Below, piece after piece: positions 1 to 64,000 of a stretch of DNA of 64,000 bases. Origin of the DNA: Cordylochernes scorpioides (taxonomy: Eukaryota; Arthropoda; Arachnida; Pseudoscorpiones; Chernetidae); assembly GCA_030710605.1 (NCBI GenBank), contig CP092872.1:5258019-5322018 (forward strand). The letters run 5' to 3'. The notes under the pieces are model-generated. The model saw only the letters and a list, made by a program, of their open reading frames with translations, was not told where the DNA came from and searched no databases. Within the stretch, counting starts at the first letter, position 1; each line of letters starts with the position of its first letter. A program made the position numbers and the translations under genes.

Positions 1-264
1 TATTATTGCAATTAAGGTCAATCTTAATTAAAATACTCCTTCTCCCCAGTTAATTAATTATTTTTACGAGGGTTGTGGAATAATTAATTTAGTTATGCAA
101 ATATCTCCTTGTTTCTTTGACGTCTTTCCTCCATTTTCTTGTAGAGACAAAGAATTCTGTGCTTGGAGAAAGGTTTTATATAGAAACAAATAGAATTTTC
201 CTGATGAATGAAAGACAGGATAACAACAAAATATCATTTTTAATCTTCCGATACTTGCAACTAC
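1..264. other. AT-rich sequence, no gene seen
   Basis: Simple AT-rich DNA with several TTAATTAATTA-like runs. The short open frame at 117-314 has no recognisable motif and lies partly in the first family A foldback, so I do not call it a gene. Confidence 0.6.
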
Positions 265-590
265 ATATAAAAATTGAGGCTATTTTAGACGCGTTTGATT
301 CTTTTTCAAATTAAACAAATTTCTACTGTCCTTACTGCAATGATAAATTAATAGAAGGGCCTGGCTCATCAGTGATCAACCCTTCAAGCTGTTTCGCAAG
401 TTTAAACCACTGGGAGGGTATACCAATGATAAGCTAGGCTCTCCCATTAATTTATTATTGCACTAAGGGCAGTATGAAATTGTTTAATTAAAAAAAAAAG
501 AATCATACGCGTTTAAAAGAGTTTTAATTACGTATAACAGATGACTCGCTAATGCATTACATAAAAATAAAAGAGCTAATTATAAGTTGT
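265..590. mobile_element. Family A foldback element (decayed copy)
   Basis: The left arm (GCTATTTTAGACGCG, then CTACTGTCCTTACTGCAATG) reappears inverted at the right (CACTAAGGGCAGTATGAAA, then ACGCGTTTAAAAGAG). The right side ends in the family tail ATAACAGATG-CTCGCTAATGCATTA. Between the arms lies the conserved core CTGGCTCATCAGTG...TTTCGC. On the minus strand this core reads GCGAAAC...CACTGATGAGCCAG, the family's hammerhead-like motif. The first stem strand is damaged in this copy. Better copies lie at 27111, 46957 and 57531. Confidence 0.7.
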
Positions 591-611
591 CATTATTTAT
601 TCAATAAAGGG

Positions 612-921
612 GGGGTCGGTGGAAGGCAGGTCTAAACCGTTTGTTTTCGAACGCTACCGACCCGGGTTCGATTCCCGCATTGGGCACTTTTTTCTGAATT
701 AAAAAAAGAATGCTCCAATGGCCTCCGATCTTTACAAAAGTACAAACCCACCAGCAAGTGCAAGTAACCAAAAGGGGCTCTGACACATTTGTAAATACAA
801 AGTTGATCTGCCTTTCACATGTGTTGACATGTGGTCCACTTACAGTAAAAGCAGTCTCCTACCTCTATCCACCATGATTATCATGGCCTGTACCACGTGT
901 ACTAGGGATAAGCAAAAAAAA
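612..921 (+). mobile_element. tRNA-derived SINE (family S), full length
   Basis: The head is tRNA-like, with an A-box-like TCTAAACCG and a B-box GGGTTCGATTCCCGC. A conserved body follows (GCTCCAATGGCC, CAAGTGCAAGTAACC, CACATGTGTTGACATGTGG) and ends GGGATAAGC plus an A8 tail. It is flanked by an 11-bp direct repeat TCAATAAAGGG at 601-611 and 922-932, so this is a clean LINE-mobilised insertion. At least seven other copies occur in the window, in both orientations. Confidence 0.85.
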
Positions 922-1004
922 TCAATAAAGGGTTATATTGCCATTCGTCTTTCTATATTTTATAAAGATTATAGAATATATCACAAATGCTCGGAAAATA
1001 TATA

Positions 1005-1130
1005 AGAAATTCAGTCTAATACAATAGTAGAGCGGTGTGGAGATTAAATTGGGCAAACCGCTGGAGGGTTCACCATCGAAAGACCTTCCCATATTTTATC
1101 CATTACAGTAGATCGAGTCTGTAGAAATTA
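1005..1130 (+). mobile_element. Family A fragment
   Basis: Shows GAGCGGTGTGGAGATTAAA, then CAAACCGCTGG-AGGGTTCACCAT. This matches the family A core read on the plus strand. The hammerhead core is broken: GCAAA replaces GCGAAA, CATCGAAAG replaces CACTGATGAG, and a G stands at the cleavage position. Confidence 0.6.
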
Positions 1131-1243
1131 TTTAATATATTTCGAAAAAGAAATATTACTTTAACAATTTATTTTTATGTGAAAAAATAGTATAAAGTGA
1201 AATTATACTGAGATCAGGTGGATAAGTTAAGAAAAAGGTATTT

Positions 1244-1503
1244 CTTGAACGTGCAATTAAAATTTGCTGATGGCTTGCGCCATCTATCGGAATAAATATT
1301 AGCTCATCGTTGATTTTTTAATTATTCCAGAATTGGCCAAATATTTCATTCTTGATTAATCAAGAAAAATCTAACCTTGTATGCATTTCGGGCTGTTGGC
1401 CCTTATCAGTGGGGTGTAAGCTGATATGATTAGTTGATATTTGTTCTGACAGATGGCACTAACTATCATCAATCTTTAGTTGCACGATCAGAAGATGCCT
1501 TTT
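1244..1503 (-). mobile_element. Family B foldback element (decayed)
   Basis: Shares with the copy at 55111-55422 the inner ends TTGCTGATGGCTTGCGCCAT and GACAGATGGCACTAAC, the palindrome TTCTTGATTAATCAAGAA and the end GTTGCACGATCAGAAGATGC. A decayed hammerhead lies at 1375-1414. I see no protein-coding content. Confidence 0.65.
1375..1414 (-). ncRNA. Decayed hammerhead ribozyme, family B
   Basis: On the minus strand it reads CCCCA, CTGATAAG, GGCCAACAGCCC, GAAATGCATA, CAAGG. The order and stem II match the intact copy at 55240. G8 is changed to A and stem I no longer pairs, so the copy is probably inactive. Confidence 0.5.
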
Positions 1504-1843
1504 TGTTAATTTATTTTTATTCTACAGAGATAAATGGCATCAATTTGAATATGCTATTTGAAAACTTTAGTAAATTAACCGAAGTTGTTTTTCTTACCAT
1601 GAAATCTTATAGGAGAAATGGCTAAATCTTATCTATCGATGAAGAATAAAGGTAGTTTGGGCTGTTCCAGAAACAGAACTATATGGAAGTCTAACGGCTG
1701 TAAACATGTTCGGCCATATTTTCCCACCCCGAAAGGGATTCACCACCGCAATGCTACAGTATTGTTATAGACAACTGAAACTAATATCCAATTCAAACCC
1801 ACACACACAATTTAAGCATACCAAGTCTGTGAATATTTGTTTG

Positions 1844-2241
1844 TTTCAGAATATAATTTTTTTACATACACACAGTTTTATTAAGACCACTGGTTTTAAA
1901 CAGATTTACCACATAAAGTAAACATATATGGAGCTCCTATATTCCAGACAGCTAAGAGCTCAACAAGCTCCAGTTCCGACGCATGTATAATTGCCACAGA
2001 TTCTACCGTGCATAGGTTAGCGTATCACTGGAAAGGTTTCAGAATATATATTTTTTTAATACACACAGTTTTATTAAGACCACCAGTCTTATACAGATCC
2101 ATCACAGGAAGGAAGCATAGATGGAGCTCCTATATTCCAGACAGGGAAGAGCCCAACAAGCTCCAGTTCCGACGCATGTTCAGTGGCCACAGATTCCACC
2201 GTGCATAGGTTAGCGTATCACTGGAAAGGTTTCAGAATATA
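1844..2241. repeat. 193-bp tandem duplication
   Basis: TTTCAGAATATA occurs at 1844, 2037 and 2230, exactly 193 bp apart. Between these, two diverged copies share CACACAGTTTTATTAAGACC, GGAGCTCCTATATTCCAGAC, AGCTCCAGTTCCGACGCATG and AGGTTAGCGTATCACTGG. The unit is unrecognised and its short open frames are not conserved between copies. Confidence 0.8.
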
Positions 2242-2242
2242 A

Positions 2243-2515
2243 ATAAGACGTCGCCTCTTCAGGCAAAATAGACACTAAAACTAATCACCATCTATTGGCC
2301 GTCTCCTTAAACTATCGGACACAGGTCAGTGACAAAGCCACAACACCAGCTTTGGTAAACTGAGAAGCATCCACCTAGAGACCATGGTTTTGGGCTAATG
2401 GCCCTCGTCAGTCTAGGGCGGACTTTATTCAATGAGTTCCACAATAAAATCTTCACAATCTGCCAGGTGTCGAGTAGTCTTGGGAATATAATACAGTCCA
2501 TGATGATATAGCAGC
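2243..2515 (-). mobile_element. Family K element, one arm missing
   Basis: The sequence parallels the copy at 58512-58869, read in reverse: GACAAAGCCACAACACCAGC, GGGCTAATGGCCCTCGTCAG, TAGGGCGGACTTTATTCAAT. The terminal arm seen at 58 kb is only partly present (GACGTCGCCTCTTCAGGC), and the other arm is replaced by unrelated sequence. It contains a family K hammerhead on the minus strand. Confidence 0.7.
2369..2423 (-). ncRNA. Type I hammerhead, family K, one core change
   Basis: On the minus strand: GTCCGCCCTAGA (stem I), CTGACGAG, GGCCATTAGCCC (stem II hairpin), AAAACCATGGTC, then TCTAGGTGGAT (stem I). The self-complementary ACCATGGT would form a 3-bp stem III and the cleavage triplet is GUC. 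G12 of GAAA is A here, which should inactivate it. Stem I is long and well paired, so decay appears limited to the core. Confidence 0.65.
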
Positions 2516-2529
2516 TGTTAGGTTTCGAG

Positions 2530-3010
2530 CATGAGCCTTTGCCGGTCCTAAGCCCGGATGAAAAAGGGAGAAGAGGGAGCAGTAACAAGCTCACTAAAAA
2601 AAGTGGGTTCTGCTGGCCTGGCTGCTGGTTCCATGTAAGGGCTCCTAATCTAGGGATACAGGATAAGCAGCGTTTGTATTCCATGTTAGGAGCGGCTGCA
2701 CATGGTGTCTGTTCCTCATGTCAGAGGCAGCCATTTTTTTTTTTGGAGCTAAGTCGGTGGCCTGCCGCTGAGTAGTGCTCCCAGTCTTAATGACAAAGAC
2801 ATTCTACTTCACCCAGTAGCCTAATATGATTGAGTGGAGATAAGAAAGAAGAAGCTGAGTTCGAGGCAGGTTGGAGTATGAGTGTGGTAGGACAGAAGTA
2901 GCGGCAAATTTTGCTGCACTGTCTGCAAGTTCATTGATTCCAATGTGTCTGCGTACCCAACACAGCCTGATGCAAGGAACTCTGTTAAGGACTTTTCTTA
3001 TAGATACTGA
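2530..3010 (-). pseudogene. LINE remnant: RNase H motif plus 3' end
   Basis: The minus strand from about 3028 encodes VLNRVPCIRLCWVRRHIGI, then NELADSAAKFAATS, the C-terminal part of the RNase H domain found in I-like LINE ORF2 proteins (family form WVPGHxGIxGNExAD-xAAK). The Gly before Asn is missing. The coding part runs into a 3' region shared with 24157-24522 and 62103-62396, containing CTTATCTCCACTCAATC, GACTGGGAGCACTACTCAG and CATCCGGGCTTAG. Everything upstream is lost, so this is a 5'-truncated dead copy. Confidence 0.75.
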
Positions 3011-3021
3011 TTCTAAGAATT

Positions 3022-3150
3022 TTAACAAACATTATCTTTATTGATTTACAAGAGATAGAACAAAATAAACGAGAAACTTATCTTTCACTTACAGTTAGCA
3101 CCTATTTACTTGTGATTTTAAACACATTCTGTGAGAACTATTAATTAATT
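3022..3150. repeat. Dispersed repeat, copy 1
   Basis: CAAACATTATCTTTATTGAT, TTACAAGAG and GTTAGCACCTATTTACTTGT align with 4925-5085 in the same orientation. Both copies end near TTAATTAATTAA. Nothing coding; the nature of the repeat is unknown. Confidence 0.6.
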
Positions 3151-3550
3151 AAACTTAAAATATATTTACAACAGAGAGAGAGAGATTGAGATTGAAAATG
3201 ATTTATTACAATGTCCATATGAGTTTATTTATGGTTAAATTCAGAATAAATATAAATATGAATATATAATGATAAAGTAGAACTGCTCTTCACTGAAGGT
3301 TAATAACGAGTTTACAAAGTGGGAAGAGGAGCTTCTTTGTAAACTCGATATAATGATAAATGTATGAATAAATAGATAAAAATATATAAAATAATTGATA
3401 AATATACATATATATATAAAATATATACAGTCTTCATTGGTGAGAGACAGAGTGATTGAATATACTTTTTTAATCGTACATATAATATTATATAAGGTTA
3501 ATAGGAGAAAAGAAAAAGTAAAATTAAATATTATTTCCATCAGAGGAATC

Positions 3551-3990
3551 CTACTGAGGGTCGTCTGGTATGATGTCACATCCTGAAGTCGGACAGATCT
3601 CCCCGACTGTTTCCATGTCGAGGAATTGAACAGACCTCTGCTCAGATGGCAGGTACTCGAGGACGTCCTCCCTGTTAGAAGCGGAGACTATCTCCTCCCT
3701 ATAATAGTTTCTATAAAGAGGTTCTAGGATGGTGTTGGCATTCAAGCTCTCGAACAACTACTCTACCTTTTGTAAAGTGGTCTGTAGAGGCTGTTTTTAA
3801 AGAGAGAGAGAGAGAGAGACGGCTAAACATACTTTATTGACTACTAGTCAATTATGGATGAAAAATAATGATATAATACAGTGAAATTATGATTGAGGAA
3901 GGCTCCACCATCTTGCTAGAGTCCTCCTCCAGACGATGAGAGGGTCTTCTTGGACGCCCCGTATCTCCAGGCCCAGGAAGAGAGAGAGAG
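3551..3990 (-). other. Unrecognised retroelement-like 3' part
   Basis: The minus strand encodes 68 residues ending in a stop (MFESLNANTILEPLYRNYY, later CPTSGCDIIPDDPQ). A second stretch, 3800-3990, ends ATTGACTAGTAGTCAATAAA, close to the 3' end of the family N insertions at 35612-35828 and 51217-51500. AG-rich runs (GAGAGAGAGA) flank the segment. I do not recognise the protein. The matching 3' end suggests a retroposon. Confidence 0.35.
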
Positions 3991-4153
3991 AGAGAAAGGA
4001 ACTCTGTTAAGGACTTTTATTATTTTCGCCATTGGCCAAAACTCACTAGTTAATATATTAAAGAGGAATAAAACAAACTGTATGATGGTACGTTATAATA
4101 ATCTGTTTAGATATAATTAAAATAATTGATTATCAAATATATGTTATATTAAA

Positions 4154-4420
4154 ATGTTATTTTATTTAAAAGTATATTTCATAGATCCAAACACTTTGTT
4201 AAATCGACCGCCAGAGGTCACGCTTCCCCATAAAAAAATCATTGTTGTTGTTTCCCGATGGCCGGCTCAACTTTTTGTACATTATGTAAAAAAGTTTCTC
4301 ATTTTTTTATTCATACGCCTTAAGCCAGGTAGTACTTTACCAAATAATGTTTTTATATATTCCTTAAGCTCAATTAAAGCAACTAATGATCAAACCCATT
4401 TTTATTATTATACTTTCAAG
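4154..4420 (+). repeat. Dispersed repeat family D, copy 1
   Basis: Matches the reverse strand of 28195-28430: ACTTTGTTAAATCGACCGCC, AGAGGTC, TGTTTCCCGATGGCCGGCTC, TTAAGCCAGGTAGTACTTTA. The frame (TLLNRPPEV, VVSRWPAQ) is partly kept in both copies, but there are stops, gaps and no known domain. Confidence 0.6.
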
Positions 4421-4924
4421 ATTATCAACCACGACTGCATTAACATAGCATAAATCCACAAGATAATCAAAATTCAGCACAAAATCTTATTTTTTATAAC
4501 ATATATATATTCAATTATTTTTTCGTGTCTTAATATATTAATTAAATTTCAAAAATTGAAATATATTTTTCTGAATAAATTTTAGGAATATATTGAAATA
4601 ACTTTAGATGTGTTTGATCTCAAATCATCGAATTTTTTTTCTATTAAAAATTGGTTTAATTAAATTTTTAATCACCAAAATGAGTTTTTTTTTTTTAAGT
4701 TGAGGTTCAGTGAGCAAGAGATTTTAAGTAAAAAAGACATTTATTAATAACACCGACACAATCGGTTTATTAAAATTTTATAATTATCTTTTTTTAATAT
4801 CAAACGAAACTCAATATAAGGCAAAAAATTTCTATACATTTCCATTTATATTACTTATGCTAAATATATATATAAGGCGTTTTTGTTGACTTTGCTTAGA
4901 ATATTTAATGAAACTGATTCCAAT
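4421..4924. other. AT-rich sequence, no feature seen
   Basis: Dominated by poly-A/T runs and TATATA tracts. I see no repeat match, coding motif or RNA gene. Confidence 0.6.
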
Positions 4925-5085
4925 AATTACTAATCAAACATTATATTTATTAATTTACAAGAGAGAACAAAATATAAAAGGGAAACTAATATTAAAACAA
5001 AGGAACTTTTTTCTGTTTCGGTTAGCGCCTATTTACCTGTGAACTTAAACACACTCTGTGGAACAATTAATTAATATATATACAA
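4925..5085. repeat. Dispersed repeat, copy 2
   Basis: Partner of 3022-3150. The two share CAAACATTAT, TTATTAATTTACAAGAGA and GCGCCTATTTACCTGTGAAC with scattered differences. Confidence 0.6.
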
Positions 5086-5133
5086 CATTGTTGGCAAGTA
5101 ATTTTCTGGATGGAAATACATATAGAGATATCG

Positions 5134-5285
5134 TTTTGTAAATAGAGCAATCCATAAAAATTCTTTAATTAAAAAGGCATATATTGGATCAAAATATCAT
5201 TTATTTTACCAATATTTCAGTTGGCTGAATGCCAACCTATATCAAGGTATTATAATAAAATACAATTTATATAAAAAAGCTGTTT
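5134..5285 (-). mobile_element. Family E half-element
   Basis: Holds the family E tail (AGAGCAATCCATA), GGCATATATTGGATC and CCAATATTTCAGTTGGCTGA, then GCCAACCTATATCAAGG. The inverted second arm is absent. On the minus strand 5209-5248 it has the family's hairpin AGGTTGGC...GCCAACTGAAA. Confidence 0.65.
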
Positions 5286-5289
5286 ATTA

Positions 5290-6480
5290 TTATTAAAATG
5301 CGCATGTTTAATATAAGCGATTAAACATCGTATTGAAAAGAAAACTTCAATTTAACAATACAATAATGTCATGCAGAAATATTGAATAAAAAAAAAACTA
5401 TATACATAATTGAAAGACTCTTTAAATAGGTATTTTACTTTTTTTAAAAGTTTAATAAAAAGGAGACTATTTATTCAATAATTAGTTGATGAAACTACAA
5501 AAGGGGGCAAAAAAAAGAAATAGCATTTAAATAATAAATTCTAAGGTCGTCTGCATTCAAAGTTAGGCTTAATAATTCCCGCCAATTGAATGATTACCAG
5601 ACGATTGTACCTTCGCATGGTCATTAAACTGAAATTGCCATTATTTTGATTTTTATATAAACAAAGATATTTTTCCCCAAACTGTACTAATTAGAAAGAA
5701 AGAAGGGCAAACTCTATTATTGGAAAAACTTTAGGACCCATGCAATAAAAGCAGTTTTAAATTAAGTTTATCGATCTAAGTGTAGAAGCTTAACAAAAAC
5801 TTTGAATCTACTTTTTTTAGTTAGTTTTAAATAAAATAATATATATATCTCTCTTTCCCTTCTTCTATTTTTAAAGAAATAAATCCATTATTTGAATGCT
5901 AATTAAAATAAAACTATTTTATCAGCTATTGTATAATTTTATTTTTTTTTTCAAAATTTTAAAAATATTATTTGATATTTTCCAAGAAGAAATACTTTTA
6001 TCTATCCAAATTAATTTTAGAGAGTAAAAATTTCTTTTTTTACACACACAAAAATGATTATTAGTTGACAGCTTATTTTTGCTCGTGAATTATGATTAGT
6101 TAGTTTGGCAAATATATTTATTTTCACTTCAAATTGGTATTTTAAATAATTGGCTGAATACCTCACTCGGCTCTCCCTATTTGAATATTTTCCTAAAGAA
6201 TTAAGGTATTTTAACTATGGATTTTTTTTTATATTGTTTTTTATTAGAAGTAAGTTTTTCTAATATTATTATCATTGTCATTTTTTTATGCCGAAATAAC
6301 AGGCAAATTTGCATTGTCTATTCAAAATTATCACAATGACTCATTTCAAGCCTAATTCCAAAATATATTAGAATTTATCTAAACAGGTTGAATATTGATT
6401 AGAAATATGCAAATATGCCTTCATTTGTATTTACATTATATATATGTGAAAAAAAAAACAATAGAAAATATGAAAAGGGT
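5290..6480. other. AT-rich sequence, no feature seen
   Basis: About 1.2 kb of extremely AT-rich DNA with short homopolymers. No open frame with a motif, no repeat shared with the rest of the window that I can see, and no RNA gene. Confidence 0.6.
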
Positions 6481-6660
6481 CAGGTGTTGATATTATAAAC
6501 AAAAGAGGCATATCCTGACCAGGCTTACATGGACATTTCTAGATGGCAGAGCGCCATCTAAGGGAGAAAAAATACACTAAACGTTTATTTAATTCGCTCC
6601 GTGATATTTAGCCAACCCAATTTCTTGATAAATCATGAAAAGTCAATCATGAACGCGTTT
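6480..6660 (-). mobile_element. Family F element, truncated
   Basis: GGCATATCCTGACCAGGC, AGATGGCAGAGCGCCATCTA and AATTTCTTGATAAATCATGA match copies at 31740 and 53915. It ends in GAACGCGTTTCGGGC, which on the minus strand is GCCCGAAACGCGTTC, the 3' half of a hammerhead (GAAAC, tiny stem III, GUU). The CUGANGA half is cut off by an AT run. Confidence 0.55.
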
Positions 6661-6725
6661 CGGGCAATATATATATATATTAGATAATAAAAGGCATATA
6701 TTGGATTTAGTAAAATATTTATTTT

Positions 6726-6766
6726 GCCAATATTTCGGCTGGCTGAACGCCAACCTTTATCGAGGC
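6726..6766 (-). ncRNA. Hammerhead-like motif, family E (left arm)
   Basis: On the minus strand: GCC, TCGATAAA, then the hairpin GGTTGGC-GTTCA-GCCAGCC, GAAATATT, GGC. GCC/GGC could form stem I, and the layout is that of a type I hammerhead. The linker between stems I and II is YYGATAAA rather than CUGANGA. It may be a degenerate or divergent ribozyme. Confidence 0.35.
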
Positions 6767-6805
6767 ATTACATTTTTGTGTACACAAACTCTACAAAAAT
6801 GTAAT

Positions 6806-6846
6806 GCCTCGATAAAGGTTGGCGTTCAGCCAGCCGAAATATTGGC
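6806..6846 (+). ncRNA. Hammerhead-like motif, family E (right arm)
   Basis: Exact inverted copy of the motif at 6726-6766. The stem II hairpin of seven pairs with loop GTTCA is kept in most family copies (30527, 32134, 55485, 55650). Activity is uncertain because the core departs from CUGANGA. Confidence 0.35.
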
Positions 6847-7103
6847 AAAATAAATATTTTACTAAATCCAATATATGCCTTTTATTATCTAATGAATTAA
6901 GTATGGATTGCTCTATTTTCAAAATATATATATATATGTAGTATATTTCTAATTCTGATATATTTCGCATATCTTCTAATTAGTTATGTTAGAGTCAATA
7001 ATTTATAAGATCTTTAACTCCTATTAAAATGTTCACTGCTCCAATTTACTCAACCCCCCATATTTTGTATAATATGCTATATCTTTATTAATATATATAC
7101 ATA

Positions 7104-7793
7104 TGGTATTACAAACCAACAACCTCATATTGTATATAATATAACAAGATTTTCATGTTGTATAATAGACACTTCTGTAAATAATTATACGCATGATTGA
7201 CATATGTCATTACATCATCATATGTAATGTACTTTTTACAGACTGAAGATAAATAAATAAAACTCTGTAATAGATTAAGAGTTGAGCTAAAGCAAGAGAT
7301 AGAAGTCCAAAACGTCTAAAAACGAGGTTTACAAGCTGTCAGGGCGTTACCAGAGTGTACAATGATCTCTTCCGATCCACGCCCTTATAGCATCCGATGA
7401 AACGATGAAACCCAATAATTCCTCTCGGCAAAGATATATAAGCCTCCAACAGGGCCAGAAATAAATATTCACTTCACCATCAGCGAGCCCTCGTCGGTTG
7501 TGTCCAAGGTCCACCTCATCGACCATGTAGACCAGTAAAAACTCTTCTATCTCCATCTTTCGCTCCTAGCTCGACTTTTATCTGTTCACGAAACTATCTT
7601 AGTACAAATGTGTCCCTTCGTTTATTGTGTGAAACTCCCAGGTCTTCCACTCTGCCTCGACCATGACTGCCTGTACTCTGTGAGAACTGGTAAAGGTCTT
7701 CCAAGGTGCAGATAGGCACTGGAAAACTCTCCACATCCTGACTGTTCCTCTCGGTTAACACAGTATAGCGAGAGTCGACAGGATCTCGCACCA
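7104..7793 (+). mobile_element. Putative solo LTR (family G)
   Basis: Begins TGGTATTACAAACC and ends CTCGCACCA (TG...CA). It contains a TATA-like GATATATAAGCC near 7434, matched by GTATATAAAACC in the reverse copy at 21631-22353. Shared blocks include CATGATTGACATATGTCATT, CACCTCATCGACCATGTAGA and GAGAGTCGACAGGATCTC. No gag-pol internal region lies beside either copy. Flanks are TATA-rich, so a target duplication cannot be proved. An unrelated dispersed repeat remains possible. Confidence 0.55.
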
Positions 7794-8520
7794 TATATAT
7801 ATATATGGCGTTTTGCTGTTTTTATTTTGACGTCATCATTTGTATTCAAACTCAAAATGATAACGTATAAATAAAATCAGCAAAAGAGTAGGCTGTAGAC
7901 AGCTACGAGAAAAGATTCAGAGGACATAGCCGACGCCCAGGAAGAAGCCCCTTCCGGGGTTTCTTAGGCGACCGCTCCCGAGAAAAACACAGCAGTGTCA
8001 GCTCAGAGTGCGATATAGTGTGTCCATCTACGCAGGCCGCTTCTGGCTCTCTCTCTCCTTGTCTCGGTGTTAGGCATCCAAGTTTATATCATGGTCTCTA
8101 CCTCTGTTCCGTGAAGTGTCGCCAACCCGCTCGGTGCTAACATCTAGCTTTTGTACCGAAACATCGCATTCTTACTACAAGTATGCAAATATCTAATCAG
8201 CCAATGAATCAGATTGATCTTGTATAAATCTCATTTACTTGCTTATTTGGCATATGAGAGAAAAAAACTGGAAAATTGTGTGTATTCTATTATAGTCAAA
8301 GACAAGAAGGATATTTCTATCTTAAATATCAATTTCTAATAACTATGGCAACTGTCTTTGTTCCAATATATATGGATAATAATTTTAAACCAGTAAAAAC
8401 GACCTTTTCAAGAAATATTCAATACAAGAGGCTCATATATTGAAGAGAGAGATATTTTACACTTAATATTTTATTTATATTTCGAAACAAAGTACAGTCG
8501 ACAAGGCAAGACTGTGTTAT
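7794..8520. other. No gene seen
   Basis: Starts with a short TATATA tract, then a more GC-balanced stretch (7900-8170, AGCCCCTTCCGGGGTTTCTT and similar) that has no recognisable domain in any frame, then AT-rich DNA up to the 118-bp array. Confidence 0.5.
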
Positions 8521-8527
8521 ATAAATA

Positions 8528-9198
8528 TACTAATAGACAAAACCTAAGGAATTTGTACCTTTTAGCATGTATATTGGCATTCAGACAATAACTCTGTAAT
8601 ATATTACAGTGACCTTTATTGAAGACACACGAGATAACCAATATACACTCATAGACAAAACTTAAGGAAGTTGTACCTTTTAGCATGTATATCGGTATTC
8701 AGACAATAACTCTGAAAGATATTACAGTGACCTTTATTGAAGACACACGAGATAACCAATATACACTCATAGACAAAACTTAAGAAAGTTGTACCTTTTA
8801 GCATGTATATCGGTATTCAGACAATAACTCTGAAATATATTATAGTGACCTTTATTGAAGATACACGGGATAACCAATATACACTCATAGACAAAACTTA
8901 AGGAAGTTGTACCTTTTAGCATGTATATCGGTATTCAGACAATAACTCTGAAAGATATTACAGTGACCTTTATTGAAGACACACGAGATAACCAATATAC
9001 ACTCATAGACAAAACTTAAGAAAGTTGTACCTTTTAGCATGTATATTGGTATTTAGGACAATAACTCTGAAAGATATTACAGTGACCTTTATTGAAAATA
9101 AAACAAGATAACCAAGTGTGTGAACAACCTCTGTCTCCTTCGAAAAAAAAAATCAGACAATCGGCTTTCCGCCTTCATAGGTTTTGTCCATGAGTGTA
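8528..9198 (+). mobile_element. Family H MITE with 118-bp tandem repeats
   Basis: About five units of roughly 118 bp. Each starts like the transposon end (ACACTCATAGACAAAACTTA) and runs through GCATGTATATCGGTATTCAG and GATATTACAGTGACCTTTAT. The block closes with the inverted end AGGTTTTGTCCATGAGTGTA, so it sits between terminal inverted repeats. No transposase is present. Open frames across the array are by-products of the repeat. Confidence 0.75.
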
Positions 9199-9472
9199 CC
9201 TATGTGCATATTAGCTAGGGAAGAGAGAAAATTGTTAATATTTATATTGATTTATATAAATGAAAACTTCTAATCGTAAATATAGAAGCTGGCTGGCAGG
9301 TATTCATATTTCTTGAAAATAAAGATACTTCGGCCAGAAAATCTTTTATTACCTCGACGTTTCTAAGGCTCCAAGGGCGTTGAAGGGTGAGAACCCAGAC
9401 AGACAGGGAAGAAATTTAAATAAGAGATTTTAAAAAGTACATTTTCATTGCTGCTATGTGGAAACTAATATC

Positions 9473-9794
9473 GTTTTTTTTTTTTTGCTTATCCCTAGTA
9501 CACGTGATACAGGCCATGATAATCATGGTGGGTAGTTAGCGACTGATTTTACTGTAAGCGCACCACATGTCTACACATGTGAAAAGCAGTTCGACTTTGC
9601 ACTTACAAAAGTGCCAGAGCCCCGTTTGGCTACTTGCATTCGCTGGTGGGGTTGTACTTTTGCAAGAATCGGGACCATTGGAGCATGTTTTAAACAGAAA
9701 GAGTGACAGAAAGAAAGAGTGCCCAATGCGGGAATCAAACCCGGGTCGTAGCAGTCGAAACCCAACTGTTTTTACCATCCTTCCACCGACCACC
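9473..9794 (-). mobile_element. tRNA-derived SINE (family S), full length
   Basis: Reverse copy: poly-T, GCTTATCCCTAGTACACG, then the body, then the tRNA-like head GGGAATCAAACCCGGGTCGT, ending CCTTCCACCGACCACC. A 9-bp direct repeat ACTAATATC flanks it (9464-9472 and 9795-9803). Overlapping open frames on both strands here are SINE sequence, not genes. Confidence 0.85.
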
Positions 9795-9803
9795 ACTAAT
9801 ATC

Positions 9804-10147
9804 CTTGTTAATAGAGACGTATATGCTTTGTGGAACATCAAAATAAGATCAAATTAACTTTTTAAGTAAATTTTTAAAGAAAGGTGTAGGAACAGGGCTA
9901 ATTATAGATTGTAAAAGTGTTGGGTTTTACTTGATAACTGACATGGCGGTTCTTCTATAGCGTTAATTGTGAAAGATTAAATTAATTATATCTTCTGGTT
10001 GATTTATGTGGACTTTTTCTTCCTTCTGCGCATGCGTTGTTTGTTATACTTCTTTAATTTCAAATATTATTTGTTCACAATTTTAATGAAATGATGAAAG
10101 AATGAAGCTGGTAGCCTCCTTACTCAAATTTCTCCAACGATGTAATA
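9804..10147. other. No gene seen
   Basis: AT-rich single-copy-looking sequence between a SINE and the second 118-bp array. I see no motif. Confidence 0.5.
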
Positions 10148-10773
10148 TACACTCATGGACAAAACTTAAGGAAGTTGTACTTTTTAGCATGTATATCGGG
10201 ATTCAGACAATAACTCTATGAAAGATATTACAGTGAACTTTATTGAAGACACACGAGATAACCAATATACACTCATGGACAAACCTTAAGGAAGTTGTAC
10301 CTTTTAGCATGTATATCGGGATTCAGACAAGAACTCTATGAAAGATATTACAGTGAACTTTATTGAAGACACACGAGATAACCAATATACACTCATGGAC
10401 AAAACTTAAGGAAGTTGTACCTTTTAACATGTATATCGGGATTCAGACAATAACTCTGTGAAAGATATTACAGTGAACTTTATTAAAGACACACGAGATA
10501 ACCAATATACACTCATGGACAAAACTTAAGGAAGTTATACCTTTCAGCATGTATATCGGGATTGAGACAATACCTCTGAAAGATATAACAGTGACCTCTA
10601 TTGAAGACACACGAGATAACCAATATACACTCATGGACAAAACTTAAGGAAGTTGTACCTTTTAGCATGTATATCGGGATTCAGATAATAACTCTGTGAA
10701 ATATATTACAGTGAACTTCATTAAAGATACACATCAAAGACTTCCACTTCCTTGAGTTTTGTCCATGAGTGTA
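10148..10773 (+). mobile_element. Family H MITE with 118-bp tandem repeats, intact ends
   Basis: Left end TACACTCATGGACAAAACTT, right end inverted (AGTTTTGTCCATGAGTGTA). The inverted repeat runs about 29 bp with one mismatch. A TA dinucleotide flanks each side (10146-10147, 10774-10775), the target duplication of Tc1/mariner elements. Five units of 118-120 bp lie inside, each beginning with a full left end. The non-repeat right part is about 40-60 bp. This is the clearest copy of the family's structure. Confidence 0.85.
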
Positions 10774-10984
10774 TACAGCATGAAATTACGGTCGGATGAT
10801 ATTCCTGTACCAAAAAAGAATCTGCAAGCTTTCATTTGAAAATTCAAACAGATTTATACTTATCTATGCATGTGTTTTAATTGAAGTTTACGGTCAGAAA
10901 CAAAACAAAGCATAAAGTATCACCAATTGTACCACATATATATTTGTTGTTTGAAAAAGGTAAAATAAATAAAATCCAAGGTCA

Positions 10985-11155
10985 AGAATTTCTTTTAATT
11001 TTGATTTTGCAAGCTTTCGAGAAAATATCTGTGCTCTTTAACAGGCAAATACTTCTATGTACAATACAAAAATCATCTTGATATTGTACATAGATGTTTT
11101 TGCCCGTTGAAGAGCAGAAATTTTGCTCGAAAGATTGCAAAATCAAAATTAGAGA
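10985..11155. mobile_element. Foldback element with GAAAGCTTGC motif
   Basis: Arms TTTTGATTTTGCAAGCTTTC and its inverse near 11130-11155, with centre TATGTACAATAC...GTACATAGATG. On one strand it reads TTTGC, CTGTTAAA, GAG...CTC, GAAAGCTT, GCAAA, a hammerhead-like layout with a non-canonical core. The open frame 10881-11081 lies across the arm and is not a gene. Confidence 0.6.
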
Positions 11156-11269
11156 CACTCTTTACCTTATTTTTATTTATTTTTTTCTTTTTTAAATAAT
11201 ATCTAGATAACTATTGCTCACAAACTTGATGTTGTGTTGTGTTGTAATAGAACAACTATTAAAATAAAT

Positions 11270-11470
11270 TCCCATCCCTGGACACTTTTATTTTTCCGTT
11301 CATCATTACTCTTCACAATTCATCCTTTCATACTTTATCATTAAGGTTAGAAATAATCGTTATTTCTCCTTAAAATAAATTTCGATTTTTTATTCAGAAG
11401 AAACACATGCGGGATAATTTTCAAATGTCGTTCTAAAATTATAATCCGCATTATATTGTATTCAAATAAA
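11270..11470 (+). mobile_element. Family J half-element
   Basis: Starts at the tRNA T-arm end CCCATCCCTGGACAC and runs through CATTACTCTTCACAATTCAT and TTAAAATAAATTTCGATTTT to CCGCATTATATTGTATT. It equals one arm of the foldbacks at 46012-46377 and 58403-59051. Confidence 0.65.
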
Positions 11471-11589
11471 TGCTACCATTCACTTTAAAATAAACACCAA
11501 TAGATTCTGTCATTAAAATTTGTAAAATAAAATTTTGACAATATTTTTCTTATTATTAATATTATTAAATATTACCTTTACAGATCTTA

Positions 11590-11983
11590 CTAAAATTATA
11601 ATAATTATTGGATGAAAGGGCTTGGCTCATCAGTGGTAAACCATCTAAGCGGTTTCGTTAAATTAATCTCTAGACCACTCTACTGTTGTATTGGATTGAT
11701 TTTCTTATATATCCTGTATTTACTAAGGAAGAGCTTAGAGGTATTTAAGGAACCTATGGACAAATGCTTATAGGTCTGTAGAGGTACATATATATAATTA
11801 CAAGTAATTGCATCGAGCAATGCTCTTCTTTAAATATTATTTCATTTTAAAGCCATTATTAGGTAATAACAAATATAATTTCAATTGACCATTATCGTTA
11901 AAATTCGTAAGATTATTTTGTCAATTTATTTATTGTGATATTTATTATTATATATTACCTCTACAGACCTTACTGCAATAATA
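11590..11983 (-). mobile_element. Family A long-form element
   Basis: Contains GGGCTTGGCTCATCAGTGGT, AAGCGGTTTCG, TGTATTGGATTGATT, CTATGGACAAATGCTTATAG and ATTGCATCGAGCAATGCTCT, all shared with 57195-57530. On the minus strand the CTGATGAGCCAA and GAAACCGCT pieces of the A-type motif are kept, but stem II no longer pairs. With 12353-12600 it forms a large interrupted inverted repeat. Confidence 0.65.
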
Positions 11984-12352
11984 CCTATATATATAAAAGT
12001 CAGTGTATGTGTGTATATTTGTTGGCTATACACGTCCACAATACGTAACTAATCTGACTGATATTTTAAGAGTATATAGAGTAGAATCTTGTAAAACTTA
12101 TAGTGAAAATTTCAGGTCTCTGTCCCGAATATTTGTCGAGTTTTTGCAAATTTGCCCTTTCGCTCGCGAGCAGCGCCTCTAGCGGTGACGAAGGGAGGTA
12201 ATATCAGCTGACCTAATGTACATGTAAAGTTTGGAGCGGGAAGTTTCACAAGAGTGACATCCACGGCGCCAATTTATAATTTTAACGAATAGTATTTGAA
12301 TAAAAACATTTAATCGGTTAAAAACCGGACGTTGCCTGGGTCATTCGGCTAG
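11984..12352 (+). mobile_element. Non-autonomous Helitron, copy 1
   Basis: Shares with 34040-34412 the 5' end CTATATATATAAA, the internal GAGCAGCGCCTCTAGCGGTG and GTGACATCCACGGCGCC, and a 3' end with a GC hairpin (here decayed, CCGGACGTTGCCTGGG) and terminal CTAG. There is no target duplication. Both features are typical of Helitrons. The 5' TC is changed to CC. No Rep/helicase coding sequence. Confidence 0.8.
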
Positions 12353-12600
12353 TATAAAATATAAGATGTAAGATTGTATGCGTGTCTACAGACCTATAAG
12401 CTTTTATGTCCATAGGTTCACTAAACACTCTTAAGCTGCCTTTATTATTAAATACAAGGTATATTATAAATTCAATCTAATACAGCAATAAAGCGGTCTG
12501 GAGATTCATTTTGCACACCACTGAGAGAGTTCACCACTGATGAACCAAGCCCTTTCATCTAATAATTTTCATAATATCAGTTAGGTCTATGTGTAGAGAT
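12353..12600 (+). mobile_element. Family A long-form element, opposite arm
   Basis: Reverse of the family A long form: CTACAGACCTATAAGC, CAATCTAATACAG, AAGCGGTCTGGAGATT, GTTCACCACTGATGAACC. The stem III strand and cleavage C are kept (AGCGGTC at 12492). The GAAA strand is lost (GCACACCACT). Confidence 0.6.
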
Positions 12601-12686
12601 AATATTTGATAAATATTTATCACAAGAAACACATTTTCATGAAGAATTTCATTACAATATTTAAGGATAGATGGCAATTGAAATTA

Positions 12687-13555
12687 TACACTCATGGACA
12701 AAAATAAAGATGTGTAAAGTGTTTGATATCGCCGTCGTTTGTTCTTTTTGAAGGAGAAGGCAAAATGTTGTTCAAACATTAGGTATATTGTTTATCCTCA
12801 ATAAAGGTCACTGTAATATCTTTCAGAGTTATTGTCTAAATACCGATATAATGCTAAAAGATACAACTTCCTGAAGTTTTGTCCATGAGTGTATATTGGT
12901 TATCTCGTGTATCTTCAATAAAGGTCATTGTAATATCTTTCATAGTTATTGTCTGAATCCCGGTATACATGCTAAAAGATACAACTTCCTTTAGTTTTGT
13001 CCATGAGTGTATATTGGTTATCTCGTGTGTCTTCAATAAAGGCCACTGTAATATCTTTCAAAGTTATTGTCTGAATCCCGATATACATGGTAAAAGGTAC
13101 AACTTCCTTAAGTTTTGTCCATGAGTGTATATTGGTAATCTCGTGTGTCTTCAATAAAGGTCACTGTAATATCTTTCAGAGTTATTGTCTGAATCCCGAT
13201 ATATACATAGTGAAAGGTACAACTTCCTTAAGTTTTGTCCATGAGTGTATATTGGTAATCTCGTGTGTCTTCAATAAAGGTCACTGTAATATCTTTCAGA
13301 GTTATTGTCTGAATCCCGATATATACATAGTGAAAGGTACAACTTCCTTAAGTTTTGTCCATGAGTGTATATTGGTAATCTCGTGTGTCTTCAATAGAGG
13401 TCACTGTGATATCTTAGGTTTTGTACATGAGTGTATATTGGTCATCTCGTTTGTCTTCAATAAAGGTCACTGTACTATCTTTCAGAGTTATTGTCTGAAT
13501 CCCGATATATACATAGTGAAAGGTACAACTTCCTTAAGTTTTGTCTATGAGTGTA
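12687..13555 (-). mobile_element. Family H MITE, 118-bp array in reverse
   Basis: Left end TACACTCATGGACAAAAATA, a unique stretch to about 12800, then roughly six reversed units (ATAAAGGTCACTGTAATATC, GTTTTGTCCATGAGTGTATA), ending at GAGTGTA. Some neighbouring units are nearly identical. The 157-residue open frame at 13087-13560 is three copies of the same unit read through and is not a protein gene. Confidence 0.75.
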
Positions 13556-13724
13556 TGTAAATTTACATTCTGACATCTAATCGCTCTCCCTTCAAACTGA
13601 CAAACTAACAACCATAATTTTCTCAATATTTTTCCATGACAATAAGAATATAACACGAAGCCTTTTATATGAAAAATTATTAATTGATATAAATCGCCTG
13701 ATAATAAATTAATTAATATAACAC

Positions 13725-13890
13725 AGGTTCCTCTGGGGATGAGTTTTTTTTTATATTTATTACTGCAATCTCAAGCTTTCGCGTATCTCTGCCCTGCTAC
13801 AAAAGTACATAAAGGACAGAGATACCCGAAAGTTCTATTTTGCAGTAATAAAAATGAGAATAAAGTCATCTCCAGAAACCTGTTGTATTT
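13725..13890. mobile_element. Short foldback element
   Basis: The left arm (CAGGTTCCTCTGGGGATGA, TTATTACTGCAATCTCAAGC, CGCGTATCTCTGCCCTG) is mirrored at the right (GGACAGAGATACCCGAAAG, TTTTGCAGTAATAAAAATGA, CATCTCCAGAAACCTG). No coding sequence. It shares the CGAAAG-next-to-hairpin feature with 10985-11155 and 37662-38233. Confidence 0.65.
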
Positions 13891-14710
13891 TTTAATAATA
13901 AGTATTGTTATAAATAGTTTCATTACGCCTAGATAGCTGAAACGCTAATGTAGAATAATACTATCGAATATGAACCACAAGCAACACCCCCATTTTACAT
14001 ATATGATTTGCATAGAAGGAGTATGTAACGAAGGTGAAGGAATTGATGAGGAATATTGGAGAAAGGATCGATATCCCAGATTGACGGAAAATCTCTTTTA
14101 ATTAGCTTTAACACACCATAGTCTTCGCCTGAACTTATAGCCGATATATCGGAGGTAAGTTCAGGTTTGGAGCTCCATTATATCTCTTCAAAGTGCAATA
14201 AAAACTGTCTGAATAAATATGTTATTCTATGTTGATTTGTAGCCGATTATATTTTAACGAATCTGCCTATCTTTCGCGTATCTATTTTAAAAATACGTAG
14301 AAGATTAATGTTTTAGGAAAATGATATAGAATTTATAATAATGAGAAACCAAATTTCAGTTAGAAGAGACGTTTTTGCTATAAAACATGCCTTCATTGTC
14401 TCTGTATTGAAGAAAAATCATGTCAGTGAATAAGGCAAATGTCTTGAGCTGACAATTTTACACACACACACAGGCGCTTACAGAGATGAATTCAATTTAA
14501 TTTATTTGAAGAGCTCTCTCTCTCTCTCTTATCTGTCTGGAAACTTGATATATCCATCTCTTAATATTGAAAGAAAGGATTATATTTTTTTGTAGCCCAA
14601 ATGTCGTTTAGACCTATTTAGAAGGCTTAAATGTAGATCGTGTTTGTTCACCTTTTCCCTCGTTAGTAGCATGACCGTTATTGAAATGACAAAAATAACC
14701 TGCCTCCCTA
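13891..14710. other. No gene seen; one small palindrome
   Basis: AT-rich. At about 14130-14163 CTGAACTTATAGCCGATA-TATCGGAGGTAAGTTCAG is a short hairpin. Microsatellite-like CACACACA and CTCTCTCTCT runs occur near 14461 and 14516. Confidence 0.5.
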
Positions 14711-15682
14711 GGACGCAATTTCAATAGTGACAGATACAATCAGGGTGGTGTGCTATGAAATAATTTAAACAATGGCATATCACTAAGGTGGTTATGACAT
14801 GATATAAACAATGAAAGATACAACTAGGTTCACTAGAACACATTCAACAATGGCAGATAGAGTTAGGACTCAATTTCAACAATGGAAGATACAGCTCGGG
14901 TCGCTAAGACCATTCAACAATGGCAGATACAGCTAGGGTCGCAAGGACACAATCTCAACAATGGCAAATACAACTAGGTTGCTAGGACACATTCAACAAT
15001 GGCAGATACATCTAGGGTCGCAAGGACACAATCTCAACAATGGCAAATACAACTAGGTTGCTAGGACACATTCAACAATGGCAGATACAGCTAGGGTCGC
15101 TAGGACACAATCTCAACAATGACAGATACAGCTCGGGTCGCTAAGACCATTCAACAATGGCAGTAACAGCTAGGGTCGCTAGGATACAATCTCAACAATG
15201 GCAGATACAGCTAGGGTCGTAGGACACATTCAACAATGGCAGATACAGCTTGGTTCGCTAGGACACATTCAACATTGGCAAATACAGCTAGGGTCGCTAG
15301 GACACAATCCCAACAATTGCAGATACAACTAGGGTCGCTAGGACACAATCCCAACAATGGCAGATACAGCTTGGGTCGCTAGGACACATTCAACAATGGC
15401 AGATACAGCTAGGGTCGCTAGGACACATTCAACAATGGCAGATACAGCTAGGGTCGCTAGGACACATTCAACAATGGCAGATACAGCTAGGGTCGCTAGG
15501 ACACAATCCCAACAATCGCAGATACAGCTAGGGTCGCTAGGACACAATCCCAACAATGACAGATACAGCTAGGGTCGCTAGGACACAATCCCAACAATGG
15601 CAGATACAACTAGGGTCGCTAGGACACATTTAACAATGGCAGATACAACTAGGGTCGCTAGGACACATTCAACAATGGAAGA
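14711..15682. repeat. 39/41-bp minisatellite, block 1
   Basis: Units AACAATGGCAGATACAGCTA-GGGTCGCTAGGACACATTC (39 bp) and a 41-bp form ending ACACAATCCC. The first few units are degenerate and later ones more uniform. Runs of the 39-bp form (13 codons) give spurious open frames on both strands. Confidence 0.9.
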
Positions 15683-15926
15683 TGTGAGTAACTCAGGCGA
15701 AACCAGGTAATGCATTTTGTTGGAAGAAAATAAAAAGGTATGAATAAAAAAATACTTATGAATACTACACTAAATATGCGTTCGATGCAATATTTGATAT
15801 TCATTTGACCTCTTCATCTGGTTCCCGAAAATAATTATAATTGAATCGAATATGGCAACCTCTATTTTCAAAATTAAATAATGGTGTCAAAATAGAGTCC
15901 TTAATATCTTCACCTATTCTGATAAA
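15683..15926. repeat. Spacer of the duplicated block, copy 1
   Basis: GATGTGAGTAACTCAGGCGA through TATTCTGATAAA. It is nearly the same as 17606-17851, showing that minisatellite, spacer and 118-bp array were duplicated together. Confidence 0.85.
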
Positions 15927-16160
15927 TACACTTATGGACAAAACTTAAGGAAGTTGTACCTTTTAACATGTATATCGGGACAATAACTCTGAAAGATATT
16001 ACAGTGACCTTTATTGAAGACACACGAGATAACCAATATACACTCATGGACAAAACTTAAGGAAGTTGGTACCTTTTAACATGTATATCGGGAATCTGAC
16101 AATAACTCTGAAAGATATTACAGTGACCTTTATTGAGGACACACGAGATAACCAATATAC
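15927..16160 (+). repeat. 118-bp (family H) array, truncated, copy 1
   Basis: Two units, then a break inside the third start at TATACAC, where the next 39/41-bp array begins (TAGGGTCGC). It lacks the inverted right end present in the second copy. Confidence 0.85.
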
Positions 16161-17605
16161 ACTAGGGTCGCTAGGACACAATCCCAACAATAGCAGATAC
16201 AACTAGGGTCGCTAGGACACATTCAACAATGGCAGATACAACTAGGGTCGCTAGGACACATTCAACAATGGCAGATACAACTAGGGTCGCTAGGACACAT
16301 TCAACAATGGCAGATACAGCTAGGGTCGCTAGGACACAATCCCAACAATAGCAGATACAACTAGGGTCGCTAGGACACAATACCAACAATAGCAGATACA
16401 ACTAGGGTCGCTAGGACACATTCAACAATGGCAGATACAACTAGGGTCGCTAGGACACATTCAACAAAAACAGATACAGCTAGGGTCGCTAGGACACAAT
16501 CCCAACAATAGCAGATACAACTAGGGTCGCTAGGACACATTCAACAATGGCAAATACAACTAGGGTCGCTAGGACACAGTCCCAACAATGGCAGATACAG
16601 CTAGGGTCGCTAGGACACATTCAACAATAGCAGATACAGCTAGGGTCGCTATGACACATTCAACAATTGCAGATATAACTAGGGTCGCTAGGACACATTC
16701 AACAATGGCAAATACAGCTAGAGTCGCTAGGACACAATCCCAACCATGGCAGATACAGCTAGGGTCGCTAGGACACAATCCCAACCATGGCAGATACAGC
16801 TAGGGTCGCTAGGACACATTTAACAAAGGCAGATACAGCTAGGGTCGCTAGGACACATTCAACAATTGCAGATATAACTAGGGTCGCAAGGACACATTCA
16901 ACAATGGCAAATACAGCTAGGGTCGCTAGGACACAATCCCAACCATGGCAGATACAGCTAGGGTCGCTAGGACACATTTAACAATGGCAGATACAGCTAG
17001 GGTCGCTAGGACACAATCTCAACAATGGCAGATACATCTAGGGTCGCTAGAACACAATCCCAACAATGGCAGATACAGCTAGGGTCGCTAGAACACAATC
17101 CCAACAATGGCAGATACATCTAGGGTCGCTAGAACACAATCCCAACAATGGCAGATACAGCTAGGGTCGCTAGAACATGATCCCAACAATGGCAAATACA
17201 GCTAGGGTCGCTAGAACACAATCCCAACAATGGCAGATACAGCTAGGGTCGCTAGGACACAATCCCAACAAGGGCAGATACAGCTAGGGTCGCTAGGACA
17301 CAATCCCAACAATGGAAGATACAGCTAGGGTCGCTAAGACACAATCCCAACAATAACAGATACAGCTAGGGTCACTAGGACACAATCCCAACAATGGGAG
17401 ATACAGCTAGGGTCGCTAGGACACAATCCCAACAATGGGAGATACAGCTAGGGTCGCTAGGACACAATCCCAACAATGGGAGATACAGCTAGGGTCGCTA
17501 GGACACAATCCCAACAATGGCAGATACAGCTAGGGTAGCTAGGACACAATCCCAACAATGGCAGATACAGATAGGGTCGCTAGGACACAATCCCAACAAT
17601 GGCAG
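16161..17605. repeat. 39/41-bp minisatellite, block 2
   Basis: About 36 units. The first half mixes 39- and 41-bp units; the second half is almost all the 41-bp form with variants CATCTAGG and GGGAGATAC in neighbouring units, suggesting local spread of variants. Confidence 0.9.
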
Positions 17606-17851
17606 ATGTGAGTAACTCAGGCGAAACCAAGTAATGCATTTTGTTGGAAGAAAATAAAAAGGTATAAATAAAAAATTCCTTATGAATACAACACTAAATA
17701 TGCGTGAGATGCAAAATTTGATATTCATTTGACCTGTTCATCTGGTTCCCGAAAAAAATTATATTCAAATCGAATATGGCAACCTCTATTTTCAAGATAA
17801 AAAAAATGGTGTCAAAATAGAATCCATAATATATTCACTTATCCTGATAAA
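17606..17851. repeat. Spacer of the duplicated block, copy 2
   Basis: Partner of 15683-15926. Differences are scattered substitutions and short poly-A length changes. Confidence 0.85.
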
Positions 17852-18875
17852 TACACTCATAGACAAAACACAAGGAAGTTATACCTTTTAGCATGTATAT
17901 CAGGATTCAGACAATAACTCTGAAAGATATTACAGTGACCTTTATTGAAGACACACGAGATAACCAATATACACTCAGGGACAAAACTTAAGGAAGTTGT
18001 ACCTTTTAACATGTATATCAGGATTCAGACAATAACTCTGAAAGATATTACAGCGACCTTTATTGAAGACACACGAGATAAACAATATGCACTCATGGAC
18101 AAAACTTAAGGTAGTTGTACCTTTTAACATGTATATCGGGACAATAACTCTGAAAGATATTACAGTGACCTTTATTGAAGACACACGAGATAACCAATAT
18201 ACACTCATGGACAAAACTTAAGGAAGTTGTACCTTTTAACATGTATATCGGGACAATAACTCTGAAAGATATTACAGTGACCTTTATTGAAGACACACGA
18301 GATAACCAATATACACTCATGGACAAAACTTAAGGAAGTTGTACCTTTTAACATGTATATCGGGAATCAGACAATAACTCTGAAAGATATTACAGTGACC
18401 TTTATTGAAGACACACGAGATAACCAATATACACTCATGGACAAAACTTAAGGAAGTTGTACCTTTTAGCATGTATATCTGGATTGAGACAATAACTCTG
18501 AAAGATATTACAGTGACCTTTTTTGAAGACACACGAAATAACCAATATACACTCATGGACAATACTTAAGGAAGTTGTACCTTTTAGCATGTATATCTGG
18601 ATTGAGACAATAACTCTGAAAGATATTACAGTGACCTTTATTGAAGACACACGAGATAACCAATATACACTCATGGACAAAACTTAAGGAAGTTGAACCT
18701 TTATCGGGATTCAGACAAAAACTCTGAAAGATATTACAGTAACCTTTATTGAAGACACTCGAGATAACTAAGTATGAACAGGTTTATCTCTGTCTCTCCT
18801 TCAAAAACAAAACAAAAACAAATTAAAGAGACTACATCAAAGAATTTCCACTTACTTAAATTTTGTCCATTAGTA
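17852..18875 (+). mobile_element. Family H MITE, eight-unit 118-bp array
   Basis: Starts TACACTCATAGACAAAACA and ends in the decayed inverted end AAATTTTGTCCATTAGTA. Units differ mainly by a 4-6-bp deletion (TATATCGGGACAATAAC) shared by neighbouring units. Confidence 0.8.
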
Positions 18876-20049
18876 TAAATAAATCAAAAAATATATATAA
18901 ATCACTAATGGACTATCCAATCTTTCAATCTAATATATATAAACTATACATACCATATTACATAAATCTATAGTATACCTCAAATTTTCTCATCATTAGC
19001 TCCAATTGGAATAATAAGTAAAAAATACATTAGTATCAATAACCTCTCAACCTATAATATATAAATATTATTTATTTTCAATTAACTCCTCTTAGAAACA
19101 AACAGAGAAACTAGAAAAAGAACATCTGAAATACCAATTTAAAAGGTCCATTCCGAAAACGCAATTATAAGCTAAAATTCTAATTGAAAATTTTCTTCTT
19201 TTAACATTTTTCCATAATGAGCAAAGATAAATAATTAATTTCTCTCTATATATATAAATTAAAGGAATAAACTATAAAATTTCAAATCATTTTAATATTC
19301 CGAATAAATATTTTTATATTCTATGATAAAAATATTAATATTTGACCAATTTTATCGTTTCTATAATGCGAAATGGATTCAGAGATGCGCAGAAGCATCT
19401 AGAGAATATTTCAAATAACTAACTGATTCCTATGGATCAGAAATGCTGGCAAAACAATTTCAACCATGGGACCCACATTATTTATGACGTAACCAAATGT
19501 AACATGGTATTTAATGGGAAGTATAATGGAGGTAACATCATCAAAACCTTTATTGCCTCGAAGCGGCCAATAATGATTTCTTAAAAATTTCACCCTCACT
19601 TAATTACTGCAAAGTCATCCATCAAGGAATGATGTCTCTTCAATTCTTTTTCTCAGTCCTAGTGACCTTTTCCTTTCTTGATTTTTTTTTGTCTTTATCG
19701 CTTACTTACAGTCTGTTCTTGTTTCAATCATAAGGATTCTGAGCAGGTGTAACGCTATATAATGCCATATTGTCTTTTTTTTAGTATTTCCAGAGTACAA
19801 AAGAGAAGATATTCTATAATAATGGACGTTTAAGGAATCTAATCAAGCTATTATCATTTTTTCATAATCTAAAATGCAATAGAAAGGCGAACTCTTTGCA
19901 ATTACAGATTAGTAATGCTATATTAGCATTTTTTTCTAATTCGGTATTCAATAGAAAAAAATAATATTCACCTATTATTGAAGATCATATCTTGGTTGGA
20001 CGTTGATTTGGTAAAAAAACACAGCCCCATTAACCAATTATTTATTTAA
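18876..20049. other. AT-rich sequence, no feature seen
   Basis: No motif, repeat match or RNA gene seen. The 62-residue minus frame at 19411-19599 has no recognisable domain. Confidence 0.5.
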
Positions 20050-20240
20050 TTCATAGTGTAATGCATTAGCGCGCCATCGGTTATCAATATTCGAAACTAC
20101 TAGAGACGTGTATGATTCTTTTAAAATTAATTTGTCCATTGCAGTAAGGAAAGTAGAAATTATTTTATTTTTAAAGAATCATAGGCGTCTATAATAGTTT
20201 CGAAATCATAATGTATCGGTGACTCTTTGTTACTCTGAGG
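20050..20240. mobile_element. Family A mini-foldback
   Basis: GCGCGCCATCGGTTATC, then CGAAACTACTAGAGACGTG and its inverse GCGTCTATAATAGTTTCG. The centre is CCATTGCAGTAAGG. The whole A core with the hammerhead motif is missing, so only the arms remain. Confidence 0.65.
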
Positions 20241-20812
20241 GGAGTGTGATTAACATAGAAGTAATTCATCTTTCTGAAACCTGGAATAAAGAGATGCCTC
20301 TTTTGGGTAATGCATATCTTCATCCATCAAATTCATGTTATATTAGTAATGTTATTTTCATTTTTGAATCTTCCATAATATGTAAATAAGTTAAAGGCAT
20401 CAAAGATAGTTTGCGCAATATAAATTCAATTTGAATACCCTTTGTATGATTATATATGCAATATAGAGGTAAACCGCTAGTTATTCACAGATATGCATTA
20501 ATATAATGGCCATATTGGACTAGACAAGATTTATGTTACGTCTATCAACCGTCTTTGCAAAAGAAAAAGACTAAATGTACGCGAAACTGCTCAGACATTT
20601 AAGAATGACTACACAGCCAGTAAATTCCACCCACCATTGCACCTACCCAGTATTCTTCCATGCTGTGAGAACGGATTCACGCTCGTGCACAGAGCGCGGT
20701 TTTCCAGATCATCCGTGCTCTTTTTTTGTATCCTGACTTCCGTGACCAGCCAACCTACGAATATATCTGAAGTATACTCCTATTGGTCAAGATGATGTTT
20801 AAGTATTCCTTA

Positions 20813-20987
20813 AAAAGGTATACACCGATAAAATAAATTGCAAAAAGTTTCTTTATTTTAAATAAAAAATATAATATAAATATAAAATATATAATTATAT
20901 CATATTTTCTATAAATTTATTATATTTTTCATTTAAAATAAAGAAACTCTTTTTGGAATTAATTTTATCGGTGTATACCTTTTTAAT
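20813..20987. mobile_element. AT-rich foldback / MITE
   Basis: AAAAAGGTATACACCGATAA at the left is mirrored by TTATCGGTGTATACCTTTTT at the right, and TTTCTTTATTTTAAAT by ATTTAAAATAAAGAAA. Arms are about 55 bp. Family unknown. Confidence 0.7.
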
Positions 20988-21084
20988 CTCCATTGCAATT
21001 ATTCTACAATCTAAGTATTTCTTATTGAGTTTTGTCTGACCCAAACTATACTCCATATGTCCCCTTCTATTCATTCTTGTAATC

Positions 21085-21087
<3 letters not shown>

Positions 21088-21134
<47 letters not shown>
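21088..21134. repeat. (AT)n microsatellite
   Basis: Uninterrupted alternating AT run. Confidence 0.95.
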
Positions 21135-21139
<5 letters not shown>

Positions 21140-21630
21140 GATATTTCAATAAACACTAGAATTTCATAAGTACCATAATAATAAAAGTACAACAGACCCA
21201 AAATGCAGATACAATTCAACCCCTCTCTCATTCCATCATGTAATCACAAATAAGATAATGAAGTTTGATTGAGAGTCAGCCGCGCCCGAGATCCGGTCCT
21301 ATTACAGAATTAGTTTGCTTTACTTTCACCTCCCCTGGCCAACAACAAACGGATCGACAATTCATCTTTACTTCTCATGTAGATCACACCCTCCCGGACC
21401 TTGTCCGCTTATTCGGCGCTGGTCTCTCTCTCTGAGGTGACATCCAACCTGTCTCTTCATTTTGTGTTACTCTTTGACGCCTGAAACAACGGGCCCCACG
21501 ACTGCACCAATCTGTATCTACATCTGCCAACGATTTAGAATACTTATAGGTATCTCAAAATAGAGAGAAATCCATTTATAAATCTTTATTTAAAAAATGC
21601 ATATCTGTGATAAGGTCCTGTCGACTTATC
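21135..21630. other. No gene seen
   Basis: Moderate GC content between 21240 and 21510 without a recognisable frame. At 21605-21630 a partial repeat of the LTR end (TGTGATAAGGTCCTGTCGAC) precedes the family G copy. Confidence 0.5.
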
Positions 21631-22353
21631 TGTGATGAGATCCTGTCGACTCTCGCTATAGCTGTGGTAACCGAGGGTCAAACCAGTAGTAACTGAGAGG
21701 GACAGTCAGGGCGTGGAGAGTTTTCCGAGACCTCTCTGCACCTTGGAGGACCTTTAACAGTCCTTACAGAGTACAGGCAGTTGTGGTTGAGGCAGAGTGG
21801 AAAGCTTGGGAATGTCCACACACAAAAAACGAAGAGACACAGTTGTAGTAGGAAAGTTCTATGAACAGATAGAAGTCGAGCTAAGAGCAAGATGGAGATA
21901 AAAAGAATTCTTACTGTTCTACATGGTCGATGAGGTGGACCTGGGTACAACCGACAAGGGCTCACGCCGATGGTAAAGTGACTATGATTTCAGCTAAAAC
22001 CGAGGTTTTATATACCTTTGCCGAGGAGGGAGACATGCGAGAATTTGGACTTTGAACGGGTCCAAAGGGCATGGGGCGTCTGCGCTATTCTGCACCCTTT
22101 GACCTTGATGGCAACGACTTGCCAAATTCTTCTTTAGGGTTGTTGGATTTCTATCTCGATCTCTTAGCTCAGCTCTTAATCTATTACATAGTTTTATTTA
22201 TCCATCCTCAGTTTGTACAAAGTACATTACATATGGTGATGCAATGACACATGTCAATCATGCGTATAATTATTTATAGATGTGTTTCTATATACAACAT
22301 GACAATCTTGTTATAAGTATTATACAATATGGGGTTGTTGGTTTAAATTACCA
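21631..22353 (-). mobile_element. Putative solo LTR (family G), copy 2
   Basis: Reverse copy of 7104-7793. On the minus strand it begins TGGTAATTTAAACCAACAAC, has a TATA-like GGTATATAAAACC and ends GACAGGATCTCATCACA. The last 26 bp are tandemly repeated. Divergence from copy 1 is substantial, so the insertions are old. Confidence 0.55.
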
Positions 22354-22370
22354 TATATATTGAATTGAAT

Positions 22371-22500
22371 ACGAAAATTTAAATTCGCCAATATTTCGGT
22401 TGGTAAAGCATTAACAAAGGTTGTCGTTCAGCCAACCGAAAAATTGACAAATATATCTTTGTATTTAATCCAATATATGCCCTTTTGTTATCTAAACTTA
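22371..22500. mobile_element. Family E foldback, short form
   Basis: CGCCAATATTTCGGTTGG at the left and CCAACCGAAAAATTGAC at the right, closing at CCAATATATGCCCTTTTGTTA. The central part of the arms is deleted. Confidence 0.6.
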
Positions 22501-24156
22501 TAGGTATGAAGAAAAACCAAGACTTGAAGGTGAAAGTTATTAACAATGTTATAAAATAAATAAAGCTTCCAGGGTTAAGTTTCTTGTTCAACTTTTTATT
22601 TTCCATCTTTAGGACTTGTCAGTCCTTCAACAGGATTATCACGTTAACAAATTAATAATAAATATTATTTTTATATACAATGTGCTTGGTTACCATTATT
22701 GTCATCTGGAATCTCAGAATATTCAAACACCATAAAAGAATGAAAGTCATATATTGAAAACATAATTCTTATTTAAGATTTCCAAGACGTCATGATTGTG
22801 AAAGTTGGTGTAACTTCCCTGATGGCAGAGCCTAGTGTTCTACACGAGTTATAACCTAGTCAAATCACTGAAACCTAAGACAATTGTGTCCCCAAATCTC
22901 AAAATAATCATAAAAACATATTTATTGAAAATAAACGTAGGTTCTTCGTCACTTTAGGAACAAAATTCTGTCAGCCATTTTCCTTCATTGTCAAACATCT
23001 TCCTTCCGAGGAGTTGAAACCTGGGTACTGTCAATCTACACAACTACGATCAAGGATCGAATTCTGCAAAAAGCTCGTTTTTATATTAATTTGTCTCAAT
23101 ATTACAATCAAAGATAGAGGCTGCCTGGCCAGGGCATTCATAAAAAGGTTTATACTAGTCGAAATATCTTTAATTTTAAGAATTACAATCAAAGATATTT
23201 TCTTTGTTATGTTTCTAAGTGGAAAAGAATGAAATGGACATTTAAACTAAATAATTTTAAGAATTATAAACGGCTATGCATTGAACTACAGAGATTTATT
23301 ATAAATACAAGTTATTAGTTAGTAAGTACCATTTGCCTGATCAGATGCCTGTTTGTTAATATTTAAAATTATTTTGATTTTCACCTTTTTACTCTTCTAC
23401 AAAAAATAATATTGTCACAAAGTATTTATTATTTTATTAACAGAGTATCATTTTTTATGTTTATATTTTGTTACTCTGTAAACTTCCCTCATTGTTTATC
23501 TTTTGTTTATCATTCATAGTTTGTTCTTGTCTTAAATAAATTGCTGTGTTATTCTGAAGTTTGTCTTTCCTAATTTTCCACGTGGCAATGTCTTAAAAAA
23601 AAAAGTGAATATGTTCTGTTTTGATAAATTGCTAAAAATAAATCTGAAAATAAGAGTTCACCAATAAATCGGTGCAAAAGAAATAAATAAAAGAACTTCT
23701 ATAATTAAAATCACATTGCCAATGAAAAAAAAAAGAAGGTTTCTTTAAAGTTTAATTTTGTTTGAAATTAATTTAAAAATTTCTCGGAAAGTGATTCTCA
23801 GCAAGGCGGGTCATGAATATACATGGCGATCCTGAATAATTCAACGAAAGGCTGCACACACACACTGAGCAATCAATAAACAGACTTGTTTTCATCCAGG
23901 TGGGTACTTGAAGGTATGCAAATTGGGAGGAAATACATTCGTCTGCCACCTTCACGGACTGAAAACTCCTGTTTGTTCAACTCTTCTTTCTTTTATCTCG
24001 GTACATTTCCAGCTTCGTCAGGATTCTGAATCTTTACAAAAAATTGTTGAAATATTTGTATATTTTTAATTATATAAATACATATATATATGTCGTAATT
24101 TGTATAATTTCAAATATGTATAATTTCTGTTTACCAAAATAAATATGTCTTATTCT
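22501..24156. other. AT-rich sequence, no gene seen
   Basis: Short open frames occur (22379-22606, 23014-23232, 23773-23955) without domains. GATGGCAGAGCCTAGTG at 22822 may be a remnant of a family F end. Otherwise nothing recognisable. Confidence 0.5.
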
Positions 24157-24522
24157 TTCTTATCTCCACTCAATCATATTAGAATGTCAAGCTTGTAAAG
24201 CTTGAGAGTGTCTGTTGACAAGCATCATGACTGGGTGAAGTAGAATGCGTCTCCCTTTGTCATTAAGACTGGGAGCACTACTCAGTGGCAGGCCGACTTA
24301 GCTATAAAATAAATGGCCGTCTCTGACATAAGGAACAGACGCCATGTGCAGCCGCTCCTAACATGGAGTACAAACGCTGCTCATCCTGTATCCCTGGATC
24401 TGGAGCCCTTACAGGGTACTATCAGCCAGGCCAGCTGAGCCCAGGTTTTTTAGCGAGCTTGTTACTGCTCCCCCTCCTCCTTTTTCATCCGGACTTGGGA
24501 CCGGCAAAGGCGGAGTTAAAAT
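24157..24522 (+). mobile_element. LINE 3' end, same family as 2530-3010
   Basis: CTTATCTCCACTCAATCATA, GACTGGGAGCACTACTCAG, CGCTCCTAACATGGAG, CTGAGCCCAGGTTTTTTAG, CATCCGGACTTGGGACC. It is interrupted at about 24181-24227 by a 47-bp stretch absent from the other copies. No RNase H part is left. Confidence 0.65.
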
Positions 24523-24814
24523 AAGTATGCAAATATGTTAAGCTTGTGTTAAAATGCAAATATGCAAATTCATCCATCTATAAAAATTACAAAATTAAAC
24601 GTGGCAGACACATCGTGGGCGAATGCTACGGCACGTCGCGGGTGCGCTGCTCACTTGGCTGGAACTATTTCTTGGGAATGCATGCATGACAAAATGCATG
24701 ACAAGACTAAAAACAAAATTAAAACTGAAAGGTTGATTTTCTCAAACAGAAAAGAAAATCTAAAATGAATTCACAAAAATTATTGAATTATATATAGGTG
24801 TCCTTGTTATATAC

Positions 24815-25010
24815 AAATTCGCACATTTCTTCAATGGGATAAAAATGATTACTTCTGTAGCTGTGATAGATTGGACATTCTATCAATAAATGTACTGAGT
24901 TTTGGTTTTATTTTCCACAGAAGCAGCTAGGATCACCCGTTGCCCCAATTTTAGCCAGAAATTCTCCGAAATTACCATGATTTATAAATTAAATGTCGTT
25001 TTTTATTCTA
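24815..25010 (-). pseudogene. LINE ORF2 C-terminal zinc-knuckle relic
   Basis: The minus strand encodes INHGNFGEFLAKIGATGD, then SCFCGK, a stop, then NSVHLLIECPIYHSYR. This is the GHGxF...CxCG...HLLxECPxY pattern found near the C-terminus of many LINE ORF2 proteins. A stop and no upstream reverse transcriptase make it a fragment. Confidence 0.65.
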
Positions 25011-25204
25011 TTAATGATTTTATATATTGATATTTTTGGTAGCAAAGCGTTTTCCGAATCTCAAAGAGAAATATCGAAAGATAGTGATAACTATTTGATC
25101 CAAAATCATTATTAATGAGAAAATGTTCAAATGGAGATTGGCCTATATATGACAAGATTAAAAATATAGGTTAATATAATTAAATAAACTTTTATTTTTA
25201 TTTT

Positions 25205-25560
25205 CAACATGGCTCTATAACGGTATCGCTTCTTTAACGACCACATCTTTAAAACGGTATCGTCTCTTTAATGACTAGATCTCTATAACGACCACACCTC
25301 TTTAATGAAAACGCATCTTTGACGGCCACGCCTCTTTAACGACCACGCCTCTTTATAAACCACATCTCTTTAATGACAACACCCTGTATACAATCACGTC
25401 TATTTAACAACCACGCTTCTTTAACGACCATGCCTCTTTAACGACCACGCCTTTTCAACGGCTAAAGGATTTTAAATAGTATAACTCGTTTACAACCACA
25501 CCTCTTCAAAGAGGCTACACCTATTTTTGCATTCACACCTCTTTAATGACCTGATTACTT
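25205..25560. repeat. Degenerate ~18-bp tandem repeat
   Basis: Repeated CTCTTTAACGACCACGC with many variants (TCTTTAATGAAAACGCA, TCTTTAACGACCATGCC). Unit length drifts around 17-19 bp. Confidence 0.75.
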
Positions 25561-26146
25561 AAACACTTCCCTCGTTAATTATATATTGCTTTAAGTAAAC
25601 TTAGTAGAATGGTTTAAATGGGTTTCACCTGAAACCACACACACTACCCCCGTTGTCAGAGAGAGAGATTTGAGATTGAAACTACTTTTATTATATCGTT
25701 TATATGAGAATAAATAAGAATAAAAAGGATATATGGATAAATAAATATAAAATTGATGAATATACATATAAGATATTTAAAATATTTTTGACGCGCGTAT
25801 CATTATTTTTTATATCAAACACATTTCTACTGCCCTTATACTGAATGGTATATTGTTTATCGTTGGCAGTACCTTCATTAATATATATATATATATTTCA
25901 ATTATCCCTAGTTCACGTGGTACTGCTTCTACTGTAAGTACACCACATATCTACACACGTGCAAAGCAGTTCGACCTTTGCACTTACAAATCTGCCAGAG
26001 CCCCGTTTGGTTACTTACACTCGCTGGTGAGGTTGGACTTTTGCAAGAATCGGAGAGCCATTGGAGCATTTTATTTATTATAAAAAGGTGTGCAATGCGG
26101 GATACGGTCCCGAGTCATAACGGTCCAAAACTAAAGGTTTAGACCA

Positions 26147-26836
26147 AGCATGTCAAACTCAAATCCTAACACGGGCCAAATAAAAAAGCAATAAGATTAT
26201 GGGGGCCGCAAAAAAAAAAGAAAACAAGTAATTAAATTTTTATAGTAACATTTATGTAGGTTTATTTTAAAAAATACTAATAAGAAAAAAGAAAGTAAAG
26301 TTAATATTTTCTCCCTGATATTTGGCATCTCTTTTCTGCTACCATCTTTCCTACTTCGGGGGAAATCTTGTTCGCAGTGATTAATTTTAAAACTGACCCA
26401 AGGTGAACGTCAGTAATCCTCGATCTGATTGGAGTCTTATTTCCTTTCATAAGTGAAAATAACTGCTCGCACCGATAAATACTTCCAAACATGGACATAA
26501 TTTCATATGCTAATTTTCGAGTGTTTTCAAATCTGGCTGGCAAATATTTGTAAAATTCAGAAACGCCAACTTCAATGAATTTTGCCTTTGAATCTGAATC
26601 GCACTGGATATCTATTACCTCCATTTGCATATGATTAGGTACCGATTCTATATTTATCGAGAAAATCGAAGAAAACAAAGTAAACTTGCCTTTCAAAGAT
26701 TTGAAATCAGAAAACCTTGTTTCAAATTCATTTCTAAGACTAAATTATCAAAATATATTATTAAAATATATTGTCTGGTGGGCCGCAAATTTATTCGTTG
26801 TGGGCCGCATGAGGCCCGCGGGCCGCGAGTTTGACC
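26147..26836 (-). mobile_element. hAT transposon, internally deleted
   Basis: The ends match inverted: CATGTCAAACTC at the left and GAGTTTGACC at the right, with GGCCGCATGAGGCCCGCGG beside the right end. Inside is the C-terminal part of a hAT transposase. The left-terminal bases AGCATG have no mirror at the right, so the right tip is probably lost. Confidence 0.75.
26301..26744 (-). pseudogene. hAT transposase C-terminal fragment
   Basis: Open on the minus strand after a stop at about 26747: FSLRNEFETRFSDFKSLKGK, then LPARFENTRKLAYEIMSMFG, SIYRCEQLFSLMKGNKTP, HLGSVLKLITANKISP. The FGSIYRCEQLFSLMKxNK block and the following HL..L segment are the hAT dimerisation region, as in GTF2IRD2-like and ZBED-like proteins. 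About 147 residues remain of the several hundred expected, and the DDE core is gone. In cells this domain mediates transposase dimerisation; here the element is dead or dependent on others. Confidence 0.8.
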
Positions 26837-27110
26837 TCATAACGGTCGAAAACCAAAGGTTTAGACCACCGACCCCCTTCATTAAATTATCATGAATATT
26901 CCAAATATTTCTAAAATATTATTTTATTATTAATTTAGAACTGTCAAAAAGAATCTTTCCTTTTGTCCTCTCTATTTTAAGGATAAATGTTGTTGTTGTT
27001 TATTCCTCAAGTCGTTTAAACAATCTCCATTAGGTTCCATTGTCTCAGCTTTTCTATTATAGTCCTGGTGTTTTCCCAGACTTGGAAGATTTGATACAAT
27101 TGAATAGATG

Positions 27111-27439
27111 AAAATTCGAAACTATTTTAGACGCGAATGATTCTTTTTGATATTAAACAATTTCTACTGCCCTTACTGCAATGAAAAATTAATTGAAGGG
27201 CCTGGCTCATCAGTGGTGAATCCTCCCAGTGGTTTCGCCAGTTTAATCTACCATACCGCTGTTATATTACATTTTTGGAACTTCCTTTTATAGTGATACT
27301 GTTGGTAGACTCTTGGAATGGGTATTATTATAATTTTTCATTGCAGTAAGGGCAGTAAAAATTGTTTATTTTCAAAAAGAATCTCACGCGTCTAAATAGT
27401 TTCGAATTTTCATAACAGATGGCGCGCTAGTGCATCATG
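27111..27439. mobile_element. Family A foldback with 12-bp target duplication
   Basis: Flanked by ATTGAATAGATG (27099-27110) and ATTAAATAGATG (27440-27451), 11 of 12 identical. The left arm begins AAAATTCGAAACTATTTTAG and is mirrored at the right; only the right side carries the tail CATAACAGATGGCGCGCTAG. The A core is complete, with the permuted hammerhead at 27202-27260 on the minus strand. No coding sequence. Confidence 0.85.
27202..27260 (-). ncRNA. Permuted hammerhead motif, family A
   Basis: On the minus strand: AGCGGT-A-TGGTAG, ATTAAA, CTGGC-GAA-ACCACT, then CACCA-CTGATGA-GCCAG. Stem II is CTGGC/GCCAG, whereas the 57 kb copies have TTGGC/GCCAA, so one T:A pair is a C:G pair here and pairing is kept. 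Stem I keeps four pairs and stem III has one mismatch. The cleavage nucleotide would be A. Confidence 0.6.
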
Positions 27440-27451
27440 ATTAAATAGATG

Positions 27452-28194
27452 TTCAGGACTGGCAGGCTGGGAATTACATTAAATTAAGGATAAATAAATA
27501 GCAATATCGCTTATCAACTAAATATTTTCAATTTCAAATATTGTGTCAGCCTAATCCACATGTTGTTTCCACGGAGGTTGTAGCTAAGGATTACAGCCGT
27601 GCCTCCATAAATCTATGGCACCATTACCAAGGAACTGGATGAATTAATGCGATGGAGGATTAAGGAAAGGGCCTCGGAGACATAATGGGGCGGAAGGATT
27701 GTACAATCGCAAAAACTGAGGGTTTCCATGTGTGTGGCTAGGTTGTAATTATTTGACAGCGTCTAGGGTGCTATTAGAACACTTTCTGGGAAATGGCACT
27801 CACTTAAATCACTTTAGAAGTGATGCATTGGACGGCACATTAGCGTTTTTCTTACCTGGAGGTAATTTGTCAGGCGGTGGGTTTATGTGACAGGATTTAG
27901 CTGTGGATTCCTTGAACTCGTGGGATTATATAAACTGCTGTGAATTACTGAACCACTCTGATTTAACGTTAAAACGTTTAGCTTTTTTTAACGTTACCAT
28001 TTTTGGTCGCAACTGTTTTAAATTTTTAAACCTGTTGTGTAACCTCATTCAACAATTACATTATGATTGTTGACTCTCTCAACGTTACAATTTTGCTTGT
28101 GCTCTTTAATGTTAAAATTCTGTTTCTATTTCTTTAACGCGAAAATATTTATTGTTATCTTCACTAAATTGCAGTCATGGTGAAAATAATAAAC
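27452..28194. other. No gene seen
   Basis: A more GC-balanced stretch (27560-27950) with no domain in any frame, then a degenerate AACGTTAAAA-like repeat (27960-28160). Confidence 0.45.
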
Positions 28195-28430
28195 TTCGAA
28201 TTACAATTTACTTCAATTGTGCTAATGAAGAAAACATAATTTGAGAAAAGTACTGCCTGACATAAGGCGAGTAAAAAAATAAATAAATAAAAGACTTATT
28301 TACATAATTACAAAAGATTTGAGCCGGCCAACGGGAAACAACAGCAACGAAGTAAATAAAGAAAAGAGCGACCTCTGGCGGTCGATTTAACAGAGTATTT
28401 GAATCTATAAAATACAAATTTAAATAAAAG
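28195..28430 (-). repeat. Dispersed repeat family D, copy 2
   Basis: Reverse partner of 4154-4420 (GAGCCGGCCAACGGGAAACA, GACCTCTGGCGGTCGATTTA). Confidence 0.6.
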
Positions 28431-28730
28431 AATATTTTTATATAACATATATATATATACTATAACCCACATTTATAAAGGGACGTTTTAATCCCAAACG
28501 ATGACAATTAAGGTAGGTGGGACTGGAAGTTATAGGAAACTATGCAAATTTGTCAATTTATAAGCAGAACTCAGAGACATTTTCCAAACCATTAATTCAG
28601 CATCTGATGTAATCGTTGTAATAAATACCAGACGGTACCTTGTCATGTAGGGATGTTAGAGGTTTATTTGGAATGTTCTAAAATACTGTCACATATTTGA
28701 TTGCTATGTACTTTATCATAATTATTCTCA

Positions 28731-29024
28731 GGGGGTCGGTGAAAGGTTGGTCTAAACCGTTGGTTTTCGACTGCTACGACCCGGGTTCGATACCCGCATA
28801 CCCTAATTAAAAAAAATGCTCCAATGGCCCCCGAGCCTTGCGAAACTCCCACCCCACCAGCGAGTGCAAGTAACCAAACGGGGCTCTGGCATATTTGTAA
28901 GTGAAAAAGTCGAACTCCTTTTCACATGTGTAGACATGTGTTGCACTTACAGTAAAAGCAGTCGTCTTCTTCTACCCACCATGATGATCATGGCCTGTAC
29001 CACGTGTACTAGGGATAAGCAATA
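28731..29024 (+). mobile_element. tRNA-derived SINE (family S)
   Basis: Head GGGGGTCGGTGAAAGGTTGG, TCTAAACCGTTGG, GGGTTCGATACCCGCAT; body to GTACTAGGGATAAGCAA. The A-tail is replaced by TATATATA directly before the Tigger-like element. Confidence 0.8.
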
Positions 29025-29030
29025 TATATA

Positions 29031-29371
29031 CAGTGGACCCTCGGTTTACGAGCACCTTGGAGTACGAGCTTTTCGCAGTACGAGCAAAATTTTTTGAAAA
29101 ATTTTACCTCGGATTACGAGTGAAATTTCGCATTACGAGCAACTCGTGATGGTTGCCCGTAATCGTGATGGATGAAAATTCACTGGGATCCCTCCCTTCA
29201 GATCAGATTCGGGAAATATGTAAAATGTGGGAAACTGTGCAATTGTTCGTAGCAAGAATAATTGCCCGAGTTTCAATTATTAAAAATAAGAAATTAGTTT
29301 CGCACTACGAGCGTTTTGGAGTACGAGCATGGCTCTGGAACGGATTATGCTCGCAAACCGAGGGTCCACTG
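29031..29371 (+). mobile_element. Tigger/pogo-like MITE
   Basis: Terminal inverted repeats CAGTGGACCCTCGGTTTACG and the mirror CAAACCGAGGGTCCACTG lie between TA dinucleotides. The interior keeps a fragment SLPSDQIREICKMWETVQLF that resembles the C-terminal part of Tigger transposases (inference), so it is probably a deletion derivative of an autonomous copy. Confidence 0.8.
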
Positions 29372-29732
29372 TATATTCTTTGTTTTCTACAGCGTGCTAG
29401 CATTCAACGTATCCTTTTATAGTTTAATTACACAGATTATATCGGAAATAATGTACAATTTCCACCGAAATAATATCTCCGGTATAAATTTAAAAATTCC
29501 ATATTAATAGAATGAGACAGATGTTTACTACTTCGCTAGTATTGCCTCAGGATCTGCGTGTTGAAGGGCATGTTAGCCTGAAATCTTGAGAAATTGAATA
29601 ATTATGAAAAGAAACGAAATCCTTGATTCCTTATTGAACAATCATTAAGGCGTTATTGTTCATTTTTAAAATATTCACACCCATATTCTACAAAATTTAT
29701 TTTGTCCATAATATAAATATCTATAAATGAAT

Positions 29733-30400
29733 ATAAAGCATATATTGAATATGAATTTATTATTCAACTAATATTTCTAGGGGCAACACGCCTCTCTTTA
29801 TCAAGGCTTTGATTTAAACTAAATAACGAGGGTATGTGATCCACTCATGCTATACAAGTTCAAAGTAAGAAACTATCTGATGAATATATTTTATATATAG
29901 TGAAATTTTCATCAGATAGTTTCATACTTTGATCTTGTATACCCCAACTGCCAAGATGAAGACCAAACCGTAGACCACCTCCTCTTCACTTGCCCAACCT
30001 TCCAATACCAAAGATTCCAGACAGCCACTCTCCTAGGTATCATCAACATATGTCCAGCATCCCTAGAAAATCTCCCAAGAAAGAAATCTGCCTGGCGACA
30101 CCTCATTAATTGGACTTCCACTGGCATTGTATATAAATCCAAGAAGACTTAGGTCAGAAGGACATCCCGGGTAGTTGGCGACTTCTGTACGCTCCAGGAA
30201 CCTGGGTTACTTAAATAAATAATAATAATGATCTTGTATAGCATGAGTGGATCCCATACCCACGTGATTTAGTTCAAATCAAAGAAAAGCCTTGATAAAG
30301 AGAGGCGTGTTGCCCCTAGATATTGTTTGATTAATAAATTTAGATCCAATATATGCTTTATATTTTTTTTAGAGATATTATTATGGATTGCTCAATCTTT
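29733..30400. mobile_element. Family E variant foldback, split by a LINE
   Basis: The left arm (AAAGCATATATTGAA, GGGGCAACACGCCTCTCTTT, CACTCATGCTATACAAG) is mirrored on the right (CTTGTATAGCATGAGTGG, AAAGAGAGGCGTGTTGCCCC, CCAATATATGCTTTAT). The one-sided tail ATGGATTGCTC is at the right end. A LINE fragment (29942-30228) sits in the right arm. Confidence 0.8.
29942..30228 (+). pseudogene. 5'-truncated LINE insertion, zinc-knuckle end
   Basis: Flanked by a 12-bp duplication TGATCTTGTATA (29930-29941, 30229-30240). It encodes PNCQDEDQTVDHLLFTCPT, then QRFQTATLLG and PRKKSAWRHL, to a stop at 30150. The pattern is CxxC...H..FxC of LINE ORF2 C-termini. The first Cys of the knuckle is cut off exactly at the insertion point. 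A 3' UTR and an (AAT)n tail follow. A relative lies at 35515-35940. Confidence 0.85.
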
Positions 30401-30479
30401 AAAAAATATAAATATATATCAAATATTTTCTCCCCATTGAATATAACAAAATATTTTTAAAATTTAATTCTGTTGACGT

Positions 30480-30620
30480 TATGTGGCGCTGAGTTTGTTG
30501 TTGACACACATTAAATATGTTATAATACCTTGATAAAGGTTGGTGTTCAGCCAACTGAAATATTGGTAAAATAAATGATATTTTGATCCAATATATGCCT
30601 TTTTAATTAAAAACAATTAA
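30480..30620 (+). mobile_element. Family E half-element
   Basis: TGGCGCTGAGTTTGTTG, CCTTGATAAAGGTTGG, CCAACTGAAATATTGG and CCAATATATGCCTTTTTAA. The hairpin and GAAA motif lies at 30527-30566 with core TTGATAAA. Confidence 0.65.
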
Positions 30621-30823
30621 TATGTAGAAAAAGGGAAGAATCTTTATTGTAATCTTGTATAATTATATAATGGGATAATAGAAATAGCATTTCGTAATTT
30701 TTAAAGGTGAATACTCAGATAAGTGACCTTTCATTGGAAGTTGAATTTGATCAGTTCAAGTCATATCTTCATTTTATAAAAGTGGCTAATATGAGAGATG
30801 GCCGCTTAATAGAGGTTTTTTAA

Positions 30824-31022
30824 TAGAGGTTTGCCATCCTCGCCGCGGTGAAATACAAGATCTACGGCTTCTTTGTAGGAGTGGAGATGGAAGGTGTCAG
30901 GGACGAGCTGACTATGTCAAACACGTCCCTCCGCAGGTGGTGGAGGTCTCCTATCTGATTCAAATTTCTTTTCCCTCAATCTCTGTAAGCTATAGAGATT
31001 TGAATAAAAATTGTTGTTGTTG
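30824..31022 (+). mobile_element. LINE 3' end with (TTG)n tail
   Basis: Bounded by a 14-bp duplication TAGAGGTTTTTTAA (30810-30823, 31023-31036) and ending AATAAAAATTGTTGTTG. Only untranslated 3' sequence remains. The (TTG)n tail matches that of the LINEs at 36345-37648 and 39640-40255. Confidence 0.75.
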
Positions 31023-31036
31023 TAGAGGTTTTTTAA

Positions 31037-31739
31037 AACTCTAATTCTAAAGAATCATCTATGAGAAATAAATAATAAATAAATAGTTTTATAAATATAG
31101 TACCTGAAGCGTTCGTAAATTCAACACTCACGAAAAAAATTCTATTCAAATTACATATTTATTATTTGTTTGAATGTATATGGAAATAGAGAAGACCTAT
31201 TTCCTTGTTTTTGTCGTAAACGGTAAATATCTCGGTCCCATCCCTATTTCGTCCGAGTAAATAAAGAAAAAAAAAGGCAAATTGAAAATAAATAGAAAAT
31301 TGATTTGAATTTAAATATTTTTTCAGTCAGACGATGCTGAAATGGAACGCGAGTAGAATATTGAAAGAACCAATTTGAGGAAGGTTTTTTATCTCTTAAG
31401 ATTTTTTACCAAATGTCTCACATAAACTTCCATTTAAATCTCACTGATAAATTCTGTTTATGAGCTACTAGCGCTTAAAGGGATAAGTCTCCTAGATAGC
31501 CAATAGAAACCCGGGATTTGGTTGTAAACATCCGGTTGTAGATATCTTTTGGTTTGTTTTAGAAGTATTTTCGAATATTTATTTTGTATTTAAACCCGAA
31601 AAATTACTATTTTTGTTTATATGTTTAGACATGTATAAGTATGAATAGATATGTATTGATATATATAAATTATTTTTAAATGTGTTTTATAATTTTTGGA
31701 TTTTTTTATAGTTTGGAAGGATAAAAAGAAAAATATATA
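31037..31739. other. AT-rich sequence, no feature seen
   Basis: No motif or repeat match. Confidence 0.5.
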
Positions 31740-31970
31740 TAATATTTAATTATATTAAACACAACAAATAGGTATATCCTGACCTCTAGCATAAGCATTT
31801 TTTAGATGCCAGAACGCCATCTAGTGGAACAAAAATCAACTAAACGTTGATTTTAACCTGTTTCTTGATATTTGGCCGATTCATTTTCTTGATAAATTAA
31901 GAAAAGACAACCACGAAGCTGTTTCGAGCTGTTTGCCTTCGTCAGGGTGGTGCAGCGTGCTCTGCAATCT
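31740..31970 (-). mobile_element. Family F element
   Basis: GTATATCCTGACCTCTAGC, GCCAGAACGCCATCTAGTGG, TTTCTTGATAAATTAAGAAA, shared with 6480 and 53915. The right part holds a hammerhead-like motif on the minus strand. Confidence 0.6.
31905..31962 (-). ncRNA. Decayed type I hammerhead, family F
   Basis: On the minus strand: CACCACC, CTGACGAA, GGC-AAACA-GCT, CGAAAC, AGCTTC, GTGG. The CUGACGA and GAAAC cores are intact, but stem II has one mismatch and stem I pairs only with a skipped C. Confidence 0.5.
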
Positions 31971-32029
31971 AAATTTGGTAAATATATTAAAGTTTATTTT
32001 GTACTTAAAATAGAACAATTCATTCTTAA

Positions 32030-32190
32030 ATCATTAGATAATAAAAAGGCATATATTGGATCGAATAAAATATTTTTTTGTCAAGTGTTATTAACACTAT
32101 GCGGCGCTGAGTTTGTGTATACAAAAATGTAATGCCTCGATATAGGTTGGCGTTCAGCCAATCGAAATATTGGCAAATAAATCTTTTTTT
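32030..32190 (+). mobile_element. Family E element, rearranged
   Basis: AGATAATAAAAAGGCATATA at the left, then GCGGCGCTGAGTTTGTGTAT, and GCCTCGATATAGGTTGGCGT to CCAATCGAAATATTGGC (32134-32174). The tail precedes it at about 32010-32035. Confidence 0.6.
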
Positions 32191-32245
32191 CCTATCTATT
32201 TTTTCAAGTATATATATATACAACCTGAATCTGCCAGTAGTATAA

Positions 32246-32345
32246 NNNNNNNNNNNNNNNNNNNNNNNNNNNNNNNNNNNNNNNNNNNNNNNNNNNNNNN
32301 NNNNNNNNNNNNNNNNNNNNNNNNNNNNNNNNNNNNNNNNNNNNN
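32246..32345. other. Assembly gap (100 N)
   Basis: Placeholder of unknown true length. The sequence at its right edge (ACTGTGTGCCTAGAAAGATT) recurs at 33911 beside the exon-like ORF. Confidence 0.98.
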
Positions 32346-33020
32346 ACTGTGTGCCTAGAAAGATTCCAACCTCTCCAATGAAGGTATAATGTCTGTGAAA
32401 AAAGGAACATCAATAAAAATCATAAAGAACAAAGAATAATGTTTTGACATGAAGAACAAAGGATGATCTTTAATTTTTAAATAACCTTTTGTATTTAGAT
32501 ATATAATCTTTTGCATTTAATCATTTCTTACTTTTATAATGTTGTGTTATGTATATAAGCCAATAAATATATTTTATATCGAAATGCTCCAACTCTTCAA
32601 TTCATAATTAACAACATCCAACTGGCCGAACTGTATATTTTTCATATAAATAACTTAATTTTATTGAAATATTGTCATAACATGCAAAAGTGAACAGTCT
32701 GTACTATTATTTTAAAAAAGATAATTAGATACATATAAATATATACGGCGCCTCTGCAACCGCTGCAGAGTTTGGTGGAGAATCACCAGCGACATCCATT
32801 TATATTATTATTATGTTTCAAAAAATGTTTAATAGAAATATAATTAGTAATAATACATTTTATTATTATTTTCTACTTTTATAATCTTTATATAAACATG
32901 TGTAATTAGAATTATATAATATAAGGAAATATATTTACTTTTCTAAGTTTTGGTTGCATTCACCTTGTAAGGAAGTTCTTTTCTATTATTATTAACAATA
33001 ACATCAACAATAAAGCGAAA

Positions 33021-33348
33021 TACACTCATAGAAAAACCTTAAGGAAGTTGTACCTTTTAATATGTATATCGGGATTCAGACAATAACTCTGAAAGATATC
33101 ACAGTGACCTTTATTGAAGACACACGAAATAACCAATATACACTCATGGACAATATTTAAGGAAGTTGTACCTTTCAGGATGTATATCGGGATTGAGACA
33201 ATAACTCTGAAAGATATTACAGTGACCTTTATTGAAGACATACGATATAACCAAATGTGAACAAAATTGTCTCTATCTCTCCTAAAAAAAAAAAAAAACA
33301 GACCACATCAAAGACTTTCCATTACCTTAAGTTTTGTCCATGAGTGTA
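33021..33348 (+). mobile_element. Family H MITE, two-unit copy
   Basis: TACACTCATAGAAAAACC at the left and GTTTTGTCCATGAGTGTA at the right, with two 118-bp units and the non-repeat right part (ACCACATCAAAGACTTTCC). The shortest array of this family in the window. Confidence 0.8.
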
Positions 33349-33622
33349 GCTTTTGACATTTTCTTTTCTATAAACAAGTTGTTTTAAATATGGAAAATAT
33401 TAAATTTCCTGTTTCAATGGTAATTCACTCAAATTGTTTTTCTTTAAAAGTAATATATTTTGGAAACACGTTGGAAACATAAACAAAAAATAAACTTTTG
33501 ATATATATATTAACATAACGTAGTATATTACATTCTATATATAAAATAACATCTCCAGAATATAATATTAAAATTTTACTCTTGCAATCTTTCAGAAAAA
33601 ATCGAATAGAGGTTGTTGTTTT

Positions 33623-33905
33623 TTATTTGTGGTATTTAGACATTACCCTCTTTCTTGACCTAACAAGACGGTGTAGTCCAGGCTGGACGTGTATAGTGTG
33701 GAGCGGAAGGTTTCCCAAGAGTGACATCCAAGGCGCCAAGGATTCTTCTGACGGGGAGGTTGAAGGCAAGTCCCACTCATTGTATTCCTTCTGTTTAGAG
33801 CCATAATAAAGCGCTAACTTTAGCTGCATTCCTTCGAACTCACATGTGTCGCTTTGTGGCATCCTGAATAGACAAAGAACACGAATAGCGTCTGGGTACG
33901 ACATA
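33623..33905 (-). CDS. Exon-like ORF, unassigned
   Basis: A 93-codon frame, MSYPDAIRVLCLFRMPQSDT to VRSRKRVMSKYHK, stop at 33623. I do not recognise the protein. It looks unlike the repeats around it: balanced amino-acid use, GC richer than its flanks, a pyrimidine-rich TCTTTCTAGGCACACAG just upstream that could be a splice acceptor, and AAGAGGGTAATG near the end that could be a donor. About 55 bp of it resembles the interior of both Helitrons. It may be a host exon, a transduplicated fragment or part of an unknown element. Confidence 0.35.
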
Positions 33906-34039
33906 ACAATACTGTGTGCCTAGAAAGATTCCAACGTCTTTTATCTTTAAATTATGCGTCCTTCACCTCATCGCGCTACGATTGCGTACCTGACCGATGT
34001 CCTTGATTATGTCATTAAGTGTTTCTCTCATATAATATA

Positions 34040-34412
34040 TCTATATATATATAAATGAATGTTTGTATGTTTGCTTGTATGTCCGGTATACAAATTCGCA
34101 GTAGTTCACTAATTCAAACCAAAATTTCCATAAATAGGTAAAAAAATACGGGGAAGACGATAGGCTATTTTAAAAAATATATAAATCAATTATTAAAACT
34201 ATATATTCAAATTATTCTACTTAGCTCGCGAGCAGCGCCTCTAGCGGTGAAGATGGGAGGTAATATCAGCTGACCTAATGTACATGTAAAGTTTGGAGCG
34301 GGACGTTTCACAAGAGTGACATCCACGGCGCCAATTTATAATTGTAACGAATAGTGTTTGAATAAAACATTTAATCGGGTAAACCCGGGCGTTGCCCGGG
34401 TCATTCGTCTAG
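34040..34412 (+). mobile_element. Non-autonomous Helitron, copy 2, intact ends
   Basis: 5' TCTATATATATATAAATG, 3' hairpin CCCGGGC-GTT-GCCCGGG (34384-34400), then TCATTCGTCTAG and a T. Inserted between A and T with no duplication, as Helitrons do by rolling-circle replication. 373 bp, no Rep/helicase. Confidence 0.9.
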
Positions 34413-34489
34413 TTTATTATAAAATAAAGTATCTTTTAAAACATTCCCTCTGGTTATTTTCTCTAAAATTTGTATCTTATATACGTGGC

Positions 34490-35290
34490 GACCGCACTTT
34501 GCTTCAGCGAGCGCGAACTGGGACAAAGCTTCAAAACACATACGGGCGGTAGAGTGGCGACCTCACTACGCCTCGGCAAGCGCGTGCTGGGAGAACACCT
34601 CACTACGCATGCGCGGGCGTCATCCGGGACTTTCTGGCCACTCGTGTCATCAACAACAAGGCTTGCTCACAACGGTCGTTACTTCTTTTTTATTTTTATA
34701 AAATAAAATAATTTATTTAAAGCCAGAAATGTAAAGAGAAAAGAAAAGTAACTGCCGTTGTGAGCAAGCCTTGTTGTTGATGACGCGAGTGGCCAGATTG
34801 GTTCCATCCTTGTTCCTCAGGGACTTTATCTACAATAGGAGCACTTGGCGAGCATGCTTGGAGTTCCTGAAGACCTCGGAAAGACTTAAGCCACGTGTCC
34901 GCGCGGAGGAGTCTGATCACTCAAGTGACTCCTAGCACGTAGCTGAAACTTTCGCATGTGCCGCCGTGATTGCCCGGTATACCGACCGGCCCTGCATATG
35001 CGACCGCCGCTGTCGTGTGATTGTGTCACTGTACCCTGGAACACTGAGCATTGCGGTCTGTCTGCTCTCCACGGTCACCCTTGGGCTCAATACTATTGGA
35101 CCCATCTCTGCCTCCTCCTGATCTCCGCGGATCACCACCCTGCCACCCTGATCCTCCTCTACATCCCGGCTCTCCTGGCCTCACCCGGCGATGACCCCCT
35201 GGCTACCTATCCCCAGGCCCTTCCAACAGTGCTTTGTATATAGTGCTTTGTATATATTCCGCTTTATGCGTCCATTGGGGCTCAAAATTC
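34490..35290. other. GC-rich island with an internal palindrome
   Basis: Composition departs sharply from the flanks. 34490-34620 holds two related ~60-bp pieces (GTGGCGACCGCACTTTGC, GTGGCGACCTCACTACGC). 34637-34795 is an inverted repeat (CTGGCCACTCGTGTCATCAA mirrored by TTGATGACGCGAGTGGCCAG) around an AT-rich loop. A 95-residue plus frame (34956-35243, MCRRDCPVYRPALHMRPP...) has no known domain. It ends with a doubled GTGCTTTGTATATA and an AATAAA. It might be part of a retroelement or a captured segment. Confidence 0.45.
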
Positions 35291-35514
35291 ATCCATTCTG
35301 GTTAGTAGCCCCGTAAATAAAAATATATTTCCTTGTTGAAGGATGTTGAATCTACCATAATAGGACATATAGAAGACTAAATAATATATGGACCAATGAC
35401 CTGCTTCTAAAGATAAAAGTCCAGTGTCGAACTATATAACTGCCAATCTTTGGATTGGAGATGTCACATGGCGATGATATAATGGCCATGCATGAATATT
35501 GGGTAATAACACTC

Positions 35515-35940
35515 CATATTGATCCAAACAGCCACCCTCCTAGGATTAAGTATATTTACTCCTGAAGACCTGCAGAACATTCCCAAGAAAAAATCGGTCT
35601 GGAGACATCTGGACAATTGACAATTAAAAATGGTTTATTGACATCTAGTCAATGGCCAAGAGAGAGTTTACAGAGTTTAAAATAGTAGAGAAAATATATA
35701 TACCAGACAAGGTCTTCTCCGAAGGTACGTCTGGATCCTATCAGGAGCTTAGAACCGTCTTGAGTTCAGACAGGCCCTAGCGAGTTATGGAATCCGTGTT
35801 CCCAGCATGCTCGATGACTGTGTTGAGGTGGAGACATTTGATAAACTGGATTTCCACCATTAGACGCGAAGTCTAAAGACCAACTCGGATAGTTGGTAAC
35901 TTTAATACGTGGTTCCAGGAATCTCGGTTACCTCAAGAGA
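35515..35940 (+). pseudogene. LINE C-terminal relic, split by family N
   Basis: IQTATLLGLSIF and PKKKSVWRHL align with the LINE at 29942-30228. After the insertion at 35612-35828 the 3' part resumes (ACTGGATTTCCACCATTAG, GATAGTTGGTAACTT, CCAGGAATCTCGGTTACCTC). Confidence 0.7.
35612..35828 (-). mobile_element. Family N retroposon fragment
   Basis: Inserted into the LINE with a 12-bp duplication TGGAGACAT-C/T-TG (35600-35611, 35829-35840). On the minus strand it encodes ELKTVLSS and a stop, then ends TTGACTAGATGTCAATAAA. The same end and the C-terminus RFKAALSS occur at 51217-51500. Confidence 0.65.
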
Positions 35941-36344
35941 AAGAGAGATATTGATTCCTTACAGATTACTCCAGGTTAGAGCAGTGTCTATTTCTACTAA
36001 CAATTGATGTTTGCCAACCAACGCTTTCAATTAACATCACGTAAACTAAATCATCAAGATATTGGCTTACATGAAGAATTTTGGCTTAGTTCTCCCAAGA
36101 AGAATTTTCTGAAGAAAGCCCGTTTTGTCTAAATTCTCAACGTCAACATATTGAAGGAGAGTTGCTATACATAGATTTGCCCCACGAAAAGCTTGATGTT
36201 ACTGAGATTTCACCCTCAGAATAAGCGCTCAGGTCATATAAGAATAATTTTTCGTTTTTCCTTGTCATCAAGAAGATACAAGAAGAGGCTTTCCTTAATG
36301 TTATTTCTGTGAGCCAGTTTCTCCAGCGATTCATTTTTTTATCA
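35941..36344. other. No gene seen
   Basis: Short frames only. The minus frame 36143-36334 has no recognisable domain. Confidence 0.45.
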
Positions 36345-37648
36345 ACATTATCAACAACAACAACAAAAAGCCTTTATTTAGGGTCACTGACCCTATACAG
36401 GATTCACCAGAGGTATGCATAAGAACAAAGCAGTGAGACAAAGGAAATAACGATATAGACAGAAGAAAAGAAAAAAAAAAAAACAAGAAAGAGAAAGAGG
36501 GAAGCAAGAAAAACAACACAAAAAGAGTAGCAGTAAGAAAGTGAGGAGTGAGTGTCACTTGGCCTTATTCTGAGATATGGACTTGTGGAAACCATAAAAC
36601 GCCGTAGCAATATACTTATTCTGGGTCATTGTCAATTATTGATGGAAGTGAAGCACAGAGTTGCCCAGTTTTGAGCATAAGGGTTCTTCTTTCTTCTTTC
36701 AGAGCAGAGCAATCAAAAATATAGTGAATAATTTCATTTTTTAGTTTTGACTTACAGAAGGTACAAATCGGGTCCTCACCGCAGAGCATCTTGGTGTGGT
36801 TTTCTCTAAAAAAACTTGAAAGTATTCTAACTTGTGCGAGTAGTCTTACAACCGGGAAAGGAAAATCCCCTAAAAGGTATCCCTCCGTCATAAAAGATAT
36901 GTGAATGTCTTTGTGGTGAGAGTATAGCTTAGATTTATCCATTCTTGTAAGGTCGTTTTGTATAGATTGGTATGCCGCTGTTTTTAAGAGCCCTGTAATC
37001 GCGCTCCTCAGCGTTTCAGGATCATCACAGGAAACAAGTGCAGGGGATCCATTATTGTTAAGCAGATTGGTGAGCTTTTTAATGAAACCGATGGGTGTGC
37101 CCGAAGCATTAGACAGTTCCCGTGTTCTATTAAAACATATACGCGGCAATCTGTCACTGCTCATATTCAACACCCGCAGCCAATACTTCAGGGTTAATTT
37201 TAAAGCTGTTACACTCAATGAGACCGGTTTCTAATCTGATTATGTAGCCTGGAGTGTATCTGGGCAGATTCAGGAACCTACGGATAAATATGTCTTGTAT
37301 ACTGTCCAATAAGTCTTTATGCTCTGTTGACCACAATGGAGCGGCATACATCAGGACAGCTCTCACTATTGTATCAAAGAGTTTGATTGATAAATTTATT
37401 GACTTTGCTTTTGATTTTATTAATATTGGGTGTGTGGCGTTAATTGCTGTAAGTGCTTTTCCTTTAAAGTAATTTGCCGGGTGAGTAGTTGTTATTGTTG
37501 GTGTCAGAAGGAATCCCAAGTATGTATATCTTGAAGTTATTGTTATGGGTTTATCATTCCAGAACCATCTATCCTTATTTGAGGGTTTACCTCCATTACG
37601 GAACACCATAATCTTTGACTTGGACTCATTTAGTGTCATTATATCAAA
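36345..37648 (-). pseudogene. LINE ORF2: reverse transcriptase thumb to C-terminus
   Basis: From 37639 the minus strand encodes LNESKSKIMVFRNGGKPSNK, YTYLGFLLTP, VRAVLMYAAPLWSTEHKD, the region after the YxDD motif in LINE reverse transcriptases. A frameshift near 37180 moves to the frame with CTFCKSKLKNEIIHYIFDCS and ALKEERR, the C-terminal zinc knuckle. A 3' UTR and a (TTG)n tail end at about 36350. The catalytic palm is missing. The protein would normally copy its own RNA at the target site. The upstream end is split by the foldback at 37662-38233 and resumes at 38247. Confidence 0.85.
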
Positions 37649-37661
37649 ATTATCAACTAAT

Positions 37662-38233
37662 CGACTAAATTAAACTCTTCGAATTAAAAAAGCAAAATAT
37701 AACAATGATTGAAGAGGAGTGTCTTATACGGACTTTCTTAGCAAACTTTCGGATGGTGTGGTCATTGTAAAGCCTGTAGAAGGCCTGTAGACTAGCCTGT
37801 AAAGCCTGTAGAAGGCCTGTAGACTAGCCTGTAAAGCCTGTAAAAGGCCTGTAGACTAGCCTGTAACGCCTGTAGAAGGCCTGTAGACTAGCCTGTAAAG
37901 CCTGTAGAAGGCCTGTAGACTAGCCTGTAAAGCCTGTAGAAGGCCTGTAGACTAGCCTGTAAAGCCTGTAGAAGGCCTGTAGACTAGCCTGTAAAGCCTG
38001 TAGAAGGCCTGTAGACTAGCCTGTAAAGCCTGTAGAAGGCCTGTAGACTAGCCTGTAAAGCCTGTAGAAGGCCTGTAGACTAGCCTGTAAAGCCTGTAGA
38101 AGGCCTGTAGACTAGCCTGTAAAGCCTGTAGAAGGCCTGTAGACTAGCCTGTAAAGCCTGTAGAAGGACGTCCGAAAGCTTGCTAATAAAGTTCGAATAA
38201 GACACTCCTCTTCAATTGTCGTTATATTTTGCT
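37662..38233. mobile_element. Foldback with internal 32-bp minisatellite
   Basis: Inserted in the LINE with a 13-bp duplication ATTATCAACTAAT (37649-37661, 38234-38246). Left arm AGCAAAATATAAC, TTGAAGAGGAGTGTCTTATA, TAGCAAACTTTCGGATG; the right arm is its mirror. The left side alone has a 25-30-bp extension (CGACTAAATTAAACTCTTCG...). Between the arms are about 12 units of 32 bp. Confidence 0.85.
37769..38167. repeat. 32-bp minisatellite
   Basis: Unit AGCCTGTAAAGCCTGTAGAA-GGCCTGTAGACT. Each unit is itself built of four GCCTGTA-like 8-mers. Only two or three single-base variants are seen, so expansion is recent. There are no unique spacers, which excludes a CRISPR array. Confidence 0.95.
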
Positions 38234-38246
38234 ATTATCAACTAAT

Positions 38247-38285
38247 GCTGTGTAATGGTCAATTCTATCCTCCAAAAGATTCCCA
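38247..38285 (-). pseudogene. Continuation of the interrupted LINE
   Basis: The minus strand reads LLEDRIDHYTALVDN and joins across the foldback insertion to FDIMTLNESKSKIM. The LINE then stops at the 164-168-bp tandem array. Confidence 0.6.
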
Positions 38286-39435
38286 AGATGTGTTACTTCA
38301 ATGTCAGTAATTCAGATTGGAAGAGAAATGTCTTAAGTCAAACCCAAGTTACGTCTTGACTACGACGGCACATTCTGCCCCTCGACCATCTTAACCATTG
38401 ACTCTGGTCTCAGATTTCTTAAGGAAACCTCTGACACTCACCTCTGATTCCCAAGATGTGCTACTTCAATGTCAGTAATTCAGATTGGAAGAGAAATGTC
38501 TTAAGTCAAACCCAAGTTACGTCTTGACTACGACGGCACATTCTGCCCCTCGACCATCTTAACCATTGACTCTGGTCTCAGATTTCTTAAGGAAACCTCT
38601 GACACTCACCTCTGATTCCCAAGATGTGCTACTTCAATGTCAGTAATTCAGATTGGAAGAGAAATGTCTTAAGTCAAACCCAAGTTACGTCTTGACTACG
38701 ACGGCACATTCTGCCCCTCGACCATCTTAACCATTGACTCTGGTCTCAGATTTCTTAAGAAAACCTCTGACACCACTGATTCCCAAGATGTACTACTTCA
38801 ATATCAGAACTCCAGATTGGAAGAGAAATGTCTCAAGTCAAACCCAAGTTAAAGTCTTGATTACGACGGCACATTCTGCCCCTCGGCCATATCAGTCCTT
38901 GACTCTGGTCTCAGATTTCTTAAGAAAACCTCTGACACCACTGATTCCCAGGATGTGCTACTTCAATATCAGAACTACAGATTGGAAGAGAAATGTCTCA
39001 AGTCAAACCCAAGTTAAAGTCTTGACTACGACGGCACATTCTGCCCCTCGACCATCTTAACCCTTGACTCTGGTCTCAGATTTCTCAAGGAAACCTCTGA
39101 CACCTCTGATTCCCAAGATGTGCTACTTCAATATCAGAACTCCAGATTGGAAGAGAAATGTCTTAAGTCAAACCCAAGTTAAAGTCTTGACTACGACGGC
39201 ACATTCTGCCCCTCGACCATCTCAATACTTGACTCTGGTCTCAGATTTCTTAAGAAACCTCTGACACCTCTGATTCCCAAGATGTGCTACTTCAATGTCA
39301 GTACTACAGATTGGAAGAGAAATGTTTCAAGTCAATCCCAAGTTAAAGTCTTGACTACGACGGCACATTCTGCCCCTCGACCATCTCAATACTTGACTCT
39401 GGTCTCAGATTTCTTTAGGAAACCTCTGGCACTCT
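38278..39435. repeat. 164-168-bp tandem repeat, seven units
   Basis: Units start GATTCCCAAGATGTGCTACT at 38278, 38446, 38614, 38778, 38943, 39108 and 39272. The first three are nearly identical (168 bp); the others are 164-165 bp and share changes. Open frames of 66-108 residues span units but shift phase, so no gene is called. The first unit abuts the LINE piece, so the array may have grown from LINE-adjacent sequence. Confidence 0.9.
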
Positions 39436-39639
39436 AAAACACTCGATTTATATGATGATCATGGCACCAGCTGACATCGACTTCAATGGTCCTATACCTT
39501 AGGAAATGTCATTGATTTATAGGCAAACGTTTTATGCACCATTGAGATACAGCTTTCTACAAGTGTAGTAGGGTCTGAAATTAATTGAGTAACATACAAA
39601 CTAATTGAGAATTTAAAAACATGTATACATTTTTATGAA

Positions 39640-40255
39640 TACCTGAAATGCACTTTCTGTGGATCAGGAATAACAAGGGGGTCGGTGGAAGGCTGGTTAA
39701 ACCGTTTGGTTTTCGACCACTAGGACCCGGGTTCGATTCCTGAATTGGACACTTTTTTATGTTTGAAGAAAAAAAAATGCTCCAATGGCCCCCGATTCTT
39801 GCAAAAGTCCAACCCCACCAGCGAGTGCAAGTAACCAAACGGGGTTCTGGCATTAGTAAGTGCAAAGTCGAACTGCTTTTCACATGTGTAGACATGTGGT
39901 GCACTTACAGTAAAAGCAGTCGCTAACTACCCACCATGATTATCATGGCCTGTACCACGTGTACTAGGGATAAGCAAAAAAAAAAAAAAAGGAATAACAA
40001 TGGAGATGTTGTACTACTTATTTGATTATGCTGCTCTGTCTGAGGAAAGACGAAAACTAAATGATAAAACGGGGCAACTTTTTCCTTCATTTCCGGAACT
40101 AAATAATGAAATATCAAAGAATAGGTATATAGCGATATTTGGATTCCACAGGATTATATCCCTGAAAAAGACCACACAGTGTTCTCCCCATCCCTTGTGA
40201 ACTGGCGAATCCTGTAAAGGGCGAGAGGCCCTAAATAAAGGCTTTGTTGTTGTTG
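39640..40255 (+). pseudogene. LINE C-terminal relic, split by a SINE
   Basis: KCTFCGSGIT, then after the SINE MEMLYYLFDYAALSEERRKL and FGFHRIISLKK. It is the same family as 36345-37648 (CTFCKSKL...IHYIFDCSALKEERR). It ends in AATAAAGGCTTTGTTGTTG, the (TTG)n tail. Confidence 0.8.
39677..39990 (+). mobile_element. SINE (family S) inside the LINE zinc knuckle
   Basis: Full-length SINE from GGGGTCGGTGGAAGGCTGG to an A15 tail, flanked by a 10-bp duplication GGAATAACAA (39667-39676, 39991-40000). It interrupts the codons after CTFCGSG. Confidence 0.9.
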
Positions 40256-40400
40256 TATACATTTTTACATTCTGAACAAAAACCCAAATAATCCATACAT
40301 CTTATACCAACCTTTTTGATTGATATATCAATATTTTATAGATATGAAATGGATATATTAGTCTAGATACTTTTTTAATATTCGGAACCTATTTATATAT

Positions 40401-40637
40401 TGTCGCGGAGATAAATAAAGCAAAGGCAAATTTGGGAATAATTAATTTATTATAAGGGGTATTTATAGGGAGAGAGAGAAAGTACAACTTACCCCAAGTT
40501 AAAGATAATCCTAATGTCAGCCACCGTCCCGTTTTCCTTATTTACAGATCAGCTTCCGAGAAGCCCTCACACCTGTGGTCCCCCCCGGGGTCCAGGGATG
40601 ATTGACAGGTGTCCCATCTGGATGGAGCTACTTGACA
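40401..40637. mobile_element. Short LTR-like repeat, copy 1
   Basis: TGTCGCGGAGATAAATAAAG to GAGCTACTTGACA, flanked by ATAT on both sides. It shares GTCAGCCACCGTCCCG, TCCAGGGATGATTGACAGGT and CCCATCTGGATGGAGCT with 40899-41192. TG...CA ends and a 4-bp flank fit solo LTRs. Confidence 0.55.
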
Positions 40638-40898
40638 ATATAATATATCGGTATATAGGAACAACCTTATATGAAAGTATCAATTCAAATAGAAAATCAG
40701 TTTTAATGTTTAAGGTTTATTGGAAGGACTTGGTTTATCTGTGAACCATTCCAGCAGTTCGACCTATTTAATCTACCAGACAACACTATTGGATTTGACT
40801 GCTTTACTTATATATAGCTTATGTTGTTTTTTTAATTGATAAATTAAGTTTTAGGTTAATTATTGAAATATGCTTTTTGTGAGGGTGTTTGTATATAT

Positions 40899-41192
40899 TG
40901 TCGCGGAGATAAATGAGCAAGGGCAAATTTGGGGATAATTTTTTTTATAAAGGTGGGTATTTACCTTTTTGTTCTCCAATAAAATGATTTACAAGAGGTA
41001 TTTAAGGGAGAGAGAGATAGATGATCAAAATAACTTATCCCCAGGTAAGATAATAATAATGAGCGGCGTCAGCCACCGTCCCGCTTTCCTTATTTGCAGA
41101 TTAGCTTCCGAGAACCTCACACACCTGTGGTCCCCCCCCCCGGGGTCCAGGGATGATTGACAGGTGTCCCATCTGGATGGAGCTTCTTGACA
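40899..41192. mobile_element. Short LTR-like repeat, copy 2
   Basis: Direct-orientation partner of 40401-40637 with the same ends and ATAT flanks. It carries an extra piece (TTTTTGTTCTCCAATAAAAT) near 40960. The 260 bp between the two copies include a degraded family A piece and no coding sequence. Confidence 0.55.
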
Positions 41193-41199
41193 ATATTAT

Positions 41200-42045
41200 T
41201 GACCTTTATTCCCTTGGGCATCTCTCTTCAACCTTAAGGACAAACACAAAAAAAACATATAAGTCCATTTAGACAACATTTTTCGATCACTTTATTTTAA
41301 AATTAGCCAAATAGAATTTTGAACCGAAAAAAGATGAATCTATCATTTGTTTAACCTAAGTTACTGGAGCATACCGAATTTGCCAACAACTCAATAAATC
41401 TATCATATTTATTTTTTCTTTGACTACTTATTTTTTATCGCTTCATTTTACTATCAAATCATTGAAGAGAGTGAACAACAAACATTATCCTATCTCTTTT
41501 GTAGAAATTATTCTTTTACAAAAAAAATTATAAAACCACATAGAGAGGGTTTCGACCAGGTACCTAGCAACTCTCTCGAAAGTGTGGCACCAATCCAAAA
41601 TTAATTCAAAACAACAACAAAAGAAGAAAAAAAAAAAGATAACGGGGAAGTTCTCCTGGCTACAGAATCGCTGCCCCTACTTGAATATTAACGCTTTGCC
41701 TAAACTCATTACCATACATTAGTTTAATAATAAAATCTTTACAATCGATAGGAAATCTTTTAAATTTAGGTTATCGCTTTTTTTATATCGTGGTGGAAAT
41801 ATGAATACGAATTTTTAAACGTCCATTTTGGGGGAAAAAAAAAAACGTAACAGTAAAGCGAGAGTTACCAAATTTCTAGGTACATAATGGTTTTATAATC
41901 TTGAATTAGTTTAGTTAGATTTGGTTGTCACAATGGAGATGGTGGTTGGTTAAAAAAAGAAATTAGCAATCAAAGCTTATTAGCAATCATGTCAAATCCT
42001 GAATTGTACTAACATCTCAAAATTCCAGTATTATATATATATATA
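41200..42045. other. AT-rich sequence, no gene seen
   Basis: No domain or repeat match found. GTTTCGACCAGGTACC near 41550 is not part of a motif I know. Confidence 0.5.
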
Positions 42046-42945
42046 TATAATAATAAATAGTTATTTAATTTTATAGTCCAGTTTTGTATTAAGATTATCT
42101 TCACTATTATGATCATTTAAATTCAAATTATAAAATTTGTAAAATGTTATTAATTTGTAGATAGAGAGAGAAAAAAAATCCTTTACTTCTAATACATCAT
42201 CAAGTTAATTATATATTTATAATTAATAACAATAAAAATTAACAACGTAACGTCTTTTGCATCGGCTTTTACACGTCATTTAGACATACTCTAATCCTAT
42301 ATATAGAATAATCGAAGTGAGAATATATATAATAGTTAGAAAAAAGAGAGAAAGACAGAACCATGCACTTTTAATCAAACTAATAATAAGGAAAAAAAAA
42401 AAGTTTTGTAAAGAAGGTAGATAAGATTGTTAGTATATATATATATATTTTTATAATTTTATATTTTATCCTTTTTTTTTTTTTTTTAAAGATTTTTAAA
42501 GGTTTTTTTATTTTATAATATGATTATAAATAGTTGTATTTAGTAATATATCTATAGTATGAATTAACATTTGTTATAAGTTTGGATATTATGTTTTGAA
42601 ACCCTAATGGTAGACCAGACATACACAAAAAACTTTAAATTGAAATAAATTGGAAAAATATATATATTCTCACTTCGATTATTCTATATATAGGATTAGA
42701 GTATGTCTAAATGACGTGTAAAAGCCGATGCAAAAGACGTTACGTTGTTAATTTTTATTGTTATTAATTATAAATATATAATTAACTTGATGATGTATTA
42801 GAAGTAAAGGATTTTTTTTTCTCTCTCTATCTACAAATTAATAACATTTTACAAATTTTATAATTTGAATTTAAATGATCATAATAGTGAAGATAATCTT
42901 AATACAAAACTGGACTATAAAATTAAATAACTATTTATTATTATA
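42046..42945. mobile_element. Palindrome with 286-bp near-identical arms
   Basis: Arms 42046-42331 and 42659-42945 are reverse complements base for base when read line by line, except for one A/T-run length difference (8 versus 9). The loop is about 327 bp, AT-rich, without an ORF. No other copy occurs in the window. It may be a long-TIR MITE or a recent inverted duplication. Confidence 0.9.
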
Positions 42946-43068
42946 ATTAATTTAGATTTAGCTTGCTAATCTAATCAAATCTAATTGATATAAGTTATCA
43001 TTATTATCAGTTTGCTCCTTAAGTTTTAAAAGTAGAATCACTGTTATAATTTTGTTATATAGTTTCTA

Positions 43069-43070
<2 letters not shown>

Positions 43071-43118
<48 letters not shown>
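43071..43118. repeat. (AT)n microsatellite
   Basis: Uninterrupted alternating AT run. Confidence 0.95.
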
Positions 43119-43126
<8 letters not shown>

Positions 43127-43136
43127 TTTAATTATG

Positions 43137-43819
43137 AAAAAAAGGCATCTTTTTATCGTGTAACTGAAAGTTGATGTAGATGCCTTTTTCATAATTTATG
43201 CACCTTATCCCAGTACAATATCACATTTGTACTATTTTTTTTCACAGAATCTTTAATTTATACACCTTATCCCAGTACAATATCACATTTGTACTATTTT
43301 TTCACAGAATCTTTAATTTATACACCTTATCCCAGTACAATATCACATTTGTACTATTTTTTCACAGAATCTTTAATTTATACACCTTATCCCAGTACAA
43401 TATCACATTTGTACTATTTTTTCACAGAATCTTTAATTTATGCACCTTATCCCAGTCCAATATCACATTTGTACAATTTTTCACAGAATCTTTAATTTAT
43501 GCACCTTATCCCAGTACAATATTACATTTGTACTATTTTTTCCCAGAATCTTTAATTTATGCACCTTATCCCAGTACAATATCACATTTGTACTATTTTT
43601 TCACAGAATCTTTAATTTATGCACCTTATCCCAGTCCAATATCACATTTGTACTATTTTTTTCACAGAATCTTTAATTTATGCACCTTATCCCAGTACAA
43701 TATTACATTTGTACTATTTTTTCCCAGAATCTTTAATTTATGCACCTTATCCCAGTACAATATTACATTTATACTATTTTTTTCACAGAAACTTTAATAT
43801 TATCACCTTATCCCAGTAC
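43137..43819. repeat. 60-bp minisatellite from family B, left part
   Basis: Preceded by the family B arm (GGCATCTTTTTATCGTG...GATGCCTTTTTC). Units read GCACCTTATCCCAGTACAAT-ATCACATTTGTACTATTTTT-TCACAGAATCTTTAATTTAT, with one-base length changes in the T run. The same 60 bp stands once, inverted, at the start of the family B element at 55111. Open frames of up to 199 residues come from the multiple-of-three period. Confidence 0.9.
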
Positions 43820-44745
43820 CTATTTGGCCTGACAAAGAAAGCATGGGGTCTGGACTTTAGACGAAGACTGATATTGTATAAGACATTATATCGAAGTACA
43901 ATTACTTATGGTTATCCAATATGGTATCCATTCATAAACAAAAAGTCTAAAGAGACAAACTTAATTCTCTTCAATATAGTATATTAAAACATTGTATACA
44001 GGCCTACAGTACAACATCATCGGATTGTACACACATACTTGCACAAGTCTCCAAACTTACTGAATATATTGAATCTACCATGTTGAAAACCGAAATAAAT
44101 TACAACCGATTTGACTCTTCAAGTAGGAATATAATTTCTAATTACATAAGGGAAAAATTGCAGAAATACTATGAGAAGACTAATACCATTTTCAAGTCCT
44201 TCTTCACTGATTCCCAAATACCCAAATATGTCAAGCCAAACTTTTACAATGTCCAATTTTTTACTGGACACGGTAACTTTAGATCATATTTGTACAAAGT
44301 CAGAAAGACGGATTCGCCTAAATGCTCATGTGGTGCAGAAGAAGAAAATCCTGTACATATTTTAACGGACTGTCGACTTGTAGAGGACTTGAGAGTCAAA
44401 AATCAAATAAATATAAATTGTCTAAATCAAATAGTTAATAATAGATCTATGTATATAAATTTTAATAGATTTTGTAGAATGTTTTTTAGTAATAGATAGC
44501 CTGGGCTGTAATAACTGATATATAGTTATATGCTGTAAATAGCTCTAAATTTCTGTTCTTATGTGATGTTCACTAATATTCATTATAGGGTAATTAAATC
44601 GTTAACTAACTGATAAATATGTTAATAATTTCTATTATAATAACTAATTTCATATTAATAATTACTGTAAATAAGCTCCCAAACTTGTGTATGCATGCAA
44701 ATATCCTAGACGGATATCGCGTGCTTTGTAAATGATAATAAATAA
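43820..44745 (+). pseudogene. 5'-truncated LINE inside the 60-bp array
   Basis: Flanked by ATCCCAGTAC (43810-43819, 44746-44755). It encodes LFGLTKKAWGLDFRRRLILY and TITYGYPIWYP (end of the reverse transcriptase region), shifts frame near 43985, then YVKPNFYNVQFFTGHGNF, CSCGAEEENPVHILTDCR (zinc knuckle) and a stop at 44499. The 3' UTR ends GATAATAAATAA. It is the least damaged LINE end in the window. Confidence 0.9.
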
Positions 44746-45745
44746 ATCCCAGTACAATATCACATTTGTACTATTTTTTCACAGAATCTTTAATTTATGC
44801 ACCTTATCCCAGTACAATATCACATTTGTACTATTTTTTCACAGAATCTTTAATTTATGCACCTTATCCCAGTACAATATCACATTTGTACTATTTTTTC
44901 ACAAAATCTTTAATTTATGCACCTTATCCCAGTACAATATCACATTTGTACTATTTTTTCACAAAATCTTTAATTTATGCACCTTATCCCAGTACAATAT
45001 CACATTTGTACTATTTTTTCACAAAATCTTTAATTTATACACCTTATCCCAGTACAATATCACATTTGTACTATTTTTTCACAAAATCTTTAATTTATGC
45101 ACCTTATCCCAGTACAATATCACATTTGTACAATTTTTCACAGAATGTTTAATTAATGCACCTTATCCCAGTACAATATCACATTTGTACAATTTTTTCA
45201 CAAAATCTTTAATTTATGCACCTTATCCCAGTACAATATCACATTTGTACTATTTTTTCACAAAATCTTTAATTTATGCACCTTATCCCAGTACAATATC
45301 ACATTTGTACTATTTTTTCACAAAATCTTTAATTTATGCACCTTATCCCAGTACAATATCACATTTGTACTATTTTTTCACAAAATCTTTAATTTATGCA
45401 CCTTATCCCAGTACAATATCACATTTGTACTATTTTTTCACAAAATCTTTAATTTATGCACCTTATCCCAGTACAATATCACATTTGTACAATTTTTCAC
45501 AGAATGTTTAATTTATGCACCTTATCCCAGTACAATATCACATTTGTACTATTTTTTCACAAAATCTTTAATTTATGCACCTTATCCCAGTACAATATCA
45601 CAATCGTACTATTTTTTCACAGAATCTTTAATTTATGCACCTTATCCCAGTACAATATCACATTTGTACTATTTTTTTCACGGAATCTTTAATTAATGCA
45701 CCTTATCCCAGTGCAATATCACATTTGTACTATTTTTTTTTTCAC
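44746..45745. repeat. 60-bp minisatellite from family B, right part
   Basis: About 16 units. The middle ones carry CACAAAATC instead of CACAGAATC, a variant shared by neighbours and absent from the left part. The 259-residue open frame (44732-45511) is repeat read-through. Confidence 0.9.
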
Positions 45746-46011
45746 ATTGTGTCGCGGTCTCACGCAATTCTGGCCTTAACTACCCGTTTCATGATTTTTC
45801 AGGATGCCTTAATGACCAAGTTTTTTGGTCGTTGACGTACAGCTTGCACCACGCTGATGATTTCATTAAAAGGAAACTCATCTTCCTTCGCGCTTTACTT
45901 TTTACTTTGCTACAATATTGATAAAGAAAAAAAGGAAGCTGTTATGATCGTACAAATAAAAGTTGCTGATGGCCTGCACCATCTTTCAGAATATCAACTA
46001 ATTGTTTAATT

Positions 46012-46377
46012 GTAAAACGAAAATTGCAATCATACCGCGAATGTTTCTTTTAAACAAAAATCGAAATTTATTTTAAAGAGAAATAGCGATTATTTCTAAC
46101 TTTAAGGATGAAGTATGATAGGAGATGAATTGTGAAGAGTAATGACAAACGGAAAAATAAAAAGTGTCCAGGGATGGGAATCGAACCCACTGTGTTCCGC
46201 TTACCGGGCAGATGCCATATCCACTAGGCTACCCTTCATCCTATCATACTTCATCCTTAAAGTTAGAAAAATCGCTATTTCTCTTTAAAATAAATTTCGA
46301 TTTTTGTTTAAAAGAAACATTCGCGGTATAATAGCAATTTTCGTTTTACAATCATCAGCCGCGTTATATTGTATTTT
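46012..46377. mobile_element. Family J foldback with central tRNA-like sequence
   Basis: Flanked by AATTGTTTAATT (46000-46011, 46378-46389). Arms: AAATCGAAATTTATTTTAAA, GAGAAATAGCGATTATTTCT and their mirrors. The right side alone has the tail AATCATCAGCCGCG-TTATATTGTATT. A tRNA-like sequence lies between the arms on the minus strand. The copy at 58403-59051 has the same arm ends and tail. Confidence 0.85.
46167..46238 (-). tRNA. tRNA-like sequence (pseudo-tRNA), SINE head type
   Basis: On the minus strand: D arm GCCTAGTGGATATGGC, anticodon arm TCTGC-CCGGTAA-GCGGA, T arm GTGGGTTCGATTCCCAT. The A- and B-boxes are good and the arms mostly pair. The anticodon would be GGT (Thr), but position 33 is C instead of U and the acceptor stem has two mismatches. 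The D arm looks more like tRNA-Arg. It is probably a retroposon promoter, not a working tRNA. Confidence 0.5.
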
Positions 46378-46624
46378 AATTGTTTAATTATTACAGAATT
46401 GACAAAATACACATTCTTGATTAGTTCCAAAGATCATTTGTTGGTTGCAAGTTGATTCAGAAAAACACAGTCACATCAAACAATGATTTATCTAACTCCT
46501 CAGTTTCGGTGACTTCCTGTCATTCTCCTCAAAAGCATTCCCCTGTTAAATATAATCCCAGAGTTATCATTGGTTGATGCAGCTATATTTTTCCTGTTAT
46601 TCTTGATTAATCAAGAAAAGCTAA

Positions 46625-46664
46625 CCACGTACGCGTGTCGGGCTGTTGGTCCTCGTCAACGTGG
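46625..46664 (-). ncRNA. Decayed type I hammerhead, family B
   Basis: On the minus strand: CCACG, TTGACGAG, GACCAACAGCCC, GACACGCGTA, CGTGG. Stem I pairs perfectly (CCACG/CGTGG). C3 is T and GAAAC is GACAC, so it is probably inactive. Confidence 0.6.
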
Positions 46665-46699
46665 TGCAAGCTGTATCTCAACGACCAAGACACATCAGA

Positions 46700-46943
46700 C
46701 AGATGGCTGACTTAAACCTCTAATACTGTATTGGATCATTCTGATTATATATCTTACACTGAAAGGTGGAATCTTAGAAATGGTATTTAAGAGAGCTATG
46801 GACATAAGCTCTTAGGACAGTAGAATTACATATAATATTCGCATCGAGCATTGGTTCCGCAAACAATAAGGACAAGGCCATTTAGGCATAAATGAATATA
46901 AATCAATAACTACTAGCAATAAAGCTTAATTGTTGACGTTGTT
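46700..46943 (-). mobile_element. Family A long-form tail
   Basis: CTCTAATACTGTATTGGATC, CTATGGACATAAGCTCTTAG, GCATCGAGCATTGG, AACAATAAGGACAAGGCC, matching 57340-57520. Confidence 0.6.
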
Positions 46944-46956
46944 TAAATAAATCCAT

Positions 46957-47232
46957 CAAAATTCGAAACTATTTTAAAGACGTAAGATTCTTTTTGAAAT
47001 TAAACATTTTCTACTGCCCTTACTGCAATGGAAAAATTAATGGGAGGGCCTGGCTCATCAGTGGTGAACCCTCCCAGCGATTTCGCCAGTTTAATCTACC
47101 ACTGATGAGCCAGGCCCTCCCATTAATTGTTCCATTGCAGTAAGGGCAGTAGAAATTGTTTAATTTCAAAGAGAATCTTACGCCTTTAAAATAGTTTCGA
47201 ATTTTGATAACAGATGGCGCGCTAGTGCATTA
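46957..47232. mobile_element. Family A foldback with 13-bp target duplication
   Basis: Flanked by TAAATAAATCCAT (46944-46956, 47233-47245), exact. Arms CAAAATTCGAAACTATTTTA...CCATTGCAGTAAGGGCAG; the one-sided tail ATAACAGATGGCGCGCTAGT is at the right. The core is a near-perfect palindrome in which CTGATGAGCCAGGCCCTCCC occurs on both strands, so the stem III/cleavage strand is lost. A second-step inversion product. Confidence 0.85.
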
Positions 47233-47245
47233 TAAATAAATCCAT

Positions 47246-47468
47246 GTTGTTTAGGACTTAAACGTTTGTAAAGCGTTATAAAATTGCTTCTTAAGCGTTT
47301 AAAAAATTTGCATATTTTTAAAATGTTTGAAATTAGCAATGTTTTGACGGCGGTACATTTTAAAAGTTTCGAAATAAGTTTTATAAAGTTTAAGTATTAT
47401 CTTTAGAGCTTCAGTTTTTCATTTGTCTGGGTAGTAACCTATTTGAATGCATGCATTAAATATACATA
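47246..47468. other. AT-rich sequence, no feature seen
   Basis: Between the family A foldback and the mariner. Confidence 0.5.
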
Positions 47469-47600
47469 GGTTGTTCCACAAGTAATGCCTGTTTGGCTAT
47501 AACTCGAAAAATCTTAAATATTTCGAATTCAAATTTTGTATAAATAATAAATCAAATATTTGTCAATAGTAATCTAATTTTATTCGCGATCGAACGTTGT

Positions 47601-49594
47601 GGTCCATTGTACGTATTACATCCCAAACACGATGAGACACCATCCAACTCTGTCTTGAACTCGATGTGTGACCCATTGTATGTATCACTTCCCAAACACG
47701 ATAAGACACCATCCATCTCTGTCTTGAACTCGATGTGTGACCCATTGTATGTATTACATCCCAAACACGATGAGACACCATCCAACTCTGTCTTGAACTC
47801 GATGTGTGACCCATTGTACGTATTACATCCCAAACACGATGAGACACCATCCAACTCTGTCTTGAACTCGATGTGTGACCCATTGTATGTATCACTTCCC
47901 AAACACGATAAGACACCAGCCATCTCTGTCTTGAACTCGATGTGTGACCCATTGTACGTATTACATCCAAACACGATGAGACACCATCCAACTCTGTCTT
48001 GAACTCGTTGTGTGACCCATTGTATGTATCACATCCCAAACACGATAAGACACCAGCCATCTCTGTCTTGAACTCGATGTGTGACCCATTGTATGTATTA
48101 CATCCCAAACACGATGAGACACCATCCAACTCTGTCTTGAACTCGATGTGTGACCCATTGTACGTATTACATCCCAAACACGATGAGACACCATCCAACT
48201 CTGTCTTGAACTCGATGTGTGACCCATTGTACGTATTACATCCAAACACAATGAGACACCATCCATCTCTGTCTTGAGCTCGATGTGTGACCCTTGTACG
48301 TATTACATCCCAAACACGATTAGACACCATCCATCTCTGTCTTGAACTCGATGTGTGGTCCATTGTATGTATTAAATCCCAAACACGATGAGACACCATC
48401 CATCTCTGTCTTGAACTCGATGTGTGACCCTTGTACGTATTACATCCCAAACACGATGAGACACCATCCATCTCTGTCTTGAGCGCGATGTGTGGTCCAT
48501 TGTATGTATTACATTCCAAACACCATGAGACACCATCCATCTCTGTCTTGAACTCGATGTGTGGTCCATTGTATGTATTACATTCCAAACACGATGAAAC
48601 ACCATCCATCTCTGTCTTGAACTCGATGTGTGGTCCATTGTATGTATTACATCCAAACACGATGAGACACCATCCATCTCTGTCTTGAACTCGATGTGTG
48701 ACCCATTGTATGTATTACATCCCAAACATGATGAGACACCAGCCATCTCTGTCTTGAACTTGATGTGTCGTCCATTGTATGTATTACATCCCAAACACGA
48801 TGAGACACCAGCCATCTCTGTCTTGAACTCGATGTGTGACCCATTGTATGTATTACATCCCAAACACGATGAGACACCATCCATCTCTATCTTGAACTCG
48901 ATGTGTGACCCATTGTATGTGTTACATCCCAAACACGATGAGACACCAGCCATCTCTGTCTTGAACTCGATGTGTGACCCATTGTATGTATTACATCCCA
49001 AACACGATGAGACACCATCCATCTCTATCTTGAACTCGATGTGTGACCCATTGTATGTGTTACATCCCAAACACGATGAGACACCAGCCATCTCTGTCTT
49101 GAACTCGATGTGTGACCCATTGTATGTATTACATCCCAAACACGATGAGACACCATCCATCTCTATCTTGAACTCGATGTGTGACCCATTGTATGTGTTA
49201 CATCCCAAACACGATGAGACACCAGCCATCTCTGTCTTGAACTCGATGTGTGACCCATTGTATGTATTACATCCCAAACACGATGAGACACCATCCATCT
49301 CTATCTTGAACTCGATGTGTGGCCCATTGTATGTGTTACATCCCAAACACGATGAGACACCAGCCATCTCTGTCTTGAACTCGATGTGTGACCCATTGTA
49401 TGTATTACATCCCAAACACGATGAGACACCATCCATCTCTATCTTGAACTCGATGTGTGGCCCATTGTATGTGTTACATCCCAAACACGATGAGACACCA
49501 GCCATCTCTGTCTTGAACTCGATGTGTGACCCATTGTACGTATTACATCCAAACACGATGAGACACCATCCAACTCTGTCTTGAGCTCGATGTA
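47601..49594. repeat. 69-bp minisatellite inside the mariner
   Basis: Unit TGTATTACATCCCAAACACG-ATGAGACACCATCCATCTCT-GTCTTGAACTCGATGTGTGA-CCCATTGTA, about 29 copies. From about 48840 to 49500 two variants alternate (CTCTATC/GTGTT and CTCTGTC/GTATT), giving a 138-bp higher-order unit. The period is 23 codons, so frames of up to 408 residues stay open. I do not call them genes. Confidence 0.95.
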
Positions 49595-49631
49595 CCATCT
49601 AGGTGACCATTAATTTGTCAATAGAATGGTA

Positions 49632-50661
49632 TTATTCAAAATATTCTCCAGTGGAGTCTATACATTTCCTCTATCGTTGAACCCAAGTTGTAAATCCTCT
49701 TTAGAAATATGCTGGAGGTTGTTTTCTCAACCATGTCTTTATGGTTCGTTTTACCTCCTGTAGGTCTTTAAATCTTTGTCACCTCAGAATTATTTTCATT
49801 TGAGATAATAAATAGAATTCTCAAGGTGTCAAATCTGGGCTGTATGGCGGTTGTGGAACCAGTGAACAGCCCATTTGTCCAATAGTCTCTGAAGTCTGGA
49901 AGGAGATGTGTGGCCGTGCATTGTCATGGTGTAACTTGACGGATTTATAAGGATTCTTTTTTCGAATAGCTTCCCTAAGATTTCGTAAAGTTAGAACATA
50001 GCGAGAAGTGTTGACAGTGCTACCTTCTTATAGAAAATCCATCAGTATTACACCTCCTAATAGACAGTTGCCATCACCTTTTTGAATGACGTCTGAAATT
50101 TGAATTTTTTCTTAGGTGAGATGGAATGATGCCATTCTAATGACTGTGCCTCAGTTTCTGGGTCATAAAGGTATGCCCAGGTTTCATATATAAAGTCAAT
50201 ACATTTGAAAACAAAATGTCCTTTTGAGCCTCTTAGAGATTCTGTAGCTATTGGCATAATTGAACTCTTGAATCACGTTGATCAGGGGTTAGTTTCCTTG
50301 GAACCAATTTTTAACAGATTTTTCTCCAACTCAAATGTTCAATCATTGTTTATATTGCATTAGGTAAGACATTTAGTATATTACATAACTCTTTGATAGT
50401 TATTCTTCGATCATGAATGATAAGGGTATCAACCTTGTCTTCGTGTTCAGGGTTGGTTGATGTTGATGGCATCCCACTACGTGGTTTGTCATCCAAAGAA
50501 GTCTCACCACTTCGGAATCTTTTCTTCCATCTTCTCACATTACTTACATCAATTGTGGCTTCTTTGTTTACATGTGTCAGTCTCTGGTGAATCTATAAAG
50601 TTGACCATCCCTCCATTTCCAAAAATTAAATAACGGCTCTTTGTTTTTGTCTTGATTCCAT
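49632..50661 (-). pseudogene. Mariner transposase, inactivated
   Basis: Start at 50661 (MESRQKQRAVI), N-terminal helix-turn-helix region RRWKKRFRSGETSLDDKPRS, then KCIDFIYETWAYLYDPETEA, SVKLHHDNARPH, VPQPPYSPDLTP, and the end CIDSTGEYFE with stop at 49632. The length of about 343 codons fits the family. Frameshifts and stops are scattered. The first catalytic Asp (TGDE in the family) and the third (PSD; here a stop followed by Glu) are lost. The enzyme would cut and paste DNA between TA sites; this copy cannot. Confidence 0.9.
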
Positions 50662-50802
50662 ACTTTTACTTAAGGTATCAGAAAACAAGATGAATACTTA
50701 TTAGATAAGGCTTTACTTCACAACATATTAGAATATATAAAAAAATTGGTCAAATATTATTAAAATTATGGGCAAATAGGTATTACTTTTGGAACGCGCC
50801 TA

Positions 50803-51115
50803 GTAGTTTTTATGTAATAGCCATAAAATTCGTGAAGAAGTAAATTTGATCATATTTTGCTTATATTCTCTAAACCTGAAGCCTTTTAGCTTCAATGAAA
50901 GAAATAAAATCTACGATATTAGCCTTTTCAATCTTAACTGTTCTAATATTTGTCATTTGTGGTTTATAATTTCTTATAAATCGATATTCGATAATTCTAT
51001 CCAAGTTTAAATTGTCATCTGAAATTAAGTCGTTCATTAATTATGTCATTATCCATTATCCATTAGGTTTTGTTATCGTAGATAACATCAATAATATCAA
51101 TAACATCAATAGTCG
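50803..51115. other. No gene seen
   Basis: AT-rich. TAACATCAATA repeats near 51085-51110. Confidence 0.5.
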
Positions 51116-51530
51116 ATCTGATTTTCACATATGTAGACATGTGGTGCACTAACAGTAAAAGCAGTCACTAACTACCCACTATGATTTTCATGGCATATAC
51201 CACATATACCACGTATTACGAAGAAGAAACGGAACACCTCCTCGGGCTACTCACGCCTGAAGACAAGATTCTTCTCGACAAATTCTTCGACATTTTCATC
51301 AAACATGTTCCGAACATGAACTCCCCAAATGGCAGGGATATGTCTAGATTCAAGGCGGCTTTAAGCTCCTGATTCGGACGTGCCCTCGGAGAGGGTTACG
51401 TCGATTGTAAATATCTCTCTTCATTCCTACCATTATTATTACCTTATAACTCCCTTTGAGTGTAAAGATTGACGAGATGTCAATAAAGTTGTTTAATTGT
51501 CACGTATACTAGGGATATTAATAAAAAACA
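51116..51530 (+). mobile_element. SINE (family S) 3' part, split by family N
   Basis: CACATATGTAGACATGTGGT, CAGTAAAAGCAGTCAC, CCACTATGATTTTCATGGCA, then the insertion, then CACGTATACTAGGGATATTA. The tRNA-like head is missing. Confidence 0.7.
51217..51500 (+). pseudogene. Family N retroposon, C-terminal coding end
   Basis: Flanked by CACGTAT (51210-51216, 51501-51507). It encodes YEEETEHLLGLLTPEDKILL, DKFFDIFIKHVPNMNS, then RFKAALSS and a stop at 51370. A 3' UTR ends GATGTCAATAAAG. The first 12 codons of the longer open frame starting at 51181 are SINE sequence, not part of it. The protein is unrecognised. The second copy at 35612-35828 shows it is a mobile family. Confidence 0.6.
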
Positions 51531-51719
51531 TCAATAATTATATTTATTTATTTTTTTTTATCGTAAAAAGCTTGTAGATTTTTTCTCAGGGCCTCCTATA
51601 ATTGCTGTGATGTCGCAGTCTGGCTTTCGCTTGTACAGGTTGCCCATAATGAGAACACGGAATCTATAAATACCTCTATTTAAAAACCTGTTTGATTTAA
51701 CTTCAGGTATATTGTAAGA

Positions 51720-52100
51720 TTATAAACATTACAATTACAATTATTTTATTTCCAAAGCGCTATATCCCGCAAGGGATACTTGCGCTAAACAAGGTGAAAA
51801 GTTTATTTACATAAGTTATTTACATTATTCAACGCATGAAAACATTAGAGATCAATATTTTGTAGAAAGTTTATAATGTATTTACAAAATGAATTGAACT
51901 TTAAATATGATTTTTTATCTGTAATGAAATCGTTAAGTTCACAAAAAACTTGTTCATTCTTCATTCTATAATCTTGAAATGCTGGGCAATCGATCAGTAG
52001 ATGTCTTGAGGTTTGTTCCTCAATACCATAAAAGCAACTTGAATCTTCAACTGCCTTTATTCTATTTAAAAAACTTTTGAAACGGGCGTAAAGACTAACG
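51720..52100 (-). pseudogene. LINE ORF2 C-terminal relic
   Basis: The minus strand encodes RLYARFKSFLNRIKAVED, SSCFYGIEEQTSRHLLIDCP, AFQDYRMKNEQVFCELND and a stop near 51893. The 3' UTR contains GCAAGTATCCCTTGCGGG and ends in an ATTGTA-type tail. Same C-terminal class as 24815 and 43820, but a separate family. Confidence 0.75.
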
Positions 52101-53009
52101 ATGTTGTTCGAAAGTTAACGAAATAAAGATGTTGTATAGAAGTTTGAGTTTATAATATTACAATAAAGTTATGGTAATAGAAAATTGATGTCTACATCTT
52201 CAGGTAAACAAAGAACAAAGTAAAAAGCGAACAGTAGTTCAGCTGATAATAAAATTGCTAATATGAAAATATTCTCGGATTTATCCGTTGCATATTGTTG
52301 CATCATGATTAATGCGCGTATTTTAAAAATTATTTATAATATTATTTTTAATATATTTAAATTATACATTTATTTATTTTTTATAAAACAGATTATTACT
52401 ATAAAATATTATGTACTATAAAACATTTGTATTTTGATACACTAAATACCCCACTTGCTTTAAACTTTGATGTGATAAATAAAGAGAGATTCTAGGTGTT
52501 ACCTAAATATATAGTTGTCTTATTATTGACTGGTTTAACCTTGTAGGATGGTTGAGACACGTTCTGGAAAGATGCAAGACGCGTCTGAGGAGAGAATCAA
52601 GACCGAAGAATCTGCCAAACCGCAGCCTGGTGTAACAATATACAGCATACACATCCATACATATGGGCTAATGTGCTCAATGACGATAGCTTAACGTATT
52701 TTTGTAATCACCGGGTAGTTGGCGTTCTGCACACCACAGGGGGGGGGGTTATAAATCTCTCTAATGATAGGGTAAAACATAACAAAGAATATAGATGGGA
52801 ATTTTCCCCGGAGGAAAATAGAATTTCTACAATGAAAGGGTTTATCTGCCATTAGAATAGGCGCAAGAATTATATGCGTTATCTCTTATAGAAAATAATG
52901 TTTTTATATTTTCACCGCTACATAAGAAATAATAGAAAATCTTAATTAAATATAAAGTTTATATAATGATAATTTATAAAAGGCGAGCTAATTTGATTTT
53001 TAATTGATA
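52101..53009. other. No complete feature
   Basis: AT-rich. At 52545-52625 the plus strand reads WLRHVLERCKTRLRRESRPK, which resembles a LINE or endonuclease tail, but too little remains to classify. A G9 run lies at 52741. Confidence 0.4.
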
Positions 53010-53083
53010 CATTGGAAATGAAAGAATTTAAGCACAAATGTTTCTTTTATACATAAAACAAACTTCTGCTGTCCTTACTGCCC

Positions 53084-53686
53084 CCAGTGTAGCTGTAAGT
53101 TGGCCATCTGCCCTTGGTTGGCTGGCGCGAGGCGCCACGTGTCTTGAAACTCTTGGGTCTTCGCTCTGTGTGTGCGCCATTGGGAGCGTCTTCGCCGTGC
53201 GCGCCATGAAAAACCAAGGGGTACACACAGTAGTACCACCCTCCCGCCTTCGCGCGGTTCCCCGTGTCAATCTCGGAACATCAGAGGTCCTTGATTCGTT
53301 GGCAGATTTAGGGAGTACTATGAACAAAGGGTACGAGGGCCAAAGGGGGGAAGTCCTATTTGAGCGTAGGACGGGTTAAGACAAGTTCGAACGGGCGGGC
53401 TCGGTCAGCAACCTTGCCATGAACTCTCGGAGACGCCTGTGGGTTTAATTGGTCGATCCCATGGAGCCAGACCATAATGGCGGGCGCGAGGGGCCAAACA
53501 ATGGCCGCTAGGTGCATGGAGAATGCATCATTCCTTTGGTACGGTGGCCTAGGTAATGCAGCAGAGGGCATGCTTCGCATGCCGGTTTATGGACCGAAAG
53601 GTCTGGGTGGCCATTGCTCCAAGGATGTCCTTACTGCCCTTATCAGGCGTAGAGACTTCGGTCTAGGTAGTCCACTATCCAATGGT
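53084..53686. other. GC-rich insert in family A
   Basis: Flanked by TCCTTACTGC at both sides, with a third copy near 53630. Composition is strongly GC-rich (GGCTGGCGCGAGGCGCCACG, GGCGGGCGCGAGGGGCC). Frames of 99-113 residues have no known domain and overlap on both strands, so no gene is called. Origin unknown. Confidence 0.5.
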
Positions 53687-53718
53687 ATCCTTACTGCGAT
53701 GAAAAATATTGGGAAGGC

Positions 53719-53777
53719 TTGGCTCATCAGAGATGAACCCTACCAGCAGTTTCGCCGATTTAATTTACCAGACCGCT
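53719..53777 (-). ncRNA. Permuted hammerhead motif, family A (decayed)
   Basis: On the minus strand: AGCGGT-C-TGGTAA, ATTAAA, TCGGC-GAA-ACTGCT, then CATCT-CTGATGA-GCCAA. Stem III keeps all six pairs with one G:U. Stem II keeps three inner pairs. Stem I is weak. Confidence 0.5.
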
Positions 53778-53914
53778 TTTTAGAGCTCTATTAATGTATT
53801 GGATCGTTCTGTTTATTTATTCTACAATGATATATATGGGTGAATCTCAGAAATGGTATTCTGCTAACTATGGACATAAGCTTTTAGGGCAGTAGAATTA
53901 CATATAAATATTTA

Positions 53915-54085
53915 AAAATAAAGAAGGCATATCCTGACCAAAAGCACATGTGCTTTTTAGATTGAAGAGCGCCATCTAGTGGAACAGAAATCAACTAAAC
54001 ATTGATTTAGCCTGTTCCCTGATATTTGGCTAACCCAATTTCTTGATAAATCAAGAAAAGCCATCCACGATTCATCGAGCAATGC
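53915..54085 (-). mobile_element. Family F element, truncated
   Basis: AAGGCATATCCTGACCAAAA, GAAGAGCGCCATCTAGTGG, CAATTTCTTGATAAATCAAG. It stops at CCACGATT before the ribozyme. Confidence 0.6.
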
Positions 54086-54234
54086 TCTTCAGCAAACAAT
54101 AAGGACAAGGCTAGTTAGGCATAAATTAATATAAAACAATAACGTTATATCTTATATATAGCTTTAATTTAATATATATAGATGGTGCTTTTTATTAATT
54201 GATACACTATTATGCTAAAAACTGTCGCTGAAAA

Positions 54235-54800
54235 TGAATGGGGTTATATACTCGTAGACAATGTTTTGGAAAATCTTCACCCCTTACACTCGCGGCTTCT
54301 CTCTCGCTGGTCGGACCTGAGCAGCCAACTTCCTGGTGTGGTCCATCACACCATGGCTACATGCTCACAGACAATACCAGCTACAAGATGAAAGCGAATA
54401 TAGCGTGTTTCGTCTGGGGGCCAGAGCAAACCGCCTGGTTGCCTTCTCTGGCTACAACGCAGATGTGGCTGTGAGGCTTGCAATTATCGTATTTCCCCAT
54501 CCTGCCCACTTGGCTTCGGCCCGATAGTTCTGCGTTGCCCGTGGATCCAACGATCTGCAGCTGACCCATAGGTACTGGTCAGTACGCTGCATCAAGCATC
54601 TGATCTGAGAAGCCATCACCATCATCCAGCGCCCCCATGACCTGCAGGGCTGGGCGAGATCTAGATGACGATCCCTGACCATCTTGAAGTCTACCAAGGC
54701 ATGCATATACAAGTTTTTCTTCAGCGTGGAACTGAGGAGTGCTCAAGAAGACCGTTTCCCCTGTCTGGAAAGGACACTCTCAAGATGGGGATCCTCCCTC
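54235..54800. other. GC-rich segment, unrecognised
   Basis: Distinctly GC-richer than its flanks. Overlapping frames on both strands (54238-54474 plus, 54452-54712 minus) have no domain I know and several stops. It may be a decayed retroelement coding region. Confidence 0.4.
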
Positions 54801-55110
54801 GCTGAAGAAATATGTAAATATGTTTCATTTCTCTGCATATATTTTCGTATATCGCTCTTATATTATTTTAGACTCCTTTTAGCCGTTCTCTTTGAAAATC
54901 AATAAAGAATTTTAAATGGTCAAGTGCTAAAAGATGATGGCATTTATTGATAATGATCTCCCCAATCATTATCTTTTTATTCTCATGTGAAATTTTTCGC
55001 GCAATTCTCAAATTAAATTGCAGTATATGTATTTTGTAATGAGGTGATAATTTTGTTGTATTTAATAAAAGGCAATTCTCCATTAATATCTCACACACAT
55101 TATATATATA
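54801..55110. other. AT-rich sequence, no gene seen
   Basis: No motif; ends in a TATATATA tract before family B. Confidence 0.5.
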
Positions 55111-55422
55111 TATGAAAAAATAGTACAAATGTGATATTGTACTGGGATAAGGTGCATAAATTATGAAAAAGGCATCTCCTTATCGTGCAATCAGGATGCC
55201 TGAATGACCAGTTTTTTTGTCATTGAGGTAAAGCTTGCACCACGCTGATGAGGGCCAACAGCCTGAAACGCGTCCGTGTTAGCTTTTCTTGATTAATCAA
55301 GAATGGGTATTTGGCCAATTCTGGAATAATTAAAAATCAACGAGAATAGTTGATGTTTATTCAGATAGATGGCGCAAGCCATCAGCAACTTTCAGTTGCA
55401 CGATAAGGAGATGCCTTTTTCC
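55111..55422 (+). mobile_element. Family B foldback, best copy
   Basis: Starts with one inverted 60-bp satellite unit (GTACAAATGTGATATTGTAC), then arm GGCATCTCCTTATCGTGCAA mirrored at 55397-55416. Inside are the hammerhead, TTCTTGATTAATCAAGAA and AGATGGCGCAAGCCATC. No coding sequence. The one-sided extension is the satellite unit, which links this element to the arrays at 43-45.7 kb. Confidence 0.8.
55240..55279 (+). ncRNA. Type I hammerhead ribozyme, family B
   Basis: CACG (stem I), CTGATGAG, GGC-CAACA-GCC (stem II), TGAAAC, GC, GTC, then CGTG (stem I). All core residues are present: CUGAUGA 55245-55251, GAA 55265-55267, A68-T73 closing stem III, cleavage after the C of GUC at 55274. Stem III is only two pairs with a two-base loop, like the minimal Penelope-associated hammerheads reported to work better as dimers. 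Confidence 0.8.
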
Positions 55423-55438
55423 TAATATATATATATAT

Positions 55439-55780
55439 TAGATAATAAAAAAGGCATTTATTGGATTGAATAAGAGATTTATTTGCCAATATTTCGGTTG
55501 GCTGAACGCCAACCTTTATCGAGGCATTACATTTTTATATAAACAAACTCAGCGCCGCATAGTGTTATAATATCCCAGTTTTAAAAAAGATTTCAATTGT
55601 GTTATTATTACACTATGTAGCGCTGAGTTTGTGTATACAAAAATGTAATGCCTTGATAAAGGTTTGGCGTTCAGCCAACCGAAATATTGGCAAATAAATC
55701 TATTATTCAATCCAATATATGCCTTTTTACTATATAATGATTTAAATATGGATTGCTCTATTTCAAAAACACTACAGTAT
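55439..55780. mobile_element. Family E foldback, long arms
   Basis: Arms from TAGATAATAAAAAAGGCATT through CTCAGCGCCGCATAGTG, mirrored from CACTATGTAGCGCTGAG to GCCTTTTTACTATATA. The right-only tail is ATGATTTAAATATGGATTGC. Hairpin/GAAA motifs lie at 55485-55525 (minus) and 55650-55691 (plus). Confidence 0.8.
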
Positions 55781-56097
55781 ACTGAATTAACTTTTAATAG
55801 AGAAACACAGAGATATATTTATATATATATATGCGTTATTTTGAATTAGAATACGAAGCAAACCATCACCTTTAATTGAAATTGATTTTTTTTCAAAGAT
55901 GGAAGGTCGCGATACTCCTTTCTTGGATTTGTCATTGAAGCTAATTGAGACTGTCGTAAATTGAATGTCGCAAAGAGGCGCATATGCAATTTAGTTTTTA
56001 TATATAGAGAAAATCGTATCAGTAGAGTTGATTCAAAATAGGTGTTTCAGCCTTTATTTGTGCATCTCTATCACCTTGGGTATATCTATGATGTGTT

Positions 56098-56793
56098 GTG
56101 TTAAGATTGCTGTTGTCGTGTCCAATGAAGAGCCTCAGATGTCTCCATACATCTCTATCACAGCAATGTTCTCTATCTTGGGTGTGTAAAGCTGCTGCTC
56201 TGGGTCCATGTCAAGTTTCTGTTGTTGCTGTCGTGTCCAATGTAGAGCCTCAGATGTCTCCATACATCTCTATCACAGCAATGTTCTCTATCTTGGGTGT
56301 GTAAAGTTGCTGTTCTGGGATCATGTCAATTTTCTGTTGTTGTTGTCGTGTCCAATGAAGAGCCTCAGATGTCTCCATACATCTCTATCACAGCAATGTT
56401 CTCTATCTTGGATGTGTAAAGCTGCTGTTCTGTGTCCATGTCAATTTTCTGTTGTTGTTGTGTCCAATGAAGAGCCTCAGATGTCTCCATACATCTCTAT
56501 CAGAGCAATGTTCTCTATCTTGGGTGTGTAAAGCTGCTGCTCTGGGTCCATGTCAAGTTTCTGTTGTTGTTGTCGTGTTCAATGAAGAGCCTCAGATATC
56601 TCCATACATCTCTACCACAGAAATGTTCTCTATCTTGGGTGTGTAAAGCTGCTGCTCTGGGTCGATGTCAAGTTTCTGTTGTTGTTGTCGTGTCCAATGT
56701 AGAGCCTTAGATGTCTCCATACATCTCTATCACAGCAGTGTTCTCTATCTTGGGTGTGTAAAGCTGCTGCTCTGGGTCCCTGTCAATTTTCTG
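56098..56793 (-). repeat. 115-bp minisatellite made from a LINE coding end
   Basis: AGCCTCAGAT recurs at 56131, 56246, 56361, 56473, 56588 and 56703, mostly 115 bp apart. On the minus strand each unit reads DPEQQLYTPKIENIAVIEM-YGDI and a stop, the C-terminal end of the LINE frame at 56703-56950. The array is thus an expansion of the end of ORF2 plus the start of its 3' UTR. Confidence 0.9.
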
Positions 56794-56950
56794 CTAGGCT
56801 GCGGCCATTGCTGGGCATGAAAATATGTGGGTAGGTGTTAGTTACATACTAGGACAGTTGTTGCATGTCCAATAGGTTCTTGTGCTATCTGGATGTATTG
56901 TCATTCCTTTATAGTGTTTCGTTCTGAGTCTTGTTATTGTTTTTTAATTC
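56703..56950 (-). pseudogene. LINE ORF2 C-terminus
   Basis: The minus strand reads TRLRTKHYKGMTIHPDST, CNNCPSM, stop, LTPTHIFSCPAMAAA, stop, QKIDRDPEQQLYTPK, IENTAVIEMYGDI, stop. RTxHxKGM...CxxCPxxxLTPxHIFxCPA is a known C-terminal zinc-binding pattern of arthropod LINE proteins, frequent in spiders. Two in-frame stops make it dead. Confidence 0.8.
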
Positions 56951-57194
56951 TTTGTGTTAAGATTAGTTTTTATAATAGAGCTAGGGTTGATGCTGCCCTT
57001 TCAACGTTAAGGAATGCATTAAACAGGAGCGAATAATGGTATAATCTGTATTCAAACTGTTTCATTCGACGAGAATGATCAAGCCCGATTTTTGAATTAT
57101 AGATTAAAATTACAAGGTTAATAAGACAAAATCTAAATAAATAGTGTTTGACGTGTGTTTCGGTAACAGTGTTGTTACCTATAAATTGAAAGGA

Positions 57195-57530
57195 TTTAAA
57201 AGCACGAATGTTTCTTTTATACATAATACAGACTTCTACTGCCCTTACTGCGATGAAAAAATATATTGGGAGGGCTTGGCTCATCAGTGGTGAACCCTCC
57301 CAGCGGTTTCGCCAATTTAAACCACCAAACCGCTTCTCAGAGCTCTAATACTGTATTGGACGATTCTGCTTATATACACAGCACTGAAGGATGGAATCTC
57401 AGAAATGGTTTTCAAGAAAACTATGGACATAAGTTTATAGGACAGTAGAATTACATTCAAATATTTGCATCGAGCAATGCTCTTCCGCAAACAATAAAGA
57501 CAAGGTCAGTTAGGCATAAATTAACACAAA
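57195..57530 (-). mobile_element. Family A long form
   Basis: Left arm TTGAAAGGATTTAAAAGCAC, CTACTGCCCTTACTGCGATG; core with hammerhead; then CTGTATTGGACGATTCTGC, CTATGGACATAAG, GCATCGAGCAATGCTC. It appears to be the uninverted form from which foldbacks such as 57531-57846 derive. Confidence 0.7.
57276..57334 (-). ncRNA. Permuted hammerhead motif, family A
   Basis: On the minus strand: AGCGGT-T-TGGTGG, TTTAAA, TTGGC-GAA-ACCGCT, GGGAGGG, TT, CACCA-CTGATGA-GCCAA. All three stems pair fully and the cleavage base is U. Confidence 0.65.
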
Positions 57531-57846
57531 GCAATAGCGCGCCATCTATACATATAAATTGAAAGGATTTAAAAGCACGAATGTTTCTTTTATACATAAT
57601 ACAAACTTCTACTGCCCTTACTGCGATGAAAAAATTATATTGGGAGGGCTATATTAGAGCTCTGAGAAGCGGTCTGGTGGATTAAATTGGCGAAACCGCT
57701 GGGAGGGTTCACCACTGATGAGCCAAGCCCTCCCAATATAATTTTTTCATCGCAGTAAGGGCAGTAGAAGTTTGTATTATGTATAAAAGAAACATTCGTG
57801 CTTTTAAATCCTTCAATTTATATGTATAGATGGCGCGTTATTGCTT
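57531..57846. mobile_element. Family A foldback with both tails
   Basis: GCAATAGCGCGCCATCTATA at the left is mirrored at the right (TATAGATGGCGCGTTATTGC). Unlike 27111 and 46957, the GATGGCGC tail is present on both sides. The core with the best hammerhead copy is at 57668-57734. Confidence 0.8.
57668..57734 (+). ncRNA. Permuted hammerhead motif, family A, best copy
   Basis: Stem III strand AGCGGT (57668-57673), cleavage base C57674, stem I strand TGGTG (57675-57679), linker, stem II strand TTGGC (57687-57691), GAA (57692-57694), stem III strand ACCGCT (57695-57700), GGGAGGG (57701-57707), stem I strand CACCA (57710-57714), CTGATGA (57715-57721), stem II strand GCCAA (57722-57726), G, CCCTCCC (57728-57734). 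All 16 stem pairs are Watson-Crick and every hammerhead core residue is present. The strand order differs from types I, II and III. Confidence 0.7.
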
Positions 57847-57859
57847 AGTGTTGTTACCG

Positions 57860-57985
57860 TAATGTCATACACTATTATTCCATTGCAGTAAGGGCAGTAG
57901 AAATTGTTTAATTTTAAAAATAATCATACGTGTCTATAATAGTTTCGAATTTTGACAACAGATGGCGCGCTAATGCATCACACAA
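57860..57985 (-). mobile_element. Family A half-element
   Basis: CCATTGCAGTAAGGGCAG, AATAATCATACGTGTC, AATAGTTTCGAATTTTGACA, ACAGATGGCGCGCTAATGCA. Confidence 0.7.
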
Positions 57986-58386
57986 TTTATTTATTTATTT
58001 GGTCTTATTACCTTGTAGTATTTGAAGAGAAGATTTCTGATGAAACTTCTATAAAATAAAACACCGACTCAGAGCGAAATGTTCTACCAATCTAAAAAGA
58101 TCTATGACAGAAGTTAAATAACTCTGAGTGTGTTGAACATATTGCAGCCTTTGTGTATTTAGGCTCAGACAAGGATGGAAGAAAATGTCACCAAGTATAG
58201 CCTATTGAGCTACAGCGACCTTATCTCGACACCGAACCCTCTGATCACACCATAAATCAAGCGGTTTCTATCGTAGTGATTCGGAAATCAGTTTCCTTGT
58301 TTCTTTGTTGGTCCTCTGAAATATTCCTTTCTTGATGTTTCTCTGTGTAACGAGGATTTTTCTTTTTGACCTGTGCGCTGTTTAGT
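57986..58386. other. No gene seen
   Basis: Mixed composition without recognisable frames. Confidence 0.45.
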
Positions 58387-58511
58387 GAATCTACAGAGTG
58401 TAGAACGAAGTTTGACAATTATACCGCAAATGTTTCTTTTGAACGAAAAATCGAAATTTATTTTAAGGAGAAATAACGATTATTTCTAATCTTAGGGATG
58501 AAGTATAAAAT

Positions 58512-58869
58512 ATAGATGGATATTTTGCAAGGAGAAAATTGATCTAAAGAGACAAGGGTCGCCTCTCCCGTCAAAATAAACGTCTTTTAGCCATAATATG
58601 GCCCAGCCACTTTGCCAGCTAAACACCTCTTTGGAAGATTGTCAAGATTCCATTAGATCCCGTGTGGATCTCATGGAATAAAGTCCACCCTAGACTGACG
58701 AGGGCCATTAGCCCGTAAACATTGTCTCTAGGTGGACGCTTTTCAGTTTGCCAAAGCTGGTGTTGTGGCTTTGTCACCGACCCGAGGCCGCTAGTTGCGG
58801 CGACGGTCAATAGATGGCGTCTGTTTTTAGACGTCTATTTTGACGGGAGAGGCGACCCTTGTCTCTTTA
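58512..58869 (+). mobile_element. Family K foldback with hammerhead
   Basis: Flanked by a 12-bp duplication GAAGTATAAAAT (58500-58511, 58870-58881), exact. Arms TAAAGAGACAAGGGTCGCCT, CTCCCGTCAAAATA and mirror (right arm ends 58869). The left side alone has a 33-bp extension (ATAGATGGATATTTTGCAAG...). It carries the hammerhead at 58683-58737. Confidence 0.85.
58683..58737 (+). ncRNA. Type I hammerhead, family K, one inserted base
   Basis: GTCCACCCTAGA (stem I), CTGACGAG, GGCCATTAGCCC (stem II), GTAAACATTGTC, TCTAGGTGGAC (stem I). Stem I pairs over 11 bp with one bulged C. The cleavage triplet is GUC. GAAAC is GTAAAC, one extra T. With the copy at 2369, which is damaged at a different base, the family consensus is a complete hammerhead. 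Confidence 0.7.
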
Positions 58870-59067
58870 GAAGTATAAAATGTAATTATAATTACTCTTC
58901 ACAATTCATTCTTTCATACTTCATTCCTAAGGTTAGAAATAATCGTTATTTCTCCTTAAAATAAATTTCGATTTTTCGTTCAAAAGAAACACATGCGGTA
59001 TAGTTGTCAAACTTCGTTCTACAATCATAAGCCACATTATATTGTATTATAGAATCTACAGAGTGTA

Positions 59068-59395
59068 AATGAGCACTCAGCGCCCTCTGTAGGTTCAAAC
59101 CGGAATGATTTAGCGCTATTTCCCTATAAAATTGTTGGATATAAGCCTATTCCCAGAGAATAATTGAGTGAAGAATTGATCTATATTTATGTTATTGACC
59201 TAATGTGTAATCTAGAACATTAGCCTGCTCTATGAACAGGTCAAAAACGAGAGCCAGTTCTAAATATGTAAAACAGATTATAAACAAAGATTCTGGCGTC
59301 AGATTTGATTGTCTTCAGTTAGGGAGCGGCTTCTATTTCACGGAATCCAACTGAAAAGGTATCAGAATATGGGTACCAAATCTGGAATAATAATA
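59068..59395. other. No gene seen
   Basis: Unique-looking sequence, no motif. An (AAT)n run starts at 59387. Confidence 0.45.
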
Positions 59396-59399
59396 ATAA

Positions 59400-59570
59400 T
59401 AATAATAATAAAAAATCAATGAATAGTTGATATTTAATCCAATAGATGGCGCAAGCCATCAGCAACTTTCCTTTGCATGATAAGGAGATGCCCCTTTCAT
59501 ATTTATTAATTTATTAAACTTACTCCAGTACACAATATCACACCTGAACTATTTTTTAACAGTCAATACG
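59400..59570 (+). mobile_element. Family B fragment
   Basis: AATAGATGGCGCAAGCCATC, AGCAACTTTCCTTTGCATGA, AAGGAGATGCCCC, then a diverged 60-bp unit (CAGTACACAATATCAC). No ribozyme. Confidence 0.6.
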
Positions 59571-59854
59571 TTCTCTAGAAAGTTGGGGGCATCGAACAAT
59601 AACAAAAATAATGTGTGTTAAAAGAATTACACCTACAGTTTAAACCCACTCGTTAAATATGTAAAATCGATTTCAAATTTGATTAGATATATATAAAAAT
59701 AAAAAAAGAGAAACTACAATTTATATATATAAATAGTTATTAACCATCACTTCTTGTTTAAAATGCCCGGTTCTTATATGCATCTGTGGAGAGAAGATAG
59801 GCGATTGGACTGGTCAGAATTATTGAAGATTTCAACAAATTTATTATTATTATT

Positions 59855-60265
59855 CATAGTACAGGTGTGTGTGTGTGGTACAGGCAATGATAATCATGGT
59901 GGATAGTCGACGACTTCTTTTACTGTAAATGCACTACATGTCTACACATGTGAAAAACAGTTTGAATTTTGCACTTACAAGTGGGGGCTAAGAGACTTCC
60001 TTCCAGCCTGCTGGGATGACAGACCACGCCGTCAGCAAACATACAAGCGGGGCCATGAAATAGTACGGATGGCCACCGCTGTGTGGCGCGGCAGATCGGC
60101 GGAAATCAGAGAGAACCAGAATAGTCATTCTAGGGTGTTGTCCTTTTGTCTTCCCCTGGAAATGTAGCTAATAAGTAATAAAATATGGTTCTTCCAGGTA
60201 GAGGCACGGTTCAAAATAGTGTGCCAAAGCCCCGTTTTGGTTACTTGCACTCGCTGGTGTTTTTT
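59855..60265 (-). mobile_element. SINE (family S) 3' part with an insertion
   Basis: CAGGCAATGATAATCATGGT, CTACATGTCTACACATGTGA, then about 230 bp of foreign sequence (59985-60215; plus frame RRQQTYKRGHEIVRMATAVW, unrecognised, possibly retroelement), then AAGCCCCGTTTTGGTTACTT. The SINE head is replaced by a tRNA-Asp-like sequence. Confidence 0.55.
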
Positions 60266-60272
60266 TTCTGAA

Positions 60273-60346
60273 TTCTCGTTGTAGTATAGTGGTTGGTATT
60301 CTCGCCTGTCACGCGGACGAACCGGGTTCGATTCCTCACCGGGGAG
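60273..60346 (+). tRNA. tRNA-Asp(GTC)-like, probably pseudogene
   Basis: TAGTATAGTGGTTGGTATT, CTCGC-CTGTCAC-GCGGA (anticodon GTC), GGGTTCGATTCC, ending CCGGGGAG. Most positions match metazoan tRNA-Asp. There is an extra base or two before the D arm, two mismatches in the T stem and one in the anticodon stem. A TTTT follows shortly after. Probably a tRNA pseudogene. Confidence 0.6.
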
Positions 60347-60349
60347 ATA

Positions 60350-60720
60350 TTTTAAACCATAGTTTATCATTACTAGTTTTACTGTTTATAGGAATTAAAT
60401 AGAATAGAAAACAGGGCAAGATAGCAATGATGAAAATTTTGCACACACATGATTATGAAAGATAACCGCATTTCTCTAAAAGACAAAAGAAGAAAATATT
60501 TAAAGGCATTGAGATGTTTTCTGTTGTCACTTATGAATGTGAGAGATGGACTTCTCAGAAAAGAAGAAAGAAAAATAATAATTGATTTTGGAAAATGAAA
60601 ACGGAGAAAGCTACTCAAAGTGCCATAGACAGATAAAAGGACGGATTTATAACTTTCACGGAATTATTCCTGGTAGATCCCTAGAAACCCATATATGTAA
60701 AAAAGGACTGACATGTTTTG
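60350..60720. other. No gene seen
   Basis: AT-rich, purine-rich. The 79-residue minus frame has no recognisable domain. Confidence 0.45.
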
Positions 60721-60724
60721 AACA

Positions 60725-61018
60725 CCGTTTTTTTGCTAATCCCTAGTACATATGGTGCAGGCCATGAAAATCATAGTGGGTAGAAGAAGGCGATTGCTTT
60801 TACTGTAAGTGCAATGTCTACACATGTGAAAAGCAGTTCGACTTAGCCCCCGTTTGGTTACTTGCACTCGCTGGTGGGGGTTAGACTTTTGCAAGAATTG
60901 GGGGCCATTGGAGCATTTTTTTTAAATAAGAAAAAAGTGCCCAATGCGGGAATCGAACCCCGGTCGTAGCGGTATAAAAACAATGGTTTAGACAATCCTT
61001 CCATCGGCACCCTGAACA
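60725..61018 (-). mobile_element. tRNA-derived SINE (family S)
   Basis: Poly-T, GCTAATCCCTAGTACATATG, body (with a short deletion at TCGACTTAGCCCCCG), GGGAATCGAACCCCGG, ending CAATCCTTCCATCGGC. Confidence 0.8.
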
Positions 61019-61539
61019 TCCAAAGAGAGAAAATAGATTAGAAAATGTGTGAAGAAAGAGAAGTAGACCTCCAATGAAATGACTGAAAGGAAGTTACTGG
61101 AATGTAACCAGTCACCTCTTTAGCTCTTGAATAAATTCTATATTCAGCTGTTCCTTTCTTCTCTTCAAAGATATCCGTTGCAATTCTATTCTCTTAGGTG
61201 ACATTTCCAATCAATATTCTGTATATTGGATTCTTCCTTCAATCCTAAACAAGACATCGAACACTGCATGTGGGGATGGAAAAATGAGAGATAGGTCCAG
61301 TTGATTAAAAAAAGTCACATTTTAATTCCTTGAATTGGTATCAAAATAATTTGTGTAACAAATATTTTATCAAACAAATATAGAGGTCTGTTGCAGGCTA
61401 GAACACAGAGGAGAGAGAACTGTCCTTTCACAGTTGACAGATGAGGGAGGGGGGGTATGTACAGTAGCGGTGGCTCACAGACCGGCAGCTGGTGGTGGTG
61501 GATTCCGCCTTGGTGGGTCGTCGGTGGAATACTGCAACA
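61019..61539. other. No gene seen
   Basis: Mixed sequence. Overlapping frames on both strands at 61315-61637 run into the degenerate repeat below and show no domain. Confidence 0.45.
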
Positions 61540-62075
61540 CAGTAGGTATAGTTGGGACAGAGGTGTGTGGCAGTACACTAGAAATACTGCAACATTGCAA
61601 TATGCCACAGTTGGTACAAAAGTGTTTCAATAGATAGTACACCATTAATACGGCAGCAGCATAGTTGGTAAAGATGTGTAGAGTATACCATTAATACTAC
61701 AACATTGAAACATGCCACATTTGGTACATAGGTCTCAGTACACCATCAATACTGCAACATAGATAGTACTGAGGTGTCAGTACACCAGAAATACTGCAAA
61801 ATTGCAGCAACATAGCTGGTAAATAGGTGTCAGTACACCACAAATACTGCAAAATGCCATAGTTGGTACAGAGGTGTCAGAATATCAGAAATACTGCAAA
61901 ATGCCATAGTTGGTACAAAGGTGTCTCAATAGATGGTACACCATTAATACGGCAGCACAGATAGTACAGAGGTGTCAGTACGCCATCAATACTGCAACAT
62001 TGCAACATGCCATAGTTGGTAAAGAGGTTTCAGTAAATAGAAAACCAGCAATACTGCAACACAGTACAGTTTGAA
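61540..62075. repeat. Degenerate ~50-60-bp tandem repeat
   Basis: Recurring blocks ATACTGCAACATTGC, ATGCCATAGTTGGTA, CAGAGGTGTCAGTACACCA in variable order and spacing. An old, diverged array. Confidence 0.7.
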
Positions 62076-62102
62076 GCATGGAGGTAGAGTAAATAATCTC
62101 TC

Positions 62103-62396
62103 TTCTTTCTTATCTCCACACTGGGTGAAGTAGAATGCGTCTGCCTTTGTCATCAAGACTGGGAGCACTACTCAGTGGCAGGCCGACTTAGCTCCAAAAA
62201 AAAAAAAAAAGGCCACCTCTGACATGAGGAAAAGACGCTATGTGCAGCATCTCCTAACATGGGGTTTCAAATGCTGCTCATCCTGTATCTCTGGATTAGG
62301 GGCCCTTACAAGGTACTATCAGCCGGGCCAGCTGAGCCCAGGTTTTTTAGTGAGCTTGTTACTGCTCCCCTTCCTCCTTTTTCATCCGGGCTTGAG
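62103..62396 (+). mobile_element. LINE 3' end, same family as 2530-3010
   Basis: CTTATCTCCACACTGGGTGA, GACTGGGAGCACTACTCAG, A15 run, CCAGCTGAGCCCAGG, CATCCGGGCTTGAG. The A-run differs from the other copies (A10 and a mixed stretch). Confidence 0.65.
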
Positions 62397-62485
62397 TAAA
62401 GAATAATTCGACAAAACCGCTGAGAGGGTTCACCACTGATGAGCCAAGCCCTTTCATCTAATACTTTCTATCATTACAATAAGAG
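62397..62485 (+). mobile_element. Family A fragment
   Basis: TTCGACAAAACCGCTGAGAG, GGTTCACCACTGATGAGCCA, AGCCCTTTCATC. The outer helix is GAGAGGG/CCCTTTC instead of GGGAGGG/CCCTCCC; pairing is kept. The stem III/cleavage strand is missing. Confidence 0.6.
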
Positions 62486-62966
62486 GTTTAAATATTACAT
62501 TTAATAATATATAACACAAAAAAGAAGCAGATAGAGAAAAGAAAATAATTTGTAATACGCATAGAATCAAAAAGGATGAGTTTCTTTTATTGGGAAAAAC
62601 GTTTCTAAAAAAAAAAAAAAAAAAGAAAATAATTTCAAAATTTATCGATAGATGGCAATATATATAATTAGTTAAGGTATCTTCAGTAAGTGGTACAGAG
62701 CTGACAATGAGAGAGAAAATACCAGAAATTACAAAGAGAAAAGCCATCTTCAACAATAATGATTTATTGTTTAGTATGACATTTACCTCGTGAGGGCAGT
62801 ATCGTCGACTTATCCCACAAGGGTAAAATGGTCCAAGCATTTAAGAGAAGCCTAAGACGCCTGTCTGAAGACGATCTCAACATTTCCAGAAAAGTTCACC
62901 AAGATGGATTCAAAAAAGAACATAGAAATGTTTCCTCACGACATTTAAATGTTTCATAAGTCTCGT
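62486..62966. other. No gene confirmed
   Basis: AT-rich with A18 and other runs. 62810-62957 may be a remnant of the N-terminal part of the transposase relic at 63300, but the match is too weak to call. Confidence 0.4.
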
Positions 62967-63284
62967 GGGGGGGGGGGGGGGTCGGTGGAAGGCTGGTTAA
63001 ACCGTTTGGTTTTCGACCACTACCACACGGTTCGATTCCCGCATTGGACAATTTTTTTCTAATAAAAAAAAAAAATGCTCCAATCGCCCCCCCGATTCTT
63101 GCAAAAGTCAAACCCCACCAGCGATTTCAAGTAACCAAACGGGGCTCTGGCACATTTGTAAGTGCAAAGTCGAACTGCTTTTCACATGTGTAGACATTTG
63201 GTGCGCTTACAGTAAAAGCAATCGCTAACTACCCACCATGATTATCATGGCCTGTACCACGTGTACTTAGGGATAAGCAAAAAA
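62967..63284 (+). mobile_element. tRNA-derived SINE (family S), full length
   Basis: G13 run, GTCGGTGGAAGGCTGG, GGTTCGATTCCCGCATTG, body, GGGATAAGC and an A tail. Flanked by AAGTCTCGT (62958-62966, 63285-63293). Confidence 0.85.
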
Positions 63285-63299
63285 AAGTCTCGTAACTAT

Positions 63300-63783
63300 G
63301 AAAGAAGGATGCTGTATGTTGTTCAAACCAAAATCCATAGAAGAGAATTTTCTGCAAAATCTGAGAATGAGTGATAAGGCCCATTTTAATTTGAGTGGAT
63401 ATATGTCAATGGGCAAAACACCAGGATTAGGGGAAACTTTAATCCCAGAAAAGTTCTTGAAGGTCCGTTGCACCCATTAAAAGTCACTGTGAGTGTCGAT
63501 TGGATCATTGAACCCTACTTCTTTGAATACAAAGAATAGAAAGCTGCGACAGCCAAGTATTTACAAAATAGAAAACTTCGTTCGACCTCAATAGGATAAC
63601 AAAATTAAAATTGACGGTCTTAAGATGGATAAACGGTGCACATAGCTTTATCATCTATGCAAATTCTGATAGAATTTTTCAGAGAAAAATAATCACATTT
63701 TTCAGAATTTAATTTCTCAGCGCGTTTTCCTGATTTAGCTCCTGCAGAATTTTTCTTGTAGGGTTATTATAAATTTATTTGAA
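63300..63783 (+). pseudogene. Tc1/mariner-superfamily transposase relic
   Basis: FLQNLRMSDKAHFNLSGYMS resembles the SDEAHFxLxGYVN block around a catalytic Asp. After frameshifts, FPDLAPAEFFL resembles the block with the last catalytic acidic residue (PDLAPxDFFLWG). The Glu of SDEA is Lys here. It is cut by the gap at 63784. The upstream part may lie before the SINE. Confidence 0.65.
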
Positions 63784-63883
63784 NNNNNNNNNNNNNNNNN
63801 NNNNNNNNNNNNNNNNNNNNNNNNNNNNNNNNNNNNNNNNNNNNNNNNNNNNNNNNNNNNNNNNNNNNNNNNNNNNNNNNNNN
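63784..63883. other. Assembly gap (100 N)
   Basis: Placeholder gap directly followed by a C homopolymer. Confidence 0.98.

Positions 63884-63952
<69 letters not shown>
63884..63952. repeat. 69-nt poly-C tract at the gap edge
   Basis: Pure C run up to CCTTTCCCTTC. It may be a real poly-G/C tract that stopped the assembly or a sequencing artefact. The poly-Gly frame across it is meaningless. Confidence 0.9.
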
Positions 63953-64000
63953 TTTCCCTTCTTTGTTTTCAAAGAAGTAGGCTTCAATGATCCAACGACA

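Follow-up and report, generated by a model that had tools for sequence, protein, structure and literature searches.

A 67-nt sequence at positions 57668–57734 of a 64,000-nt stretch of DNA from Cordylochernes scorpioides, an arachnid of the order Pseudoscorpiones (hereafter the window), is interpreted, from its sequence, as a DNA-encoded type SGC hammerhead ribozyme in an animal, which is new as far as searched. We consider it likely that this ribozyme constitutes the self-processing part of a retrozyme-like retroelement, with the fold and cycle proposed below. The reading builds on the strand order, the core and four compatible helices, on compensatory changes between copies, on a tandem unit of 374 nt, on copies that start at U1.1 (the first base after the predicted cleavage bond) or within 1–4 nt of it, and on a motif shared with repeats of this genome that carry type I hammerheads. 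This fold is a rare kind that was already known; what appears to be new, within the literature searched, is that it occurs in animal DNA and inside a retroelement, where it may have left traces of its own cleavage.

Strand order, core and predicted fold

The sequence at 57668–57734 (AGCGGT-C-TGGTG, GATTAAA, TTGGC-GAA-ACCGCT, GGGAGGG, TT, CACCA-CTGATGA-GCCAA, G, CCCTCCC) contained a complete hammerhead core, namely CUGANGA, GAAA, the A15.1–U16.1 pair and an H17 other than G (C). The strands followed the order cleavage site, GAAA, CUGAUGA (S-G-C), which is the reverse of the cyclic order of types I–III. Stems I, II and III comprised 16 Watson–Crick pairs, were compatible with each other and spanned 57668–57726. 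Core, stems, pairs and order had been described in an earlier note on this DNA, and were confirmed on the sequence and by a descriptor scan. The parts of the ribozyme, with the evidence for each in brackets, are:

57668–57674, +: block S, 5′ part, the stem III 3′ strand AGCGGT and H17 (C 57674) (sequence, descriptor scan)
between 57674 and 57675, +: predicted cleavage bond (hammerhead core)
57675–57679, +: block S, 3′ part, the stem I 5′ strand TGGTG, with U1.1 (57675) as its first base (sequence, descriptor scan)
57680–57686, +: linker GATTAAA, 7 nt, from the stem I strand to the stem II strand (sequence, copy alignment)
57687–57700, +: block G, the stem II 3′ strand TTGGC, GAAA and the stem III 5′ strand ACCGCT (sequence, descriptor scan)
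57692–57694, +: GAA (sequence)
57701–57707, +: fourth helix (joining stems I and II), 5′ strand GGGAGGG (sequence, predicted fold, compensatory changes)
57710–57726, +: block C, the stem I 3′ strand CACCA, CTGATGA and the stem II 5′ strand GCCAA (sequence, descriptor scan)
57715–57721, +: CTGATGA (sequence)
57728–57734, +: fourth helix, 3′ strand CCCTCCC (sequence, predicted fold, compensatory changes)
57668–57673 / 57695–57700, +: stem III, 6 bp (AGCGGT/ACCGCT)
57675–57679 / 57710–57714, +: stem I, 5 bp (TGGTG/CACCA)
57687–57691 / 57722–57726, +: stem II, 5 bp (TTGGC/GCCAA)
57701–57707 / 57728–57734, +: fourth helix, 7 bp (GGGAGGG/CCCTCCC)

Together, the four helices comprised 23 pairs on 46 separate bases, all inside the 67 nt and with no base used twice, and in the proposed fold no helix competes with another. 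When the 67 nt were folded for minimum energy, with a program that cannot draw pseudoknots, the prediction included one hairpin for stem III and another for GGGAGGG/CCCTCCC. The strands of stems I and II fell in the two hairpin loops of this fold, where few and weak local pairs were predicted. The whole molecule is proposed to consist of two adjoining hairpins whose loops are linked by stems I and II, giving a loop–loop pseudoknot with the hammerhead core. Whether the three stems could form together had been named as a check, and the modelled helices, sharing no base, appear compatible. Of the pseudoknotted or two-molecule fold envisaged earlier, the non-circular, pseudoknotted order stands, whereas a second molecule is unnecessary, given that four helices fit in one.

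Comparison with published type SGC hammerheads

Eckert et al. (2023; PMC10085705) defined the blocks S, G and C and described type SGC as a non-circular permutation with 583 predicted sequences. This description, with cleavage in vitro, overtakes the statement of the earlier note that no hammerhead with this order was known. As presented in that paper, SGC ribozymes cleave in vitro at the predicted bond, during transcription and from single sequences, and cleavage is abolished by changing the G of CUGA. For SGC-3, disruption of each of four helices led to loss of cleavage and compensation rescued it; the fourth helix, required for cleavage, connects stems I and II on their other sides.

Compared with the published set by its description (type SGC, HRIMA-1 motif; PMC10085705), the pseudoscorpion ribozyme has in common the S-G-C order, all core residues, stems I–III and the fourth helix. 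No base separates its stem III from its fourth helix, against a published range of 0–44 (PMC10085705). Its S–G linker measures 7 nt (6 in one subfamily) vs. typically three in the published SGC set, a length that the authors give as typical and not as required (PMC10085705). The sources differ as well: the pseudoscorpion sequence is a dispersed repeat in animal chromosomal DNA, whereas type SGC is known from environmental RNA and, according to its authors, from no known organism's genome (PMC10085705). In a literature search of open-licence papers, no subsequent publication placed SGC in a genome, and none dealt with ribozymes in pseudoscorpions.

Occurrence against chance and database searches

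The descriptor scan required the full core and at least 4 + 4 + 4 pairs in the stems, in any of the six strand orders and on both strands. Two places were returned for the 64-kb window, both SGC (57668–57734, +, and an inverted copy at 57268–57334, −). Sixty dinucleotide shuffles of the window, scanned on both strands, yielded zero SGC places and seven places in four other orders. Scanning 29 10-kb stretches of the same genome (290 kb) gave three SGC places vs. one in 20 shuffles of those stretches. Among 35 viral loci taken from viral_contigs with the loose pattern GGCGAAAC-N12-30-CTGATGAGCC, the scanner called seven places type II (GSC; at least 12 Watson–Crick pairs), which serves as its positive control, and zero places SGC. 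The same pattern occurred at no fewer than 119 loci of genome_contigs, and at none of those listed were there at least 13 Watson–Crick pairs in any order. The exact family pattern had zero matches in viral_contigs, and a blastn search of plasmids gave no match.

Rfam hammerhead models, which the earlier note had suggested as a check, did not recover the ribozyme. With Rfam 15, the whole window at gathering thresholds returned a tRNA only and no hammerhead; positions 56900–58400 gave no hammerhead at E values up to 10, and seven sampled loci gave none at E values up to 5 among 32 rows, which were chiefly low-score microRNA models on inverted arms. Because the Rfam models gave no match to this repeat, other genomes may hide more of its kind. 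A Pfam search of eight window frames, two of them overlapping repeat copies, returned zero families.

A dispersed repeat family with compensatory changes

The ribozyme at 57668–57734 is one of a number of copies of a repeat in the window:

57652–57852, +: copy a, from TATTAGAG through the ribozyme and tail, with an inverted tail upstream (homology to unit)
57268–57334, −: copy b, a second intact SGC ribozyme, in an arm 97% complementary to that of copy a (inverted pair, descriptor scan)
53711–53777, −: copy c, stem I decayed, with a nested type I insertion in its promoter-like part (alignment)
27194–27260, −: copy d, of the subfamily with stem II CTGGC/GCCAG (alignment)
11614–11679, −: copy e (alignment)
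12492–12556, +: copy f (alignment)
62397–62455, +: copy g, homology starting at U1.1 within about 3 nt, without fold-back (upstream homology)
46711–47101, −: copy h, fold-back junction at U1.1, anywhere in a 4-nt TGGT/ACCA overlap (junction analysis)
353–409, −: copy i, fold-back joined no more than 2 nt from U1.1, with a partner site other than that of copy h (junction analysis)
1031–1090, +: copy j, CTGATGA lost, H17 = G (alignment)
40715–40781, −: copy k, decayed, excluded from the alignments (homology)

Ten window copies were aligned with 16 of the 26 nhmmer profile matches from the 29 ten-kilobase stretches (290 kb) of contigs C1 and C2. Besides copy k, ten matches were left out as tails or as too decayed (L036_1137, L037_2383, L037_2422, L038_9858, L044_121, L044_8726, L044_9196, L050_7553, L057_8952 and L061_3288). 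That the sequence belongs to a conserved repeat family and is not a chance occurrence, as had been claimed, is borne out by these 10 window and 16 sampled copies. Ribozyme-bearing copies occurred about once per 18 kb of the 290-kb sample, a density from which extrapolation to the genome is rough. Five of the 26 copies passed the 4/4/4 scan, 2/10 in the window, where the rest were decayed or cut, and 3/16 in the sample; most copies were decayed. There were at least three variants, one with stem II TTGGC/GCCAA, one with stem II CTGGC/GCCAG and one with a fourth helix of GAGAGGG/CCCTCTC or similar. The S–G linker was 6–7 nt long across the aligned copies. Among the 19 copies with a whole stem III 3′ strand, as read from the alignment rows, H17 was G in copy j alone and C, T or A in the other 18.

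The four-helix structure fitted the 26 copies; stem II and the fourth helix showed compensatory changes, for which the signal elsewhere was weak. Cells of the alignment were paired in 85.7% of cases, vs. 35.7–52.5% for six slid versions of the structure; by helix, the values were 91.3% (III), 73.6% (I), 90.6% (II) and 86.0% (fourth). Changes on both sides were found in 21 cells vs. 10.3 ± 2.6 after shuffling (reached in 0/500 shuffles), and the covariation score over the 26 copies was 0.146 vs. 0.117 ± 0.008 (0/500), both against shuffles that ignore relatedness. Pairs with two-sided change were about as numerous as in the shuffles (7 vs. 6.1; 196/500), and further pair types (19) were fewer than the shuffled 20.7 (473/500). 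Independent compensatory events were few among the 26 copies. For covariation in the three stems, a check proposed in the earlier note, the picture was mixed: stem II changed clearly at one pair (UA in 15 copies, CG in 9), whereas the change in stem I came mainly from one locus (GC in 16 copies, AU in 2, the AU pairs from that locus) and stem III had a single cell with two-sided change. In the fourth helix, three pairs showed two-sided change, mainly one of them (GC in 16 copies, AU in 6). The outermost (fifth) pair of stem I was unpaired in 20 of 24 copies.

Mean identity between variants was 0.79–0.84 in the ribozyme vs. 0.72–0.76 in the flanks, with a shuffled background of 0.61–0.63, so that the ribozyme was somewhat better kept. 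At two loci (L037 2576–2857 and L056 4499–4756), two SGC ribozymes stood back to back as a near-perfect palindrome with a short centre.

Repeat unit and tandem layout

The tandem unit measured 374 nt (spacing 373–374) with a GC content of 37.7%, and its longest stop-to-stop frame had 94 codons. Counted from U1.1, it comprised the ribozyme, a tail with AGATGGCGC, the stretch before the next U1.1, and the S block. A TATA-like run, a candidate promoter, lay 36–50 nt before U1.1 in 11 of the 26 copies used for the analysis of copy ends below. A tandem arrangement was recognised in the window from repeat spacing and unit matching:

57268–57650, −: the end of a unit, followed by a tail containing GATGGCGCGC, a promoter-like stretch containing TATATAAG and ribozyme b

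Copies longer than one unit were found at L052 1806–2359 (554 nt) and at 57176–57650 of the window (475 nt), and L044 128–489 began at unit position 193 and ended at position 187 of the next round. Ends at unit positions 171–187 were frequent among the copies.

Metazoan (non-LTR) retrozymes have been described as low-GC units of a few hundred base pairs that occur in tandem copies, with one type I hammerhead each (Cervera and de la Pena, 2020; PMC7229834). Judged by that description, the SGC repeat resembles them in being short, low in GC and tandem, with one hammerhead per unit and no long frame; it differs in that its ribozyme is SGC and not type I and in that it was seen only as partial dimers (PMC7229834). 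As one part of the overall explanation judged likely above, the SGC repeat would be a retroelement of the retrozyme-like kind, short, without coding capacity and abundant in the genome of the pseudoscorpion.

Copy ends at the predicted cleavage site

The ends were analysed in 26 copies, i.e., the aligned set plus copy k and L057_8952, minus L050_9831 and L052_2359 (S block deleted, or start inside the ribozyme), by measuring how far homology to promoter-bearing copies extended upstream from U1.1. Four copies (g, h, i and L038_1416) had no homology upstream of U1.1 beyond one chance base. The other 22 kept at least 7 nt, including L050_6644 and L061_2568, which were near background (7 and 8 nt, with scores of 5 and 4). 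L052_2359 (unit position 12) and L061_3288 started inside the ribozyme and not at U1.1.

Eight of the 26 copies were fold-back loci, of which three joined at U1.1 and five at −25, −55, −73, −75 and −78. The partner sites of the three U1.1 joins differed, being the stem I strand in copy h, the stem III strand in copy i and the tail in L038_1416. The junctions were resolved to 1 nt in L038_1416, 2 nt in copy i, about 3 nt in copy g and 4 nt in copy h, the last being ambiguous because stem I itself supplies the overlap. In a plain alignment, the join of copy i lay 2 nt inside U1.1, and it lay exactly at U1.1 only given a 3-nt deletion. By our own arithmetic, the chance of three of eight joins falling in the foretold 4-nt stretch is near 0.007, about 1 in 100, assuming an even spread over about 80 positions and three independent events. 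Copy h matched most of the 374-nt unit, from position 1 to about 366, with a weak match over its final bases, and may be close to a monomer cut at both ends. We read the loss of homology at U1.1 in four of 26 copies, with moderate confidence, as the ends of cDNA that reached the 5′ end of the 3′ cleavage product of a self-cleaved RNA.

Type I hammerheads in the same genome

Type I hammerheads in the canonical C-G-S order were found in the 290-kb sample in three or so families, with a self-complementary stem III (ACGCGT, ACCATGGT). Repeats of this type in the window and in one sampled locus include:

window 55245 (+), 46629 (−), 31945 (−) and 45854 (+): type I repeats of the CACCACGCTGATGAGGGCCAACAGCC-GAAACGCGTCCGTGG kind, intact to decayed, several (e.g., 55245) with AGATGGCGC about 120 nt downstream
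window 58727 (+) and 2379 (−), L046 1048 (+) and 687 (−): another family of type I, CCCTAGACTGACGAGGGCCATTAGCCC-GAAACCATGGTC, which lies in long inverted arms and has a palindromic stem III

With at most one mismatch, AGATGGCGC lay 115–123 nt downstream of CTGANGA in 13 of 19 type I places, and 112–120 nt downstream of CTGATGA in 5 of 15 SGC places, with a sixth at 80; it was absent within 400 nt at the other nine SGC places. For comparison, it was found 80–140 nt downstream of 9 of 2000 random places. A nested insertion in copy c (window 54069–53920, −) began within 3 nt of a type I cleavage site (54069), and a sister sequence without that insertion was present at 57530–57420 (−). Cleavage-site starts had also been considered for the type I copies L052 1670 and L062 5361, where they are weakened because the bases upstream could be decayed ribozyme; the nested insertion at 54069 is the sole clear case. 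The type I repeats are thus like the SGC repeat in the distance of AGATGGCGC and in at least one insertion that starts within 3 nt of the cleavage site, whereas beyond the core and AGATGGCGC there is no convincing similarity between them. The idea that block C of SGC (CACCA..CTGATGA..GCCA..) was derived from that of type I was set aside as a lead only, the score having been reached by 2.3% of shuffles in a comparison chosen after looking.

A host protein (P0005), found via a frame in L046, contained RVT_1 and a GIY-YIG match of 22.0 bits, below the cut-off of 22.6, a combination known from Penelope-like elements. Penelope-like elements such as PAc have been described with minimal type I hammerheads in tandem arrangement (PMC11167929). 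The same source reports, for a Penelope-like element of Anolis, that insertion in vitro was independent of hammerhead cleavage and that no RNA reads started at the cut site (PMC11167929). Set beside the elements as described there, the SGC system is similar in having a hammerhead in tandem repeats and a host-encoded RT with a GIY-YIG match; it differs in that the SGC unit carries no RT/GIY-YIG frame (none over 94 codons) and in that its hammerhead is permuted (PMC11167929).

Proposed cycle and alternative explanations

From these observations we infer cleavage, circularisation, use of the promoter and the participation of an enzyme, in the following cycle. A transcript started at the TATA-like promoter, or made from tandem units, would cleave itself at the H17–U1.1 bond. 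Reverse transcription would then use as template either the 3′ product or a 374-nt monomer in linear or circular form. The enzyme would probably be Penelope-like (RT plus GIY-YIG), act in trans and be common to the SGC and type I repeats, and it may recognise its template via the shared AGATGGCGC stretch. A cDNA that reached the cut 5′ end would be inserted, sometimes after folding back on itself.

The strand order within a copy would be irrelevant if the hammerhead formed only between molecules or between tandem units. Across three successive units, block C from the first, G from the second and S from the third would give the type I order, and SGC units do occur in tandem. Penelope-type hammerheads reportedly act as dimers, with which the self-complementary stem III (ACGCGT, ACCATGGT) of the type I hammerheads of this genome is in keeping. 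We nevertheless regard this explanation as improbable: the four helices fit in 67 nt without any base being used twice, the fourth helix with its compensatory changes is specific to SGC, and published single SGC sequences cleave during transcription (PMC10085705). It is still less probable that GGGAGGG/CCCTCCC acts as a competitor or switch regulating the hammerhead, as had been suggested in the earlier note. The outer inverted arm of copy a (57642–57650) could indeed also pair with CCCTCCC, but the inner helix has no bases in common with stems I–III, forms together with stem III in the predicted fold, shows compensatory changes, and is the counterpart of a helix of the published SGC fold, the disruption of which abolished SGC-3 cleavage (PMC10085705).

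Long inverted arms in many copies and the decay of the majority of them would suit a fossil or a misread motif, kept for some other reason (e.g., as hairpins of a foldback DNA element) and only incidentally resembling a ribozyme. A full core with 16–23 pairs, absent from 60 window shuffles, compensatory changes across copies, junctions at the predicted cleavage site, and type I hammerheads in similarly laid-out repeats of the same genome make this very unlikely. More weight, although we still think it unlikely, is due to the explanation that the fold-back junctions at U1.1 arose by DNA-level snap-back at stem I or by chance, in which case the ribozyme may be real and its cut unrecorded in the genome. 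The junction of copy h is the TGGT/ACCA of stem I, which starts at U1.1 by definition, and there are just three such junctions and one plain start, each with 1–4 nt of play. Against this, copy i and L038_1416 join U1.1 to other partners (the stem III strand and the tail), and copy g starts at U1.1 without any fold-back.

We judge a broader reading evenly poised between true and false. A non-circularly permuted, pseudoknotted hammerhead would be the processing ribozyme of an animal retroelement. SGC and type I would have one and the same role in elements with a common 3′ recognition stretch, equally far away in both, so that a single class of mobile element would have exchanged the strand order of its ribozyme and retained the reaction and its position. 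Chromosomes would then record the in vivo cleavage site as cDNA 5′ ends and fold-back points. SGC hammerheads were previously without a known organism. With an abundant family encoded in the DNA of a defined animal host, their expression, circular RNA, enzyme and evolution from type I become open to testing. A genome that has the ribozyme in both strand orders would also let the origin of the non-circular permutation be traced by sequence.

Other repeats and frames in the window

A minisatellite with a period of 118–120 bp (ATACACTCATGGACAAAACTTAAGGAAGTTG...) was present in five places with 2–8 copies each (8525–9115, 10144–10732, 12798–13415, 17851–18768 and 33020–33254). Long tandem arrays were found at 47604–49593 (69-bp units), 44746–45738 (60 bp) and 37766–38167 (32 bp). 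The window also contained a reverse-transcriptase-like frame with four matches to C. scorpioides proteins, one stretch having 96% identity over 26% of the query.
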